DNA from: Halogeometricum pallidum JCM 14848
Lineage (GTDB): Archaea > Halobacteriota > Halobacteria > Halobacteriales > Haloferacaceae
NCBI RefSeq assembly: GCF_000337095.1
Contig: NZ_AOIV01000026.1
Span: 1 to 58,262, forward strand
Direction: 5' to 3'
Length of the DNA stretch: 58,262 nucleotides
The notes under the pieces are model-generated. The model was given only the letters and a program-made list of their open reading frames with translations, was not told where the DNA came from and made no database searches. Below, piece after piece: positions 1 to 58,262 of the stretch; the first letter of the stretch is position 1, and each line of letters opens with the position of its first letter. A program made the translations under genes and the position numbers.

Positions 1-618
1 GAACCGGTCCTCGTCCACGACTTCGACGACCGGGAGGGCGAGACGGACGTCGTCTACCCGGCGGGCGCCGTCGGCCCCGCGGACGTGGCCCGACTCCGCA
101 ACGACGCCGGCGGCCTCGTCTGCGTCGCCCTCTCGCACGACGTCGCCGAGGCGGTCGGCCTCCCGTTCCTCGACGGCGTCATCGACCACCCGACGGCGGC
201 CGACCACGACCTCGCGTACGACGACCGCTCGTCCTTTTCGCTGCCCGTCAACCACCGCGACACGTTCACCGGAATCACCGACGAGGACCGCGCGCTCACC
301 ATCTCGGAACTGAGCGGCGCGGCCGAGGCGGCCCTCGCGGGCGGCTACGACGCCGACGACTTCGCCGCCGACTTCCGCTCGCCCGGCCACGTCAACCTCC
401 TCCGCGGCGCGCCGAACCTCCTCGGGGACCGCCGGGGCCACACCGAACTCGGGTTGGTCCTCGCCGACGCCGCCGACCTCCCGGCGGCCGTCGTGGTCTG
501 TGAGATGCTGGACGACGAGACGGGGACGGCGCTCTCGCCCGCCGCGGCCCGGGACTACGCGCGCCGGAGCGACCTCGTCTACGTCGAGGGCGAATCCATC
601 GTCGAGCGGTTCGCCTGA
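1..618 (+). CDS. ribB: 3,4-dihydroxy-2-butanone 4-phosphate synthase, 5' truncated
   Basis: Converts ribulose 5-phosphate to 3,4-dihydroxy-2-butanone 4-phosphate for riboflavin synthesis. The frame is open from the first base, so the true start lies upstream; 205 residues are visible and perhaps 10-30 are missing. Family hallmarks are the acidic REGETD segment near the visible N-terminus (the REnEaD metal/substrate loop), the GHVNLLRG motif around residue 130 and HTELGLVLA shortly after, followed by CEMLDDETG. In haloarchaea this gene often follows a CTP-dependent riboflavin kinase, which would be off the window. The identification is firm; only the N-terminus is missing. Confidence 0.95.
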   Translation, partial: EPVLVHDFDDREGETDVVYPAGAVGPADVARLRNDAGGLVCVALSHDVAEAVGLPFLDGVIDHPTAADHDLAYDDRSSFSLPVNHRDTFTGITDEDRALTISELSGAAEAALAGGYDADDFAADFRSPGHVNLLRGAPNLLGDRRGHTELGLVLADAADLPAAVVVCEMLDDETGTALSPAAARDYARRSDLVYVEGESIVERFA

Positions 619-657
619 CCCGGTCCTACATCCGCCGGTTTCGTCGGTCCGCCCGAC

Positions 658-1581
658 TCACCGCCAACTCTTCTCCGGCGTCCACCCGAGCATCCGCTCG
701 GCTTTCTCCGTCGAGATGAGCGCCTCGTACCCCTCGAAGGACGTCCGGCGTTCCGCGTCGGGGTACAGTTCCTCGACCAGTTCCTCGGTCGGCACGTCCG
801 CGCTCGTGTCCGCCGCCGCGGCGAAGAATCGCTCGTGGCCCGCGAACTCCGCGTCGACCGCCCGGCGGACGAGTTCGGCGGCGTCCGACTGCGCGAGGTA
901 GGAAAACAGCGTGTTGCGCGCCGTCTCGAAGTGCCCCGACTCGCGGAGCGCCGACGGCGTCCGCTCGGAGCGCTCGAACGTCTCGCGCATCTGCTCGTCG
1001 GTCGGCATCCACGGGAAGCGCAGCGAGGCGATAGTTTGCGGACCGTCCTCTCGGAGCGCGAACCCGTCGGCGGTGACTTCGAGTACGTGCTTGCCCATCC
1101 CGTAGGAGTTCGACGGCGTCACCTGGTGGGCCTCGTCGACGGGGAGATAGGAGACGCGGATCGGTTCGGGTTCGAAGGAGGCGCCGAACGCGGAGAGACT
1201 GGAGGCGAGGACGACGGTGTCGACGTCGAGTGCCTCCGCGGCCTGAAGGACGTTGTACGTGCTCATCGCGTTGCTCTCGAAGACGACGTGACCGGGGTCG
1301 TGGTCGGGCGTCGACAGCATCCCGAGGTGGACGACGGCGTCGGCGCCGGCGGTGGCGAACGCGCCGTACGTCTCGCCGGCGTCGACCATGTCCGCCCGCA
1401 GGCTCGCGTCCGCCTCGGTGTCGCCCCCCGACCGAGAGACGTTGACGACGCGGTGACCGGTCGCGCGGAGTCGCCGGATGACGGTCGGACCGATGCGTCC
1501 GGTGCCTCCCGTCACGACGACCGTCTCCGGTGTTTTCGATGCCTCCCTCGTCGCCGCCGCGTTCGCTTCGGACGTTGGCAT
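658..1581 (-). CDS. NAD(P)-dependent epimerase/dehydratase (extended SDR)
   Basis: A 307-residue extended short-chain dehydrogenase/reductase. The nucleotide-binding motif TGGTGRIG lies near the N-terminus, a Ser pair (LASSLS) sits mid-protein, and the catalytic Tyr-Lys pair appears in SYGMGKHV. The C-terminus ends in a typical GWTPEKSWR segment. Substrate is unknown; relatives act on nucleotide sugars or other sugars. I chose the ATG at 1581 because the longer frame reads through a T-rich box (about 1605-1617) that sits about 30 nt upstream and looks like the promoter of a leaderless message. It is divergent from ilvE, and the two genes probably share a 90-bp control region. Confidence 0.85.
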   Translation of the reverse strand: MPTSEANAAATREASKTPETVVVTGGTGRIGPTVIRRLRATGHRVVNVSRSGGDTEADASLRADMVDAGETYGAFATAGADAVVHLGMLSTPDHDPGHVVFESNAMSTYNVLQAAEALDVDTVVLASSLSAFGASFEPEPIRVSYLPVDEAHQVTPSNSYGMGKHVLEVTADGFALREDGPQTIASLRFPWMPTDEQMRETFERSERTPSALRESGHFETARNTLFSYLAQSDAAELVRRAVDAEFAGHERFFAAAADTSADVPTEELVEELYPDAERRTSFEGYEALISTEKAERMLGWTPEKSWR

Positions 1582-1643
1582 TCGTTCGCACCCGACGCGG
1601 ACCGACGAAAAAAATCCAGCGGGCCGTTCCGCGTCGCCTACTG

Positions 1644-1649
1644 TTTTAT
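1644..1649 (+). promoter_or_regulatory. TATA-like box of ilvE
   Basis: TTTTAT centred 27 nt before the ilvE ATG at 1674. This spacing is typical of haloarchaeal promoters that give leaderless transcripts, and it supports the chosen start. Confidence 0.6.
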
Positions 1650-1673
1650 GATGTGCCGTGAAAACCACGAGAT

Positions 1674-2603
1674 ATGGGATTTGACGAGATGGACGTCGAC
1701 ACCATCTGGATGGACGGCGAGTTCGTGGACTGGGACGACGCCCAGATTCACGTGCTCACGCACGGACTCCACTACGGGACGGGCGTCTTCGAGGGCGTCC
1801 GCTGCTACGACACCGAGAAGGGCCCCGCCCTCTTCCGTTGGGAAGAACACATCGAGCGGTTCTACAACTCCACGAAGCCGTACGACATGGAGATTCCCTT
1901 CGACTCCGAGGAACTCACCGAGGCGACGCTCGAACTCCTCGAACGACAGGACCTCGAAGCCGCCTACATCCGCCCCATCGCCTTCTACGGCTACGACACG
2001 CTCGGCGTCTCGCCCGGCGACTGCCCGACGAAAGTCGCCATCGCGGCGTGGCCGTGGGGGGCGTACCTCGGTGAGGACGCCCTGGAGAACGGCATCGAGG
2101 TGATGGTGTCATCCTGGCGCAAGCACTCCTCCAGTCAGATTCCGACGAACGCGAAGACGACGGGGCTGTACGTGAACTCGCTGCTCGCCGGCGAGGAAGC
2201 CCGCCGCAACGGCTACGCCGAGGCCATCGTTCTCAACAAGGAGGGCAACGTCGCCGAGGGCCCCGGCGAGAACATCTTCCTCGTCCGCGACGGAACCATC
2301 TACACGCCCGGTCTCTCCGAAAGCATCCTCGACGGTATCACCCGCAACACCGTCATCGAACTCGCTCGCGAACGGGGCTACGAGGTGCAGGACACCGCCT
2401 CCATCAGCCGCGGCGAACTCAACACCGCCGACGAACTGTTCTTCACCGGCAGCGCCGCGGAGGTCACGCCCATCCGCAAGGTGGACAACGTCGTCATCGG
2501 CGACGGCTCCCGCGGCCCCGTCACCGAGGAACTCCAGCAGGCGTTCTTCGACCTCGTGGAGCGCCGTACCGACGACCACGACGAGTGGTTCACCTACCTC
2601 TGA
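1674..2603 (+). CDS. ilvE: Branched-chain amino acid aminotransferase
   Basis: Class IV PLP-dependent aminotransferase that reversibly transaminates the 2-oxo acids of Leu, Ile and Val; cytosolic. The protein has 309 residues, the normal length. Visible features are HGLHYGTGVFEGVRCY (residues 30-45), the PLP lysine K161 in TNAKTTGLY, the EGNVAEGPGENIF segment and the LFFTGSAAEVTPI phosphate-binding region near the C-terminus. A promoter box 27 nt upstream of the ATG suggests a leaderless message. A D-amino-acid transaminase or aminodeoxychorismate lyase is possible by fold but fits the motifs less well. Confidence 0.92.
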   Translation: MGFDEMDVDTIWMDGEFVDWDDAQIHVLTHGLHYGTGVFEGVRCYDTEKGPALFRWEEHIERFYNSTKPYDMEIPFDSEELTEATLELLERQDLEAAYIRPIAFYGYDTLGVSPGDCPTKVAIAAWPWGAYLGEDALENGIEVMVSSWRKHSSSQIPTNAKTTGLYVNSLLAGEEARRNGYAEAIVLNKEGNVAEGPGENIFLVRDGTIYTPGLSESILDGITRNTVIELARERGYEVQDTASISRGELNTADELFFTGSAAEVTPIRKVDNVVIGDGSRGPVTEELQQAFFDLVERRTDDHDEWFTYL

Positions 2604-2693
2604 ACTGACCGACGCCCGCCGCGGGTCGCTCTCGATCTCTCCTCGCACTCTCGACCGCTCCCCGCCCTTCCCGTCTCCGTCGCTCCTGTTCGC

Positions 2694-3101
2694 TCAGTTC
2701 TCCCGTTCTTCCGCCTCCTCGACCACGGCGGTGGCCTCTATCTCGACCAGCAGCGCGGGGTCGACGAGTCGGCTCACCTCGACCATGCTCGTCGCCGGCC
2801 TGATCTCGCCGAAGAACTCGGCGTGCGCGTCGCCCACGGCCGCCCACTCGTCGATGTCGGTGACGTACATCCGAGTGCGGACGATGTCCGAGAGCGACGC
2901 CCCCGCCTCCGACAGCGCGGATTCGACGTTCCGCAACGCCCGCCGCGCCTGTTCGTACGAGTCGCCCTCGCCGACGATTTCGCCGTCATCGTCCGTTGCC
3001 GTCGTGCCCGAGACGTGGACGTGCGGACCGACTCTGACGGCCCGCGAGTAGCCCACGCGCTGTTCCCATTCGGTGCCCGTCGAGACGCGTCTCCGTTCCA
3101 T
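2694..3101 (-). CDS. RidA (YjgF/YER057c) family protein lacking the catalytic Arg
   Basis: A 135-residue RidA-fold protein. True RidA enzymes deaminate reactive enamine/imine intermediates released by PLP enzymes. The family pattern is clear (VHVSGTTA near residue 30, the [10 protein letters not shown] strand, and [12 protein letters not shown] followed by VEIEATAV). The arginine that defines active RidA lies in a P-A-R-S context; here the aligned residue is T104 (P-A-T-S). The protein therefore resembles the Rid subfamilies that lack deaminase activity. It sits end-to-end with ilvE, whose PLP chemistry could supply a substrate, but it is on the opposite strand. Confidence 0.85.
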
Positions 3102-3146
3102 GCGTCAACCCCGCGGAGACGGACGAAAAGCGTGTCGCGAGGCGAC

Positions 3147-3746
3147 CTACCGCGTTCGCTCGCGTTCGTCGTCCACGTCGATGTCGATGGCCGCGGTGGA
3201 TTCGTCCTCGGCGAACCCGGCCGAGAGAATGCGCGTCAGAGCCTCTTCGACCTTCTCGTCCGTCTCGGTGAGGTCCTCGGGTTTGACTTCCATCACGAAC
3301 CCGGTAGTGATGTTCGGTGCCGTCGGCATGAAAACCACTTCTCGCCCGTCTTTCGTCGTCTTGCCGGTTTTAAAACCCGTCATCCGAATCCCCGGCCACA
3401 CCTCCAGCCGAACGGGTTTCTGGAGGTCCTCGGTCCCCGTCAGCGCCGTCTCGACGGCGAGTTTCGACGCGTTGTACAGCACCCGAACCAACGGGACGCG
3501 GTTCATCGTCCCGTCGATGGCGGACTCGAACAGGCGTCCGGCCGTCGTCCGCATCAGATAGCCCACCGAGAACACGAGCATCACGAAGACGAAGATGGCG
3601 ACGAAGAACCCGTACGGCGGTTCCAACTGCTTGATGAGGGGGAGACCGGAGATGTTGCTGTAGAGGATGCCGAGAACGTACAGGATGACGAGGATAGGGA
3701 CGAGTACGACCAGACCGCTTGCGAAGTCGCGTCTCCACGAGGACAT
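3147..3746 (-). CDS. DUF502-family membrane protein
   Basis: A 199-residue protein with two clear N-terminal membrane helices (about residues 8-32 and 45-70), the second followed by GYLMRTTAGRLF, and a C-terminal soluble domain containing RMTGFKTGKTTKDGREVVF and a PTAPNITTGF segment. That arrangement is typical of DUF502 proteins, whose function is unknown. The acidic tail ends in DIDVDDERERTR. A box CTCTTAAGGC (minus strand, about 30 nt upstream of the ATG at 3746) suggests a leaderless message. Confidence 0.8.
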   Translation of the reverse strand: MSSWRRDFASGLVVLVPILVILYVLGILYSNISGLPLIKQLEPPYGFFVAIFVFVMLVFSVGYLMRTTAGRLFESAIDGTMNRVPLVRVLYNASKLAVETALTGTEDLQKPVRLEVWPGIRMTGFKTGKTTKDGREVVFMPTAPNITTGFVMEVKPEDLTETDEKVEEALTRILSAGFAEDESTAAIDIDVDDERERTR

Positions 3747-3952
3747 TTATCGGTGAGTAGGTGACCACGGAGCCTTAAGAGGCCTTCTGTCCGCGGTGAG
3801 CGGATTCAGACGCCCGCGACGGCTCACAGCGCGAACCGGAGTGAACCACACGCCGACGTGCGCGGGTCCGGCACCCGTGGATTTCGCTCGCTCGATGTTT
3901 CGGGCGCGACCGAATCACCGAGATTTTTGTCCCGCCCTCCGACGTTCCGGGT

Positions 3953-4495
3953 ATGGTCATCGAACTCGTCGTCGGCGCGTTCTGGGCGATGCTCCCCGCG
4001 TACGTGCCGAACAACGCCGCGGTCCTCGCCGGCGGCGGCCGTCCCATCGACGGCGGACGGACGTGGGGCGGCCGGCGCGTCCTCGGCGACGGCAAGACGT
4101 GGCGCGGAACGGCGACGGGGACGCTGGTCGGGTTCGCCCTCGCGTTCGTCTGCAACGCCGTCGCCGGTCCCCTCGGCGCCGCCCTCGACGTGTCGCTCCC
4201 CCGGTTCTCGGTACTCGGCGCGTTCGGCCTCGCCCTCGGGGCGATGCTCGGCGACATCGGCGCCTCCTTCCTCAAGCGCCGGTCGGGGCGCGAACGCGGC
4301 GCGGCGTTCCCCGGCCTCGACCAACTCGACTTCGTCGTCGGCGCCCTCGGCCTCGCCGCCCTGCTGGATTTCGAGTGGTTCGCGGAGACGTTCACCCTCC
4401 CCGTCCTCGCCGTCGTCCTCGTCCTCACGCCCGTCCTCCACGTGGTGACGAACGTGGGGGCGTACTATCTGGGACTGAAGAACGAGCCTTACTAG
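3953..4495 (+). CDS. carS: CDP-archaeol synthase
   Basis: Integral membrane CTP:2,3-di-O-geranylgeranylglycerol-1-phosphate cytidyltransferase, which activates unsaturated archaetidic acid for addition of polar lipid head groups. It has 180 residues and about five hydrophobic segments. Motifs are LGDGKTWRG (residues 46-54) and the CDP-binding block [15 protein letters not shown] followed by [16 protein letters not shown]. The start is supported by a T-rich TATA-like box at about 3920. The neighbouring pyrE in the same orientation matches what I recall of the Haloferax volcanii carS-pyrE2 arrangement. Confidence 0.93.
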
Positions 4496-4498
4496 ATC

Positions 4499-4617
4499 CC
4501 CACCTTTCTTTTCGAGGGTCCTCGCAGACGGCTTCGCCGTCTGCTCGAACCCCCGGAAGAAAGCTGGGGCAAAGAACGGCCGCGAGGGCTCGCTCACTCC
4601 GTTCGCTCGCCTCGCGG
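4499..4617. repeat. Composite intergenic palindrome, copy A
   Basis: Between carS and pyrE. The outer arms 4499-4511 and 4557-4569 are complementary at 12 of 13 positions. Inside is a perfect 9-bp hairpin (4524-4532 with 4536-4544, loop TTC). A second stem follows: CCGCGAGG (4580-4587) with CCTCGCGG (4610-4617). The loop of that stem contains a 22-nt sequence (4589-4610) that recurs inverted and exact at 34113-34134. The layout resembles 54352-54455. It could act as a bidirectional terminator, or it may be a dispersed repeat. Confidence 0.65.
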
Positions 4618-4689
4618 TACGATTTAGTATCCTCTCTCCGCCTCCGCAACGCTTCTGCACCGCGTCCGCCGCTGCCCCGAACCAACCCG

Positions 4690-4695
4690 TTTAAG
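4690..4695 (+). promoter_or_regulatory. TATA-like box of pyrE
   Basis: TTTAAG centred about 30 nt before the pyrE ATG at 4723, consistent with a leaderless transcript. Confidence 0.55.
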
Positions 4696-4722
4696 CGCCT
4701 CGGCGGGACCTCTCGAAACGAG

Positions 4723-5271
4723 ATGGCGAACGACGAACTCATCGAGGCCCTGCGCGCGGCGGACGCCGTGCAGTTCGGCGAGTTCGAGTTGTCCCACGGC
4801 GGCACCTCGAACTACTACGTCGACAAGTACCTGTTCGAGACCGACCCCCGCTGTCTGCGTCTCATCGCCGAGGCGTTCGCCGAGCAACTCGACGGCGTGG
4901 AGAAACTGGCGGGCGTCGCCCTCGGCGCCGTCCCCCTCGTGGCCGTCACGGCCGTCGAGACGGACACCCCGTACGTCATCGCCCGCAAGAAGGCCAAGGA
5001 GTACGGCACGGCCAAGCGCATCGAGGGGCGTCTGGAGGAGGGCGAGGAAGTCGTCGTCCTCGAGGACATCGCCACGACCGGAAGCAGCGCCCTCGACGCC
5101 GTCGAGGCCCTCCGCGAGGCGGGCGCCGTGGTGAACCGCGTCCTCGTCGTCGTCGACCGAGGGGAGGGCGGCGCCGAACGACTCGCCGAGGCCGACGTGG
5201 AACTCGACGCACTCGTCACCGCCGAGGACCTGTTGGCCGACGCCGATGCCGGCGGCGACGCGGACGAGTAA
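4723..5271 (+). CDS. pyrE: Orotate phosphoribosyltransferase
   Basis: Transfers PRPP to orotate to give OMP in de novo pyrimidine synthesis. The protein has 182 residues, the normal archaeal length. The PRPP-binding signature [13 protein letters not shown] lies at residues 110-122, the flexible catalytic loop [15 protein letters not shown] at 88-102, and the N-terminal [13 protein letters not shown] at 24-36. The start at 4723 was chosen over a much longer open frame because a TATA-like box precedes it and everything upstream is palindromic intergenic DNA or carS. The tail [11 protein letters not shown] is a typical haloarchaeal acidic extension. Confidence 0.95.
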
Positions 5272-5447
5272 GGCGTCTCCGTCCGCCGCTTCGCCGCCTC
5301 GACGCCGTTCCCCGCCGTCGCGTTTCCCCCGCTTGCAGTTCGCGCAAGGCGTCGGACCGCGCTCCGCGTCGGTTCCACATCCGTGCTGAATCTACCCCTC
5401 GAAACGTATCGACGTATTCATACTTGTGTAACCGCGAGTAGCACGGT

Positions 5448-6167
5448 ATGAACAGAGCGGAGAAAGCCGCCCTCCAACTGCAGGCCGTCGCCGTCCTCCG
5501 AGTGCTCAAGGAGACCCGGACGTACGACGAACTCGCCGATCTCACCGGACTCCCGGCCGGCGACCTCAACCGCTACGTCAACGGCCACGTCCTCCCGGGC
5601 GTCGAACGCGCCCGCGAAGTGGTGCAGGGCGTCGGCCGCGACGCCCTCGCGGCGGAGTTGGAGAGTCGCGTCGAGTTCGACGACGAGGGGTACGTCGACA
5701 ACTCCGGCGTCGTCTTCGACCAGTCGTTCTTGGACCTCGTCGCGCCCGTCGCGGCGAACACGCTCGGCTTCGAACGCCCGGACGTGGTCCTCACCGCCGC
5801 CACCGACGGAATTACGCTGGGTGCCGCGATGGCCAGTTACTTCGACGCCCGCGTCGCCTACGCCAAGAAGTCCAAGGAGACGGCCGTCGAGGAGTTCGTC
5901 GAGTCCCGTCAGCGACTCGCCTCCGGCATCGAACTGACGTACTACCTGCCCGCGCGGGCCCTCTCGTCCGGCGAGAGCGTCCTCATCGTCGACGACCTCA
6001 TCCGGTCGGGCGAGACGCAGGAACTCCTCCTCGATATCGCCCTGCAGTCGGAGGCGAACGTCACCGGCGTGTTCACGCTCATCTCCGTCGGCACCGAGGG
6101 CATCGACCGCGCCGCCGAGATAACCGACGCGCCCGTCGGCGCCCTCACCACGTTCGACGCGGAGTGA
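5448..6167 (+). CDS. gfcR: GfcR-type PRTase-domain transcriptional regulator
   Basis: A 239-residue protein with an N-terminal helix-turn-helix (about residues 8-60, ETRTYDELADLTGLPAGDLNRYV) and a C-terminal type I phosphoribosyltransferase fold with the PRPP-loop signature VLIVDDLIRSGET (residues 178-190). This is the architecture of the haloarchaeal regulator GfcR, which controls sugar catabolism in Haloferax and was earlier annotated as a second PyrE. A TATA-like box (5415-5423) lies 28 nt upstream of the ATG. The next gene is a purine-type permease, so a role in nucleobase control is also possible. The symbol rests on architecture only. Confidence 0.75.
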   Translation: MNRAEKAALQLQAVAVLRVLKETRTYDELADLTGLPAGDLNRYVNGHVLPGVERAREVVQGVGRDALAAELESRVEFDDEGYVDNSGVVFDQSFLDLVAPVAANTLGFERPDVVLTAATDGITLGAAMASYFDARVAYAKKSKETAVEEFVESRQRLASGIELTYYLPARALSSGESVLIVDDLIRSGETQELLLDIALQSEANVTGVFTLISVGTEGIDRAAEITDAPVGALTTFDAE

Positions 6168-6256
6168 GGCCCCGGCCGTCCCGCCGCCCGCGGTCCGTAC
6201 GGGACGTTGCCATCGGCGGTATTCGCGAGTCGCTCGACGGCTTGAATACTCACAAA

Positions 6257-6265
6257 TGTGCATAA
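6257..6265 (+). promoter_or_regulatory. Half of a perfect 9-mer inverted repeat, upstream copy
   Basis: TGTGCATAA in the gfcR-permease intergenic region. It is the exact reverse complement of TTATGCACA at 6360-6368. It lies in an AT-rich stretch roughly 80 nt upstream of the permease TATA-like box, where a second operator for looping or an activator site could sit. Confidence 0.4.
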
Positions 6266-6340
6266 ATAATGGAATTAGTGGCGTCATATACCTAACAGTT
6301 GTACATCTACGTGGATATTTTTCTCCCCGAGATGGTAACG

Positions 6341-6368
6341 CTTATACTCGGATTCGTGATTATGCACA
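6341..6368 (+). promoter_or_regulatory. Permease promoter with putative operator
   Basis: CTTATACT (6341-6348) is a TATA-like box placed for transcription start near 6372, just before the permease ATG at 6379. TTATGCACA (6360-6368) lies between the box and the start, where a bound repressor would block initiation. Its inverted partner is at 6257-6265. Confidence 0.5.
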
Positions 6369-6378
6369 AGCGTGAATT

Positions 6379-7785
6379 ATGGGGCTCACTGAAACGCTGG
6401 ACGAGTACTTCGACGTACAAGAACACGGGTCGTCCGTCCGAACTGAACTCCTCGCCGGACTGACGACGTTCCTGACGATGTCGTACATCGTCGTCGTCAA
6501 CCCGGCTATCCTGACGGCCATCCCGGACGTCAAACCCGGAATCGCCATCGCGGGCTACTCGCCGGGGCAGGTCGAGTCGATGATCACCGTCGTCACGCTT
6601 CTCGCCGCCGCCGTCGCCACGTTCGTGATGGCCGTCTACGCGAACCGGCCGTTCGGACAGGCGCCCGGCCTCGGACTGAACGCGTTCTTCGCGTTCACCG
6701 TCGTCGGCGCCCTCGGCGTGCCGTGGCAGACGGCGCTGGCCGCCGTCGTCGTGGAGGGAATCGTCTTCATCCTCCTCACCGCCGTCGGCGCCCGCGAGTA
6801 CGTCATCCGATTGTTCCCCGAACCGGTGAAGTTCGCCGTCGGCACCGGCATCGGGCTCTTTCTCGCCATCATCGGCCTGCAGGCGATGGGCATCGTCGTC
6901 GACGACGCGGCGACGCTCATCACCCTCGGCGCCGTCGCCGCCGACCCCGTCGCCATCCTCTCGGTGTTTGGTCTGTTCCTCACGTTCGTCCTCTACGCCC
7001 GCGGCGTCCCGGGATCCATCCTCATCGGCATCCTCGGCACCAGCGCCGTCGGATGGCTCCTCACGACGCTCGGCGTCGTCTCGCCCGACGCGGGTCTCGT
7101 CGCCGGGTCGACGACGACGACGTACGACATCACGCCCCTCGCCGGCGCGTTCGTCAGCGGCCTCGGCAACGTCGAGGCGTTCTCCTTCGCGCTCATCGTC
7201 TTCACGTTCTTCTTCGTCGACTTCTTCGACACCGCCGGGACGCTCGTCGGCGTCGGGCAGGCCGGGGGCTTCCTCGACGCCGACGGCAACCTCCCCGACA
7301 TCGACAAACCGCTCATGGCCGACGCCGTCGGCACCACCGTCGGCGGGATGCTCGGCACCTCGACGGTGACGACGTACATCGAGTCCGCCGCGGGCGTTGA
7401 GGAGGGCGGCCGGACGGGCCTGACGGCGCTCGTCGTCTCGCTGCTGTTCTTGGTCTCTCTCGCGTTCGTCCCCGTCGCGGCCGCGATTCCGCAGTACGCC
7501 TCTCACATCGCCCTCGTCGTCATCGGCGTCGTGATGCTCGGCAACGTCGTCGACATCGACTGGAGCGACGTGACGAACACCATCCCCGCGGGGATGACCA
7601 TCCTCGTCATGCCGTTCACCTACTCCATCGCCTACGGCATCGCGGCGGGCATCGTCTCCTACCCGGTGGTCAAGGCCGCCGCCGGCGAGTCCGAGGACGT
7701 GCGACTCGGCCACTGGGCGCTCGCGGCCGCGTTCGTCGTCTACTTCTTCGTCCGGACCAGCGGCGTCATCCAATCGCAGGTCTGA
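6379..7785 (+). CDS. NCS2-family purine permease (AzgA/PbuG type)
   Basis: A 468-residue polytopic membrane transporter with about 12-14 helices. The N-terminus (RTELLAGLTTFLTMSYIVVVNP) and the internal FVDFFDTAGTLVGVGQ and GTSTVTTYIESAAGVEEGGRTG segments are hallmarks of the AzgA-like branch of nucleobase:cation symporters, which carries adenine, guanine or hypoxanthine. The exact substrate cannot be read from sequence. It follows a GfcR-type regulator by 211 bp and has its own promoter with a candidate operator. Confidence 0.88.
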   Translation: MGLTETLDEYFDVQEHGSSVRTELLAGLTTFLTMSYIVVVNPAILTAIPDVKPGIAIAGYSPGQVESMITVVTLLAAAVATFVMAVYANRPFGQAPGLGLNAFFAFTVVGALGVPWQTALAAVVVEGIVFILLTAVGAREYVIRLFPEPVKFAVGTGIGLFLAIIGLQAMGIVVDDAATLITLGAVAADPVAILSVFGLFLTFVLYARGVPGSILIGILGTSAVGWLLTTLGVVSPDAGLVAGSTTTTYDITPLAGAFVSGLGNVEAFSFALIVFTFFFVDFFDTAGTLVGVGQAGGFLDADGNLPDIDKPLMADAVGTTVGGMLGTSTVTTYIESAAGVEEGGRTGLTALVVSLLFLVSLAFVPVAAAIPQYASHIALVVIGVVMLGNVVDIDWSDVTNTIPAGMTILVMPFTYSIAYGIAAGIVSYPVVKAAAGESEDVRLGHWALAAAFVVYFFVRTSGVIQSQV

Positions 7786-7857
7786 GGCGTCGCGGCGCCT
7801 CGGACCCGCCGGAGACCGCAAGAGATTCGTTCCCCTCCCCGTTCCACTCGTACACCG

Positions 7858-9246
7858 ATGGATACGCCCTCCCGGTCGACGGCGGTGCGAATCGTGGCGT
7901 TCGTCCTCGTGGTCGCGCTGTTGACTCCCTCGGCGGTGTCGGCGCTCACCTACGACCCCAGCGAAGAGCGGACGCTCACCCGGGGGACGGTGACGAGTCC
8001 GGCGAACGGGTCGACGGTCATCAGCGTGCAGGGGTACACCTTCGAGGGGAACACCAACCGGAAGAAGCCCGCACGCATCATCTCGGCCGGCGAACGGGGC
8101 CAGACGCAGTGGGTCCACGACGACGAGGTCGGGGCGGGGGCGTGGTTCTTCGACGTCGACCCGATGGACAACGGAAACCTGCTCGTCTCCTCGCCACGGA
8201 GCGGGCAGACCGTCGTCTACGAACTGAACCCCGACACGCAAGAGCGCGTCTGGGAGAAGACGTTCAATATCACCGACACGCACGACGTCGACATGCTGAG
8301 CGGGAACCGACTCGTCGTCGCCAACATGCGCGCGTGGAACGAGTCGACGCAGGTCAGCGACGACCGGATATTCGTCTACAACCGCACGACCGAGGAGGTG
8401 ACCTGGGAGTGGTACTTCAAGAACCACTACCCGGCGAACACCGACGGCGGCTACAACAAAGACTGGACGCACGTCAACGACGTCGACCCCATCGGCGACG
8501 GGAAACTGCTCCTCTCGCCGCGGAACTTCGATCAGGCCGTCGTCGTCGACATGGAGACGAAGAACATCACCCGACGCCTCGGGAGCGACAACAACTACTC
8601 GGTGATGAACGAGCAGCACAACCCCGACTGGATACTCAGCGAGAACGGGACGCCCACCGTCCTCGTCGCCGACAGCGGAAACAACCGCGTCGTCGAGTAC
8701 GCCTACGAGAACGGAGAGTGGGTACGGACGTGGACCGTCGGGTCGAACACGCTGAACTGGCCCCGCGACGCCGACCGACTGCCGAACGGGAACACGCTCA
8801 TCGTCGACACGCTGAACCACCGCGTCATCGAGGTGACGCCGACGGGCGAAGTCGTCTGGGAGTACTACGCCACGTGGGGTCCGTACGACGCCGAACGCGT
8901 CGCTCACGGCGACGAGTCGTCGGGCCCGACCATCCGCGATATGAACGCCAGCGGAACCTACGCTATCACCGGCAGCGCGAACCTCACCGCCGGGGCCGGC
9001 GACGGAACCGAGTTCGCCGCGCAGATGCGCGCGACGTTTTCCGGAACGGCGCTGGAAGAACCGACGAACGAGTTCGCCACGCGGTGGTCGCACGTGACCC
9101 CGTGGCTCCGCCCGGTGTGGATGTCCGGGTGGGACTTCGTGTGGGCCATCGCCGCCGCCGTCGTCGTCGTCCTGTGGGGGGCGACCGAACTGGTCCTCGG
9201 TCGCCATCGAATCGTCGGCGCCGCCAGGAGCGTCCGCGGCCGCTGA
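7858..9246 (+). CDS. Exported, membrane-anchored arylsulfotransferase-like beta-propeller protein
   Basis: A 462-residue protein with a Sec-type signal or anchor (residues 10-29, hydrophobic, ending PSAVSA) and a C-terminal membrane helix (about 427-447, VWAIAAAVVVVLWG) followed by a basic tail. The lumen-facing part carries propeller-like repeats such as NLLVSSPRSGQTVVYELNP, LVADSGNNRVVEYAYENG and LIVDTLNHRVIEVTPTGEVVWEY. This is the pattern of haloarchaeal arylsulfotransferase-family (ASST-like) proteins. Several NxS/T sequons suggest N-glycosylation at the cell surface. Sulfotransfer activity is inferred from the family only. Confidence 0.7.
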   Translation: MDTPSRSTAVRIVAFVLVVALLTPSAVSALTYDPSEERTLTRGTVTSPANGSTVISVQGYTFEGNTNRKKPARIISAGERGQTQWVHDDEVGAGAWFFDVDPMDNGNLLVSSPRSGQTVVYELNPDTQERVWEKTFNITDTHDVDMLSGNRLVVANMRAWNESTQVSDDRIFVYNRTTEEVTWEWYFKNHYPANTDGGYNKDWTHVNDVDPIGDGKLLLSPRNFDQAVVVDMETKNITRRLGSDNNYSVMNEQHNPDWILSENGTPTVLVADSGNNRVVEYAYENGEWVRTWTVGSNTLNWPRDADRLPNGNTLIVDTLNHRVIEVTPTGEVVWEYYATWGPYDAERVAHGDESSGPTIRDMNASGTYAITGSANLTAGAGDGTEFAAQMRATFSGTALEEPTNEFATRWSHVTPWLRPVWMSGWDFVWAIAAAVVVVLWGATELVLGRHRIVGAARSVRGR

Positions 9247-9314
9247 CATTCGCTGTGCGCTCGGAGCGCACGCCACCACCGGACTCTTTATTCGCCGACT
9301 CATAGCCGACAGTG

Positions 9315-9572
9315 ATGACGAATCTCACGCTGTACGAACTGGAAGGCTGCCCCTACTGCGCGAAGGTAACTGACAAACTCGCCGAACTCGACCTGGAGTA
9401 CGACTCCGTCATGGTCCCGCGTTCGCACGGCGAACGGACCGAAGTCGAGGAAGTGAGCGGACAGACCGGCGTGCCCGTCCTCGTCGACGAGGAACACGGC
9501 GTTGAGGGGATGGCCGAGAGCGACGACATCGTCGAGTACCTCGACGAGACGTACGGCAACGCGGCGAACTGA
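9315..9572 (+). CDS. Glutaredoxin-like thiol-disulfide protein
   Basis: An 85-residue thioredoxin-fold protein with the redox motif C12-P-Y-C15 near the N-terminus and a cis-Pro loop (TGVPVLVD). The C-terminal SDDIVEYLDETYG resembles the N-terminal domain of glutathione S-transferases. It probably works with gamma-glutamylcysteine, the haloarchaeal low-mass thiol; that is an inference. The ATG at 9315 is preferred over the GTG one codon earlier. A TTTATT box at about 9287 would give a leaderless message. Confidence 0.85.
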   Translation: MTNLTLYELEGCPYCAKVTDKLAELDLEYDSVMVPRSHGERTEVEEVSGQTGVPVLVDEEHGVEGMAESDDIVEYLDETYGNAAN

Positions 9573-9684
9573 GGACCTCCCCGAACGATCTTTCGCCGAC
9601 GCTCCGACCGCGTAGCGGCGGCTCCGGCGGTCGCAGGACAGAACGGAAGCAACGAACGCGCTGCCGAGTCCTCCCGGCCGCGCG

Positions 9685-10662
9685 TCAGGCCTCGGTCGGT
9701 TCGCCGGCGCGTTCGCGGATGAGGTCCCGAATCGCGTCGGGGTCGTCGATGGCGGCGAGTTCGTCGCAACTGACGAGCGCCGTCCCCTCGACGGCGTCGC
9801 GCTTTGACTGCTCTTTGGTGAAGTACACCGACCGCGTCCGGGTGACCTCGCCGAGCGAGGACATGATGCGGGCGCGCTTCTCTGCGCTCCGGGTGAACGA
9901 GGAGTGGCCGGTGAGCATGGGAATCTGGTCCGAGCGCCGGTCGTCGTCCTCGCTGACGGCCTTGAACGGCGCGCGGGCGGTCGGGTGGACGGTGAATCCC
10001 GCTCGCGTGAGGATGTGGACGACGTGCTCGTCGTCCGGGTCGGCGTCGGGGTCCTCGGGCGTCGGTTCGGCACTGCGGACCTCCTCGGCGCCGTCGAGGA
10101 CGGAAACGGGGCTGGAGAACGGCTGGTCGAACATCTCTTCGAGGTGGATGGCCACCTCGATGCTGGCGTTCATGCCGTCCTCGTACTTGGAGACGGTCCG
10201 GCGCGAGACGCCGAGTTCCGTCGCCAGTCGGCCGAGGCTCCACCCGCGGTTCTGCCGTTCGTCCGCCAGCAGGTCGCCGTCGAGGTTGACGTAGAGACCG
10301 CCCGGCGCGGCGTAGATGAGCGGCGGCACCCCTTCGAGGAACAGGTCCATCGCGGTGTCGGGGTTCATCACCGGCACCCCGTGGCGGAAGTACACCACCT
10401 CGGGTTTCAGGTCCTCGTCGCGGGTCCGAAGGCCGACGACGAGCGGCGTCGCGGAGAGGTAGCTGCCGAGTCGGCGCATCTCGGCGCCCGTCTCGGCGTC
10501 GAACGCGTCGATGTTGCCGAGCACCTTCAACAGCACCAAGTCGTCGCCGCGGCGAGCGGCGAGGTCGAAGCTCTTGGGCCGGATGGCACAACGGTCGCTG
10601 ACGGCGAATCCCGCGTCGTCCAGCATCGCTGTGATGTTTCCAACCAGAGCTGACCGAGACAT
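9685..10662 (-). CDS. Archaeal HTH regulator with nuclease-like N-terminal domain
   Basis: A 325-residue member of the conserved archaeal putative HTH-type transcriptional regulatory protein family (MJ0164-like). Residues 25-80 ([20 protein letters not shown] and following) resemble a PD-(D/E)xK-type restriction endonuclease fold without a clear full active site. Residues 134-178 form a Cro/CI-type HTH ([23 protein letters not shown]). The C-terminal part (from about 220) contains a second alpha/beta domain. Start ATG 10662 is supported by an AT-rich box near 10690. The target genes are unknown. Confidence 0.8.
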
Positions 10663-10821
10663 ACCGGGAGATAAGCGATTTGAGACATATAGCTGTTTTG
10701 CCGGTATCACCGCATCCCGTCTCCCGATTAGGCTCGGTAGTCACCAGCATCGTTATATAGGTCCTTCTCGTCGCGGTAACGACTCGAAAGGGGTTACTCC
10801 GCCGAGGCGCTACGAGGGTCC

Positions 10822-12138
10822 ATGACGGTCCTCGGTCTCGACGACACCGACTCGCGCCAGCTGGGGATGTGCACGACGTACCTCGCGACGCTGGTGGCCG
10901 AGGCCATCGAAGCGGCGGGCGGAACGGTCGGGCGTCGCCTCCTCGTCCGCCTCAACCCCGCCGTCGAGCACAAGACGCGCGGCAACGCCGCTCTCGCCCT
11001 CCACACCGACCTCCCGCCCGACGAGACGCTCGAACTCGCCGTCGCGGAGTTGGAACCGCTGGCGCAGACGGCCGACCCGCGGACCAGTCCGGGCGTCGTC
11101 GTCGCCCCCGGCGACGCCGAGGCGGTGCCCGACTCCGTCGCGTCGTTCACGCGGCGCGCGATTCGGTCGTTCGTCGACACCGAGGAGGCGGTCGAACTCG
11201 CGGAGGCGACCGGCTACGCCCACCGCGGGTGGGACGGCGGCCGCGGCCGCATCGGCGCCCTCGCGGCCGTCGGCGCGTGGGCCGCCCTCGACGAGTGGAC
11301 GTACGAGCACATCGCCTACCGGGAGTTCGACCGCTGCGGGGCGCCCCGCGAGGTGGACTTCGACTCGGTGTTCGAGGCGGCCGAGGCGCACTACCCCGCC
11401 GCGTGGGACACCGTCGACACCGTCGAGGGACAGGCCGTCTGCGTCCCGAACGCCCCCGGACCCATCCTCCACGGCATCCGCGGCGACGACGCCGACGCGG
11501 TGCGGTCGCTGTCGGCCGCCATCGACTCCGAACCCGTCGAGCGCTGGTCGACGTTCCGCACGAATCAGGGGACGGACGTCCACCTCCGCGACGGCGAACT
11601 CGGGTCGCTCGACGATGGCGGCGCGTACCGCGTCGACGGCGCCGTCGCCTCGGCCCCGGAGACGCGGCGCGGCGGCCACGTCTTCTTCGAGTTGGGCCCT
11701 CTCGACTCGGACATCGACACCGATGCCAACGTCGCCGATGCCGCCGACGCCGCCGCATCCGTCGCCTGCGCCGCCTTCGAACCGACCAAGCGGTTCCGTG
11801 ACCGGATCCGCGCCCTCTGGCCGGGCGACGAACTGACCGTCTGCGGTGAGGTGTCGGGGGGAACGCTCAAACTGGAGAAGTTCGCCGTTCGGTCGCTGAA
11901 CCGCACCGAGTCGCGGACGCCCGTCTGCCCCGACTGCGACCGGACGATGGAGAGCGCCGGTCGGAATCAGGGCTACCGGTGCCGCGACTGCGGGACGAGC
12001 GCACCCGGTCGCGTCGAGGTCGAAGTCGACCGCGAACTCGAACGCGGGTGGTACGAGGTGCCGCCGTGCGCCCGCCGACACGTCGCCAAACCCCTCGTCC
12101 GCGGCGGCTTCGACGCGCCCGTCCACCCCGAGCGGTGA
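10822..12138 (+). CDS. tiaS: tRNA(Ile2) 2-agmatinylcytidine synthetase
   Basis: Modifies C34 of the CAU-anticodon tRNA-Ile to agmatidine using agmatine and ATP, so that it reads AUA; essential in archaea. The protein has 438 residues, the usual length. The N-terminal signature GLDDTDS is at residues 5-11. The middle contains the TGYAHRGWDGGRGRIGALAA block, and a C-terminal zinc ribbon holds CPDC and CRDC near residues 370-390. It is convergent with a small pilin-like gene 17 bp downstream. Confidence 0.93.
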   Translation: MTVLGLDDTDSRQLGMCTTYLATLVAEAIEAAGGTVGRRLLVRLNPAVEHKTRGNAALALHTDLPPDETLELAVAELEPLAQTADPRTSPGVVVAPGDAEAVPDSVASFTRRAIRSFVDTEEAVELAEATGYAHRGWDGGRGRIGALAAVGAWAALDEWTYEHIAYREFDRCGAPREVDFDSVFEAAEAHYPAAWDTVDTVEGQAVCVPNAPGPILHGIRGDDADAVRSLSAAIDSEPVERWSTFRTNQGTDVHLRDGELGSLDDGGAYRVDGAVASAPETRRGGHVFFELGPLDSDIDTDANVADAADAAASVACAAFEPTKRFRDRIRALWPGDELTVCGEVSGGTLKLEKFAVRSLNRTESRTPVCPDCDRTMESAGRNQGYRCRDCGTSAPGRVEVEVDRELERGWYEVPPCARRHVAKPLVRGGFDAPVHPER

Positions 12139-12155
12139 CCGGCGCGCGAGACGGC

Positions 12156-12623
12156 TCACTCCGCGACGACCAGAATCCGCGTGTTCGCCCGCCGGTCGAC
12201 GAACTGACCGCCGGCGGGCGGTTTCACGTCGATGACGACGGTCCCGTCCTCCTGGTTCGGACGGAGCGACGGCGAGACGGTGACCGTCGCGCTTCCGTCC
12301 GAACCGGTTCTTTCGGTCGCGATGCCGTCGAGGTCCGCCGTCCCTCCCTTCACGACGACGGTGGCGCCCTCGACGGAGTCGCCGTCGGAGTCGACCACGA
12401 CGAGCGATATCTCCCGTTCGCCCGGCGTCACCACGTCGGGCGACGGCTTCACGTCCAACTCGGTGACCGCGAGACCCTGCACGCCCGACAGCATGTTCAG
12501 CATCACGCTCATCGTCGCCACGCCGACGACGAGGGCGACGACCAGTCTGATAGGCAGACCCTCTATCGCGCGGTCGTCCGCGGCGAACCGCCGGAGTTCG
12601 GTGGGTAGAGATTCGTCGAACAC
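12156..12623 (-). CDS. Membrane-anchored pilin-like protein with carboxypeptidase-regulatory-like domain
   Basis: A 155-residue protein. Residues 1-22 are short and charged (DDRAIEGLPIR) and precede one hydrophobic helix (about 25-47). The helix is followed by an extracellular beta-sandwich with VTPGEREISLVVVDSDGDSVEGATVVVKGG, typical of Ig-like or carboxypeptidase-regulatory-like domains. The charged-then-hydrophobic N-terminus resembles archaeal type IV pilin signals, but no firm prepilin peptidase site is evident. The start is GTG at 12623; a box in 12640-12652 (minus strand) makes the message leaderless. It is divergent from a HerA-like ATPase. The function is unknown. Confidence 0.65.
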   Translation of the reverse strand: MFDESLPTELRRFAADDRAIEGLPIRLVVALVVGVATMSVMLNMLSGVQGLAVTELDVKPSPDVVTPGEREISLVVVDSDGDSVEGATVVVKGGTADLDGIATERTGSDGSATVTVSPSLRPNQEDGTVVIDVKPPAGGQFVDRRANTRILVVAE

Positions 12624-12698
12624 GGGGTGGCTGGCCCCGTCTCAGTAGATAAACCTCTGCGCGAACGTTCAAGTGCGGAGAGGGGACCAGATGCTCGC

Positions 12699-13781
12699 GT
12701 GAACACTGACGTCCTCGGCCGACGCGGACGGGAGGACTCCGCCGGCGGTCCCCTCGCCCGCCTCGGCCGCCACCGCGCCCGCGACGGCAGCGACGGCGCG
12801 CCCATCGCGGTCGACCTCGACCGACCCCACGCAGCGCTCGTCGTCGGCAAGCGAGGCTACGGGAAGTCCTACACGCTCGGCGTCCTCGCCGAGGAGGCGT
12901 CGCGAGCACCCGGTCTCGCGCCCGTCGTCGTCGACCCGATGGGCGTTTTCGACGGTCTCGCCGGGGGCGACGACTTCGACGCGCGAGTCGTCCGGTCCCC
13001 GACCGTCCGCGCGGACGCGGTCCCGCCGTCGGAGTGGCCCGCCCTGGTGGGTGCCGACCCCGACTCGCCGGTCGGGTCGATGGTATGGCGCGCCGCCGGC
13101 GAGTCCGGGACTCTGGCCGAGATGCGCGCGTTCGCGGAGGTCCCCGCGCGGTCCTCGCGCGTCGCCCCCGAGACGGTCCGCGCGGTGCGGAATCGACTTC
13201 GACGGGCGGCGTCGTGGGACGTGTTCGACCCCGACGGATTGGACGCCGCGGCTCTCTGCGGACCCGAGGCGACCGTGTTGGACTGCGCCGGCCTCGACCC
13301 CGCGCCGGCGAACGCCGTCGCGAGGTCACTGTACGACGCCCGCCTCCGCGAGTCGGTCGCCCGCCTGCCGTGGCTCTTTCTCGACGAGGCGCACGTCTTC
13401 TTCGACGGCCTCGCCGCGCCGTCCCTCCGTGCGATACTGACTCGCGGGCGCGCGCCGGGCGTCTCCCTCGTCGCGGCGACGCAGCGACCGAGCGCCCTCC
13501 CCGACGTGGCCCTCTCGCAGTCGGACCTCAGAATCGTCCACCGGCTCACCGCCGGCCCGGACGTGCGGGCGTTGACGGCCGCCGAACCCACCTACCTCTG
13601 CGAGGGTGTCGAGGCGCGGATGCCGACTCGACCGGGGGAAGCGCTCGTCGTCGACGACGCGGCGGAGGCCGCCTTCGACGTTCGCATCCGCGAGCGAGAC
13701 ACGCCGCACGGCGGCGACAGTCCGCGGGCGAACGAGGTGAGCGCCGGGGTCGATTCGGCGGGAACCGAAACCGCCGAGTAG
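12699..13781 (+). CDS. HerA/DUF87-like P-loop ATPase
   Basis: A 360-residue ATPase with Walker A GKRGYGKS at residues 50-57 and Walker B LFLDEAH at 226-232, then VAATQRPSALPDVALSQSDL, a sensor-like segment typical of HerA/FtsK-family motors. No NurA nuclease gene is nearby, so it is an orphan rather than the end-resection HerA-NurA pair. The start GTG at 12699 was chosen because the longer frame begins inside the promoter of the divergent gene. An AT-rich box is at about 12645-12653. The role (DNA translocation or filament extrusion) is open. Confidence 0.72.
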   Translation: MNTDVLGRRGREDSAGGPLARLGRHRARDGSDGAPIAVDLDRPHAALVVGKRGYGKSYTLGVLAEEASRAPGLAPVVVDPMGVFDGLAGGDDFDARVVRSPTVRADAVPPSEWPALVGADPDSPVGSMVWRAAGESGTLAEMRAFAEVPARSSRVAPETVRAVRNRLRRAASWDVFDPDGLDAAALCGPEATVLDCAGLDPAPANAVARSLYDARLRESVARLPWLFLDEAHVFFDGLAAPSLRAILTRGRAPGVSLVAATQRPSALPDVALSQSDLRIVHRLTAGPDVRALTAAEPTYLCEGVEARMPTRPGEALVVDDAAEAAFDVRIRERDTPHGGDSPRANEVSAGVDSAGTETAE

Positions 13782-13803
13782 CCCCGGCGGCGACCGGTAG
13801 CCG

Positions 13804-14145
13804 ATGCAGAACCGCGTGGATCCCCTCCTCGTCGCCGCCGGCGGCTTCGTCGGCGCGATGCTACGGTACGGCATCGACGCCTCGCTACCGGGCGTCGGCG
13901 GGACGCTGGCGGTGAACGTGCTCGGCAGTTTCGCTCTCGGCGTCCTGCTCACCGCCGTCCGCCACCCCCGGATTCATATCCTCCTCGGAACGGGGGTGCT
14001 CTCCTCGTTCACTACCTACAGTACGTTCGCGGTGCAGACGGCGTCGCTCGGGCCGACGTGGGGGCTGGCGAACGTCGGCGCCAACTACGCGCTCGGGTTC
14101 GCGGCGGCCCTCGCGGGACTCGCGGCGGGGGGCCGACTCCGATGA
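13804..14145 (+). CDS. crcB: Fluoride channel subunit CrcB/FluC, first of a pair
   Basis: A 113-residue four-helix membrane protein of the Fluc family, which exports toxic fluoride. Motifs are GAMLRYGID, NVLGSFALG (channel Asn) and GVLSSFTTYSTFA (the TTxST pore segment). It overlaps the second copy as ATGA (14142-14145), so the two are co-translated and probably form an antiparallel heterodimer, as known for two-gene Fluc systems. It begins 22 bp after the HerA-like gene. No fluoride riboswitch is visible in that gap. Confidence 0.9.
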   Translation: MQNRVDPLLVAAGGFVGAMLRYGIDASLPGVGGTLAVNVLGSFALGVLLTAVRHPRIHILLGTGVLSSFTTYSTFAVQTASLGPTWGLANVGANYALGFAAALAGLAAGGRLR

Positions 14146-14513
14146 CGGCGCTCGCCGCCCTCGCCGCGCTTCCGACGCCCGTTCTCGTCGGCCTCGGCGG
14201 CACGCTGGGGGCTCTCACGCGGTACGGCGTCGATGTCGGCCTGTCCGGCGGCCGCCGGAGCACCCTCGCAGTGAACGTGCTCGGCAGCGTCGCCCTCGGT
14301 GCCGCCGTCGCGGCGCCGCTTCCGACGGCGGTCGCGACGCTGTTCGGGGCGGGTTTTTGCGGCGCGTTCACCACGTTCTCCTCGTTCGCCGTGACCGTCG
14401 CCGATGACGCCGCCGGCGGGAACCGTCGGGCGGCGGCCGGGTACGCGGCGGGAACGCTCTGTGCCGCCCTCGTCGGCGTCGCCCTCGGGGGATTTCTGGT
14501 CGGACTGGTGTAG
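14142..14513 (+). CDS. crcB: Fluoride channel subunit CrcB/FluC, second of a pair
   Basis: A 123-residue Fluc-family membrane protein with GALTRYGVDVG, NVLGSVALG and GFCGAFTTFSSFAV. Its ATG overlaps the stop of the preceding crcB gene. The two proteins are clearly related but diverged, as expected for subunits with opposite membrane orientation. The first copy lacks the longer N-terminal helix and C-terminal helix seen here. The tRNA-Asp pair on the other strand follows after about 60 bp. Confidence 0.9.
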   Translation: MTALAALAALPTPVLVGLGGTLGALTRYGVDVGLSGGRRSTLAVNVLGSVALGAAVAAPLPTAVATLFGAGFCGAFTTFSSFAVTVADDAAGGNRRAAAGYAAGTLCAALVGVALGGFLVGLV

Positions 14514-14574
14514 GGGTCGAGACGCCGTACGCTCGGCGATAAAACGCCTCGCTGGAGGAAGGAGAGTCAAAGGA

Positions 14575-14647
14575 CGCCCGGAGCGGGATTTGAACCCGCG
14601 TCACGACCGTGACAGGGTCGTATGATGGGCCACTACACCATCCGGGC
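14575..14647 (-). tRNA. tRNA-Asp (GTC), copy 2 of the tandem
   Basis: 73 nt on the minus strand. The acceptor stem GCCCGGA pairs with TCCGGGC, the discriminator is G, the anticodon loop is CTGTCAC (anticodon GTC) between ACGACC and GGTCGT, and the T-loop is GGTTCAAATCC. CCA is not encoded. It is identical to the copy at 14667-14739 and lies 19 nt downstream of it in transcription order, so the two are probably one transcript. Confidence 0.96.
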
Positions 14648-14666
14648 AGGCGTACAGAGCAAACAG

Positions 14667-14739
14667 CGCCCGGAGCGGGATTTGAACCCGCGTCACGACC
14701 GTGACAGGGTCGTATGATGGGCCACTACACCATCCGGGC
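14667..14739 (-). tRNA. tRNA-Asp (GTC), copy 1 of the tandem
   Basis: 73 nt on the minus strand, identical in sequence to the tRNA-Asp at 14575-14647, with the same cloverleaf and anticodon GTC. It is the promoter-proximal copy: an AT-rich box (14768-14776) lies about 30 nt upstream on the minus strand. Confidence 0.96.
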
Positions 14740-14767
14740 TTGCTCTACTCCATCGTAACGCGGTTCA

Positions 14768-14789
14768 CTAATTAAGACTTATCATATAG
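14768..14789 (-). promoter_or_regulatory. Promoter of the tRNA-Asp pair
   Basis: Minus strand reads CTTAATTAG (14768-14776), about 30 nt upstream of the first tRNA-Asp, with a second AT-rich tract TATATGAT at 14782-14789. Confidence 0.5.
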
Positions 14790-14792
14790 GTT

Positions 14793-15141
14793 CCGCGTGG
14801 TAGCTCCTACCGCGTTATGCGGTACTGTTCGCCGGACGGCGGCGCGATGCCGCACGCGTCCGACCGTTCTGGTTCTCGCGGCGGTGAGTGTCGCGGTCGC
14901 CGGAAGGCATTTATCGGCTTCTCGCGTTGTTGGGTGCAACGCGAGTGCCGTCGCACCACCCGCAACGCCCTCACGCGCCGACCGTCGACGGGCACGGTCG
15001 GCCCCGCAACGGGTGGAAACGAGGCGACGGGACTGCTCGTGGCGAAGAGCGGCGCTTCTCGAACCCAGTTGGCAAGGGTTAAATGGATGCCTCCCGAACG
15101 AGCCTGTAGTATCTCGTGAGAACTTCTTCCCCCACCCATAC
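14793..15141 (+). other. Long non-coding leader/promoter region of the rpo operon
   Basis: About 350 bases without a credible gene. It holds a hairpin near 14793-14818 and a TATA-like TTTATC at about 14910. A strong dyad follows: CTCGCGTTG (14921-14929) with CAACGCGAG (14937-14945), extended by CGGC (14915-14918) and GCCG (14947-14950). A second TATA-like TTAAAT lies at about 15076. The last box would give a 5' UTR of roughly 35-40 nt ahead of rpoH. The dyad may be an operator or, from an upstream start, an RNA hairpin. Confidence 0.5.
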
Positions 15142-15369
15142 ATGGTAGACGTAAGCCAACACAAACTCGTTCCAGAGCACACGGTCCTCGAAGAGGAGGA
15201 GGTCGAGGAGGTGCTGGAAGAGTACGACGTGAAGCGTACGAGCCTTCCGAAAATAAAGCGAACCGACCCGGCGGCGCCCGACGGCGTGGAGGTCGGTGAC
15301 GTGGTGAAGATCGTCCGCGACTCCCGGACCACGGACAAAGCAATCACATACCGACTGGTGATCGAATGA
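15142..15369 (+). CDS. rpoH: DNA-directed RNA polymerase subunit H
   Basis: A 75-residue archaeal counterpart of the eukaryotic Rpb5 C-terminal domain, part of the polymerase jaw. Key segments are [20 protein letters not shown] and [23 protein letters not shown], ending ITYRLVIE. It is the first gene of the rpo operon and overlaps rpoB'' by ATGA (15366-15369), which indicates translational coupling. Confidence 0.96.
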
Positions 15370-16937
15370 ACCGACAAGACCGACGCGAAGTCTCGCGGCA
15401 GTACTTCTCGCAGGAACGGCTTGCAGAGCACCACTTCCGCTCGTTCAACAACTTCCTCGAACGCGGCATGCAGGAAGTCGTGACCGAGAAGGAGACCATC
15501 GACACGGACATCGGCGACAAGGAGGGCGAGGAACCCGTCTTCGTCGAACTCGGGGACATCCGGGTCGAGACCCCTCGCGTCCGCGAGGCCGACGGCTCCG
15601 AGGAACTCCTGTTCCCGCAGGAGGCGCGCCTCCGCAACATCACCTACGCCGCGCCGGTGTTCATGGAGATGTCCATCGTCCGCGGCGGCGAGGAGGAAGA
15701 GGAGGTCGTCGTCGACACGACGGAGACGAAGGTGGGTCGGATGCCCATCATGGTCGGCTCCTCGAAGTGTAACATCAGCGGCCTCTCCGACGAGGACCTC
15801 GTCGAAATCGGCGAGGACCCCGTCGACCCCGGCGGTTATTTCATCGTCAACGGCTCCGAGCGGGTGCTGATGACGTCCGAGGACCTCGCGCCCAACAAGA
15901 TTCTCGCCGAGTACGACACGAAGTACGGCGACGAGATTCAGGTGGCCAAGACGTTCAGCCAGCGCCGCGGCTACCGCGCGCTGGTGCTCTGTGAACGCAA
16001 CCGCGAGGGCATCCTCGAAGTATCGTTCCCCTCGGTGTCGGGCAGCGTCGAGTTCGTTACGCTCGTCCGCGCCCTCGGACTCGAATCCGACGAGGAGATC
16101 GTCCACCGCGTCTCCGACGACCCGGAGATTGTCAAGTTCATGCTGGAGAACCTCGAGGAGGCCGAGGTGCAGACGGAGGCCGAGGCCATCGAGACGCTCG
16201 GCAAGCGCGTCGCCAGCGGACAGGGCAAGAACTACCAGCTCAAGCGGGCGAACTACGTCATCGACCGCTACCTCCTGCCGCACCTCCACGAGGACGGCGT
16301 CGAGGAGGAGGACGTGCGCATCAACAAGGCGTTCTACCTCTGCCGCATGGCCGAGGCGTGCTTCGAACTCGCCCTCCAGCGCCGCGACTCCGACGACAAG
16401 GACCACTATGCCAACAAGCGCCTCAAGGTGTCGGGCGACCTGATGAAGGACCTGTTCCGGACGGCGCTGAACAAGCTGGCGCGCGACGTGAAGTACCAGC
16501 TCGAACGCGCGAACATGCGGAACCGTCAGCTGACGGTCAACACCGTCGTCCGCTCCGACGTGCTGACCGAGCGCCTCGAGCACCCCATCGCCACGGGGAA
16601 CTGGGTGGGCGGTCGCTCGGGCGTCTCGCAGTTGGTCGACCGGACCGACTACATGGGGGTTCTCTCTCACCTGCGCCGCCTCCGCAGTCCGCTCTCGCGG
16701 AGCCAGCCGCACTTCGAGGCCCGCGACCTGCACGCGACTCAGTGGGGTCGCATCTGCCCCTCCGAGACCCCGGAGGGACCGAACTGCGGGCTCGTGAAGA
16801 ACTTCGCGCAGGCGATGGAGCTCTCGCAGAACATCGAGGACGAACAGGGACTCAAACGTGAACTGGCGTCGATGGGGGTCGAGGGCATCCCCGGCATCGA
16901 GGGACCGAACCCCACCAACACGCCCGCGGACGACTAA
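15366..16937 (+). CDS. rpoB2: DNA-directed RNA polymerase subunit B''
   Basis: A 523-residue N-terminal half of the second-largest RNA polymerase subunit (equivalent to the first half of Rpb2). It is split from B' as usual in halophiles and methanogens. Recognisable blocks are [22 protein letters not shown], the RPB2-type lobe segments, and the C-terminal [20 protein letters not shown]. It overlaps rpoH and is followed after 3 bases by rpoB'. The length is normal. Confidence 0.97.
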
Positions 16938-16940
16938 TAC

Positions 16941-18773
16941 ATGGCTCAGACACAGCAACGCGAAGCGAAGGTGTACGTCAACGGAAGCCTGGTCGGGACG
17001 CATCCCGACCCCGAACAGCTCGCAGACCAGATTCGAGAGGCCCGCCGCCGCGGCGACGTGAGCGAGATGGTGAACGTCTCCGTGAAGGGGCGCACCCGTG
17101 AGGTCATCATCAACGCCGACGCCGGCCGCGCCCGCCGTCCCCTCATCGTCGTCGAGGACGGCGAACCCCTCCTCACCGACGAGGAGATAGAGGCCGTCAG
17201 AAACGACGAGGTGTCCTTCGAGGACCTCGTCGAACGCGGCTACATCGAATTCATCGACGCCGAGGAGGAAGAGGACATCTACGTCGCCGTCGACGAGGAC
17301 GACCTGAACGAGGACCACACGCACCTCGAAATCGACCCGCAGCTCATCTTCGGTATCGGCGCCGGGATGATTCCCTACCCCGAGCACAACGCCAGCCCGC
17401 GCATCACGATGGGCGCGGGGATGATGAAGCAGTCGCTCGGACTGCCGTCGGCGAACTACCGCATCCGCCCGGACACGCGTCAGCACCTCCTGCACTACCC
17501 GCAACTGTCGATGGTGAAGACGCAGACGACCGAGCAGATCGGATTCGACGAACGGCCCGCAGCGCAGAACTTCACCGTCGCCGTGATGAGCTACGAGGGG
17601 TTCAACATCGAGGACGCTCTCGTCATGAACAAGGGCTCCGTCGACCGCGCGATGGCCCGCTCGCACTTCTTCCGGACCTACGAGGGCGAGGAACGCCGCT
17701 ACCCCGGTGGACAGGAGGACCGATTCGAGGTCCCCAGTCAGGACGTCCGCGGTGCTCGCGGTGAGGACGCGTACAACCACCTCGACGAGGACGGCCTCGT
17801 CAACCCCGAGACGGTCGTCGACGAGAACAGCGTCCTCCTCGGGAAGACCTCTCCTCCCAGATTCCTCGAAGAGCCGGACGACATGGGCGGCCTCTCACCG
17901 CAGAAGCGCCGCGAGACGTCCGTCACGATGCGCTCCGGCGAGTCCGGGGTCGTCGACACCGTCACCCTGATGGAAGGCGAGGACGGCTCCAAGCTGGCGA
18001 AGGTCTCCGTCCGGGACCAGCGGGTCCCCGAACTCGGCGACAAGTTCGCGTCCCGCCACGGACAGAAGGGCGTCGTCGGCCACCTCGCGCCGCAGGAGGA
18101 CATGCCGTTCACCGCGGACGGCGTCGTCCCCGACCTGGTGCTCAACCCGCACGCGCTGCCGTCGCGCATGACGGTCGGTCACGTGCTGGAGATGCTCGGC
18201 GGAAAGGTCGGTGCCCTCGAGGGCCGCCGCGTCGACGGCACCGCCTTCCAGGGCGAGGACGAGGAGGAACTCCGTGGCGCACTCGAAGAGCACGGGTTCG
18301 AGTCCTCCGGGAAGGAGGTCATGTACTCCGGCGTCACCGGCGAGAAGATCGAGGCCGAGATATTCGTCGGTATCATCTTCTACCACAAGCTGTACCACAT
18401 GGTGAGCAACAAGCTGCACGCCCGTTCGCGCGGGCCGGTGCAGGTTCTCACCCGTCAGCCGACCGAGGGTCGCGCCCGCGAGGGCGGACTCCGGCTGGGC
18501 GAGATGGAGCGCGACACCGTCATCGGGCACGGCGCCGCGATGGTCCTGCAGGAGCGCCTGCTCGACTCCTCCGACAAGGAGAAGGTGTACGTCTCCGCGG
18601 ACACCGGAATGGTCGCCGTCGAGGACCGCGACCAGCGCCGCATCTACGACCCCGTCACCGGCGACGAGGACAACATCCACGAGATAGAGATCAGCTACGC
18701 GTTCAAGCTACTGCTGGACGAGATGATAGCGCTCGGCATCCGACCGCGCCTGAACCTCGAGGACGCAGTCTAA
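16941..18773 (+). CDS. rpoB1: DNA-directed RNA polymerase subunit B' (no C-terminal zinc-ribbon cysteines)
   Basis: A 610-residue C-terminal half of the second-largest subunit. It contains catalytic-site and hybrid-binding segments: [15 protein letters not shown]-like [46 protein letters not shown] and [11 protein letters not shown]. Archaeal and eukaryotic homologues end in a clamp zinc ribbon (CxxC...CxxC). Here the expected cysteine positions are S552, T555, D570 and T573 (YVSADTG and YDPVTG), and I find no cysteine anywhere in the protein. The rest of the C-terminus ([10 protein letters not shown]) is intact, so this is substitution rather than truncation. Confidence 0.96.
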
Positions 18774-18782
18774 CCCACAACA

Positions 18783-21719
18783 ATGTCAATGCAGACACCG
18801 AAGGAGATCGGGGCCATCCAGTTCGGGCTGATGGACCCGGAGACGTACCGAGATATGTCCGCGACGAAGGTCATCACCGCGGACACCTACGACGACGACG
18901 GCTACCCAATCGACATGGGGCTGATGGACCCCCGCCTCGGCGTCATCGACCCGGGACTCGAGTGTCGGACCTGCGGGTCCCACTCGGGGTCGTGTAACGG
19001 GCACTTCGGTCACATCGAACTGGCCGCGCCCGTCATCCACGTCGGCTTCACGAAGCTCATCCGCCGTCTCCTGCGCTCGACGTGCCGGGAGTGCGGTCGC
19101 CTCTCGCTGACCGACGAGGAGTCCGAGGAGTTCCGCAGCGGTCTCACCCGCACGGAGGAACTCGGCGACGACTGGACGGACGTGCTGAAGTCGGCGGTCC
19201 GGCAGGCGCGGAAGGCCAAGCGCTGCCCGCACTGCGGCGCCCCCCAGCACGACATCAAGCACGAGAAGCCCACCACCTACTACGAGGTGCAGGACGTGCT
19301 CGCGGGCGACTTCTCCGAGCGCATCGCCGAGGCGATGCAACCCGACGAGGACGAGGAGGACGACGCGGGCATCGCTCCCGCGACGCTCGCCGACGAGACG
19401 GGTATCGCGCTCCAGCGCGTCAACCAGATCCTCTCCGGGGAGTTCCGACCGGTTGGCGACGACCGCAAGAAACTGGAGAAGGCGCTGGACGTGGACCTGA
19501 CCGAAGAGGACATGAACAAGCTGATGCCCTCGGATATCCGCGACTGGTTCGAGGACATCCCGGACGAGGACATCGTCACCCTCGGCGTCGACCCCTCGCG
19601 GGCGCGCCCCGAGTGGATGATTCTGACCGTCCTCCCCGTCCCGCCGGTGACGGCTCGTCCCTCGATTACGCTGGACAACGGCCAGCGCTCCGAGGACGAC
19701 CTGACCCACAAGCTGGTCGACATCATCCGCATCAACCAGCGGTTCATGGAGAACCGCGAGGCCGGCGCCCCGCAACTCATCATCGAGGACCTGTGGGAAC
19801 TGCTGCAGTACCACGTGACGACGTTCATCGACAACGAGATTTCGGGCACGCCGCCGGCGCGGCACCGCTCCGGCCGCCCGCTGAAGACGCTCAGCCAGCG
19901 GCTGAAGGGCAAGGAGGGTCGCTTCCGCGGCTCCCTGTCCGGGAAGCGCGTGAACTTCTCCGCGCGGACCGTCATCTCGCCGGACCCGACGCTGTCGCTG
20001 AACGAAGTGGGCGTCCCCGAACGCGTCGCCCGCGAGATGACGCAGACGATGAACGTCACGCAGCGGAATCTCGAGCAGGCCCAGCAGTTCGTCCGTCACG
20101 GCCCCGAGGGTCACCCCGGCGCCAACTACGTCAAGCGACCGGACGGCCGCCGCCTGAAGGTCACCGAGAAGAACTGCGAGGAACTCGCCGAGAAGGTCGA
20201 GGCCGGGTGGGAGGTCAACCGCCACCTCATCGACGGCGACATCATCATCTTCAACCGACAGCCGTCGCTGCACCGGATGTCCATCATGGCCCACGAGGTG
20301 GTTGTGATGCCGTACAAGACGTTCCGGCTCAACACCGTCGTCTGTCCCCCGTACAACGCCGACTTCGACGGGGACGAGATGAACATGCACGCCCTCCAGA
20401 CGGAGGAGGCCCGCGCCGAGGCACGCGTCCTCATGCGCGTGCAGGAGCAGATTCTCAGCCCGCGCTTCGGGCAGAACATCATCGGCGCGATTCAGGACCA
20501 CATCTCCGGGACGTACCTGCTGACGAACGGCAACCCGCACTTCTCGGAGACGCAGGCGCTCGACCTGCTCCGCGCGACGAGCATCGACACGCTTCCCGAA
20601 CCCGCGGGCGAGGAAGCGGACGGCCGACCGTACTGGACCGGTCGACAGTTGTTCAGCGAACTCCTCCCCGACGACCTGAACCTCGAGTTCACCTCCTCGA
20701 CGGGCGAGGACGTCGTCATCGAGGACGGCCAGTTGCTCGAGGGGACCATCGACGAGGACGCCGTCGGCGCGTTCGGCGGCGAAGTCGTGGACACGCTGGC
20801 GAAGGTCTATTCGAAGACCCGCGCCCGGGTGTTCATCAACGAGGTCGCCTCGCTGGCGATGCGCGCCATCATGCACTTCGGGTTCTCCATCGGTATCGAC
20901 GACGAGTCGATTCCGGCGGAGGCCAACGAGCAGGTCGACGAGGCCATCCAGAGCGCCTACGACCGCGTGCAGGAGCTCATCGACATCTACGAGGCCGACG
21001 AACTGGAGTCGCTGCCGGGGCGCACCGTCGACGAGACGCTGGAGATGAAGATCATGCAGCAGCTCGGCAAGGCGCGTGACTCCGCCGGCGAAATCGCCGA
21101 CGACCACTTCACCGACGACAACCCGGCCGTCGTCATGGCGCGGTCGGGCGCCCGAGGGTCGATGCTGAACCTCACGCAGATGGCCGGCTGCGTCGGCCAG
21201 CAGGCCGTTCGCGGCGAGCGCATCAACCGCGGCTACGAGGGACGCACCCTCAGCCACTACCAGGAGGACGACCTCTCCGCCGAGGCCCACGGCTTCGTGG
21301 AGAACTCCTATCGGGGCGGTCTGACGCCGACGGAGTTCTTCTTCCACGCGATGGGTGGCCGCGAAGGGCTGGTCGACACGGCGGTCCGTACCTCGAAGTC
21401 CGGATACCTCCAGCGTCGCCTCATCAACGCGCTGACCGAACTGGAGGCGCAGTACGACGGCACCGTCCGCGACACCTCGGGCACCATCGTGCAGTTCGAG
21501 TTCGGCGAGGACGGCACCTCGCCGGTGAAGGTGTCCTCGAACGAGAAGGACGGTATCGACGTCGAGAACATCGCCGACCGCGTCCTCGACTCCGAGTTCG
21601 CCTCCGAGGAGGAGAAAGACCGGTTCCTCGGCCGCCGCGAACCGCCGACGAACCTCTCGGAGTACGCCGGTCCGGGTCTCGACAAGGCGCAGAGCCCGGA
21701 GGTGCAGTCGGATGACTGA
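18783..21719 (+). CDS. rpoA1: DNA-directed RNA polymerase subunit A'
   Basis: A 978-residue N-terminal two-thirds of the largest subunit. The catalytic Mg-binding motif NADFDGD is at residues 525-531. The N-terminal zinc sites are present ([17 protein letters not shown] and CRECGRL with RCPHCGAP). The bridge/trigger entry segment with [21 protein letters not shown] lies near the C-terminus. An acidic insertion (about residues 185-240, DEDEEDD) is typical of halophiles. No intein is present. It overlaps rpoA'' by 8 nt. A second ATG two codons later (18789) is a possible alternative start. Confidence 0.97.
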
Positions 21720-22953
21720 GTACGAACACGTTAGCGAGGATATCGAGGCGCTCGTCGAGGACCGCGACATCCCCCGGCGACTGAAGCTCGATATCTACGA
21801 GACTATCGAGAAGCGCGAGGGCGTCTCGCCCGACCGCGCCGACGAGATAGCGCAGGCCGTCGAGGCGCGCTATCACGACACCCGCGTCGACCCGCTCGAC
21901 CCCGTCGGCACCGTCTCCGCGCAGTCCATCGGGGAACCGGGGACGCAGATGACAATGAACACGTTCCACTACGCCGGCGTCGCCGAAATCGACGTGACGC
22001 AGGGGCTGCCGCGCCTCATCGAACTGGTTGACGCGCGGAAGACGCCCGACACGCCGATGATGACCGTCTTCCTCGAGGGCGAGTACGCGACCGAACGCGA
22101 ACGCGCCCACGAGGTGGTGTGGTCGATGGAAGCGACGAAGATACTCGCTCTCGGCGACGTGTCGACGAACGTCGCCGACATGGTCGTCCGCATCGACCTG
22201 AACGAGGAGACGCTGTTGGAGCGGTGGCCCACGGTGGACAACGTCGACACCATCGCCCAGGAGATAGCCGAGACCATCGAGGACGCCCTCGGCGTCGCCA
22301 CGCAGCGTTCGGGCACCGTCGTGGAGTTCGGCCCCGAGTCGCCGAGTTACCGCCGCCTCCTGCAGTTGGTCGAGGAACTGCGGGACATCGTCTTCAAGGG
22401 CATCGAGGAGGTCACCCGCGTCGTCATCCGCAAGGAAGACAACGAGGAGACCGACGGCGAGGAGTTCGTCCTCTACACCGAGGGGTCGGCGTTCGGCGAC
22501 GCTCTCGCCATCGAGGGCGTCGACGCCTCGCGCACGACGAGTAACAACATCCACGAGATATACCGCAACCTCGGGGTCGAGGCGGCCCGCGAGTCGATCA
22601 TCGACGAGACGATGAACACCCTACGCGAGCAGGGTCTCGACGACGTGAACGTCCGGCACCTGATGCTCGTCGCGGACATCATGACGAACCGCGGCGAGAT
22701 AGAGTCCATCGGTCGGCACGGCATCTCGGGGTCGAAAGACTCCGTGCTCGCCCGCGCGGCGTTCGAGGTGACGGTGAACCACCTGCTCGACGCCGCCGTC
22801 CACGGCGAGGAGGACGACCTCGACGGCATCATCGAGAACGTCATCGTCGGCAAACCGATAGCGACCGGCACCGGCGACGTGGACCTCCGCATGGGCTCCA
22901 TCGAAGCGCCGACGGAATCGGACGCACCCGCGCCGGAACCCTCGGACGACTGA
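21712..22953 (+). CDS. rpoA2: DNA-directed RNA polymerase subunit A''
   Basis: A 413-residue C-terminal part of the largest subunit, carrying the end of the trigger loop ([40 protein letters not shown]) and the jaw/cleft domain ([19 protein letters not shown]). It starts inside the end of rpoA', so translation is coupled. The C-terminal extension [15 protein letters not shown] is acidic and probably disordered. Confidence 0.97.
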
Positions 22954-22956
22954 CGG

Positions 22957-23376
22957 ATGACGGTCACGCTGTCGGACACGGCGCGACAGTTCATCGCCCT
23001 CTTCGAAGACGAGACCGACGCGGTCGCGCGGGACTGTCTCGTGTTCGAGGACCGCGTGGTCATCCTGGTCGCCGCGGGGCAGATGGGACAGGCCATCGGT
23101 CCGCGGGGACAGCACGTCCACGCCGTCGAGGAGAAACTCGGTCGCTCGGTCGAACTCATCGAGGACGCCGACACCACGGAGGCGTTCGTCGCGAGCATGC
23201 TCGCGCCCGCCGCCGTCCGGCACGTGACCGTCTCCGAGCAGAACGACCGCGTCGCGTACGTCGAAGTCGCCGACGAGGACCGCGGCGTCGCCATCGGCAA
23301 GGACGGAAAGAACATCGAGACGGCCCGGACGCTCGCCGAACGGCACCACGGCATCGACGACATCCAGTTGACCTGA
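22957..23376 (+). CDS. nusA: NusA-like transcription termination/antitermination factor
   Basis: A 139-residue archaeal NusA-type protein made of two KH RNA-binding domains, without the bacterial N-terminal and S1 domains. The KH GxxG loops are GPRGQHV (about residues 48-54) and GKDGKNI (about 111-117). It follows rpoA'' after 3 bases, its conserved place in the archaeal rpo operon. It probably binds nascent RNA together with polymerase. Confidence 0.93.
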   Translation: MTVTLSDTARQFIALFEDETDAVARDCLVFEDRVVILVAAGQMGQAIGPRGQHVHAVEEKLGRSVELIEDADTTEAFVASMLAPAAVRHVTVSEQNDRVAYVEVADEDRGVAIGKDGKNIETARTLAERHHGIDDIQLT

Positions 23377-23451
23377 CATCCGGCTCACGGGGTCGGCTGC
23401 CGGCGGCCCCGAGGCACTTCCGTTTGGCCCCCGAACCGACGAGCGACCGCA

Positions 23452-24312
23452 ATGTTCGCCGCCCCGTTCGACCAGTTCGCCTCGCTCGTCTCGACGCTCG
23501 ACCCGGCCGTCCGCCGGGCGCTCGCCGCCGTCGGCGTGTTCGTCCTGGTCTCGCTCGCCGGACGACTGCTCGTCGTTCCGGCCGCCACTCGCGTCGTGCG
23601 CCGACGAAACCGCGAGAACCCGACGATTCAGGAAGCGACCGATCTCTACCTTCGAATCGCCGTCCTCGTCGCCGCCGTCGTCGCGGCCGTCATCGCGGCG
23701 GGGTACGGTCGCGTGCTGACGCGGTCCGCCCTCGTCGTCGCGGCGGCGACGCTCGTCATCGGCGTCGCCGGACAGGAGGTCGTCGGCAACCTCGTCAGCG
23801 GAATGTTCTTGGTCACCGATCCGAACTTCAACGTCGACGACTACATCGCGTGGAACGAGCGAGAAGGGACCGTCGAGGCCATCGGGTTCCGGACGACGCG
23901 CGTCCGGACAGTCGACAACCGGGAGGTGACCGTCCCGAACACGGAACTCGCCGCCAACCCCGTCGACAGACCGTACAGCCGCAGTCGCGTGCGCGAGACG
24001 ATCCGGCTCCCGTTCGACTACGACGCCGACGTCGACCGGGTCGAGGCGTCGCTCGCCCCCCCACTCGCCGAGATGGACGGTATCCGCGAGGAACCGGCGC
24101 CGTCGGCCACAATCGACGAGTTCGACGCCTCGGCCGTCTGGCTGTCCGTCGTCTACTGGGTGGCGAATCCGATGGAGACGGACGTCCCGACGGTGAACGC
24201 GGACGCGATGGGGCGGATAAAGGCCGTCTGCGACGAGGAGGAACTCCCGCTCGGTCCGCCCGCCTACCAGCACCTCTCCGGCGCCGTCTCGCTGGCGGAC
24301 GCCGAGACGTGA
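23452..24312 (+). CDS. MscS-family mechanosensitive ion channel
   Basis: A 286-residue protein with three N-terminal membrane helices (about residues 22-45, 62-85 and 92-110), then the conserved pore-to-beta-domain stretch GVAGQEVVGNLVSGMFLVTDPNFNVDDYI and the MscS beta barrel with TVEAIGFRTTRVRTVDNREVTVPNTEL. It opens under hypo-osmotic stress to release solutes. It interrupts the usual nusA-rpsL adjacency of archaeal rpo operons, in the same direction. The start ATG at 23452 follows nusA by 75 bp. Confidence 0.9.
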   Translation: MFAAPFDQFASLVSTLDPAVRRALAAVGVFVLVSLAGRLLVVPAATRVVRRRNRENPTIQEATDLYLRIAVLVAAVVAAVIAAGYGRVLTRSALVVAAATLVIGVAGQEVVGNLVSGMFLVTDPNFNVDDYIAWNEREGTVEAIGFRTTRVRTVDNREVTVPNTELAANPVDRPYSRSRVRETIRLPFDYDADVDRVEASLAPPLAEMDGIREEPAPSATIDEFDASAVWLSVVYWVANPMETDVPTVNADAMGRIKAVCDEEELPLGPPAYQHLSGAVSLADAET

Positions 24313-24463
24313 CCGGTCGGCGCGACGAGACGGCCTCTCAGCACCGTTCCCGACCTGCGCGGTCCGTAGAAGGCGTAATCCAGGACGAGAAACGGCCTCA
24401 GAACCGTCCTTAGGGGGTGCTAATCGAACCTACGGCCGTTTCGCCGGATTCGAAAAGGGAGGC

Positions 24464-24469
24464 TTAAGT
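24464..24469 (+). promoter_or_regulatory. TATA-like box of rpsL-rpsG
   Basis: TTAAGT centred about 30 nt before the rpsL ATG at 24496. The ribosomal protein pair thus has its own promoter after the mscS insertion and need not rely on read-through from the rpo genes. Confidence 0.55.
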
Positions 24470-24495
24470 AGCTCCGTCGGGAAGTCCGTGTTACT

Positions 24496-24924
24496 ATGGC
24501 GAACGGCAAATACGCCGCGCGCAAACTCAAACAGGACCGGCAGAAGCGACGCTGGTCCGACTCCGAGTACGCGCGCCGCGAACGCGGTCTCCGCAAGAAG
24601 TCCGACCCCCTCGAAGGCGCCCCGCAGGCTCGGGGTATCGTCCTCGAGAAGGTCGGTATCGAGGCAAAGCAGCCGAACTCGGCCATCCGAAAGTGCGTCC
24701 GCGTTCAGCTCATCAAGAACGGAAAGCAGGTCACCGCGTTCTGTCCCGGTGACGGCGCTATCTCCTTTATCGACGAGCACGACGAGGTCACCATCGCCGG
24801 TATCGGCGGGGCGAAGGGCCGCGCGATGGGCGACCTCTCGGGCGTCAACTACAAAGTCGAGAAGGTCAACGGCGTGTCGATGATTGAACTGGTTCGCGGT
24901 AACGCGGAGAAACCCGTCCGATAA
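24496..24924 (+). CDS. rpsL: Ribosomal protein S12
   Basis: A 142-residue uS12 of the archaeal/eukaryotic type (S23e). It forms part of the decoding centre. Hallmarks are the [19 protein letters not shown] start, the conserved loop [14 protein letters not shown] and the C-terminal RGNAEKPVR. The stop overlaps the rpsG start by one base (TAATG). Confidence 0.97.
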
Positions 24925-25538
24925 TGTCCGAGAGCGACCAACCCGAGCCGGACGCGCCGGCCGATTCCGAGGAAGCGACGGCGAACGCACAACTGTTCGG
25001 CGTCTGGGACATCGTCGAGATGGAGTACGCCGACCCCTCGACGCAGCGTTACATCAACGTCACGCCCATCGCGCACACGATGGGTCGCCACGCGTCCAAG
25101 CAGTTCAAGAAGTCGGAGATAAGCGTCGTCGAACGTCTCGTCAACCGACTCATGCAGTCGGAGGACAACACGGGCCAAAAGCAGAAGGCGATGAAGATCG
25201 TCAAGGAGGCGTTCGAACTCGTCCACGAGCGCACCGAGGAGAACCCGATTCAGGTGCTCGTCACCGCCGTCGAGAACGCCGCTCCCCGCGAGGAGACGGT
25301 TCGACTCAAGTACGGGGGTATCTCCGTCCCGCAGGCCGTCGACGTCGCCCCTCAGCGCCGCGTCGACCAGGCGCTGAAGTTCATCGCCGACGGCACCGCC
25401 AGCGGCTCCTACAAGTCCACCACGAGCGCCGCCGAAGCGCTCGCCCAGCAACTCGTCGGCGCGTCGAACTACGACGTGCAGACGTACGCCATCAGCCAGA
25501 AGGAAGAGCGCGAACGCGTCGCGGAAGCGGCCCGGTAA
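24924..25538 (+). CDS. rpsG: Ribosomal protein S7
   Basis: A 204-residue uS7 (archaeal S7p/S5e), a primary 16S rRNA binder in the head of the small subunit. Recognisable blocks are TMGRHASKQFKKSEISVVERLVNRLM and GGISVPQAVDVAPQRRVDQAL. The acidic N-terminal 25 residues are a halophilic addition. Its ATG overlaps the rpsL stop. A pyrimidine-rich tract follows the gene. Confidence 0.97.
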   Translation: MSESDQPEPDAPADSEEATANAQLFGVWDIVEMEYADPSTQRYINVTPIAHTMGRHASKQFKKSEISVVERLVNRLMQSEDNTGQKQKAMKIVKEAFELVHERTEENPIQVLVTAVENAAPREETVRLKYGGISVPQAVDVAPQRRVDQALKFIADGTASGSYKSTTSAAEALAQQLVGASNYDVQTYAISQKEERERVAEAAR

Positions 25539-25547
25539 GCGCGCGGA

Positions 25548-25575
25548 TTCTCTCTCTCTTTCGTTTCTCTTTGTC
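25548..25575 (+). terminator. Pyrimidine-rich tract after rpsG
   Basis: A run of C/T with several T clusters directly downstream of rpsG and before the convergent gene. T-rich tracts are the usual archaeal termination signal. No hairpin is needed or seen. Confidence 0.4.
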
Positions 25576-25613
25576 TTCGGTCTCCGTCCACCGATAGCGG
25601 CGTCCGCACGTCT

Positions 25614-26381
25614 TCAGTCGGCCGCCGCGGACCCTCCCGTCCCCGTCCCGACGGCGTACGCTCGCGTCACGTCCACGAGCGCCTTTCGGTAGTCGCTCTC
25701 GGTGGGGTCGGCCGCCAGCGAGCGGAACCGCCGCTTGAAGGCGGGGAGTTCGACGTTCGGCGCGTCGTCGGCGGCGGCGTGGGCTAAGTCGTAGATGCGG
25801 TGGTCGTCGTCTATCAGGTCGTGCCGCTCCACTAAGGCGAGGGCGAACGCCGCGTTGACGGCGGTTATCTCCGGGTCGGCGTCCGCGGTGACGAGGCGGG
25901 AGTCCGGCCACGGCGACGGGCCGGGGTTAGCGGCGACGGCGCGCGCGAGTTCGGATTCGAGAAAGTGGACGAGTTTCTCCGCCGGCGCCAGAGAGAGGGT
26001 GATGTCGTCGGCGTAGATGTCCTTCATGTGATTCGCTATCTGATAGCAGTGCGCGAGCTTCCTGCGCTCGACGGAGTTCCCGGAGAGCGCGAGGTAGAGC
26101 GCCTCCTCGGTCGATTGGACGTGCGAGGCGTGGCGCTCCTCGTTGCGAGCCATGTGGGAGAGTTCGTGGAGGACGAGTTCTCTGGCCATGGCGCTCGTGG
26201 CGGCCTGTCGGGAGATGTTCAGTTCGTGCCTGTCGTCGTAGTGGGCCGCCCACGTTCGCTCGTCGGGGTCGTCGCGAACGGAGACGTGGACGGGTTTCTC
26301 CAAATCGTACTCCGTCTCGAAGAGGTCGACGGCGCTGAGAAACGGATCCGGCGACGGGGACCCGAACAGTCGGATATCCAT
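25614..26381 (-). CDS. Haloarchaeal protein with an HExxH motif (DUF5781-like)
   Basis: A 255-residue soluble protein; I recall similar haloarchaeal proteins under the name DUF5781 but am not certain of the number. Residues 72-76 read HELSH inside [20 protein letters not shown], which fits the zincin HExxH metal site with further His at 84 and 87 as possible third ligands. No signal peptide is present. It starts at the ATG at 26381, divergent from fusA, and lies convergent with rpsG. The function is unknown; a metallopeptidase is possible. Confidence 0.7.
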
Positions 26382-26591
26382 GCGTATCAATACCACGGAC
26401 TGTGCGACAAAGACTCTTGTGCCGGCGGTCCGCGCCCCCGTGAGGCGGCGTTCGTCGCGGTAACCGTCGCGCTCGCGGGTTCCCGTCGTGGCAAAAAGGG
26501 ACATACCGAGGCGAGAGCGGCGCGCTGGCGGCCGTTTCGCCACCGGCAAAACACTACCCTTTTGACCCTCCTACCAGTACGAATCGGTATA

Positions 26592-28781
26592 ATGGGCCGA
26601 CGAAAGAAAATCGTCCAAGAATGTGAGAAGCTGATGGACAAGCCGGAGCAGATCCGGAACATTGCCATCGCCGCTCACGTCGACCACGGGAAAACCACCC
26701 TGACAGACAACCTCCTCGCCGGTGCAGGCATGATCGCCGACGAGGGCGAGGCGACGCGCCTCATGATGGACACCGAGGAGGACGAACAGGAACGCGGTAT
26801 CACCATCGACGCGGCGAACGTGTCGATGACGCACGAGTACCAGGACAAAAACCACCTCATCAACCTCATCGACACGCCGGGCCACGTCGACTTCGGTGGC
26901 GACGTGACGCGCGCGATGCGCGCCGTCGACGGCGCACTGGTCGTCGTCGACGCCGTCGAGGGCGCGATGCCGCAGACCGAGACGGTCGTCCGGCAGGCGC
27001 TCCGCGAGGGCGTCAAGCCCGCGCTGTTCATCAACAAGGTCGACCGCCTCATCTCGGAACTGCAGGAGGGTCCCGAGGAGATGCAGCAGCGTCTCACCGA
27101 GGTCATCGGCGACGTCAACGAACTCATCCGCGGGATGACCGAGGACATGGACGGCGTCGACGACTGGACCGTCTCCGTCGAGGACGGCACCGTCGCCTTC
27201 GGGTCCGCCCTCTACAAGTGGGGCGTCTCGCTCCCGTCGATGCAGGAGACGGGCATGTCGTTCGGCGACATCATCGAACTCGAACAGGACGGCAAGCGGC
27301 AGGAACTCCACGAGCGGACGCCGCTGTCGGACGTCGTCCTCGACATGGTCGCCAAGCACTTCCCCAACCCGCTCAACTCCCAGCCGCGCCGTATCCCGCG
27401 CGTCTGGCGTGGCGACGACCAGACGGAACTCGCCCGACAGATGCGCGAGGTCGACGACGACGGCGAAGTCGTCTTCATGGTGACCGACATCTCGATGGAC
27501 CCGCACGCCGGCGAAATCGCGACGGGTCGGCTCTTCTCGGGAACCATCAAGAAGGGTCAAGAGCTGTACGTCTCGGGCACCGCGGGCAAGAACCGCGTGC
27601 AGTCCGTCGGTATATTCATGGGCGGCGAACGGGAGGAGTTGGACCGCGGCGTCCCCGCGGGTAACATCGCGGCCGTCACGGGCCTCCGCGACGCCATCGC
27701 AGGCTCGACCGTCTCCTCCGTCGAGATGACGCCGTTCGAGTCCATCGAGCACATCTCCGAGCCGGTCATCACGAAGTCCGTCGAGGCCAAGAGCATGGAC
27801 GACCTGCCGAAGCTCATCGAGACGCTCCAGCAGGTCGCAAAGGAGGACCCGACCATCCGCGTCGAGATTAACGAGGACACCGGCGAGCACCTCATCAGCG
27901 GACAGGGCGAACTCCACCTCGAGGTCATCACCCAGCGCATCCAGAAGAACCAGGGCATCCCGGTCCAGACCGGTGAGCCCATCGTGGTCTACCGCGAGGC
28001 GCCGCAGAACGCCTCCCGCGAGGTCGAGGGCGTCTCCCCGAACCGCCACAACAAGTTCTACATCACCGTCGAACCCCTCTCGGAGGACATCGTCGAACAG
28101 ATCCAGCTCGGCGAAGTGTCGATGGACATGCCCGAACTGGAGCGCCGCGAGGCGCTGCAGGAGGCCGGCATGGACAAAGACTCCTCGCAGAACGTCGAGC
28201 ACATCCACGGGACGAACATCCTCATCGACGACACGAAGGGTATCCAGCACCTCAACGAGACGATGGAGCTCGTCATCGAGGGTCTCGACGAGGCGCTCGA
28301 CGACGGTCCGTTGGCCGCCGAACCCGTGCAGGGCGCGCTGCTGCGCCTGCACGACGCTCGGCTCCACGAGGACACCATCCACCGCGGCCCCGCGCAGGTC
28401 ATCCCCGCGGTCCGCGAAGCCGTCCACCGCGCGCTCATCGACGCCGACATCAAGATTCTCGAACCCATCCAGAACGTCCGCATCGACGTTCCCTCCGAGC
28501 ACATGGGTTCGGCGTCCGGCGAGATTCAGGGCCGCCGTGGCCGCGTCGACGACATGTTCCAGGAGGGCGACCTCATGGTCATCGAGGGCATCGCGCCCGT
28601 CGAAGAGATGATCGGGTTCTCCTCGGACATCCGCTCGGCCACCGAGGGCCGCGCGTCGTGGAACACGGAGAACGCCGGCTTCCGCGTGCTCGCGGACAAC
28701 CTCCAGCGCGACATCATCATGGAGATCCGAGAGCGCAAGGGAATGAAGCTCGAACTGCCGCAGTCCATCGACCAGTTCTGA
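26592..28781 (+). CDS. fusA: Translation elongation factor EF-2
   Basis: A 729-residue archaeal EF-2, the GTPase that drives ribosomal translocation. G motifs are [10 protein letters not shown] (G1), the DTPGHVDF G3 box, and NKVDR (G4). The diphthamide site is His597 in [12 protein letters not shown], so the diphthamide pathway must exist elsewhere in the genome. The start ATG at 26592 gives the usual [16 protein letters not shown]-terminus. The gene is separated from rpsG by the convergent DUF gene. Confidence 0.97.
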
Positions 28782-28973
28782 GCTAAGCCGAACCGACCCA
28801 ACAAGCGGCGTCCGGTGTCGATTCCCGGCGCCGAACGCCGCGTTCGACGCCGCCGGACTCCGCGCCGACGAACGCCCGTCGGACGGCGGCGACCGTCGGC
28901 CCGCGCGATTCGTTATCTCTTCTGAGAATTCACACCGAGAATACATCTTCTCTCCCCCCGTCCGTTCCGGCGT

Positions 28974-30110
28974 ATGCTCACGAGAGTTCTCACGCTCGCA
29001 GAGCGCGTCGGGTTCGGGTCGCCCCCCGAGTCCGTCGCGCGGCAGTCGACGTCCGCGGTCCGGGTCGCCGCCAGCGGACTCGTCGCGCTGACCGGACTCG
29101 TCCTGCTCGTCCCGAACCTCGCGCCGCTTCTCCGCGGTGCGGACGACGGCGTCGTCGTCGTGCTCTCGCTGCTCGGGTCGGTCGTCTCGGTCGGTCTCGT
29201 CGCCGCCGGTGGGCTGTTGTACCGGAGTCGCTTCACGGACCGCAACGCCGCCAGAATCGCCGTCTGGAACCTGCTCGGCGTCGTCGTCCTCGGGGGCGTC
29301 ATGACCGCGCACGCCGCCGCGCAGGGGTCGTTCGCGGGCGGCGTCGACGCCTCGGCGTTCACCGTCGGCAACCTCCTGGCCATCGGCGCGGCCGCGCACG
29401 TCATCATCGGCGTCTACGACGCCCGCCGGGTCCGCGCCGAGCAACTCGCCCGGCAGCGGCGGCAGACGGCGGTGCTGAACCGCGTCCTCCGGCACAACCT
29501 CCGCAACGAGGCGCAGGTGCTCACCGGTCACGCGGACATCGTGGCCGGCGCCGCCGACGGCGACGGGACGCTCGCGCGGTCGGTGGCGGCACTCCAGCGG
29601 AGTTCCGCCGCGGTCAGCAGCCTCGCCGACGGCGCGAGGGCCATCACGCAGGCACAGGAGCGGGCGGCGTCCGAGTACGTCGAGACGGACCTCTCGGCCG
29701 TCGCGCGCGCCGCCGTCGACGGCGCCCGCGAGCGCCACCCGGAGGCGACGGTTCGCCTCGACGCCGAGGCGGGCCTCGACGCGACGGTGCTCGGCAGCAA
29801 GGGCGTCCGCACCGCGCTGGACGAACTGGTGAAGAACTCGCTCGAACACGGCGGCGCCGCCGTCGACGTGGGCGTCTACGTCTCGCCCGACGCCGTCGAA
29901 CTCCGGGTGAGCGACGACGGACCGGGCATCCCGACCCACGAACGCGACGTGGTCACCGGCGACGCCGAGATAACGTCGCTCACGCACGGTAGCGGCCTCG
30001 GTCTGTGGGTCGTCGAGGCCGTCGCCTCCTCGCACGGGGCGACGCTCGCGTTCGCGGACCGGGAGGGGGGCGGCTCCGTCGTCTCGCTCACGTTCCCGCG
30101 GCGCTCCTGA
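28974..30110 (+). CDS. Membrane sensor histidine kinase
   Basis: A 378-residue kinase. The N-terminal region has about four membrane helices (residues 30-150) without a recognisable extracellular sensor domain. The H-box is LNRVLRHNLRNEAQVL with His174. The N-box LVKNSLEHG, the D-box DDGPGIPTHERD and the G-box GSGLGLWVVEA complete the HATPase domain. No response regulator is adjacent, which is common in haloarchaea. The short membrane sensor suggests it senses a membrane or intracellular cue. Confidence 0.9.
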   Translation: MLTRVLTLAERVGFGSPPESVARQSTSAVRVAASGLVALTGLVLLVPNLAPLLRGADDGVVVVLSLLGSVVSVGLVAAGGLLYRSRFTDRNAARIAVWNLLGVVVLGGVMTAHAAAQGSFAGGVDASAFTVGNLLAIGAAAHVIIGVYDARRVRAEQLARQRRQTAVLNRVLRHNLRNEAQVLTGHADIVAGAADGDGTLARSVAALQRSSAAVSSLADGARAITQAQERAASEYVETDLSAVARAAVDGARERHPEATVRLDAEAGLDATVLGSKGVRTALDELVKNSLEHGGAAVDVGVYVSPDAVELRVSDDGPGIPTHERDVVTGDAEITSLTHGSGLGLWVVEAVASSHGATLAFADREGGGSVVSLTFPRRS

Positions 30111-30273
30111 TTCCGTTCTCCTTCGTCGCTCTCGAACGCTCGAAGCCGACGCGGTTCGTCGCCCGGTACGCGTCCGAACGCTATCGGTTCCGAGAGATAG
30201 CCGTTTTCCCATCGGTAACGTCGGACACGGCTCGCGTCCACAGACGCCGGACAGATTTGCAACCGACGAAGGC

Positions 30274-30279
30274 TTATAA
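30274..30279 (+). promoter_or_regulatory. TATA box of the leader ORF/ACT/homoserine dehydrogenase operon
   Basis: TTATAA centred 27 nt before the ATG at 30304. Transcription would begin almost exactly at that ATG, so the first thing translated is the 34-codon leader ORF and not the ACT gene 100 nt further on. Confidence 0.65.
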
Positions 30280-30303
30280 CGCGCGCACCGAGTGCACGGT
30301 AGT

Positions 30304-30408
30304 ATGCTGACGGGGTCACACCGCCCGGCACGCATCGGTACGGAGCCACAGCGCGATTCCTCCCTGCCGACGACACCGACGCCGGGTGTCGCGGGGGTGG
30401 CGCGATGA
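30304..30408 (+). CDS. Possible 34-residue leader peptide, Thr-rich
   Basis: A short ORF starting at the predicted transcription start, so it would be leaderless. It encodes 34 residues, starting MLTGSHRPAR and containing SLPTTPTPG. Five residues are Thr and the centre is PTTPTP. Its stop overlaps the ATG of the ACT-domain gene (ATGA, 30405-30408), so translation of the operon is likely coupled to it. The operon encodes homoserine dehydrogenase, which leads to Thr and Met. Whether it acts as an attenuator peptide is inference; coding potential is unproven. Confidence 0.45.
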   Translation: MLTGSHRPARIGTEPQRDSSLPTTPTPGVAGVAR

Positions 30409-30965
30409 CCGGCGCCGAAGCCGAGACCGCTCCCGAGACGGACGGCGGCGAGCAGCCGAAGCCGCACACGATACGGCTGGAACTCGCCGACGAACCGGGA
30501 CAGCTCCTGGACGCGCTCCGTCCCATCGCCGAGAACGGCGGCAACCTCCTCTCTATCTTCCACGAGCGGGGGAACCTCACGCCCCGCGGCCGCATCCCGG
30601 TCGAAGTCGACTTGGAGTGTCTGCCCGAGCGGTTCGAGGCCATCGTTGACGCGCTCCGGTCCGAAGAGGTGAACATCATCCAGGCGGGCGCCGAACACTA
30701 CGGCGAGACGCTGACGGTCATCCTGGTCGGACACCTCGTCGACAGCGACCTCTCGGACACGCTCCGGCGCATCGAGCAGTGCTCCTCGGCGTCGCTGACG
30801 AACGTCTCCCTGAGCGCGCCCGAGGGCCGCGACGACGTGTCGAGCGCCAGCCTCCGGTTGGCGACGCACACGGGTCGGACCGAGGATGCGCTGGCGGTCA
30901 TCCGCGAGGTGGCCGCGGAGAAGGACCTACACGTCGTCGAACCCCTCACGGAGGCGGGCCAATGA
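30405..30965 (+). CDS. ACT-domain amino-acid-binding regulatory protein
   Basis: A 186-residue protein with an ACT domain near the N-terminus (HTIRLELADEPGQLLDALRPIAENGGNLLSIFHERG) and a second half of similar type (ETLTVILVGHLVDSDLSDTLRRIEQ). ACT domains bind amino acids and act as allosteric subunits. It overlaps the homoserine dehydrogenase start by ATGA (30962-30965). The monofunctional dehydrogenase next door has no C-terminal ACT domain, so this protein probably supplies feedback control in trans. Confidence 0.85.
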   Translation: MTGAEAETAPETDGGEQPKPHTIRLELADEPGQLLDALRPIAENGGNLLSIFHERGNLTPRGRIPVEVDLECLPERFEAIVDALRSEEVNIIQAGAEHYGETLTVILVGHLVDSDLSDTLRRIEQCSSASLTNVSLSAPEGRDDVSSASLRLATHTGRTEDALAVIREVAAEKDLHVVEPLTEAGQ

Positions 30966-31918
30966 GCGGCAAGCGCCTCGCCGTCGTCGGCGCCGGCGCC
31001 GTCGGCGGGTCGGTGGTCGAACTCGCCCGAGAGTACGGACATACCGTCACGGCGTTCGCCGACTCCGCCTCCGCCGCCGTCGACGCCGACGGCATCGACG
31101 TCGACTCGGTGCTCGCGCGCAAGGGGTCGGAGGGACGCGTCGGGTCGGCCGACCCGGAGGCGGCGCTGGACGCCGACTACGACGTGCTCGTGGAGGCGAC
31201 GCCGACGACCCTCGGCGACGCCGAACCGGGCTTCTCGCACGTGCGCGGCGCCCTCGAACGGGACCGACACGTCGTGCTGGCGAACAAGGGGCCGGTCGCC
31301 GAGCGGTACGCGGACCTGATGGCGCTCGAACGCGAGAGCGCGGGCGAGGTGCGGTTCGAGGCCACAGTCGGCGGCGCCATCCCGGTGCTCTCGACCGTCG
31401 AGGACCTCAGGCCGGGTCACGTCACCGCCGCGCGCGGCGTCCTCAACGGGACGGCGAACTTCATCCTCTCGCGGATGGCCGCGGAGGGACTCGGGTACGA
31501 GCACGTCCTCGCGGAGGCGCAGGACCTCGGCGTCGCCGAGGCCGACCCCGCCTTCGACGTCGAGGGGACGGACGCGGCGCTGAAGTGCGTCATCCTCGCG
31601 AACGTCCTCGCGGAGGGCGCACGCGAGTACACGCTCGCGGACGCCGACGTGGAGGGCATCCAGAACGTCCCGGGGAGCGCGCTCGAACTCGCCGCGGAGG
31701 ACGGACAGACGATACGCCTCATCGGGGAGTGCACGCCCGATACGGTGCGGGTCAGCCCCCGCCTCGTCCCCCAGAACGCGGCGCTCGCCGTCACCGGCAC
31801 GCGCAACATCGTCCAGTTGGAGACCGAACATGCCGGCCAACTGAACATCAGCGGCCGCGGCGCGGGCGGTCCGGAGACCGCGTCGGCGGTGCTGGCGGAC
31901 GTGGGACGCCTCGACTGA
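30962..31918 (+). CDS. hom: Homoserine dehydrogenase
   Basis: A 318-residue enzyme that reduces aspartate semialdehyde to homoserine for Thr and Met synthesis. The NAD(P) fold starts VVGAGAVGGSVVELA. The catalytic/substrate region includes ANKGPVA, GGAIPVLSTVEDL, GVLNGTANFILSRM and the signature GVAEADPAFDVEGTDAALK. It has no ACT extension. It is translationally coupled to the ACT-domain gene, so the two form a functional unit. Confidence 0.94.
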   Translation: MSGKRLAVVGAGAVGGSVVELAREYGHTVTAFADSASAAVDADGIDVDSVLARKGSEGRVGSADPEAALDADYDVLVEATPTTLGDAEPGFSHVRGALERDRHVVLANKGPVAERYADLMALERESAGEVRFEATVGGAIPVLSTVEDLRPGHVTAARGVLNGTANFILSRMAAEGLGYEHVLAEAQDLGVAEADPAFDVEGTDAALKCVILANVLAEGAREYTLADADVEGIQNVPGSALELAAEDGQTIRLIGECTPDTVRVSPRLVPQNAALAVTGTRNIVQLETEHAGQLNISGRGAGGPETASAVLADVGRLD

Positions 31919-32106
31919 CGGGTAGACCGTCGCCTCGTGCGCTCTATACGCTGAAACGGACGGGGCGTGACACGCGCTCTCAGTCGTGCGATGCGCTCGC
32001 ATAAAACGCGGTACGCGGCCGTCTCGGCGCGTATACGTATCGAAATGGTTTTAGGTCCATCTGGCTAAACACGCCAACACAGAGCGCCTTAGCGCGTGAC
32101 TTACCC

Positions 32107-33372
32107 ATGAGTGACAAACCGCACCAGAACTTGGCCATCATCGGCCACGTTGACCACGGAAAGAGTACGCTGGTCGGACGACTCCTGTTCGAGACAGGGT
32201 CCGTTCCGGAACACGTAATCGAGCAGCACCGCGAAGAAGCAGAAGAGAAGGGCAAGGGCGGATTCGAGTTCGCCTACGTCATGGACAACCTCGCCGAAGA
32301 GCGAGAGCGTGGTGTCACCATCGACATCGCCCACCAGGAGTTCGACACGGACGAGTACTACTTCACCATCGTCGACTGTCCTGGCCACCGCGACTTCGTG
32401 AAGAACATGATCACGGGGGCCTCCCAGGCCGACAACGCCGTCCTCGTGGTCGCCGCCGACGACGGCGTCGCACCCCAGACCCGAGAGCACGTCTTCCTGG
32501 CCCGCACGCTGGGTATCAACGAGCTCATCATCGCGGTCAACAAGATGGACGTCGTCGACTACAGCGAGGACACCTACAACGAGGTCAAAGAGGAGGTTCA
32601 GCAGCTCCTCAAGCAGGTCCGCTTCCGCTCGGACGACGCGACCTACATCCCCATCTCGGCGTTCGAGGGCGACAACATCGCCGAGCGCTCGGACAACACC
32701 GATTGGTACAGCGGTGAGATTCTCCTCGAAGCCCTCAACAGCCTGCCGGAGACGGAGCCGCCGACGGACGCGCCGCTTCGCCTCCCCATCCAGGACGTCT
32801 ACACCATCTCGGGCATCGGTACCGTCCCCGTCGGACGTATCGAGACCGGTACGCTCAACCCCGGTAACAACGTCTCCTTCCAGCCCTCGGACGTGGGCGG
32901 CGAAGTGAAGACGGTCGAGATGCACCACGAGGAAGTCGACAGCGCCGGCCCCGGCGACAACGTCGGATTCAACGTGCGCGGCGTCGGCAAGGACGACATC
33001 CGCCGCGGCGACGTCTGCGGTCCCGCGGACGACCCGCCCTCGGTCGCCGAGACGTTCAAGGCTCAGATCGTCGTGATGCAGCACCCCTCGGTCATCACCG
33101 CGGGCTACACGCCGGTCTTCCACGCGCACACCGCACAGGTCGCGTGTACCATCGAGTCCATCGACCAGAAGCTCGACCCCGCGTCGGGCGAGGTCGCAGA
33201 GGAGAACCCCGACTTCATCAAGTCCGGCGACGCGGCGGTCGTCACCGTCCGCCCGCAGAAGCCGCTTAGCATCGAACCGTCCGGCGAGATTCCGGAGCTC
33301 GGTTCCTTCGCAGTCCGCGACATGGGTCAGACCATCGCGGCCGGGAAGGTCCTCGAGGTCAACGAGCGATAG
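32107..33372 (+). CDS. tuf: Translation elongation factor EF-1alpha
   Basis: A 421-residue GTPase that delivers aminoacyl-tRNA to the ribosome. G motifs are [17 protein letters not shown] and NKMD, with switch I region [14 protein letters not shown]. The sequence closely matches EF-1alpha of Haloferax-type organisms as I recall it. Two AT-rich boxes lie upstream (about 32000 and 32047), the nearer giving a leader of roughly 35 nt. rpsJ follows with no gap. Confidence 0.97.
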
Positions 33373-33681
33373 ATGCAGCAGGCTCGCGTTCGTCTCGCCG
33401 GGACCAGCCCGGACGACCTCGACGACATCTGCGACGACGTCCGCGAAATCGCGAACAAGACGGGCGTCAACCTCAGCGGACCGATTCCGCTGCCGACCAA
33501 GACCCTGGAAGTTCCCACCCGAAAGTCCCCCGACGGCGAGGGGACGGCAACGTGGGAGCACTGGGAGATGCGCGTCCACAAGCGTCTCATCGACATCGAC
33601 GCCGACGAACGCGCCCTGCGTCAGCTGATGCGGATTCAGGTGCCGAGCGACGTCAGCATCGAGATCGTTCTCGAAGACTGA
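33373..33681 (+). CDS. rpsJ: Ribosomal protein S10
   Basis: A 102-residue uS10 of the small-subunit head. Its ATG follows the tuf stop directly (33370-33372 then 33373). Recognisable segments are [30 protein letters not shown] and [13 protein letters not shown]. The tuf-rpsJ pair is conserved in archaea. Confidence 0.97.
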
Positions 33682-33923
33682 GTCGCTCCCCGTTTCCCGC
33701 ATCGATTCGCGTCGCCCGCGAGGGCGACGAACCGGCGCGCGTCTGGCCGCTCGACTCGAAGCCACGACGCTAAGGCGCACGCGCCGTTTTCTCTCTCGCG
33801 TTTCCCACCTCGGCGAGCGATGGCTCCGTCTCTCGTTCTCAGGCCGCCGCCCGGCCGCAGCGACCGGATATCCGCGGTCGTTCCCCGTGTCAGTGGCTCT
33901 CGCGCCGGGGGCGAAACAGAAGG

Positions 33924-33930
33924 TACAAAT
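33924..33930 (+). promoter_or_regulatory. Promoter box of tRNA-Ala
   Basis: TACAAAT about 29 nt upstream of the tRNA-Ala 5' end at 33956. Confidence 0.5.
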
Positions 33931-33955
33931 GACCGGACGCCTTCGAACGAAGTGC

Positions 33956-34027
33956 GGGCTCGTAGATCAGTGGCAGATCGCTTCCTTCGCAAGGAAGAGG
34001 CCCGGGGTTCAAATCCCCGCGAGTCCA
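33956..34027 (+). tRNA. tRNA-Ala (CGC)
   Basis: 72 nt. The acceptor stem GGGCTCG pairs with CGAGTCC (one G-U), the discriminator is A, the anticodon arm is CTTCC-TTCGCAA-GGAAG (anticodon CGC, codon GCG) and the T arm is CGGGG-TTCAAAT-CCCCG. No CCA is encoded. The 3' half is repeated downstream (34138-34158 and 34233-34245), as often seen where mobile elements integrate. Confidence 0.95.
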
Positions 34028-34062
34028 CTAATTTCTCTCGACACTACCGGCGAGCGAAGCGA
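34007..34062 (+). repeat. tRNA-Ala 3' end plus flank, copy 1 (intact gene)
   Basis: The last 21 nt of the tRNA (34007-34027) and 35 nt of downstream flank. The 48-nt segment 34015-34062 matches 34233-34280 at 44 of 48 positions with no gaps. Confidence 0.8.
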
Positions 34063-34098
34063 GCCGCGTATGTCGAGTGGATTCGTGTTCTGTTCGAG

Positions 34099-34210
34099 CG
34101 GGGATTTGAGCAGCGAGCGAACGGAGTGAGCGAGTGAGTTCAAATCCCCGCGAGTCCATTTCCTTCCGCTCACTTCGTTCGCTCCAGTCAATGGACTCGC
34201 TTGCCCCCGT
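34099..34210. repeat. Palindrome cluster containing tRNA-Ala 3'-end copy 2
   Basis: 34138-34158 is an exact 21-nt copy of the tRNA-Ala 3' end. The segment 34099-34110 is its inverted partial copy, and the 11-bp arms 34150-34160 and 34190-34200 (GCGAGTCCATT with AATGGACTCGC) form another palindrome. 34113-34134 is an exact inverted match to 4589-4610. Confidence 0.75.
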
Positions 34211-34232
34211 TCACTCGCTACGCTCGCGGGGA

Positions 34233-34280
34233 CCCCGCGAGTCCACTCATTGCTCTCGACACTACCGACGAGTGAAGCGA
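34233..34280 (+). repeat. tRNA-Ala 3' end plus flank, copy 3
   Basis: Contains the last 13 nt of tRNA-Ala (34233-34245) and 35 nt of downstream flank; 44 of 48 positions equal 34015-34062. Together with copy 1 it brackets about 170 nt of palindromic DNA with no gene, like an excised or decayed insertion. Confidence 0.75.
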
Positions 34281-34392
34281 CTCTCCTCTGATTATCCAAA
34301 CCGCCGCGACCGCAGACTTTTCTAATCGGACGACGGTGACACAAACGGAAACGCCGCGGTTCGTGCGACGGGAGCTGCGAGAGAAACAAGAC

Positions 34393-34665
34393 ATGACGGA
34401 AAAGACCACCTCCACCGGTCCGGACGGACGCTCGATACCCGACCTCTCTTACGACGAACTGGCGAGCGAAATCGTCGGCGTCGTCGCCGAGGCGACAGGC
34501 CGCGACCCCACGACGCTGCGTCCGGTCTCGGAGGTGATGGACGCCGAGGCGGCCGACAGGATACTCGAAAACCCGAACACCGGCCTCACGGTCGCCTTCG
34601 AGTACGAGGGCGGCGTCGTTCGGGTAACCAACGACGAGGTCCGATTCGAACCGTCTGAGGAGTAG
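34393..34665 (+). CDS. HalOD1 output-domain protein
   Basis: A 90-residue haloarchaea-specific HalOD1 domain protein with the pattern SYDELASEIVGVVAEATGRDPTTLRPVSEVMDAEAADRIL, then VAFEYEGGVVRVTNDEVRF. HalOD1 domains are thought to be signalling output modules; this one stands alone. An in-frame GTG at 34336 would add 19 residues, and the promoter position (AT-rich near 34320) does not decide between them. A second HalOD1 protein is at 54572-54841. Confidence 0.8.
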   Translation: MTEKTTSTGPDGRSIPDLSYDELASEIVGVVAEATGRDPTTLRPVSEVMDAEAADRILENPNTGLTVAFEYEGGVVRVTNDEVRFEPSEE

Positions 34666-34697
34666 CCGCGGCCGTCGGTTCGCGTCGTCCGAACGGG

Positions 34698-34886
34698 CTA
34701 CCGACGCTCGTCGGTCGATTTCTCGAACACGCGTTGGAGTTCGTCGCCGATGCCGTCCTGCCACTTCCGACCGCAGTTCTCACAGACGTAGTCGGCGCCG
34801 TCCGCGCTGTGCGGGTCGGGGTCGGCCAGCGTCTCGCCGCAGTTGGGACAGTCGGTCACGTGCGCGACGACGGCGCCCGCGCGCAT
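34698..34886 (-). CDS. Small zinc-ribbon protein
   Basis: A 62-residue protein with two CxxC knuckles (C13-P-N-C16 and C35-E-N-C38), so a single zinc ribbon, and a short helical tail GIGDELQRVFEKSTDERR. Such CPxCG mini-proteins are abundant in haloarchaea and mostly uncharacterised. The ATG at 34886 was chosen; in-frame GTG codons just inside it are alternatives. Confidence 0.65.
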   Translation of the reverse strand: MRAGAVVAHVTDCPNCGETLADPDPHSADGADYVCENCGRKWQDGIGDELQRVFEKSTDERR

Positions 34887-34998
34887 GAGTGTGGTGGCGC
34901 TCCGACCGGACGAGCGCTCTCGACGTCTCGCGTTCTCTCTCCCGTCGGGAATCAGCCGCCGCGTATACCCCCTCGGCGACCCTCTCTTCGGTCGAACC

Positions 34999-35433
34999 AT
35001 GTCCTCTACGCCTGCCTCGAACCCGGGAACCGCCCGCAGACCGCGACTGCTCCGCTCGCTCGTCCCGTGGGCGCTGATGGCCGCCGTCGCCGTCGTCAAC
35101 GGCGTCTTCCGCGAGACGGTCATCGTCCCGCGCACCGGCGAGCACGCCGGCCACGTCCTCAGCACGGGACTCCTCACGGCCGCCATCGCGGTCATCTCGT
35201 ACGCCTTCTTCGCGACCACCGACGCCGAGTACACGCGCGCCGAACTGGCGGCCGTCGGAGCGGGGTGGACCGTCCTGACCGTCGGCTTCGAGTTCCTCGT
35301 CGGATACGTCGAGGGGACGCCCGTGTCGGTGACGCTCGGCCAGTACGACGTGTTCTCGGGGCAGGTGTGGATACTGGTTCCGCTGACGCTGTTCGTGACG
35401 CCGTTGCTCTTCGGTCGGCGGGTCGGACGGTGA
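34999..35433 (+). CDS. Small integral membrane protein, unknown function
   Basis: A 144-residue protein with about four membrane helices (LVPWALMAAVAVVNGVF, VLSTGLLTAAIAVISYAFFA, LAAVGAGWTVLTVGFEFLVGY, QVWILVPLTLFVTPLLF). The N-terminal 18 residues are polar and basic, and the C-terminus is RRVGR. No family is recognised with confidence. The start ATG at 34999 was preferred to longer frames that run into the divergent zinc-ribbon gene. Confidence 0.75.
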   Translation: MSSTPASNPGTARRPRLLRSLVPWALMAAVAVVNGVFRETVIVPRTGEHAGHVLSTGLLTAAIAVISYAFFATTDAEYTRAELAAVGAGWTVLTVGFEFLVGYVEGTPVSVTLGQYDVFSGQVWILVPLTLFVTPLLFGRRVGR

Positions 35434-35509
35434 AACGAGGGCCGGCCGGTGACGCCGTGCTTCGCTCTTTCGGCGCTACCCTTATGCCCCGAGACTGTTA
35501 GCTACGTTC

Positions 35510-35914
35510 ATGGAGGATATTTTCGTCGCGCGTCTGATGTCGACGTCGGCGTACACCGTCTCGCCCGATACGCTCGTCGAGGACGCCGCGCAGGTGATGA
35601 TGGAGAAAGGTATCGGTTCGGTGATGGTCGTCGACGACGACAACCAGTTGGTCGGCATCCTCACGAACACGGACTTCGTGAAAATCGTCGCCGAACGGCA
35701 GCCCAAAGACCGCACGCCCGTCTCCGAGTACATGACCGACGACGTGGTGACGACGACGGCGCAGGTGTCCATCCGCGACGTCGCCGACACGATAATGCGC
35801 CACGGCTTCCACCACGTGCCCGTCGTCGACGAGGAGGAGGGCGTCATCGGGATGATAACGACGACGGACCTCGCCGCCTACCTCTCGACGGCCGAGGCAC
35901 CCAGTCCGTCCTGA
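35510..35914 (+). CDS. Tandem CBS-domain protein
   Basis: A 134-residue protein consisting of two CBS motifs (a Bateman module): VARLMSTSAYTVSPDTLVEDAAQVMMEKGIGSVMVVDDDNQLVGILTNTD and EYMTDDVVTTTAQVSIRDVADTIMRHGFHHVPVVDEEEGVIGMITTTDLA, described here by their ends. Bateman modules bind adenosine nucleotides and sense energy state. No enzymatic domain is attached, so it probably acts on a partner in trans. Confidence 0.92.
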   Translation: MEDIFVARLMSTSAYTVSPDTLVEDAAQVMMEKGIGSVMVVDDDNQLVGILTNTDFVKIVAERQPKDRTPVSEYMTDDVVTTTAQVSIRDVADTIMRHGFHHVPVVDEEEGVIGMITTTDLAAYLSTAEAPSPS

Positions 35915-36009
35915 GCGCCGTCGACCCGGACCGCCCGACCGTTCGCCGTTTCTCCGGCAGGGTACGTGCCCATCGGTACCACTAAGCGTCCCCTCCGCGC
36001 ACGGAGGGT

Positions 36010-36243
36010 ATGGACGACGCGGAGTACGACGAACTCACCTCCTCGTTGACGCCGAACGAGGCCGTCGACGGGGTCACGACGTACCGAAACACCGTGAGCA
36101 TCGCCTGTCCCGCCTGCGGGAACCCCTTCGACGACTTGGTCGTCTGCGAGGGCGAATACAGCAGCCTCGAACTGAGCCGCATGCTCGACCTCTGCGTGTC
36201 GACGCACGAGGACGAGGTGGTGCTGTTCACACACAAGCAGTAA
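36010..36243 (+). CDS. Small Cys-containing protein (DUF7385-like)
   Basis: A 77-residue protein with a CPACG knuckle (C33, C36), then C46, C62 and H66 as candidate metal ligands, in the context VSIACPACGNPFDDLVV and LDLCVSTHEDEVVLFTHKQ. It resembles a haloarchaeal family I recall as DUF7385; this assignment is tentative. It lies between the CBS protein and the convergent ribonuclease. Confidence 0.65.
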   Translation: MDDAEYDELTSSLTPNEAVDGVTTYRNTVSIACPACGNPFDDLVVCEGEYSSLELSRMLDLCVSTHEDEVVLFTHKQ

Positions 36244-36330
36244 CGGCCGGCGAAGAGCGGCAGAACGCGGCGTTCGCGCGACGCGACGGCCCGTCAGGTT
36301 TTCCGACGGGCGGTTCCGCCGGCGTCGACG

Positions 36331-37650
36331 CTACTCCTCCGGCGGCAGACCGTTCTCGTCGACCACGTCGCCGTCCTCGTCGACGGTGACGATGCCGCGG
36401 TTGTTCACCGCGTAGGGGTCGAGACCGACCTCTTCGAGGAACTGTTTGTACAGTCGCTCGGCCGTCTCGCCGTCCTTCTGTCGGTCGGACGCCCGGTCGC
36501 AGAGTTCGATGAGGTCCTCCGGCACGTCGTTCTCGTGGACGATCCAGTGGTTGATGAGGTCAGAGAGCCGGCGGATGGGCGAGGTGAAGTGCCCGTAGAT
36601 GTCGAAGTTCAGGGCGTGGTGCCCGCCGAAGGGGTCGTTCATGTACTTCGCGCGAGGCATCACCTTCAGCACGGCGCGCTGAATCTTGTTCAAGGCGCGT
36701 CCCGGCGAGTCCTCAAGCGCGGCGTTGACGGCCTTCCGCGGGTCGTCGAACGACGCGCTCGGGATGGAGACGCCGTCGAGTTCCATTATCTCCCGCAGCG
36801 CCTTGTCCCACTGGTCGGGCGTCGGTTGCGGGTGGACGCGGTACATCGCCTCGACGCCGCGGCCCCACATCAGTTCGTGCGTGACGGCCTTGTTGGCCTT
36901 CAGCATGCACTCCTCGATGATGGTGTGCGCCCGGTCCCGGCTCGGGTTCAGAACCAGGGAGCCGTCCTCCTTTCGCTGTTGGTGCATCTGGTCGGCGAGT
37001 TCGTAGACGAGCGTGCACTCCTCGTGGAGGGCGGCGTCTTCGTCTTCGAGGCGCTTTTCGGCCTGCGAGTAGGTGAGGCGTTCGTCCGACTCGATGACCG
37101 ATTTGTAGATGTCGATGTTCTCGAACGAGAGGTTCTCTTTGTCTATCTCCATCTCGACGGTGTGGGCCAGGCGGTCCTCGTTGGGGACCAGCGAACAGAC
37201 CGTCTCCGCCAGCGTCGGCGGCAGCATGTGGATGGTGTATGCGGGGAGGTAGACGGTGTTCCCGCGCTTGACCGCTTCGGCCCACATCTCCGATTCGGGG
37301 TGGACGTAGTGGGTCACGTCGGCGATGTGTACCCACAGCGTGTACGTCTCCTCGTTCTCGGCGATGGAGATGGCGTCGTCGAAGTCCTGCGCGTCGATGG
37401 GGTCGGTCGTCCACGTCGTCAACTCGCGGAGGTCCTGGCGTTCGTCCACCTCCTCGCGGATCTCGTCTTGTACGTCCGTCGTACGCTCTCTGGCCTCCGA
37501 GAGGACGGGTCCGGGGAACGCGTCGCGGATCTCGAACTCCTCGAAGAGTTCCTCGCGCTTCTCCTGCAGTTGCCGGGCGACGTCGGGACTGATCTCGACG
37601 GGGCCCTGCCCCTCCGCCGTCCCGGCCTGCGCCTGCGCGTCGTTCGACAT
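36331..37650 (-). CDS. RNB-domain 3'-5' exoribonuclease (RNase II/R family)
   Basis: A 439-residue ribonuclease consisting essentially of the RNB catalytic domain. The metal-binding cluster is D83, D89, D91 and D92 in the sequence DPIDAQDFDDA. Other RNB blocks are WVHIADVTHYV, GNTVYLPAYTIHMLPPTLAE and YGHFTSPIRRLSDLINHWI. The cold-shock and S1 RNA-binding domains of bacterial RNase R are absent, as in other haloarchaeal homologues, which are reported to degrade RNA despite the missing domains. It follows convergently after the DUF7385-like gene. Confidence 0.92.
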   Translation of the reverse strand: MSNDAQAQAGTAEGQGPVEISPDVARQLQEKREELFEEFEIRDAFPGPVLSEARERTTDVQDEIREEVDERQDLRELTTWTTDPIDAQDFDDAISIAENEETYTLWVHIADVTHYVHPESEMWAEAVKRGNTVYLPAYTIHMLPPTLAETVCSLVPNEDRLAHTVEMEIDKENLSFENIDIYKSVIESDERLTYSQAEKRLEDEDAALHEECTLVYELADQMHQQRKEDGSLVLNPSRDRAHTIIEECMLKANKAVTHELMWGRGVEAMYRVHPQPTPDQWDKALREIMELDGVSIPSASFDDPRKAVNAALEDSPGRALNKIQRAVLKVMPRAKYMNDPFGGHHALNFDIYGHFTSPIRRLSDLINHWIVHENDVPEDLIELCDRASDRQKDGETAERLYKQFLEEVGLDPYAVNNRGIVTVDEDGDVVDENGLPPEE

Positions 37651-37749
37651 GCTCTCGACTAAACGCGAGAGGTAGTTAGTCGTGTCGCACCGACGGATTC
37701 GCGCGCGTCCGAAAAAGCGCCGCCCTCAGACGCAGAGACGGCGACGGGA

Positions 37750-38058
37750 CTACCGTTCCCGCTCCGTTTCCTCGGCGGAGCCGTACCGCTCTTCGACCGC
37801 CTCGACGTACCGCTTCAGAAACTCGGTTCGGTGGAGTCCGTCCGCCTCGATGTCCACGAGGAGCGACTCCAGTTCCGTCCGCGGTTGGTGGCACAGTCCG
37901 CGATAACACTCCTTGCAGAGGTGCTCGAACTGCTTGCCCTGTCGGTTCCAGCGGTCTCCCTCCTTGTCGTACTCTCGCGCCTCTCCCCGAAGGACCGACG
38001 TCCCGCAGGCGATACAGACGACCGTCTTCCGACCCCGGTTGGTCCGGGAACGCCACAT
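37750..38058 (-). CDS. Zinc-binding haloarchaeal protein
   Basis: A 102-residue protein with C15-I-A-C18 and C48-K-E-C51 and an intervening H46, making one zinc site, then a helical C-terminus (LESLLVDIEADGLHRTEFLKRYVEAVEERYG). The ATG at 38058 was preferred over 38070 because a TATA-like TAAGT at about 38084 on the minus strand sits 27 nt upstream of it. The function is unknown. It is divergent from the PUA protein. Confidence 0.7.
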   Translation of the reverse strand: MWRSRTNRGRKTVVCIACGTSVLRGEAREYDKEGDRWNRQGKQFEHLCKECYRGLCHQPRTELESLLVDIEADGLHRTEFLKRYVEAVEERYGSAEETERER

Positions 38059-38228
38059 AGAAGCCAGCATGAACCCGCGTTACTTAGCGTTTGTTCCGCG
38101 TCCGCATCCGACGGCCGGTGCATCTCCGTTCTCGACGCGCTTCCGTTCTCGACGCCTCCTTCGAACTCCCGACGGTCGCCGCCTCGGAGAGCGGTCGATT
38201 TATTCACGGCGGTTCCGTGGTCGGGGGT

Positions 38229-38711
38229 ATGAAGGTCAAGTCCCGCCACCACCTTCGCTCGGACGAGATTTCGGAGTTGGAGGACGCCATCGCCGACCAG
38301 ACCGGCGTGGCGCTCGACGGCGACACCTACGAGATGGTCGAACTGACCGACGCCGACTTCGACGTGGTTCTCGTCGACGGCGACCCGGTGGTCGTCTACA
38401 TGGACGACGAGCGCCCGTTTCTCACCGTCGCGGGCGCGAACGGCTACGAACCGACGGCGAACGTCGTCACCGTCGACGCGGGCGCCGTCTCCTTCGTCAG
38501 CGACGGCGCCGACGTGATGCGCCCCGGCATCGTCGACGCCGACGACGGCATCGAAGCGGGCGACCTCGTCCTGATAGCCGAGGAGACGCACGGCAAGGTG
38601 CTCGCAATCGGCCGCGCGCTCGAATCCGGGCCGGAGATGGTCGGCGACTCGGGCAAGGTCGTCGAATCGCTCCACCACGTCGGCGACGACCTGTTCCAGT
38701 TCTCGGTCTGA
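38229..38711 (+). CDS. PUA-domain RNA-binding protein (MCT-1-like)
   Basis: A 160-residue protein with an N-terminal alpha/beta pre-PUA region (MKVKSRHHLRSDEISELEDAI) and a C-terminal PUA domain (VDAGAVSFVSDGADVMRPGIV followed by GDLVLIAEETHGKVLAIGRA). This matches the archaeal family related to eukaryotic MCT-1 and Tma20, which bind the ribosome or RNA. A TATA-like GATTTATT at about 38197 lies 30 nt before the ATG at 38229, giving a leaderless message. Confidence 0.87.
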   Translation: MKVKSRHHLRSDEISELEDAIADQTGVALDGDTYEMVELTDADFDVVLVDGDPVVVYMDDERPFLTVAGANGYEPTANVVTVDAGAVSFVSDGADVMRPGIVDADDGIEAGDLVLIAEETHGKVLAIGRALESGPEMVGDSGKVVESLHHVGDDLFQFSV

Positions 38712-38733
38712 GCGTCGTCGCCGCTCGCCGACC

Positions 38734-39408
38734 TTACTCTTGGTATTTCTCGACGGCCGCCTCGTACCCCTCCGTCGCCGTCTCGTACGTCTCCCGCATG
38801 TCCGCGACGGGCGTCCGCGTCGCGTCCACCCGCAGGTCGTCGTAGTACGGCCGCGGCGACCGCTCCTCGGTGGTCTCGACAACCAGCGCGGCGCTCTGCA
38901 CCTCCAGGTCCTCGCGCTTGTCGCCCCCCTCCTCGTGCCCCGCTTCGAGGGCGTCCACCAGCCGCTTCGCCAGCGGTTCCGACCGGTCGCCGGACTCGTA
39001 CGCCTCGGCGGCGGCGTCGACGACCGATTCGCCGGTGAGGAGGTTGCCCGCGACGGTGTAGTTCTCGCCGACGCGGTGGCCGAACCAGCCCTGACACTCC
39101 GCCCCGGAGAACGCGAACTCCCCGTCGGACCCGACGCCGTGGAGTTGCCGCTGCTCGCGTCCCTCGTCGGCGTTCAAGAGAGCGTTCAGGGCGTCGTCGA
39201 CGGCGAGGCCGTCGTCGAGGTACGCGACGCCCTTGCGGCCCAACTCGACGTTCACGAGGCTCTGCGTCGCCACCGCGCCGTTCTCCGAGGCGAACGGACA
39301 GAGCGTCCCCACGCCCGGCAGGCGCGTCGTGACGGCGACGCCGAACCGCGTCTGCTCCTCGCCCAGTTCGTCCTCGTAGCGTTCGCGGACGCAGATGCTG
39401 AAGGTCAC
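38734..39408 (-). CDS. DUF1028-family Ntn-hydrolase-like protein
   Basis: A 224-residue protein of the DUF1028 family, which has an Ntn-hydrolase-like fold. The typical beginning TFSICVRER and the blocks FGVAVTTRLPGVGTLCPF, GSDGEFAFSGAECQGWFGHRVGENYTVAGNLL are present. In Ntn-type enzymes the nucleophile is the residue after the initiator Met (here Thr2), but activity is unproven for this family. The start is GTG at 39408. It is divergent from sepF across about 120 bp. Confidence 0.82.
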   Translation of the reverse strand: MTFSICVRERYEDELGEEQTRFGVAVTTRLPGVGTLCPFASENGAVATQSLVNVELGRKGVAYLDDGLAVDDALNALLNADEGREQRQLHGVGSDGEFAFSGAECQGWFGHRVGENYTVAGNLLTGESVVDAAAEAYESGDRSEPLAKRLVDALEAGHEEGGDKREDLEVQSAALVVETTEERSPRPYYDDLRVDATRTPVADMRETYETATEGYEAAVEKYQE

Positions 39409-39529
39409 GTTCGCGGGTCGGACGCGCGGCGCAAAAACCTCGGTATGCCGGCCCGTCGCGCCCGTTCTGTCGGAAGTCTGACGGTCGTCTGACGTAAGAA
39501 CTAACCCGGACGTAGCGGTTGTAGCCGAC

Positions 39530-39883
39530 ATGGGAATCATGAGCAAAATCCTCAGCGGCGGTGAGAGCCACACCACGGAGGACTACGTCGAACTCGACTT
39601 GGACGACTTCGACACCGCTCGCGGCGAAGCGGGCATGAGCGTCCACATCGCAAGCATCGGCGGCAAGCAGGACGTCGTCGCCATCAAGGACGCCGTCTAC
39701 GACGGCGACCTCGTCATCGCGGACATCACGCGGCACACCACTTCCGACAGCACGATGGAACACATCATCGACGACCTGCGGCAGGTGGCCGACGAGGTGG
39801 ACGGCGACATCGTCCAGAAGGGCGACGACCAGATAATCATCGTTCCCACGGGCGTCACCATCGCCCGCGAGAAACTGTCGTAG
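39530..39883 (+). CDS. sepF: Archaeal cell-division protein SepF
   Basis: A 117-residue SepF, the membrane anchor of FtsZ in archaea that lack FtsA. A short amphipathic N-terminal helix (MGIMSKILSGG) is the membrane tether, a linker follows, and the core domain has SVHIASIGGKQDVVAIKDAVYD and ends IIIVPTGVTIAREKL. Haloarchaeal SepF recruits FtsZ2 at mid-cell. The neighbours (PUA protein, DUF1028, uvrA) do not belong to a division operon. Confidence 0.92.
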   Translation: MGIMSKILSGGESHTTEDYVELDLDDFDTARGEAGMSVHIASIGGKQDVVAIKDAVYDGDLVIADITRHTTSDSTMEHIIDDLRQVADEVDGDIVQKGDDQIIIVPTGVTIAREKLS

Positions 39884-39990
39884 TCTACCTCTCCCGCTCG
39901 TCTCGCCGAGACCGCGAACCGCCGCGCTGAGGTGTGCTATCCTACCACAACCGATGGGTTTAGCCGTCCGCTCGCCCTAGCCGAGCGTAG

Positions 39991-42939
39991 ATGAGCAAGG
40001 ACTTCATCGAGGTTCGAGGCGCCGAAGAACACAACCTCAAAGACCTCGACGTCCGGATTCCCCGCGAAGCGTTCACCGTCGTCACCGGCCTCTCGGGGTC
40101 GGGCAAATCGTCGCTCGCCTTCGAGACGATCTACGCCGAGGGACAACGACGGTACATCGAGTCGCTGTCGGCGTACGCCCGCAACTTCCTCGGGCAGATG
40201 GACAAACCACAGGTGGAGGCCGTCGAGGGTCTCTCGCCCGCCATCTCCATCGACCAGAAGAACGCGGCGAACAACCCGCGTTCGACCGTCGGCACGGTGA
40301 CCGAACTCCACGACTACCTCCGTCTGCTGTACGCCCGCGTCGGCACGCAGTACGACCCCATCACCGGCGAGGAGGTCGGCGAGCAGTCCGCACAGGACAT
40401 GGTCTCGCAGATACTCTCGCTGCCGGAAGGGACGCGCGCGAAGATAATCGCGCCCGTCGTCCGCGACCAGAAGGGGGCGTTCGAGGACCTGTTCGACGAC
40501 CTGGTCTCGGAGGGGTACGCGAGAGTGGAGGTCGACGGCGAGGAGTTCGACCTCACGGTCGAGCGACCGGACCTCGACAAGAACTACGACCACACCGTCG
40601 ACGTGGTGGTCGACCGGGTGAAGATACGCCCGGAGGACCGCTCCCGCATCGGCGACAGCGTCGAGACGGCGTTGGAGGAGGCCGACGGTATGCTGAAACT
40701 CGTCGTGCCCGACCCGCCCGAGGACGTGCCGTTCGCGTCGAACACCCGCTCTACGGGGGACCTCGCGGGCGAGGGCGACGACCGACTCGTCGTGCAGTTC
40801 TCCGAGGAACTCGGCAACCCCAACTCCGAGTTCCAGTTCTCCGAGATAGAGACGCGGTCGTTCTCGTTCAACAGTCCCCACGGGGCCTGTCCGGCCTGCG
40901 AGGGTCTCGGTCAGACGAAGGAGGTAGACGAGGAACTCGTCGTCGTCGACCCCTCGAAAGCCATCAAAAACGTCTTCGAGCCGTGGTCGTACAACCGGTC
41001 GTACTACCGCACGCGCCTCGACTCGGTGGCGGCGCACTTCGGCGTGAGCGTCGACACGCCGTTCGAGGAACTGGACGAGGACACCCGGCGACAGTTCCTC
41101 TACGGCACCGACCGGCAGGTCGTCTTCGAGCGACAGACGCGCAACGGCACCCGCCGGAAGGAAAAGCGCTTCGAGGGCGTCATCCCGAACCTCGAACGCC
41201 GCCACGTCGAGACGGACTCCGACTCCACGCGCGACCACATCGAGAAGTACATGGCGACGACCACCTGCCCCGAGTGCGACGGCACGCGCCTGAAAGAGCA
41301 GTCCCGGCACGTCCTCGTCGCTGACACCGCCATCACCGAGGTCAACCGGATGAGCATCGGCGACGCCCTCGAACACTTCGAGGGACTGGAGGCCGAACTC
41401 GGCGAGCGAGAACTGACCATCGCCGAGGAGATTCTCAAGGAGATACGCGCCCGCCTCGGCTTCATGGAGGAAGTGGGGTTGGAGTACCTCACGCTGGACC
41501 GCGAGGCGGCCACCCTATCGGGCGGGGAGAGCCAGCGCATCCGACTCGCCACGCAGGTCGGTTCCGGTCTGGTCGGCGTCCTCTACGTCCTCGACGAACC
41601 GTCCATCGGCCTCCACCAGCGGGACAACGACCGCCTCTTGAACACGCTCGAGGGCCTCCGCGACCTGGGTAACACGCTCATCGTCGTCGAACACGACGAG
41701 GAGACGATGCGCCGCGCGGACAGCGTCGTGGACATGGGTCCCGGTCCGGGCAAGCGCGGCGGCGAAGTCGTCGCGCAGGGCGACTTCGACGACATCTGCG
41801 CCGCCGAGAACTCCCTCACCGGCGAGTATCTCTCGGGTAGACGGGAGATACCCGTCCCCGAGGAGCGACGCACCTCGGAGGGGGCGCTCACCGTCCGCGG
41901 CGCGCGCCAGCACAACCTGAAGGACCTCGACGTGTCGCTGCCCATCGGACAGTTCACCGCCATCACGGGCGTCTCCGGGTCGGGCAAGTCGACCCTGATG
42001 CACGAGATACTGTACAAGGGGCTCGCGCGGACGATGAACGACAACACGTCGGTCCACCCGGGCGAACACGACGCCATCGAGGGCACCGAGCACATCGAGA
42101 CGGTGCGGCTCATCGACCAATCGCCCATCGGCCGGACGCCCCGGTCGAACCCCGCGACGTACACCGGCGTGTTCGACTACATCCGCGAACTGTTCGCGCA
42201 GACGAAGCTATCGAAACAGCGCGGCTACGAGAAGGGCCGCTTCTCGTTCAACGTGAAGGGCGGGCGCTGTGAGGCCTGCGGCGGGCAGGGAACGGTGAAA
42301 ATAGAGATGAACTTCCTCTCGGACGTGTACGTCCCCTGCGAGGAGTGCGGCGGCGCGCGCTACAACGACGCGACGCTGGACGTGACGTACAAGGAGAAGA
42401 CCATCTCGGACGTGCTCGACATGGAAGTCGCGGACGCCCTGGAGTTCTTCGAGTCGAACCGCCAGATTCGCCGCCGCCTCCAACTCCTGAAGGACGTGGG
42501 TCTCGGCTACATGACCCTCGGCCAGCCCTCCACCACCCTCTCGGGCGGGGAGGCCCAGCGCGTCAAACTCGCCGAGGAGTTGGGGAAAAAGCAGACCGGC
42601 GAGACGCTCTACCTGCTGGACGAACCGACGACGGGCCTGCACAAAGAGGACGAGCGAAAGCTCATCGACGTGCTCCAGCGACTCACCGACAACGGCAACA
42701 CCGTCGTCGTTGTCGAACACGAACTGGACTTGGTGAAGAACGCCGACACCATCGTTGACCTGGGTCCCGAGGGCGGCGAGCACGGCGGCGACATCGTCGC
42801 CATCGGCACGCCCGAGGAGGTGGCGCGAGTCGAGGAGTCCCACACGGGGCGGTATCTCCGCGACCTACTGCCAGCCGTCGACATCGAGGGGCCGCGCTCG
42901 GACCGCCGCAAGCCCGCGAAGGCGCCGAGCGACGACTGA
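39991..42939 (+). CDS. uvrA: Excinuclease ABC subunit A
   Basis: A 982-residue damage-recognition ATPase of nucleotide excision repair, of bacterial type and widespread in haloarchaea. The two ABC modules have Walker [10 protein letters not shown] (about residue 31) and GVSGSGKST (about residue 661), and each has a signature LSGGES/LSGGEA with a Walker B LDEP. Zinc fingers include CPAC, CPEC and the C-terminal CEACGGQG...CEECGG pair. An AT-rich GGGTTTAGCC at about 39957 may be the promoter. uvrB and uvrC are not in the window. Confidence 0.97.
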
Positions 42940-43066
42940 ATCGCGACCCCGGTCGCGTGCCTCACGGGACCGTCCCGCCGGTCTCCGTGGTACTCGTCCC
43001 TTCGGTTCGGTTCCGCTTCGATTCTCGGAGCTGATTTTCTCGACGCCCTCGAAGAGCGTCTCGCGC

Positions 43067-43270
43067 TCACTCCACCGTCGCCAGTAGCGTCGCGGCGGCG
43101 ACCAGGGAGACGGCGAGCGCGAAGATACCGATGCTTTTCGTCGCCGTGGCGGCGTCCGGGCTCGCGGCGGCGGCGCTGTCTACCGATAACAGGAACCCCG
43201 CGAGCCAGAAGCCGCCCACGACGAGGCCGCTCATCCCCAGTGCGTATCTCGCCGTCCAGTTCGCGGACAT
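43067..43270 (-). CDS. Small two-helix membrane protein
   Basis: A 67-residue protein with two membrane helices (ALGMSGLVVGGFWLAGFLLSV and SIGIFALAVSLVAAATLLATV) joined by an Ala-rich loop. No family is recognised. Upstream, between this gene and the divergent Asp-box protein, is a palindrome TATCTGTTTAGATA (43315-43328) in AT-rich DNA. Confidence 0.6.
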   Translation of the reverse strand: MSANWTARYALGMSGLVVGGFWLAGFLLSVDSAAAASPDAATATKSIGIFALAVSLVAAATLLATVE

Positions 43271-43314
43271 ACTTCCCCTCTCGGACCGGTGGCAAAGAAA
43301 CTGTCCCTCTAGTT

Positions 43315-43328
43315 ATCTGTTTAGATAC
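43315..43328. promoter_or_regulatory. AT-rich palindrome between divergent genes
   Basis: TATCT-GTTT-AGATA, a 5-bp perfect dyad in the shared upstream region of the small membrane protein and the Asp-box protein. It could be a binding site for a regulator; it is short and chance is not excluded. Confidence 0.35.
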
Positions 43329-43420
43329 TTGGGCGCGCCGCAATCGGCGGTCGACGTTCGTGCCCGGTGCCTGTACGCGTCCGCGCAACGGTCAAGGTCG
43401 GCGGCGCGTTAGGTGATCGC

Positions 43421-44437
43421 ATGACAACGTGTTACGTCGCGATGGAAGGCGGCGTCCTCGTCGTCGAGGACGCCGGGACGGGGTCGCCGACGGCGCGCCG
43501 GACGTTCGGCGGCCACGACGTGGAGTGTCTCGCCTCGGACGCCGACGCGCCGGCCCGCGCCTTCTGCGGGACGTTCGAGTCGGGCCTCCACCGGACCGAC
43601 GACGGCGGGGAAACCTGGGAACGGGTCGGCGCCGACGCCCTGCCCGAGTCGGTGACGAGCGTCGCCGTCTCGCCGCGCGACCCCGCCGTCGTCTACGCCG
43701 GGACCGAACCGAGCGCTGTCTTCGCGTCTGCGGACGGCGGCGAGACCTGGCGGGAACTCGACGGACTGACAGACCTGCCGTCCGCCTCGGAGTGGTCGTT
43801 CCCGCCGCGCCCGGACACCCACCACGCGCGGTGGATAGAACCCGACCCGAACGACCCCGAGCACCTGTACGTCGGCGTCGAGGCGGGCGCTCTCGTACGG
43901 ACCCGCGACGGCGGGGAGACGTGGGAGGACCGGGTCCCGTCCGCCCGCCGGGACACCCACTCGATGACGACGCACGCCGACGAACCGGGCCGCGCGTGGA
44001 CCGCCGCGGGCGACGGCTACGCCGAGACGCGCGACGGCGGCGAGACGTGGACTCACCCGCAGGAGGGACTCGACCACCGGTACTGCTGGAGCGTCGTCGT
44101 GGACCGGACGGACCCCTCGCGCGTCCTCATCTCGTCGGCCAGCGGTCCGCGCTCGGCGCACGACGCCGACCGCGCCGAGTCGTACCTCTATCGACGCGAA
44201 GGCGACGGCGCGTGGGAGCGACTGGACGAGGCGGGGATGCCGACGGGGCCGGGCGTCGTCCGCGCGGTGCTCGCCCGCGGGGGCGACGCCGGCGAGTTCT
44301 ACGCCGTCACCAACCGCGGCCTCTACCGCACCGCGGACGGCGGCGACTCGTTCGACCGCCTCGACGTGCCGTGGCCGGACGCCTACGAGCGGCAGACGCC
44401 CGCCGGACTCGCGGCGGTGCCGACGGTCGAGCGGTGA
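43421..44437 (+). CDS. Asp-box (BNR) repeat beta-propeller protein
   Basis: A 338-residue protein with at least five Asp-box repeats of the form DGGxTW: DDGGETWERV, ADGGETWREL, RDGGETWEDR, RDGGETWTHP and ADGGDSFDRL. This is the fold of sialidases and Ycf48-like photosystem assembly factors. No signal peptide is evident, so it is probably cytosolic. The ATG at 43421 was chosen over an upstream frame start. The precise function is unknown; no sialidase catalytic residues can be assigned from sequence. Confidence 0.8.
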   Translation: MTTCYVAMEGGVLVVEDAGTGSPTARRTFGGHDVECLASDADAPARAFCGTFESGLHRTDDGGETWERVGADALPESVTSVAVSPRDPAVVYAGTEPSAVFASADGGETWRELDGLTDLPSASEWSFPPRPDTHHARWIEPDPNDPEHLYVGVEAGALVRTRDGGETWEDRVPSARRDTHSMTTHADEPGRAWTAAGDGYAETRDGGETWTHPQEGLDHRYCWSVVVDRTDPSRVLISSASGPRSAHDADRAESYLYRREGDGAWERLDEAGMPTGPGVVRAVLARGGDAGEFYAVTNRGLYRTADGGDSFDRLDVPWPDAYERQTPAGLAAVPTVER

Positions 44438-44449
44438 CTCCCGTTGCGG

Positions 44450-45205
44450 CTACGCTCTGATGCTCGAATCGCCGGCGTGCATGCGGCGGAGTCGCGCCTC
44501 CCCCTCGGCCGCAAGTAGGGCGAGGACGAGCGGGAGGAGCCACCCGATGGCGTACAGCGCGCCGAACGAGAGGCCGTCGCCTGAGGGGACGACGAGGACG
44601 AACCCGAGGCCCGCGCCGACGACGGCGGCGGGCGAGAGGCGACCGGTCTTGACCGCGACGTAGACGGGGACGGACCCGACGAGAACGAGTCCGACCGTGA
44701 CCCAGACGGCGAGGCCGACGGTTTCGAGGTCGAACGTTCGGAACTGGAGGCCGGAGAAGCCGACGATGACGGCGGCGTAGAGGACGCCGGCGGCGAGGGA
44801 CCCGACGCCCGTCTCGCCGTCGAGGGCGTCGTTCACGCGGGGATGTCTGAGCGCGAGATACTCGACGGCGGCCAGGGAGACGATGACCGTCTCCGCGAGG
44901 GCGACGCCGACGAGGAAGTCGGGGGCGACGAGCGAGTCGGGGGCGACGCCGCCCCGTCCGGTCCCGAGGCGCGGCCCGAATCCGATCCACGGCACGAGCA
45001 GCAGCAGCGACGTGGTGACCGGAAGCGGGGTGAGGAGACCGAGGTGGTGTCCGACGACGACGACCACGCCCACGGCGGCGAGCAAGACGACGAATAGGAG
45101 GGCGGTTCGAGCGTCGCCCATCGCGCCCGAGACACCCAGACTGAGGAGATAACTCGTGAACGCGACGGGGGCGATGACGGCGGCGAGGAGAGCGTCCCGG
45201 CGCAT
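44450..45205 (-). CDS. Polytopic membrane protein, unknown function
   Basis: A 251-residue integral membrane protein with about seven helices (for example APVAFTSYLLSLGVSGAMG, LLFVVLLAAVGVVVVVGHH, LAETVIVSLAAVEYLAL, LAAGVLYAAVIVGFSGL). The C-terminal loop is EGEARLRRMHAGDSSIRA. No family is recognised. It is convergent with the Asp-box gene and divergent from the flavoprotein gene. Confidence 0.75.
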   Translation of the reverse strand: MRRDALLAAVIAPVAFTSYLLSLGVSGAMGDARTALLFVVLLAAVGVVVVVGHHLGLLTPLPVTTSLLLLVPWIGFGPRLGTGRGGVAPDSLVAPDFLVGVALAETVIVSLAAVEYLALRHPRVNDALDGETGVGSLAAGVLYAAVIVGFSGLQFRTFDLETVGLAVWVTVGLVLVGSVPVYVAVKTGRLSPAAVVGAGLGFVLVVPSGDGLSFGALYAIGWLLPLVLALLAAEGEARLRRMHAGDSSIRA

Positions 45206-45323
45206 ACGACCTTATTCTCTATCCGTTGATTTATCATTACGCCTCCGTGTCAGTCTCTGCGCTCGCTCCGAGACTGTGCAGACAGCGAAGGTATTTGTTC
45301 GCCGGCGGCCGAACCCGTAGCAA

Positions 45324-46406
45324 ATGTATGACTTTGCCGTCGTCGGCGTCGGTCCCGCGGGCGCGCGCTTCGCCCGTCGGGCCGCGGCGGCCGGCTACGA
45401 CGTCGTCGCCTTCGAGAAAGGCGAGGTCGGCACCCCGCTGGCCTGTTCGGGCCACGTCAGCACCGACATCTGGGCGTACGTCCCCGACGGAGCGAAGGAG
45501 CGTCTCCTCCAGAACCGCGTCTACGGCGCGAACTTCCACGTCGGCGGCGCGGACTCGAACTCCTACCCGTTCTACAAGACCGATGAGGTGTCGAACGTCA
45601 TCGACCGCGTGGAACTCGACCGGACGCTCGCCGACTGCGCGCGCGAGGCGGGCGCCGATGTGCGGGAGCGACACACCGTCACGAGCGTCGAAGAGCACCA
45701 CGACCGCGTCGAACTCACCGTCTCCGCGGCGGGCGAGGAGCGGACCGTCGAGGCGAAGATGGTCGCGGGTTGTGACGGTCCGGTCTCGCGCGTCCGCCGC
45801 CAGGTGGGACTCGACGAACCCGAGGAGATTCTGCACGGCGTCCTCGCGTTCGACGAGGCGACCGACGACGGCGACTTCGTCGACGTCCATCTCACCGTCC
45901 CGCGATTCTTCGCGTGGCGCATCCCGCGCGGCGAGGCGGGCGTCGAGTACGGCCTCGCCGCGCCGCCGGGCGCGGAGGTCAACGAGATGTTCGACGTGCT
46001 CACCGACCAGTACGACGTGGAGACGACGCACTTCTGTTCGGGTGGGATTCCCATCGGCCCGCCAGAACGGGTCACGACGCGCCGCGTCTTTCTGTTGGGT
46101 GACGCCGCCGCGCAGACGAAACCGTTCACCGGCGGCGGCATCCTGTACGGCATGACGGCCGCCGACTGCGCGATAGAGGCCGTCGACCCCGACGACCCGG
46201 CGACGCTCCGCGACTACGAGTCCGCGTGGCGCGCCGAACTATCGAAGGAGATTTCGATGGGTCGCTGGGTCCGTCGGGCGTACTCGCTCCCGGAACGGGT
46301 CCAGCACCTCGGCCTGCGGTCGCTCTCCGGCGAGATAGCCGTCCACATGGACAAGCCCACGTCCTTCTTCTCGCGGGAGCACCTCGGGACGCTGTTGGGT
46401 CGCTGA
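45324..46406 (+). CDS. Geranylgeranyl reductase-family flavoprotein
   Basis: A 360-residue FAD-dependent oxidoreductase. The Rossmann motif VGVGPAGARFARRAA is at the N-terminus, followed by LACSGHVS (the CxGxS-like active-site segment of geranylgeranyl reductases), and the FAD pyrophosphate block FLLGDAAAQTKPFTGGGI is near residue 255. In archaea such enzymes reduce the isoprenoid chains of ether lipids; some act on menaquinone. Haloarchaea carry several paralogues, so the exact substrate is open. A TATA-like GGTATTTGT lies about 30 nt upstream. Confidence 0.85.
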   Translation: MYDFAVVGVGPAGARFARRAAAAGYDVVAFEKGEVGTPLACSGHVSTDIWAYVPDGAKERLLQNRVYGANFHVGGADSNSYPFYKTDEVSNVIDRVELDRTLADCAREAGADVRERHTVTSVEEHHDRVELTVSAAGEERTVEAKMVAGCDGPVSRVRRQVGLDEPEEILHGVLAFDEATDDGDFVDVHLTVPRFFAWRIPRGEAGVEYGLAAPPGAEVNEMFDVLTDQYDVETTHFCSGGIPIGPPERVTTRRVFLLGDAAAQTKPFTGGGILYGMTAADCAIEAVDPDDPATLRDYESAWRAELSKEISMGRWVRRAYSLPERVQHLGLRSLSGEIAVHMDKPTSFFSREHLGTLLGR

Positions 46407-46439
46407 GGCGTTCGTCCCACGCGGTCCGGTCGCGTCGCC

Positions 46440-47534
46440 CTATTCTCGCGCGAGATACGCCGGCAGTCGCCGCGACGCGTCGCTGCCCTCCACGAACGGA
46501 AGCGCCGTCACGTCGGCGTCTACCTCCGCGCCGTCGACGCGGACCGTCACCGCGTCCGCGTCGAGGTCGAAATCCACCAGTGCCAACGCGATGGGTTCCT
46601 CCAGCGACGGACTCGCCACGCCCCGCGTCACCTCGCCGACGGAGGAGTCGCCGTCGAAGACGGCCGCGCCCGACTCGGGGACCGCTTCGGGTCGCAGGCC
46701 GACGAGGCGCTTGCTCGGTTGGCCCCGGTTTTCGACCTTCGAGACGACCTCCTGGCCGACGTAACAGCCCTTCTCGAAGTCCAAGGCGTTCCGGAGGCCG
46801 AGCACGTTCGGTACCTTACCCTCCAACTCCGTGTCGAACAGGGGGGTGCCGGCCTCGGCAGTGAGCGTCTCCCACGTCGCGTAGCCGAACGGCGGCGCGT
46901 TCATCCCGTTGGTGAGGAGCGTCTCGAAGACACGTTCGGCGTCGTCGGCCGCGCAGACGACTTCGTACCCCTCCTCGCCCGCGAGGCCGTCGCCCGCGAT
47001 GACGGTGACGCCCTCGTCGCCCATCGACCCGCGGACGAACGTCAGCGCGGGTTCCGGTGCGGCCGCGCCGTTGAGCACGCTCGCCACCTTCTCCGTCGAC
47101 TGCGGGCCGTGGACGCCGAACACGCCGAACTCCGTCGAGGCGTCCTGAATCGATACGTCCTGGATGAACACCTTGTCCGACCAGTCGTCGATCAGCGGTT
47201 CGGCGCGTTCGGGCGGCGTGAAGCAGAGCAGTCGCTCGCCCGCGTTGTAGACGTACATGTCGGTCTCGATGCGGCCTTGCGGGTCCAGCAGGAGGGCGTA
47301 GACGCCCTCGCTGTCGGCGTCGGGCACGCGGTTCGACACCGCGTTGTCGACGAACTCGACCCGGTCGTCACCCTCGACGACGACGACGCCGTAGCCCATC
47401 TCTATCACCGCCGCGCCCTTGCGGACCGCCCGGTGGGTTCGCTCCGGGCGGCCGTAGTCGCGGACGATGCGCCGGCCTGCGCGGGTCTCGAACGTCGCCC
47501 CGTACCGCTCGTGCATCTCCTCTACGACGGTCAT
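46440..47534 (-). CDS. ygfZ: YgfZ/GcvT-fold folate-binding protein
   Basis: A 364-residue protein of the GcvT fold with the YgfZ signature KGCYVGQE at residues 255-262, including the conserved Cys that defines the YgfZ/IBA57 group. These proteins help assemble or repair certain Fe-S clusters with folate. The glycine cleavage T-protein is the alternative, but it lacks that cysteine signature. The start ATG at 47534 has a TATA-like GTTTTTACT (minus strand, about 27 nt upstream). Confidence 0.88.
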   Translation of the reverse strand: MTVVEEMHERYGATFETRAGRRIVRDYGRPERTHRAVRKGAAVIEMGYGVVVVEGDDRVEFVDNAVSNRVPDADSEGVYALLLDPQGRIETDMYVYNAGERLLCFTPPERAEPLIDDWSDKVFIQDVSIQDASTEFGVFGVHGPQSTEKVASVLNGAAAPEPALTFVRGSMGDEGVTVIAGDGLAGEEGYEVVCAADDAERVFETLLTNGMNAPPFGYATWETLTAEAGTPLFDTELEGKVPNVLGLRNALDFEKGCYVGQEVVSKVENRGQPSKRLVGLRPEAVPESGAAVFDGDSSVGEVTRGVASPSLEEPIALALVDFDLDADAVTVRVDGAEVDADVTALPFVEGSDASRRLPAYLARE

Positions 47535-47602
47535 TACCTCACGTTCCGCACTCTGGAGTAAAAACGTCCTCGTCACGCGTCGACCCGCCTACGCGCCGTC
47601 GG

Positions 47603-47902
47603 TCACAGTCCGAACCGCTCGCGGACGGCGTCGATGAAACTCCGCTCTTCCTCGGGTTCCGCCGTCGGGTCCGGGACCACCCGGTCGGCCGGGAGGATGA
47701 CCACGCGGTCCTCGCCGCTGTCGACCGAGATGAGTCCGTCGGACTTCAGCGCCGACAGCGCCTCCTCGATGGTGTCGATGTCGGCGTCGACGGCCGCGCG
47801 CAACTCGAAGACGGTCATACCCTCTTCGGCCCGGTCGACGAGTGCGTCGAGGAGGTCGACCTCCACGTCTCGTCGGTCTCGAAACTCCCGCCGCGCTCTC
47901 AT
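47603..47902 (-). CDS. Winged-helix-like protein (DUF6432-like)
   Basis: A 99-residue protein whose core (VDLLDALVDRAEEGMTVFELRAAVDADIDTIEEALSALKSDGLISV) has the helix-turn-helix-wing order of MarR-like regulators, followed by an acidic tail. I recall a haloarchaeal family DUF6432 with this look; the number is tentative. The ATG at 47902 has TATAAA about 27 nt upstream on the minus strand. It is divergent from the DUF7093-like gene. The targets are unknown. Confidence 0.75.
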   Translation of the reverse strand: MRARREFRDRRDVEVDLLDALVDRAEEGMTVFELRAAVDADIDTIEEALSALKSDGLISVDSGEDRVVILPADRVVPDPTAEPEEERSFIDAVRERFGL

Positions 47903-48028
47903 GCTCGGTACATCGTCCGCGGGCGGTTTATACTGTCCCCCGAGCGTGCTCCCGAGTAGCACACCAAATGCCGGGCGTCGGACGGCGAGGGGGTACATTT
48001 TAGTCGTTGAGTTTCCGAAAGGCGGGTA

Positions 48029-49093
48029 ATGGGACTCAAGTGCCGTCTACTCGGGCATCAGTACGGGGACCCCGAGATAGAACGCGAACGCGAGGAGAAG
48101 GGCGACGAAGTCGTCGTCACCATCCGGGAGATTCAGGTGTGCCAGAAGTGCGGGGCCGAACACGTCGTCAGCGAGAACAAGGAGATCACCGCCATCCGAA
48201 GCGCACAGGAGGTGGGACTGGATCGACAGACGGACGCCGCGCCCGAGGCGGCCGACCCCGCGGCCGCCGACCCCGAAACCTCGCCCGTCGACGACCCCGG
48301 TTCCCATATCGCTGAGGCGGAACCCGACGCGTCGAACCCGTTCTCGGCGGAGGCCGCGGACGGCGACAACGCGGGCGCGGCCGACGCGTCCGACGCCGCC
48401 GCGGAACCCGCGACCGACGCCGACTCGGAGTCGTTCAACGACGACGACTTCGAACCGCCGTCGGACCCCGATGAGGACGACGCGGTCATCCTCGGCGACG
48501 AGGACACCGAACGCGACGAGACGCAGTGGCCCGAGGAGACGGGCGCCGACCCCGCGGCGGCGGCGCAGGAGTCCGCGGCGCAGGACACGCCGACGCGGGA
48601 GTCGACGGACGGTCAACCGGTCCCGACCGACCCGCCCGCCGAGGAGGACGAACCGGTCACGGACGACGCGGAGTTCATCGACGCCGACGAGGAGGCGGTC
48701 GAGGCGCCCGACATCGACCGCGGCCACGGCGAGTGGCCCGAACGGACCGACTTGGAGGAGCGACAGACTTCCTGGCCCGTCCAGGAGAGCGAAGACGAAG
48801 GGTTCGAGGCGGAACCGTCCGACGGCACGGCGTCGGAGGTGTCGTTCGGCGGCCTCGCACCCGAGGCGAACGGGCGGTCGTCCGACGAGGCGACTCGCGC
48901 CGGCGGCGACGCCGACGACGGGGTGGGCCGCGCGGAGTCGCGGGGGGAACTGCAGGCCGACGTCCCCGACGACCGAATCGAGTTCTACTGTCCGAACTGC
49001 GGTCACGCCCGAGGGGCGGGCGTCTCCTCGATGCGCGCGGGCGACATCTGCCCCGAGTGCCGACAGGGGTACATCGCCGAACGCCGACTGTAG
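48029..49093 (+). CDS. Zinc-ribbon protein with long acidic disordered linker (DUF7093-like)
   Basis: A 354-residue protein. The N-terminal module has C5, H10, C38 and C41. A linker of roughly 250 residues is rich in Asp, Glu, Ala and Pro. A C-terminal ribbon holds C321, C324, C341 and C344 (CPNCGHARG and CPECRQG). Three Trp-Pro elements (QWPEETG, EWPERTD, SWPVQES) stand out within the acidic linker. The name DUF7093 is tentative. The promoter ATTTTAG at about 47998 gives a leaderless start. It may tether partners, but the function is unknown. Confidence 0.75.
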   Translation: MGLKCRLLGHQYGDPEIEREREEKGDEVVVTIREIQVCQKCGAEHVVSENKEITAIRSAQEVGLDRQTDAAPEAADPAAADPETSPVDDPGSHIAEAEPDASNPFSAEAADGDNAGAADASDAAAEPATDADSESFNDDDFEPPSDPDEDDAVILGDEDTERDETQWPEETGADPAAAAQESAAQDTPTRESTDGQPVPTDPPAEEDEPVTDDAEFIDADEEAVEAPDIDRGHGEWPERTDLEERQTSWPVQESEDEGFEAEPSDGTASEVSFGGLAPEANGRSSDEATRAGGDADDGVGRAESRGELQADVPDDRIEFYCPNCGHARGAGVSSMRAGDICPECRQGYIAERRL

Positions 49094-49141
49094 TCTCTCC
49101 CCCGGCATTTCGCGAACCGACTTATAGGCGGCGCGAGACGC

Positions 49142-49190
49142 TTTTATACGGCATAAGAAGCGACGAGGGACGAAACAGGTAAACCGTCCC
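49142..49190 (+). promoter_or_regulatory. Promoter and short hairpin ahead of the DUF5611-like gene
   Basis: TTTTATA (49142-49148) is a strong TATA-like box. The predicted start near 49172 leaves a leader of about 35 nt. GGGACG (49167-49172) can pair with CGTCCC (49185-49190), giving a 6-bp stem at or near the mRNA 5' end, unusual in a window where most messages look leaderless. Confidence 0.4.
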
Positions 49191-49207
49191 CTGTCAAACG
49201 ACGGGCC

Positions 49208-49588
49208 ATGAAGGAGTACAAGATGCGCCGCGGCGAGACCCTCGACGAGCGAGTACCCGACATGGAGTCGTACATCGAGGACATGTTCGGTCCCATCACC
49301 GAGACGATGGACTACAAAGGGAGCGACCTGCACGTCGTCGGCGAACCCTCGAATCCCGTCTTCGAGAAGATAGTCGCCGGCGCGGTGAAGTACAGCGGTA
49401 AGAAGGACAAACTCGCCGTCGAGTTCCACGAACGCGACCCGACGGAACTCGGTCCCGACGAACTCGAAGCGGCCGGCGACGCCGTCGACGCCAAGAACAC
49501 GTTCCTCCTCGAAGCGACCGGACGGGACGCCAAGTCGCGCCGCGACTCGCTGAAGCGGTCCGTCGAGGACGAATCTCCCGACTACTGA
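49208..49588 (+). CDS. DUF5611-like conserved protein
   Basis: A 126-residue protein starting MKEYKMRRGETLDERVPDMESYIEDMFG and containing DLHVVGEPSNPVFEKIVAGAVKYSGKKDKLAVEF. It resembles a conserved archaeal family I know as DUF5611, whose role is undefined. The sequence is soluble and acidic with a basic C-terminal stretch (RDAKSRRDSLKRS). It lies between the DUF7093-like gene and the convergent SDR. Confidence 0.8.
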   Translation: MKEYKMRRGETLDERVPDMESYIEDMFGPITETMDYKGSDLHVVGEPSNPVFEKIVAGAVKYSGKKDKLAVEFHERDPTELGPDELEAAGDAVDAKNTFLLEATGRDAKSRRDSLKRSVEDESPDY

Positions 49589-49669
49589 GCGGGTCTCTTC
49601 TCCGCGCGGGCGACGCCGCGCGCCCGTCACCGACCGGGAGCGACCGCGTCCCGCCGCGAGTTCCTCCGC

Positions 49670-50410
49670 TCAGATCCGTTCCGGGAGCCATCCCCCGTCG
49701 ACTTCGACGTTCTCACCGGAGAGGTACTCCGACCCCTCGTCCCAGAAGAAGGAGACGGCGTGAGCGACGTCGTCGACGCCCGCCCACCGGCCCCGCGGTG
49801 CGTCCTCGGGGAACTCGTCGGACGTCTCGACGACGTACGGCGAGACGGCGTTCACCGTCACGCCGTCGTCTTGGGTGTCCGCCGCGAGCATCCGCGTGAA
49901 CATCAGCACGCCCGTCTTCGCCACGAAGTACGGGAAGTTCTTCGGGGCGACGAGCGCCTTCTCGCTGCCGGCGTACCCGATATTGACGATGCGCCCCCAC
50001 GACTGCTCGCGCATTCCGGGGAGCGCGCGCTTCGAGCAGAGCACGGTACCGTAGAAGTTCGTCTCCATCACCCGCCGCCACGTCTCGAACTCTATTTCCT
50101 CCCAGTGGGTGGGCGCGAAGTCGCCGACGTTGTTCACCAGGAGGTCCACGGTTCCCAGTTCCGCCTCGGCGGCGTCGAACACCGCGTCGACGTCGTCGGG
50201 GTCCGTCACGTCGCCTCGAACCGTCGTCGCGGCGGGGGCGCCGAGTTCGCGCGCCTCGACGGCCGCCTCCGCCGCCGCCTCCTCGCTGGTGTGGTAGTGT
50301 ATCGCCACGGACGCCCCCGAGGCGGCGGCGCGGAGGGCTATCGCCCGGCCGATACCGCTGGAACTCCCGGTGACCAACGCGACGCGGCCGTCCAACTCTG
50401 GTGAGAGCAT
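49670..50410 (-). CDS. Short-chain dehydrogenase/reductase
   Basis: A 246-residue classical SDR with the cofactor motif TGSSSGIGRAI, the NNVGDF element and the catalytic YFVAK Tyr-Lys pair. The usual catalytic Ser 13 residues before the Tyr is not at its normal place: the region reads NIGYAGSEKALVAPKNFPY, two residues longer than usual, so catalysis or alignment there is uncertain. The start ATG at 50410 replaces a longer frame. It is divergent from the UspA gene. The substrate is unknown. Confidence 0.85.
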   Translation of the reverse strand: MLSPELDGRVALVTGSSSGIGRAIALRAAASGASVAIHYHTSEEAAAEAAVEARELGAPAATTVRGDVTDPDDVDAVFDAAEAELGTVDLLVNNVGDFAPTHWEEIEFETWRRVMETNFYGTVLCSKRALPGMREQSWGRIVNIGYAGSEKALVAPKNFPYFVAKTGVLMFTRMLAADTQDDGVTVNAVSPYVVETSDEFPEDAPRGRWAGVDDVAHAVSFFWDEGSEYLSGENVEVDGGWLPERI

Positions 50411-50567
50411 ACGACTTCGTTCGTGGGAGCCCACATTACGCCGTCGCCCTCGGCGCGCCGCCGGGTCCGTCGCCGTCTCCGATTTGTCCGGTTCGACGGG
50501 ACGACGCGGAGAAAGTTACATGATGCTAGCACGTGACCTGGGACCGTACGCCGCGACCGCCAGTGGC

Positions 50568-50593
50568 TCGCTCGAATATTTAATTCGTAAGCG
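50568..50593. promoter_or_regulatory. Extended AT-rich dyad upstream of UspA
   Basis: CGAAT-ATTTA-ATTCG (50573-50587) flanked by CTCGCT and AGCGAG arms, the latter with a 2-nt bulge. It lies in the region shared by the divergent SDR and UspA genes and may bind a regulator. Confidence 0.4.
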
Positions 50594-50611
50594 AGTAAAT
50601 AATCGCCACAG

Positions 50612-50619
50612 TTAAGTTT
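50612..50619 (+). promoter_or_regulatory. TATA-like box of the UspA gene
   Basis: TTAAGTTT centred about 25 nt before the ATG at 50640, consistent with a leaderless transcript. The glucokinase gene downstream has a similar TTAGTTAAGT box at about 51181-51190. Confidence 0.5.
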
Positions 50620-50639
50620 CCGGGGGTGATAGCGTAGTT

Positions 50640-51098
50640 ATGGCCATAGAGACCATCCTGTTAGCCGTCGGCCCGGGCGATGCAGACCGACTCGACCGAC
50701 TCGCCGAGGAGACGATAGACGTCGCCGGACCGACCGGCGCCCGCGTCATCCTCGGGCACGTCTTCACGCGCGAGGAGTACGATTCGGCCCTCGACAACCT
50801 CGACTTCGACCGAACGGCCGACGAGGTGACCCCGGACGACGTGGCGACGCGACACTCGACGGTCCGCGAACTCGTCGCGACACTCGACGAGGCCGGCATC
50901 GAGTACGGGATTCGCGGGCGCGTCGGCGACCACGGGGAGTCCATCGTGAACCTCGCGAAGAACGTCGACGCCGACCGAATCGTCGTCGGCGGCCGCCGCC
51001 GGTCGCCAGCCGGGAAGGCCGTCTTCGGCAGCGTCGCTCAGGAAGTCATGCTCTCGGCGCCCTGTCCGGTCACGTTCGTTCGCGCGGACACGAAGTAA
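50640..51098 (+). CDS. Universal stress protein (UspA family)
   Basis: A 152-residue single UspA domain. It starts AIETILLAVGPGDADRLDRL and ends with the nucleotide-binding motif VVGGRRRSPAGKAVFGSVAQEVMLSAPCPVTFV, quoted by its ends, which has the GxxG-(9x)-G-S pattern of ATP-binding Usp proteins. Such proteins respond to stress or energy state. It has its own promoter with an AT-rich dyad upstream. Confidence 0.9.
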   Translation: MAIETILLAVGPGDADRLDRLAEETIDVAGPTGARVILGHVFTREEYDSALDNLDFDRTADEVTPDDVATRHSTVRELVATLDEAGIEYGIRGRVGDHGESIVNLAKNVDADRIVVGGRRRSPAGKAVFGSVAQEVMLSAPCPVTFVRADTK

Positions 51099-51214
51099 CG
51101 GTCGGACGGGAAGCCGTTCCCGGCGCGTGCACGCGCTTTCGACGCGTGCAAATCGAACTCGGATTCGTGTGAGAAACCTCTTAGTTAAGTGCGGGGCAAA
51201 CGGGTATCGGTACA

Positions 51215-52186
51215 ATGGCCTACTACGTGGGTGTCGATCTCGGGGCGACCAACGTCCGCGCGGTCGTAGCCGACGAAGACGGCACGGTCCTCAGCAGTCG
51301 CAGCGACCAGACGCCTCGCGGTCCGACCGGCATCGCCATCACGGAGGCGATCCTCAGAATCGTCCGCGAGGCGTGTTCGGGGGCGGACGTCGAACCCCAG
51401 GATGCGGTCGCCGCCGGTGTCGCCTCCATCGGTCCGTTGGACCTGGCCGAGGGCGCCGTCGAAAATCCGGCGAACCTCCCCGACACCATCGATAGAATCC
51501 CCCTCACGGGACCGCTCTCGGTCCTCCTCGACACCGACCGAGTCTACCTCCACAACGACACGAACGCGGGCGTCATCGGCGAGCGGTTCCACTCCGAACG
51601 GAACCCCGACGACATGGTGTACGTCACCATCTCCTCGGGGGTCGGCGCGGGCGTCTGCGTCGACGGCAACGTGCTCTCGGGGTGGGACGGCAACGCCGGC
51701 GAGGTCGGGCACATGACGCTCGACCCGCAGGGCGAACTCACCTGCGGATGCGGACACGACGGTCACTGGGAGGCGTACTGTTCGGGGAACAACATCCCCC
51801 GATACGCGAGATTCCTCTACGAGGAGGACGGCAGCGTGGACACCGTCCTCCCCATGGAAGACCCCGACTTCTCGGCGGTGGATATCTTCGAACACGCCGA
51901 GGACGACGAGTTCGCGCGCCACGTGGTCGACCAGGTAGGCCACTGGAACGCGATGGGCATCGCCAACATCGTCCACGCGTACGCCCCGCTCACTATCTAC
52001 GTCGGCGGCGCCGTCGCCCTCAACAATCCCGACCTCATCCTCGAACCCATCCGCGAACGGATGGACGAGATGGTGATGGTGAACGTCCCGCAGATAGAAC
52101 TGACGACGCTCGGCGACGAAGTCGTCGTGCAGGGCGCGTTGGCGAGTGCGTTGACCGGGGGCACTGGTGACCGTTCGCGCCTGTAG
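51215..52186 (+). CDS. glk: ROK-family glucokinase with altered zinc motif
   Basis: A 323-residue ROK-family sugar kinase; ATP-dependent glucose phosphorylation is the likely role. The phosphate motif GVDLGATN is at residues 6-13, the catalytic Asp115 in HNDTN, and the zinc region has H166, C177 and C179. The third ROK cysteine (pattern CxCGxxGCxE) is replaced by H184 in CGCGHDGHWE. The stop codon lies inside a hairpin (52174-52194) and the first unit of a 58-bp tandem repeat. N-acetylglucosamine or another hexose is a possible alternative substrate. Confidence 0.87.
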   Translation: MAYYVGVDLGATNVRAVVADEDGTVLSSRSDQTPRGPTGIAITEAILRIVREACSGADVEPQDAVAAGVASIGPLDLAEGAVENPANLPDTIDRIPLTGPLSVLLDTDRVYLHNDTNAGVIGERFHSERNPDDMVYVTISSGVGAGVCVDGNVLSGWDGNAGEVGHMTLDPQGELTCGCGHDGHWEAYCSGNNIPRYARFLYEEDGSVDTVLPMEDPDFSAVDIFEHAEDDEFARHVVDQVGHWNAMGIANIVHAYAPLTIYVGGAVALNNPDLILEPIRERMDEMVMVNVPQIELTTLGDEVVVQGALASALTGGTGDRSRL

Positions 52187-52301
52187 GGCGCGAAAATTCA
52201 CGAGTGGTCCCGCAGGCGGGACCGGCGACCGTTCGCGGATGTAGGTCGCGAAGATTCGGGCGTTCCTTCGCAGGCGGGACCGACGACCGTTCCGCTGCCC
52301 G
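52169..52301. repeat. 58-bp tandem repeat across the glk stop codon
   Basis: Unit 1 is 52169-52226, unit 2 is 52227-52284 (about 45 of 58 positions equal), and a partial third starts at 52285. Each full unit begins GACCGTTCGCG and ends GGCGGGACCG. Unit 1 holds two perfect 8-bp hairpins (52174-52181 with 52187-52194, and 52206-52213 with 52216-52223), the first enclosing the glk stop codon at 52184-52186. Unit 2 keeps weaker versions. Confidence 0.7.
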
Positions 52302-52386
52302 CCCCGCGCCCGCCGTCTGACCCTCTCCTTCGCCTTCTCCCCCCGTCGAACCGCCGACTTATCCCGCTCGAAACCCGAACGAGCGT

Positions 52387-53904
52387 ATGCGCCGCCGCGA
52401 CTTCCTCCGCACCGGCGCGCTCGTCGGTGCCACCGGTCTCCTCTCCGCCGCCGCGACGCCGACGGCCGCCCACCCCGGCCCGTACCAACCGTACGGTCGC
52501 GTCGACGTCGCGGGGACGAAGGAGGCCGTCACCTCGCCGGACGGCAGCGTCGCCTACCTCGCCACCGGCACCGGGTACGCGACGGTCGACGTCTCCGTCC
52601 CCGACCGCCCGGAACTCCTCGCCGACGTGCGGGGACCCCTCGCGGACCACGAAGCCGGTCCGCTCCGCGGCATCTACGACGTGAAACTCGACGCGACCGA
52701 CCCCGAGACGCTGGTCGTCGTCGGTCCGGCGAACCCCCTGCCCGGCGCCGTCGCGGGCGCCCTCGTCGTCGACGTCTCCGACCCCGCCGCGCCCGAACGC
52801 GTCGCCTTCCACGAGACCGACTTTCCCATCCACAACTGCTTCGTCCGCGACGGCTTGGCCTACCTGACGAAGAACGACGGCGAGACGAACGCCCTCGCGG
52901 TTCTCGACATCGACTCCGGCGAGACGCTCTCGGAGTGGACGCTCACGGGCGTCGACGGCGCGTGGGCGGACGTGCGGAACGGGCGACGGGCCGTCCACGA
53001 CGTCTTCGTCGGCGGGGACACCGCCTACGTCGCCCACTGGGACGCGGGCACGTGGATTTTGGACGTCTCGGACCCGACGAACCCGACCCACATCGGCGGC
53101 GTCGAGGTTCCCGACCCCGCCGAACTCGCGGCTTCGAACGCCGAGAGCCGACGGGAGGGCGTCCTCCCGCCGGGCAACCACCACTACGTCGCCACCGACG
53201 AGTCGGGGACGCTCCTCGGCGTCGGCAAGGAGTCGTGGGCGCAGCGAATCGGCGGAGGCGACGAGGGAGCGGACGGGACCGGCGAGTCGCGCCTCGTCGG
53301 CGGCCCCTCCGGCATCGACCTCTGGGACGTGTCGGACCCCGCCGCACCCCGGAGGCTCTCGACTATCGACCCGCCGCCGTCGCCGGACCCGACGTACGGC
53401 GGCGTCTGGACCACCGCGCACAACTTCGAGTTCGCCGACGGCCGCCTGTACTCCTCGTGGTACCGCGGCGGCGTCAAGCGCCACGACGTGTCGGACCCGC
53501 GGAATCCCGAACCGCTCTCGTGGTGGCGGATGCCCGACGAGGCGTCGTTCTGGACCGCCCGCCTCGCCCGACCGGGCGCGCAGGAGGGATTCTTCGTCGG
53601 CGCGAGTCGCGGCGTCGGCGACGTGCCGGGCCGCCTGTACACGTTCCCCGACCACGCGGGCCAACAGGCGTCGCCGCCGTCGCTCACGTCCGCCTCCGCG
53701 GCGACCGAGACGGAATCCCCCGTGGCGACGGCGACGTCGGAGGGAAGCACCGGCGGTACGGCGGCGGCGACCGGCGAACCGGACGAACCGGATGAATCGG
53801 ACGACGGCGCGTCGGCGTCCGCGCCCGGATTCGGTGCGGGCGCCGCCGCGGGCGCACTCGGCCTCGCCTCGTGGCGACTCCTCCGGCGCGCCCGACGGAA
53901 GTAA
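52387..53904 (+). CDS. Tat-exported LVIVD-repeat protein with PGF-CTERM-like tail
   Basis: A 505-residue secreted protein. The Tat signal is [17 protein letters not shown]. At least five LVIVD-type repeats with DVSDPxxP-like cores follow ([40 protein letters not shown]), a propeller fold. A low-complexity Thr/Ser/Glu/Asp linker (about residues 440-475) leads to the C-terminal [18 protein letters not shown] helix and a basic tail LLRRARRK, which is the pattern of archaeosortase substrates. The protein is thus expected to be a lipid-anchored, folded-exported surface protein. Its function is unknown. Confidence 0.83.
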
Positions 53905-54018
53905 CCGTCCCCTCGAACGCCCGAATCCGAGCGATAGACCGTGAGAAACATCCGTTCACGTGTCGGCGCCCAGACGGTAACCGGAAGGCATCAAAGTGTG
54001 GGGCGCGAAGGGAAGCGT

Positions 54019-54351
54019 ATGAGCGACGACGGGGACTCGCTGAAACGGCGTATCGAGGACTGGATGGTCGGCCAGATGCCCATCATCCAGATGCACGGCG
54101 GCGACAGCGTCGTCCGCAAGGCCGACGCCGAGTCCGGCGAAGTCGTCGTCGAACTCGGCGGCGCCTGCTCGGGGTGCGGCATCTCGAACATCACCGCGAA
54201 CAACATCAAATCCGACCTCATCATGGACTTCGACGACGTGACGGACGTGCAGGTGAAGGTCCCGAGCTCGGGCGACCACGGCGCCAGCACGGTCGAGGGC
54301 GGCCGCGGCGGCGAACTCCAGTACGGCGACGAAGACACCGGGCACTTCTAA
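54019..54351 (+). CDS. NifU C-terminal-domain Fe-S scaffold-like protein
   Basis: A 110-residue protein with the NifU-type domain and the cluster-ligating CSGCG motif in [19 protein letters not shown]. Such stand-alone proteins carry or deliver Fe-S clusters. The ATG at 54019 was chosen over an upstream GTG frame. The C-terminus is Gly/Glu-rich. A composite palindrome follows immediately after the stop. Confidence 0.85.
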
Positions 54352-54512
54352 CGAGCTTTTTGCACGTTCGAGTCTCCTCGGGCCGCTACGCGGCCCTGCG
54401 GGGACCCTCACCGCAAAAAGCTCGACCAAAAACCTGCCGCGACTCGCTTCGCTCGTCGCGGTGCGACTGCTCGGAGTCTTTCTTGGCCGTCGCTCCTCGT
54501 GAGAACTCACGG
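54352..54512. repeat. Composite intergenic palindrome, copy B
   Basis: Perfect 12-bp arms CGAGCTTTTTGC (54352-54363) and GCAAAAAGCTCG (54413-54424) enclose the 7-bp hairpin GGGCCGC-TAC-GCGGCCC (54380-54396). A second stem CCGCGAC...GTCGCGG follows (about 54437-54461) with a CTCGCTTCGCTC-like loop, and CGTGAG-AA-CTCACG further on (about 54498-54511). The order (A/T-containing outer stem, inner hairpin, CCGCGA stem) matches 4499-4617. It could terminate both convergent genes. Confidence 0.65.
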
Positions 54513-54571
54513 CGAGCGACGTACTGCGGATATTCGGCCCGCTCGAACCTCTCGGCTTCCGCTTCGCCCGC

Positions 54572-54841
54572 CTACACCTTCACGAACTGCGCTCGTCCGC
54601 TCTGGCTGACCGTGATGCGGTAGCCCTCGTAGGTGAACGTCACCTCCACTTGCGCCTCCGGGGCGGGCGGGTTCGAGAACAGGTGGTCCAGCATGTGGTC
54701 GATTTGGACGTACGTCGGGCCGAGTTGATCCGCGGCGGTTCCCTCCAACTCGGCGACGATTTTGGCCACCTCTACCGCCGGTTCCTCGGCGTTCGTCTGT
54801 AGCTGCCGCTGAATTATCGCATCGTCCGGCGTCTCATCCAT
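54572..54841 (-). CDS. HalOD1 output-domain protein
   Basis: An 89-residue protein of the haloarchaeal HalOD1 type: AVEVAKIVAELEGTAADQLGPTYVQIDHMLDHLF, then VEVTFTYEGYRITVSQSGRAQFVKV. The N-terminus is acidic. This is the second stand-alone HalOD1 protein of the window, after 34393-34665, and the two are only distantly alike. Confidence 0.8.
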   Translation of the reverse strand: MDETPDDAIIQRQLQTNAEEPAVEVAKIVAELEGTAADQLGPTYVQIDHMLDHLFSNPPAPEAQVEVTFTYEGYRITVSQSGRAQFVKV

Positions 54842-54912
54842 CCCGTTCGATTCTCACAACCATCCGACAAATAGTTCGCGCTCGTTCGTCGTTCCCGCGA
54901 CCGATTCGCTCA

Positions 54913-56343
54913 CTACGAGAGCGCGTTCTCCAGACTCGAGGCGACCGACCGCGCCTTCTCCGCGAGCGCCTCGCTCACGGTTCCTCGCTCCACCGCCTCG
55001 TCCAGTTCGTCGTCGTCGACGCGTTCGACCGTCCCGTCGGGATGTTTTATCACGTCGACGTGCAGGTCGACGTAGCGCACCTCGTCGGGGAAGCACTCGA
55101 CGGGCGTGCAGACGTTCACGTACGTCCCCTTCAGGTCGCCGCCGGCGTTCCGGTAGACGGTCGGATACCACCACCGGCCCTCGCGGAACTTCGTGAGGGC
55201 CGTGTCGCCCGACTCACGCGGCGTCCCGAGGCCGTCGTAGACGCCGCCGCCGGACAGCGTCCGCTCCACCGAGAGCGTTCCGTCGGCGTCCCACTCGACC
55301 ACCTCACCGCGGCCCAACTGGAACGCCCGCCCGTCGGGTTTACCGTGGCCGATGCCCACCCTGTCGCCCTCGACGGGGCCGAACTGCCGCGTCACCACGC
55401 CGAACGGGAACTCCCCCGACGGAGAACACATCGCCTCCACGAAGTCCACGCCGGCGCTGGCGGCCTCGCAGGACGCCTTCGTCCGGTGGTGTCCCGGCAT
55501 CGTCGTCTCCACCTCCCTTCGGCGCTCGTCCAGCGCGAAGCGCGATTCGCGACCGAACCAGACCCACCGTCCCGCGCCGGGGGCGGCGAGTCGCCGGAGC
55601 GGTTCGGGGGCGCCGTCCGCGTCCGCGAGGGCATCGTCCATCGCTTCGGCGCGCCCGGCGGCGCGTTCGAGGGCCGCGCCGAGGGCGTCCATGTCCGCCC
55701 TCGTCGCCGCGTGCGACCACTCGATGCCCCAACCCTCCGGCGCGTCGACGGAGAGGAAATCCGTCATGCCGACGAGTTCGCGTCCAGCGGCGTCGTCGCG
55801 GGTGTTCACCGTGACGTCGTCGCGCCCCCGCACCAGCGTCGCCAGTCCGCCGTCGGCGCGCACTCCCGTCGTGAGCGACGCCCTGCGGTCGCTCCACGGC
55901 GGTTCGGGGTCGCGTACCTGCACGCGGACGGCGTCGCCCGCCTCGATTCGCTCGTCGGTCTCGCGGAACGGGAGGAATCCTTCCGAATCGCCCAGCGAGC
56001 AGACCGCACCAGAGCCTTTCGTCTCCGTCACGCGGGCGTCGAAGACGGCGCCCGGCGGCGCGGGGTCCGCCCACGCGAACGTGTCGACGCCGACGGCCGA
56101 GAGCAGGTTGGCGACCGCTCCGACCGCGTCCGGGTCGCCGTGGACGCCGACCCCCCGTCGGTCGTCCGTCGTCGCCGCCGTCACCTCGTGGTGGCCGTCC
56201 TCGAACTCCGCGTCGAAGCGGTCGCGGATGGGCTCGGAGGCCTGCACCACCTCGTGGCCGGCGTCCAACAGGAGGCGCGTCAGCGCCGTCGCGTAGATGC
56301 CTCGGACGCGGGCGCGAACGGGTGCGGATTCCCCGCCGCTCAT
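54913..56343 (-). CDS. FAU-1 type RNase E/G-like ribonuclease (DUF402)
   Basis: A 476-residue protein. The N-terminal part (VRARVRGIYATALTRLLLDAGHEVVQASEPIRDRF) and the S1-like middle (DAVRVQVRDPEPPWSDRRASLT) match the archaeal FAU-1 family, and the C-terminal half carries a DUF402 domain (GDLKGTYVNVCTPVECFPDEVRYVDLHVDVI). FAU-1 binds AU-rich RNA and has been linked to rRNA maturation. It overlaps the upstream small gene by ATGA (56340-56343), so the two are co-translated. Confidence 0.87.
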   Translation of the reverse strand: MSGGESAPVRARVRGIYATALTRLLLDAGHEVVQASEPIRDRFDAEFEDGHHEVTAATTDDRRGVGVHGDPDAVGAVANLLSAVGVDTFAWADPAPPGAVFDARVTETKGSGAVCSLGDSEGFLPFRETDERIEAGDAVRVQVRDPEPPWSDRRASLTTGVRADGGLATLVRGRDDVTVNTRDDAAGRELVGMTDFLSVDAPEGWGIEWSHAATRADMDALGAALERAAGRAEAMDDALADADGAPEPLRRLAAPGAGRWVWFGRESRFALDERRREVETTMPGHHRTKASCEAASAGVDFVEAMCSPSGEFPFGVVTRQFGPVEGDRVGIGHGKPDGRAFQLGRGEVVEWDADGTLSVERTLSGGGVYDGLGTPRESGDTALTKFREGRWWYPTVYRNAGGDLKGTYVNVCTPVECFPDEVRYVDLHVDVIKHPDGTVERVDDDELDEAVERGTVSEALAEKARSVASSLENALS

Positions 56344-56717
56344 CGCAGCGAGTCCGGGTCGCGGGCGAACCGGACGCGGGCGTCGACGGTCGGCCCGAGC
56401 GACAGTTCGACCTTCTCGTCGCTCAGTACCCGGCCGCCCTCGACGGGGACGCCCCACGAGTCGAAGCGGAGGTAGCCCCGCAGGTCGCTGCCGTGCGTGA
56501 ACAGGTCGACGTACTCCACTTCGTGCTCCTGCACGTCGCTGGCGCTGTGGGCCATCTCCATGTCCGAGTGCATCGTCCCCCCGTCCCCGAAGAACGCGCG
56601 GATGGTCTCGGCGTCGCGTTCGACCGCGTCGGCGACGGCGTCGGAGGCGGTTCGAATCTCCTCGGTCGTGAGGCCGGCGTCGCGGAGGGCGGCCTGCGTG
56701 CGTTGGTCGAAATGCAT
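56340..56717 (-). CDS. Small conserved haloarchaeal protein (DUF7532-like), coupled to FAU-1
   Basis: A 125-residue protein starting MHFDQRTQAALRDAGLTTEEIRTASDAVADAV, with VEYVDLFTHGSDLRGYLRFDSWGV and ending VRFARDPDSLR. No known domain is recognised; I recall a similar family as DUF7532 with low confidence. Its TGA overlaps the ATG of the FAU-1 gene, so a role in the same RNA process is plausible. The ATG at 56717 was preferred to an upstream frame. Confidence 0.68.
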   Translation of the reverse strand: MHFDQRTQAALRDAGLTTEEIRTASDAVADAVERDAETIRAFFGDGGTMHSDMEMAHSASDVQEHEVEYVDLFTHGSDLRGYLRFDSWGVPVEGGRVLSDEKVELSLGPTVDARVRFARDPDSLR

Positions 56718-56823
56718 GCTCGCTCCGCAGTTGGTTCTCACACCCTTTCAAGCGCCCGTTTCCGCGGCCGTCGTCCGCGCTCGGCCGAAGATATTACCGG
56801 GGTCCCGTTGTATTGTCAGGGCG

Positions 56824-57831
56824 ATGGCAGAGAGACGAGACCCGGTCGAACGAGCCTCGGACGCCTCGACGGACCTCTACGACGTCTCCACGTGGGAGGA
56901 ACGGACGTCCGTCGACGGCCTCGCCGTGGCGCTGTATCGCCTGTTCACCGCGTCGGCCCGCATCGTCGTCGTCCTCCTCGCGTTGGTCCTCCTCCTCGCC
57001 ATCGGCGGGTTCGCGGCGCTCACCACCCCCGAGATAGGCCTGCTCACCGCCCTCTCGGCGATTCCCGCGCTGGGACTCGCCGCGTACGTCTACTACTCCG
57101 ACGCGACGACGAACGAACCGCTGTCGCTCCTCGTCGGGACGTTCCTCCTCGGCGTGCTGACCGCCAACTTCGCCGCCGTCCTCAACGGCGCCCTCCAGCA
57201 GTACTTCAAGGCGCTCGGCGGCCTCGGCATGATACTGTTCTTCTACGTCGTCGTCGGCCCCGTCGAGGAGACGGTGAAACTCCTGGCGGTGCGCCTGTAC
57301 GCCTACGGCGACGACCGGTTCGACGCCGTCGTCGACGGCGCCGTCTACGGCGCGATGGCGGGCCTCGGTTTCGCGTTCATCGAGAACGCCCTCTACATCA
57401 CCGAGCAACTGCCGCAGGGCGGGAGCCAGTTGGAGTTCGGCCTCGGCCTCATCGGCGCCGGCGGCGGCATCACGGCCGTCCGCGCCCTCGCGGGTCCGGG
57501 CCACGTCATCTACTCCGCCATCGCGGGCTACTACCTCGGTCTGGCGAAGTTCAACCGCGAGAACCGCGGCCCTATCGTCGTCAAGGGCCTGCTTATCGCC
57601 GCGTTCGTCCACGCGACGTACAACGCCACGGTCAGCATCGGGGCGGGGCTCATCCAAGCGTTCACGCCGCTCAGCGGCCTGTGGGCGTTCCTCGCCTACG
57701 TCCTCATCTACGACAGCATCTTCGGCCTCTACCTCATTCGGAAGATTCGGCGCTACCAACAGGTCTACCGGCAGGCGCACACGCCGATGCACGACGAGTC
57801 GATGCGGTCGGAACAGACCGAGTTCGAGTAG
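56824..57831 (+). CDS. PrsW-family intramembrane metalloprotease
   Basis: A 335-residue membrane protein with an N-terminal cytosolic segment of about 45 residues and roughly eight helices. The PrsW motifs are E148-E149 in GPVEETVKLL, E187-N188 in FIENALY, H227 in AGPGHVIYS and H263 in FVHATYNA, all set in helices as expected for a glutamic/metallo intramembrane protease. The substrate is unknown; bacterial PrsW cleaves an anti-sigma factor. The start ATG at 56824 was chosen over a longer frame that overlaps the divergent gene. Confidence 0.88.
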   Translation: MAERRDPVERASDASTDLYDVSTWEERTSVDGLAVALYRLFTASARIVVVLLALVLLLAIGGFAALTTPEIGLLTALSAIPALGLAAYVYYSDATTNEPLSLLVGTFLLGVLTANFAAVLNGALQQYFKALGGLGMILFFYVVVGPVEETVKLLAVRLYAYGDDRFDAVVDGAVYGAMAGLGFAFIENALYITEQLPQGGSQLEFGLGLIGAGGGITAVRALAGPGHVIYSAIAGYYLGLAKFNRENRGPIVVKGLLIAAFVHATYNATVSIGAGLIQAFTPLSGLWAFLAYVLIYDSIFGLYLIRKIRRYQQVYRQAHTPMHDESMRSEQTEFE

Positions 57832-57911
57832 TCGACGAGTCGACCCGACCGCCCGAACGGTCGGCTCAACCTCGCTCGCTTCCGCTCGGAACCCCTCTCG
57901 GTGTCAGCGCG

Positions 57912-58229
57912 TCAACGCGCCAGCGCGTCGGCGTAGCCCGACACCATGTTCTCGACGTACTTCGCCACCACGTCCACTTCGACGTGGACGGGGTCGCCGG
58001 CCGACTTCTCCGAGAGCGTCGTCACCTCGTACGTCGTCGGGACGACGGCGACGGAGAAGTCGTTCTCGCGGCGGTCCGCGACGGTGAGGCTGATGCCGTC
58101 GAGGCAGACCGAACCCTTCTGCACGACGTACTTGGCTATCGACTCGGGCAGGTCGAACTCGAAGAACCAGTCGTCGCCGACGCGTTCGATTCCCGTCACC
58201 GTCGCCGTCGTGTCGACGTGCCCCTGCAC
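57912..58229 (-). CDS. ribE: Riboflavin synthase alpha subunit, N-terminally truncated by the contig end
   Basis: The C-terminal 105 residues of riboflavin synthase, which dismutates two 6,7-dimethyl-8-ribityllumazine molecules to riboflavin. The visible part starts VQGHVDTTATV, then DGISLTVADR and the tail VAKYVENMVSGYADALAR. About 95-100 N-terminal residues are absent because the sequence runs into adapter DNA at 58230. An open frame continues into the adapter and would begin with the artefactual residues MYKRQ; those are not part of the gene. Confidence 0.93.
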   Translation of the reverse strand: MQGHVDTTATVTGIERVGDDWFFEFDLPESIAKYVVQKGSVCLDGISLTVADRRENDFSVAVVPTTYEVTTLSEKSAGDPVHVEVDVVAKYVENMVSGYADALAR

Positions 58230-58262
58230 CTGTCTCTTATACACATCTCTGATGGCGCGAGG
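58230..58262. other. Tn5/Nextera mosaic end plus likely 454 primer sequence (artefact)
   Basis: CTGTCTCTTATACACATCT (58230-58248) is the Tn5 mosaic end used in Nextera libraries. The next 14 bases CTGATGGCGCGAGG (58249-58262) match the start of the reverse complement of the old 454 primer A (GCCTCCCTCGCGCCATCAG). These bases are not genomic. Confidence 0.97.

Follow-up and report, generated by a model that had tools for sequence, protein, structure and literature searches.

Hairpin-rich units ending in copies of the local tRNA 3′ end follow tRNA-Ala(CGC) and other tRNA genes in Halobacteria

Introduction

Partial tRNA genes that are left or displaced by integrative elements occur as direct copies of the 3′ end downstream of an intact tRNA gene (PMC9897764; for the att sites of archaeal tyrosine recombinases, PMC8371274). 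The SNJ2-type integrase family is confined to Halobacteria (PMC8371274). The pleolipovirus Harhisp1 is integrated at tRNA-Ala of Haloarcula hispanica, and tRNA-Ala is also occupied by relatives of Halfvol2 (PMC7911831) and by a Haloquadratum prophage. Another group of haloarchaeal elements, the SMRs, PATEs and MITEs of Haloquadratum, is non-coding, palindromic, ∼80–110 bp or short and presumed to be moved in trans; the SMRs target palindromes of other mobile elements, without duplication (PMC3119063). In the archaeon Methanopyrus kandleri, a palindromic motif of 19 nt lies 10 bp behind about half of the tRNA genes; it is specific to M. kandleri and carries no tRNA copy. In integron cassette (attI/attC) arrays and CRISPR arrays, the newest unit is found beside a fixed site and older units lie farther out.

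Here we describe a tRNA-Ala(CGC) locus followed by short units, designated A and B, that resemble each of these systems in part; none of the systems compared matches all of their features. Like the partial tRNA genes, the units provide direct 3′-end copies downstream of an intact gene, and the positions where these copies begin, the T-loop or a point close to the 3′ end, match known integrase sub-sites (PMC8371274). However, they are spaced ∼62–150 bp apart with no element between them, and the spacer is a two-hairpin unit that recurs across many isotypes. Five relatives carry elements at this tRNA end, with a core of 13 bp, in the manner of SNJ2-type, pleolipovirus-like proviruses (Harhisp1, Halfvol2; PMC7911831), whereas the DNA analyzed here contains neither an integrase nor an element at this tRNA, and units A and B are not parts of such proviruses. 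The units share the size range, palindromic nature and presumed mode of movement of the Haloquadratum elements, but they occupy tRNA 3′ ends, and their last bases are always those of the local tRNA. The M. kandleri motif is similar in its position behind tRNA genes and otherwise unlike the units. The resemblance to integron and CRISPR arrays is architectural only and consists of an apparently newest-proximal order and a hairpin with two inverted core boxes; the units contain no genes or spacers and their fixed site is a tRNA gene. No description of the units was found in the open-access full-text literature; subscription papers were outside this search, and a prior description is possible.

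Results

The tRNA-Ala(CGC) locus

The window, the whole stretch of 58,262 nt that was analyzed, is one complete contig of a 4.38 Mb draft haloarchaeal genome, labeled G000. A repeat search of the window showed that GTTCAAATCCCCGCGAGTCCA, the 3′ end of tRNA-Ala at 34007–34027, has an exact second copy at 34138–34158, and that the 48-nt block at 34015–34062 is matched at 34233–34280 with 44 of 48 positions identical (92%). Both repeats had been reported in a preliminary description of this DNA and were confirmed; the second could be resolved into a 13-nt tRNA end (34233–34245) followed by 35 nt resembling the sequence directly 3′ of the tRNA. The arithmetic chance expectation of a 21-nt exact match inside ∼130 nt is ∼3e-11. 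Inverted pieces of the tRNA end were detected at 34100–34109 and 34192–34200 by sequence inspection and repeat search. The order of the array is tRNA, unit A, unit B and a decayed A head, with the following features (covariance model R1 is described below):

33956–34027 (end 34027/8), plus strand: tRNA-Ala(CGC), host of the array (ARAGORN; Rfam RF00005, 68 bits)
34015–34027, plus strand: 13-bp att core CCCCGCGAGTCCA, which bounds the inserts in G002, G003, G101, G051 and G116 and is the reference for the B-type copy
34028–34158, plus strand: unit A, 131 bp, comprising hairpin H1, a linker, hairpin H2 and a copy of its own tRNA 3′ end (fold z = −5.3 against shuffles)
34037–34077, plus strand: hairpin H1 of unit A (folding, z = −4.1 for 34028–34082)
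34098–34158, plus strand: hairpin H2 of unit A with the tRNA 3′ end (R1, 63.2 bits, E = 9.9e-15; z = −6.1)
34100–34109, minus strand: inverted copy of T-loop and T-stem, GGGGATTTGA, pairing with TCAAATCCCC (repeat search; covariation at T-loop positions 57 and 59)
34138–34158, plus strand: 21-nt exact tRNA 3′-end copy, from G53/T54 to the discriminator base (repeat search, boundary analysis)
34159–34245, plus strand: unit B, 87 bp, comprising a C/T-rich palindrome, an inverted acceptor strand, a second hairpin and a 13-nt tRNA end
34192–34200, minus strand: inverted copy of the tRNA acceptor 3′ strand, TGGACTCGC, inside unit B (repeat search)
34233–34245, plus strand: 13-nt tRNA 3′-end copy CCCCGCGAGTCCA, terminus of unit B (repeat search)
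34246–34280, plus strand: A′, truncated head of an apparently older A-type unit (resembles 34028–34062, 92% over 48 nt)

Units A and B belong to two related families, the T-loop type (A) and the acceptor type (B), both of which are non-coding, rich in hairpins and terminated by a tRNA 3′ copy. Segment 34098–34158 shows the properties by which T-loop-type units were defined, namely an R1 match over H2 and the own tRNA 3′ end from position 53/54. The similarity of 34246–34280 to the start of unit A suggests that it may be the remnant head of an older A-type unit. In an Rfam search of the window the matches to curated families were tRNAs only, and units A and B matched none. Folding of the window sequence gave unit A a tRNA-like shape with TGGATTCG paired to the acceptor-strand copy; this reading was dropped, as the pairing partner was not conserved in G004.

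Several other observations were made in the window. Open reading frames called across the tRNA and the units (33820–34137 and 34009–34764) are probably spurious and represent a risk for gene annotation. A solo palindromic core of the H2 type, GCGAGCGAACGGAGTGAGCGAGC, is located on the minus strand at 4588–4610, remote from any tRNA. Two tRNA-Asp(GTC) genes lie in tandem on the minus strand at 14572–14739, and the orthologous pair in G001 is followed by two tandem units.

Units downstream of other tRNA genes

The survey took in every tRNA gene of three congeneric genomes, and a match was defined as at least 16 of the last 20 nt of the gene itself recurring within 500 nt downstream. Such a copy was present behind 23/50, 17/46 and 17/46 tRNA genes (∼37–46%, including a few true tandem tRNA genes for Asp, Gly and Arg-GCG), against 41/2296, 20/1966 and 35/1966 (1–2%) in control regions downstream of other isotypes. 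After removal of the tandem tRNA genes, 60 units of 95–150 bp (median 118 bp) remained. They have a common order, H1, linker and H2; included in H2 are the T-loop in inverted form, a core that is palindromic (CAGGGAGCGA...GAGCGACCG) and the tRNA-end copy. Single N positions in the tandem arrays of tRNA-Arg(GCG) and tRNA-Gly(GCC) (contigs C27 and C8 of G000; L012 and L059) suggest collapse or joining during assembly.

The 48 well-preserved A-type units matched their own tRNA with an identity of 0.96–1.00 at each of positions 53–73 and at background level from position 52 down; since these units were picked for a good 20-nt match, the identity inside the block partly reflects selection, but the lack of upstream extension does not. 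At the variable T-loop positions 57 and 59 the A-type copies agreed with their own tRNA at 0.98, compared with 0.51 and 0.76 for other isotypes. The B-type copies, which were picked by a 13-nt match and belong to Ala, Arg and Gly tRNAs, did not extend past position 61 and were accompanied by an inverted acceptor strand. The B type was seen behind Ala, Arg and Gly tRNAs in the three congeners and behind tRNA-Ala in several Haloferacaceae genera. In many genera B directly follows the tRNA or the right end of a provirus, and B-type relatives lie behind Arg and Gly tRNAs.

Structure and covariation

Hairpin H2 showed compensatory changes at 7 of 11 predicted pairs. The inverted T-loop agreed with the own tRNA at position 57 in 50 of 55 units (28 by shuffling) and at position 59 in 45 of 55 (35 by shuffling). 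Across the 17 nt of the inverted copy the specificity was weak (10.9 for own versus 10.3 for other tRNAs), and the signal was clear only at the variable T-loop positions. When folds were compared with shuffled sequences, the units had a median z of −3.5, with 82% below −2, and downstream regions of tRNAs lacking a unit had a median of −1.0, with 25% below −2. The units are kin to each other, and all of these structure and covariation figures overstate independence.

Distribution across Halobacteria, viruses and plasmids

Because covariance model R1, which describes H2 and the tRNA end, was built from tRNA-trailing units of three genomes, the association with tRNAs in other genomes is the more independent test. 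R1 matches were present in 115 of 116 Halobacteria genomes and in 46/46 genera, with up to 31 matches per genome, and a tRNA adjoined each of the 30 top-scoring loci of the class that were fetched. In the wider phylum outside the class, there were few matches at most, with marginal scores of ∼34 bits or less that may represent ordinary tRNAs. For 18 of the 19 matches listed for G000, a same-strand tRNA lies 38–218 nt upstream; the remaining one (C7:23300–23362) has none upstream in the list for its contig.

The exact full unit signature was not found in viral contigs. Looser signature patterns occurred in 23 and 54 viral contigs; 34 were scored with R1 and gave one strong match, behind a host-type tRNA-Glu. 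In this viral contig (L317, 13744–13980), two tail units lie behind the tRNA-Glu, close to genes for tail proteins, and the segment is probably host DNA beside a provirus. Searches of phage and plasmid collections with the 50-nt unit core, and of viral sequences for the B junction, returned no match, and blast against phages and plasmids recovered ordinary tRNAs only.

Integrated elements at the same tRNA end

The preliminary description had proposed that relatives be compared for inserts at tRNA-Ala. In five other Haloferacaceae genomes, an insert of 11–32 kb overall was found between the orthologous tRNA-Ala(CGC) and the usual downstream flank: ∼32 kb in G002, 12.5 kb in G003 and, from a family search, 11 kb in G101, 11 kb in G051 and 12 kb in G116 (G001, G002 and G003 belong to the same genus as G000). 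All five inserts are bounded by CCCCGCGAGTCCA at both ends, and in each a tyrosine integrase gene ends 16–56 nt before the right copy. The integrases of these elements are related tyrosine integrases of the SNJ2/Harhisp1 type, and the proposed check was thus positive for the tRNA. The integrases of G003 and G002 matched Pfam PF00589 and PHROG phrog_1, and that of G116 was 60.6% identical to Harhisp1 Int and 45% to that of Saline Natrinema sp. J7-1 virus 2. The attP of Harhisp1 is annotated with 15 nt. The site therefore has the properties of an attB of SNJ2-type integrases, with elements encoding such integrases at the same tRNA end and an identical 13-bp core on both sides, within the 13–15 bp expected, and the tRNA-Ala site is confirmed as a common docking point for viruses and defence-bearing islands. 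The ∼32 kb island of G002 (L041, L042) encodes the BREX-like defence genes BrxA, PglZ, an Eco57I-type methylase and a helicase, and in addition an HNH nuclease, a SIR2-domain protein, an RFC-like clamp loader and a replication protein.

Unit B lies outside the insert in 5/5 elements and is also present in the empty genomes of Haloferax larsenii, Halobellus captivus, Haloprofundus marisrubri and others, and B is therefore older than these five insertions. R1 was run against the DNA adjoining attL and attR in each of the five elements and gave no full match in G003, G101, G051 and G116; the single match in the G002 element was a 30-nt palindromic core near the right flank. The Harhisp1 region likewise contained no match to the unit model. 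Spacers derived from the att arms of an element were thus not recovered for A or B, as no full unit match occurred in the five elements.

Turnover and sharing of units between isotypes

In G000 and G004, unit A (131 nt) separates the tRNA from B; in G001, B is adjacent to the tRNA. G037 has the reverse order, with B before A, which suggests that either kind of unit can come first. Most relatives lack A at Ala(CGC) and scattered ones carry it. At Arg(TCG), G004 has a 114-nt unit, and the next 160 nt match at 96% the sequence that directly follows the tRNA in G000. The 108-nt unit of G000 at Met(CAT) likewise shows precise presence and absence among congeners, and at Arg(CCG) a unit is found in G000 and G004 and is missing in G001. 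All three sites thus show the presence and absence with clean empty sites by which mobility of MITEs and SMRs is recognized, but the direction is often loss or ambiguous; the Arg(TCG) and Met cases are more likely losses, since the third genome has a similar unit. Terminal inverted repeats, a further mark of MITEs and SMRs, were not seen at the unit ends by eye.

Unit numbers ranged from 0 to 3. When the copy nearest to the tRNA was compared with the last one in 16 tandem arrays, 11 arrays had the better-preserved copy next to the tRNA, 1 had it at the far end and 4 showed no difference (p = 0.003), although several units and genomes are related and the statistics are not fully independent. 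Some tandem sets resemble plain tandem duplication, for example four units at 111-nt spacing in G099.

At E<1e-6, 111 pairs of units crossed isotypes, such as those of Ser(GGA) and Asp(GTC) with 82% identity over 113 nt. Within these pairs, the last 13 nt agreed at 6.8/13 with each other and at 12.8/13 with the own tRNA. The combination of homology across isotypes and locally matching ends indicates that the bodies spread or share ancestry and that the ends follow the local tRNA.

Discussion

In the explanation that we favor, with a probability of about 0.5, each unit is a non-autonomous mini-element that a trans-acting enzyme, probably a tyrosine recombinase, would have inserted at a tRNA 3′ end; mobility is presumed and the enzyme is a candidate. 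Each insertion would restore the tRNA and displace the old 3′ end and earlier units outward, and recombination between the copies would also lead to precise loss of units. A trans-acting recombinase of this kind is the most likely mover and might be one of the SNJ2-type integrases that haloarchaeal viruses encode. A tyrosine recombinase is favored because of the fixed site, the two block lengths at known sub-sites, the decay with distance and the restriction to Halobacteria, which resembles that of SNJ2-type integrases. The start of the A block at the T-loop and that of the B block at position 61 correspond to two of the three known tyrosine-recombinase sub-sites in tRNA genes (PMC8371274). 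An SNJ2-type integrase is suggested because this family uses the same tRNA end in relatives. No enzyme was linked to the units and, except for the tRNA-Glu case on a viral contig, no unit turned up in viral, phage and plasmid collections. Further points speak against this proposal: if a tyrosine recombinase transferred a unit from one isotype to another, an acceptor strand that does not fit the new tRNA would be expected to come with it, and local ends on shared bodies are more readily explained by target duplication or gene conversion; circles of ∼100 bp are short for such recombination; and the clear cases of presence and absence at Arg-TCG and Met look like losses and not insertions. A more far-reaching reading is a cassette-like system in which tRNA T-loops are landing sites and a structure-recognizing recombinase would insert gene-less units of ∼100 bp with a folded T-loop core, giving time-ordered satellite arrays that copy the local 3′ end; we regard this as tentative and rather unlikely.

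Target-duplicating transposition and a selected RNA trailer are the live rivals of insertion by a recombinase. The units might be functional parts of the tRNA transcript, hairpin trailers or terminators that selection would maintain for their RNA structure and that slippage would increase in number. The strength of the structure (median z −3.5 versus −1.0 for unit-less downstream regions), the compensatory changes, the fixed orientation and the close linkage to tRNAs are consistent with this explanation. It is nevertheless an unlikely one, as over half of the tRNA genes have no unit, the same tRNA differs between congeners, the number of units varies from 0 to 3 with precise presence and absence, and a terminator does not need the acceptor strand of its own tRNA. 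Transposition with target-site duplication, by a casposase-like or other transposase, would insert a body and duplicate the tRNA end through a staggered cut, and it accounts for the locally matching ends on bodies shared across isotypes. Casposases indeed target tRNA 3′ ends and generate duplications of 14–15 bp, but the duplication made by the M. mazei casposase consists of the last 4 bp of the tRNA and 10 bp beyond it (PMC6977970). The block copied by the units, at positions 53–73 or 61–73, lies wholly inside the tRNA, and a casposon-type origin is not favored. Moreover, two block lengths (about 21 and 13) would require two enzymes, terminal inverted repeats are not apparent by eye and the inverted T-loop is left unexplained, which makes this route quite unlikely.

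In the preliminary description, repeated integration and loss was one reading of the copies. As att-site scars of this kind, they would be tandem 3′ ends, with bits of elements between them, left behind at tRNA-Ala by viruses or islands that came and went. Integration-derived partial tRNA copies are well known (PMC9897764), five relatives show genuine integrations precisely at this tRNA end, and the 13-nt terminus of unit B coincides in extent with the att core. These points are outweighed by the defined two-hairpin architecture that is common to units at unrelated tRNAs, by the failure of R1 in the attL and attR surroundings of the five elements (apart from the 30-nt core in G002) and by the A-type ends, which exceed the core: the 21-nt end of unit A begins at the T-loop. 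Unit B with its 13-nt end is present in insert-bearing and empty genomes alike and predates the insertions, which already weakens this interpretation. A recurrence of the arrangement at unrelated genes was to count against the scars even in the preliminary description, and both kinds of unit are indeed located downstream of many other tRNA genes. Improbable as scars are, part of the original idea stands. The tRNA 3′ end is a used attachment site in relatives, and in the window it may fairly be called an empty site ready for insertion; neither statement applies to the two partial copies downstream, which are not scars of those elements.

If insertion of mini-elements is the correct explanation, a class-wide family of short repeats would have been overlooked beside tRNA genes in essentially every haloarchaeon sampled. 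The annotation of tRNA fragments and att sites would become more complicated, as the loss of a virus could no longer be read from a partial copy in the neighborhood of a tRNA gene. The arrays would preserve insertions at tRNA genes in their order in time, and would raise the question of which enzyme inserts units that match any tRNA in which they land.
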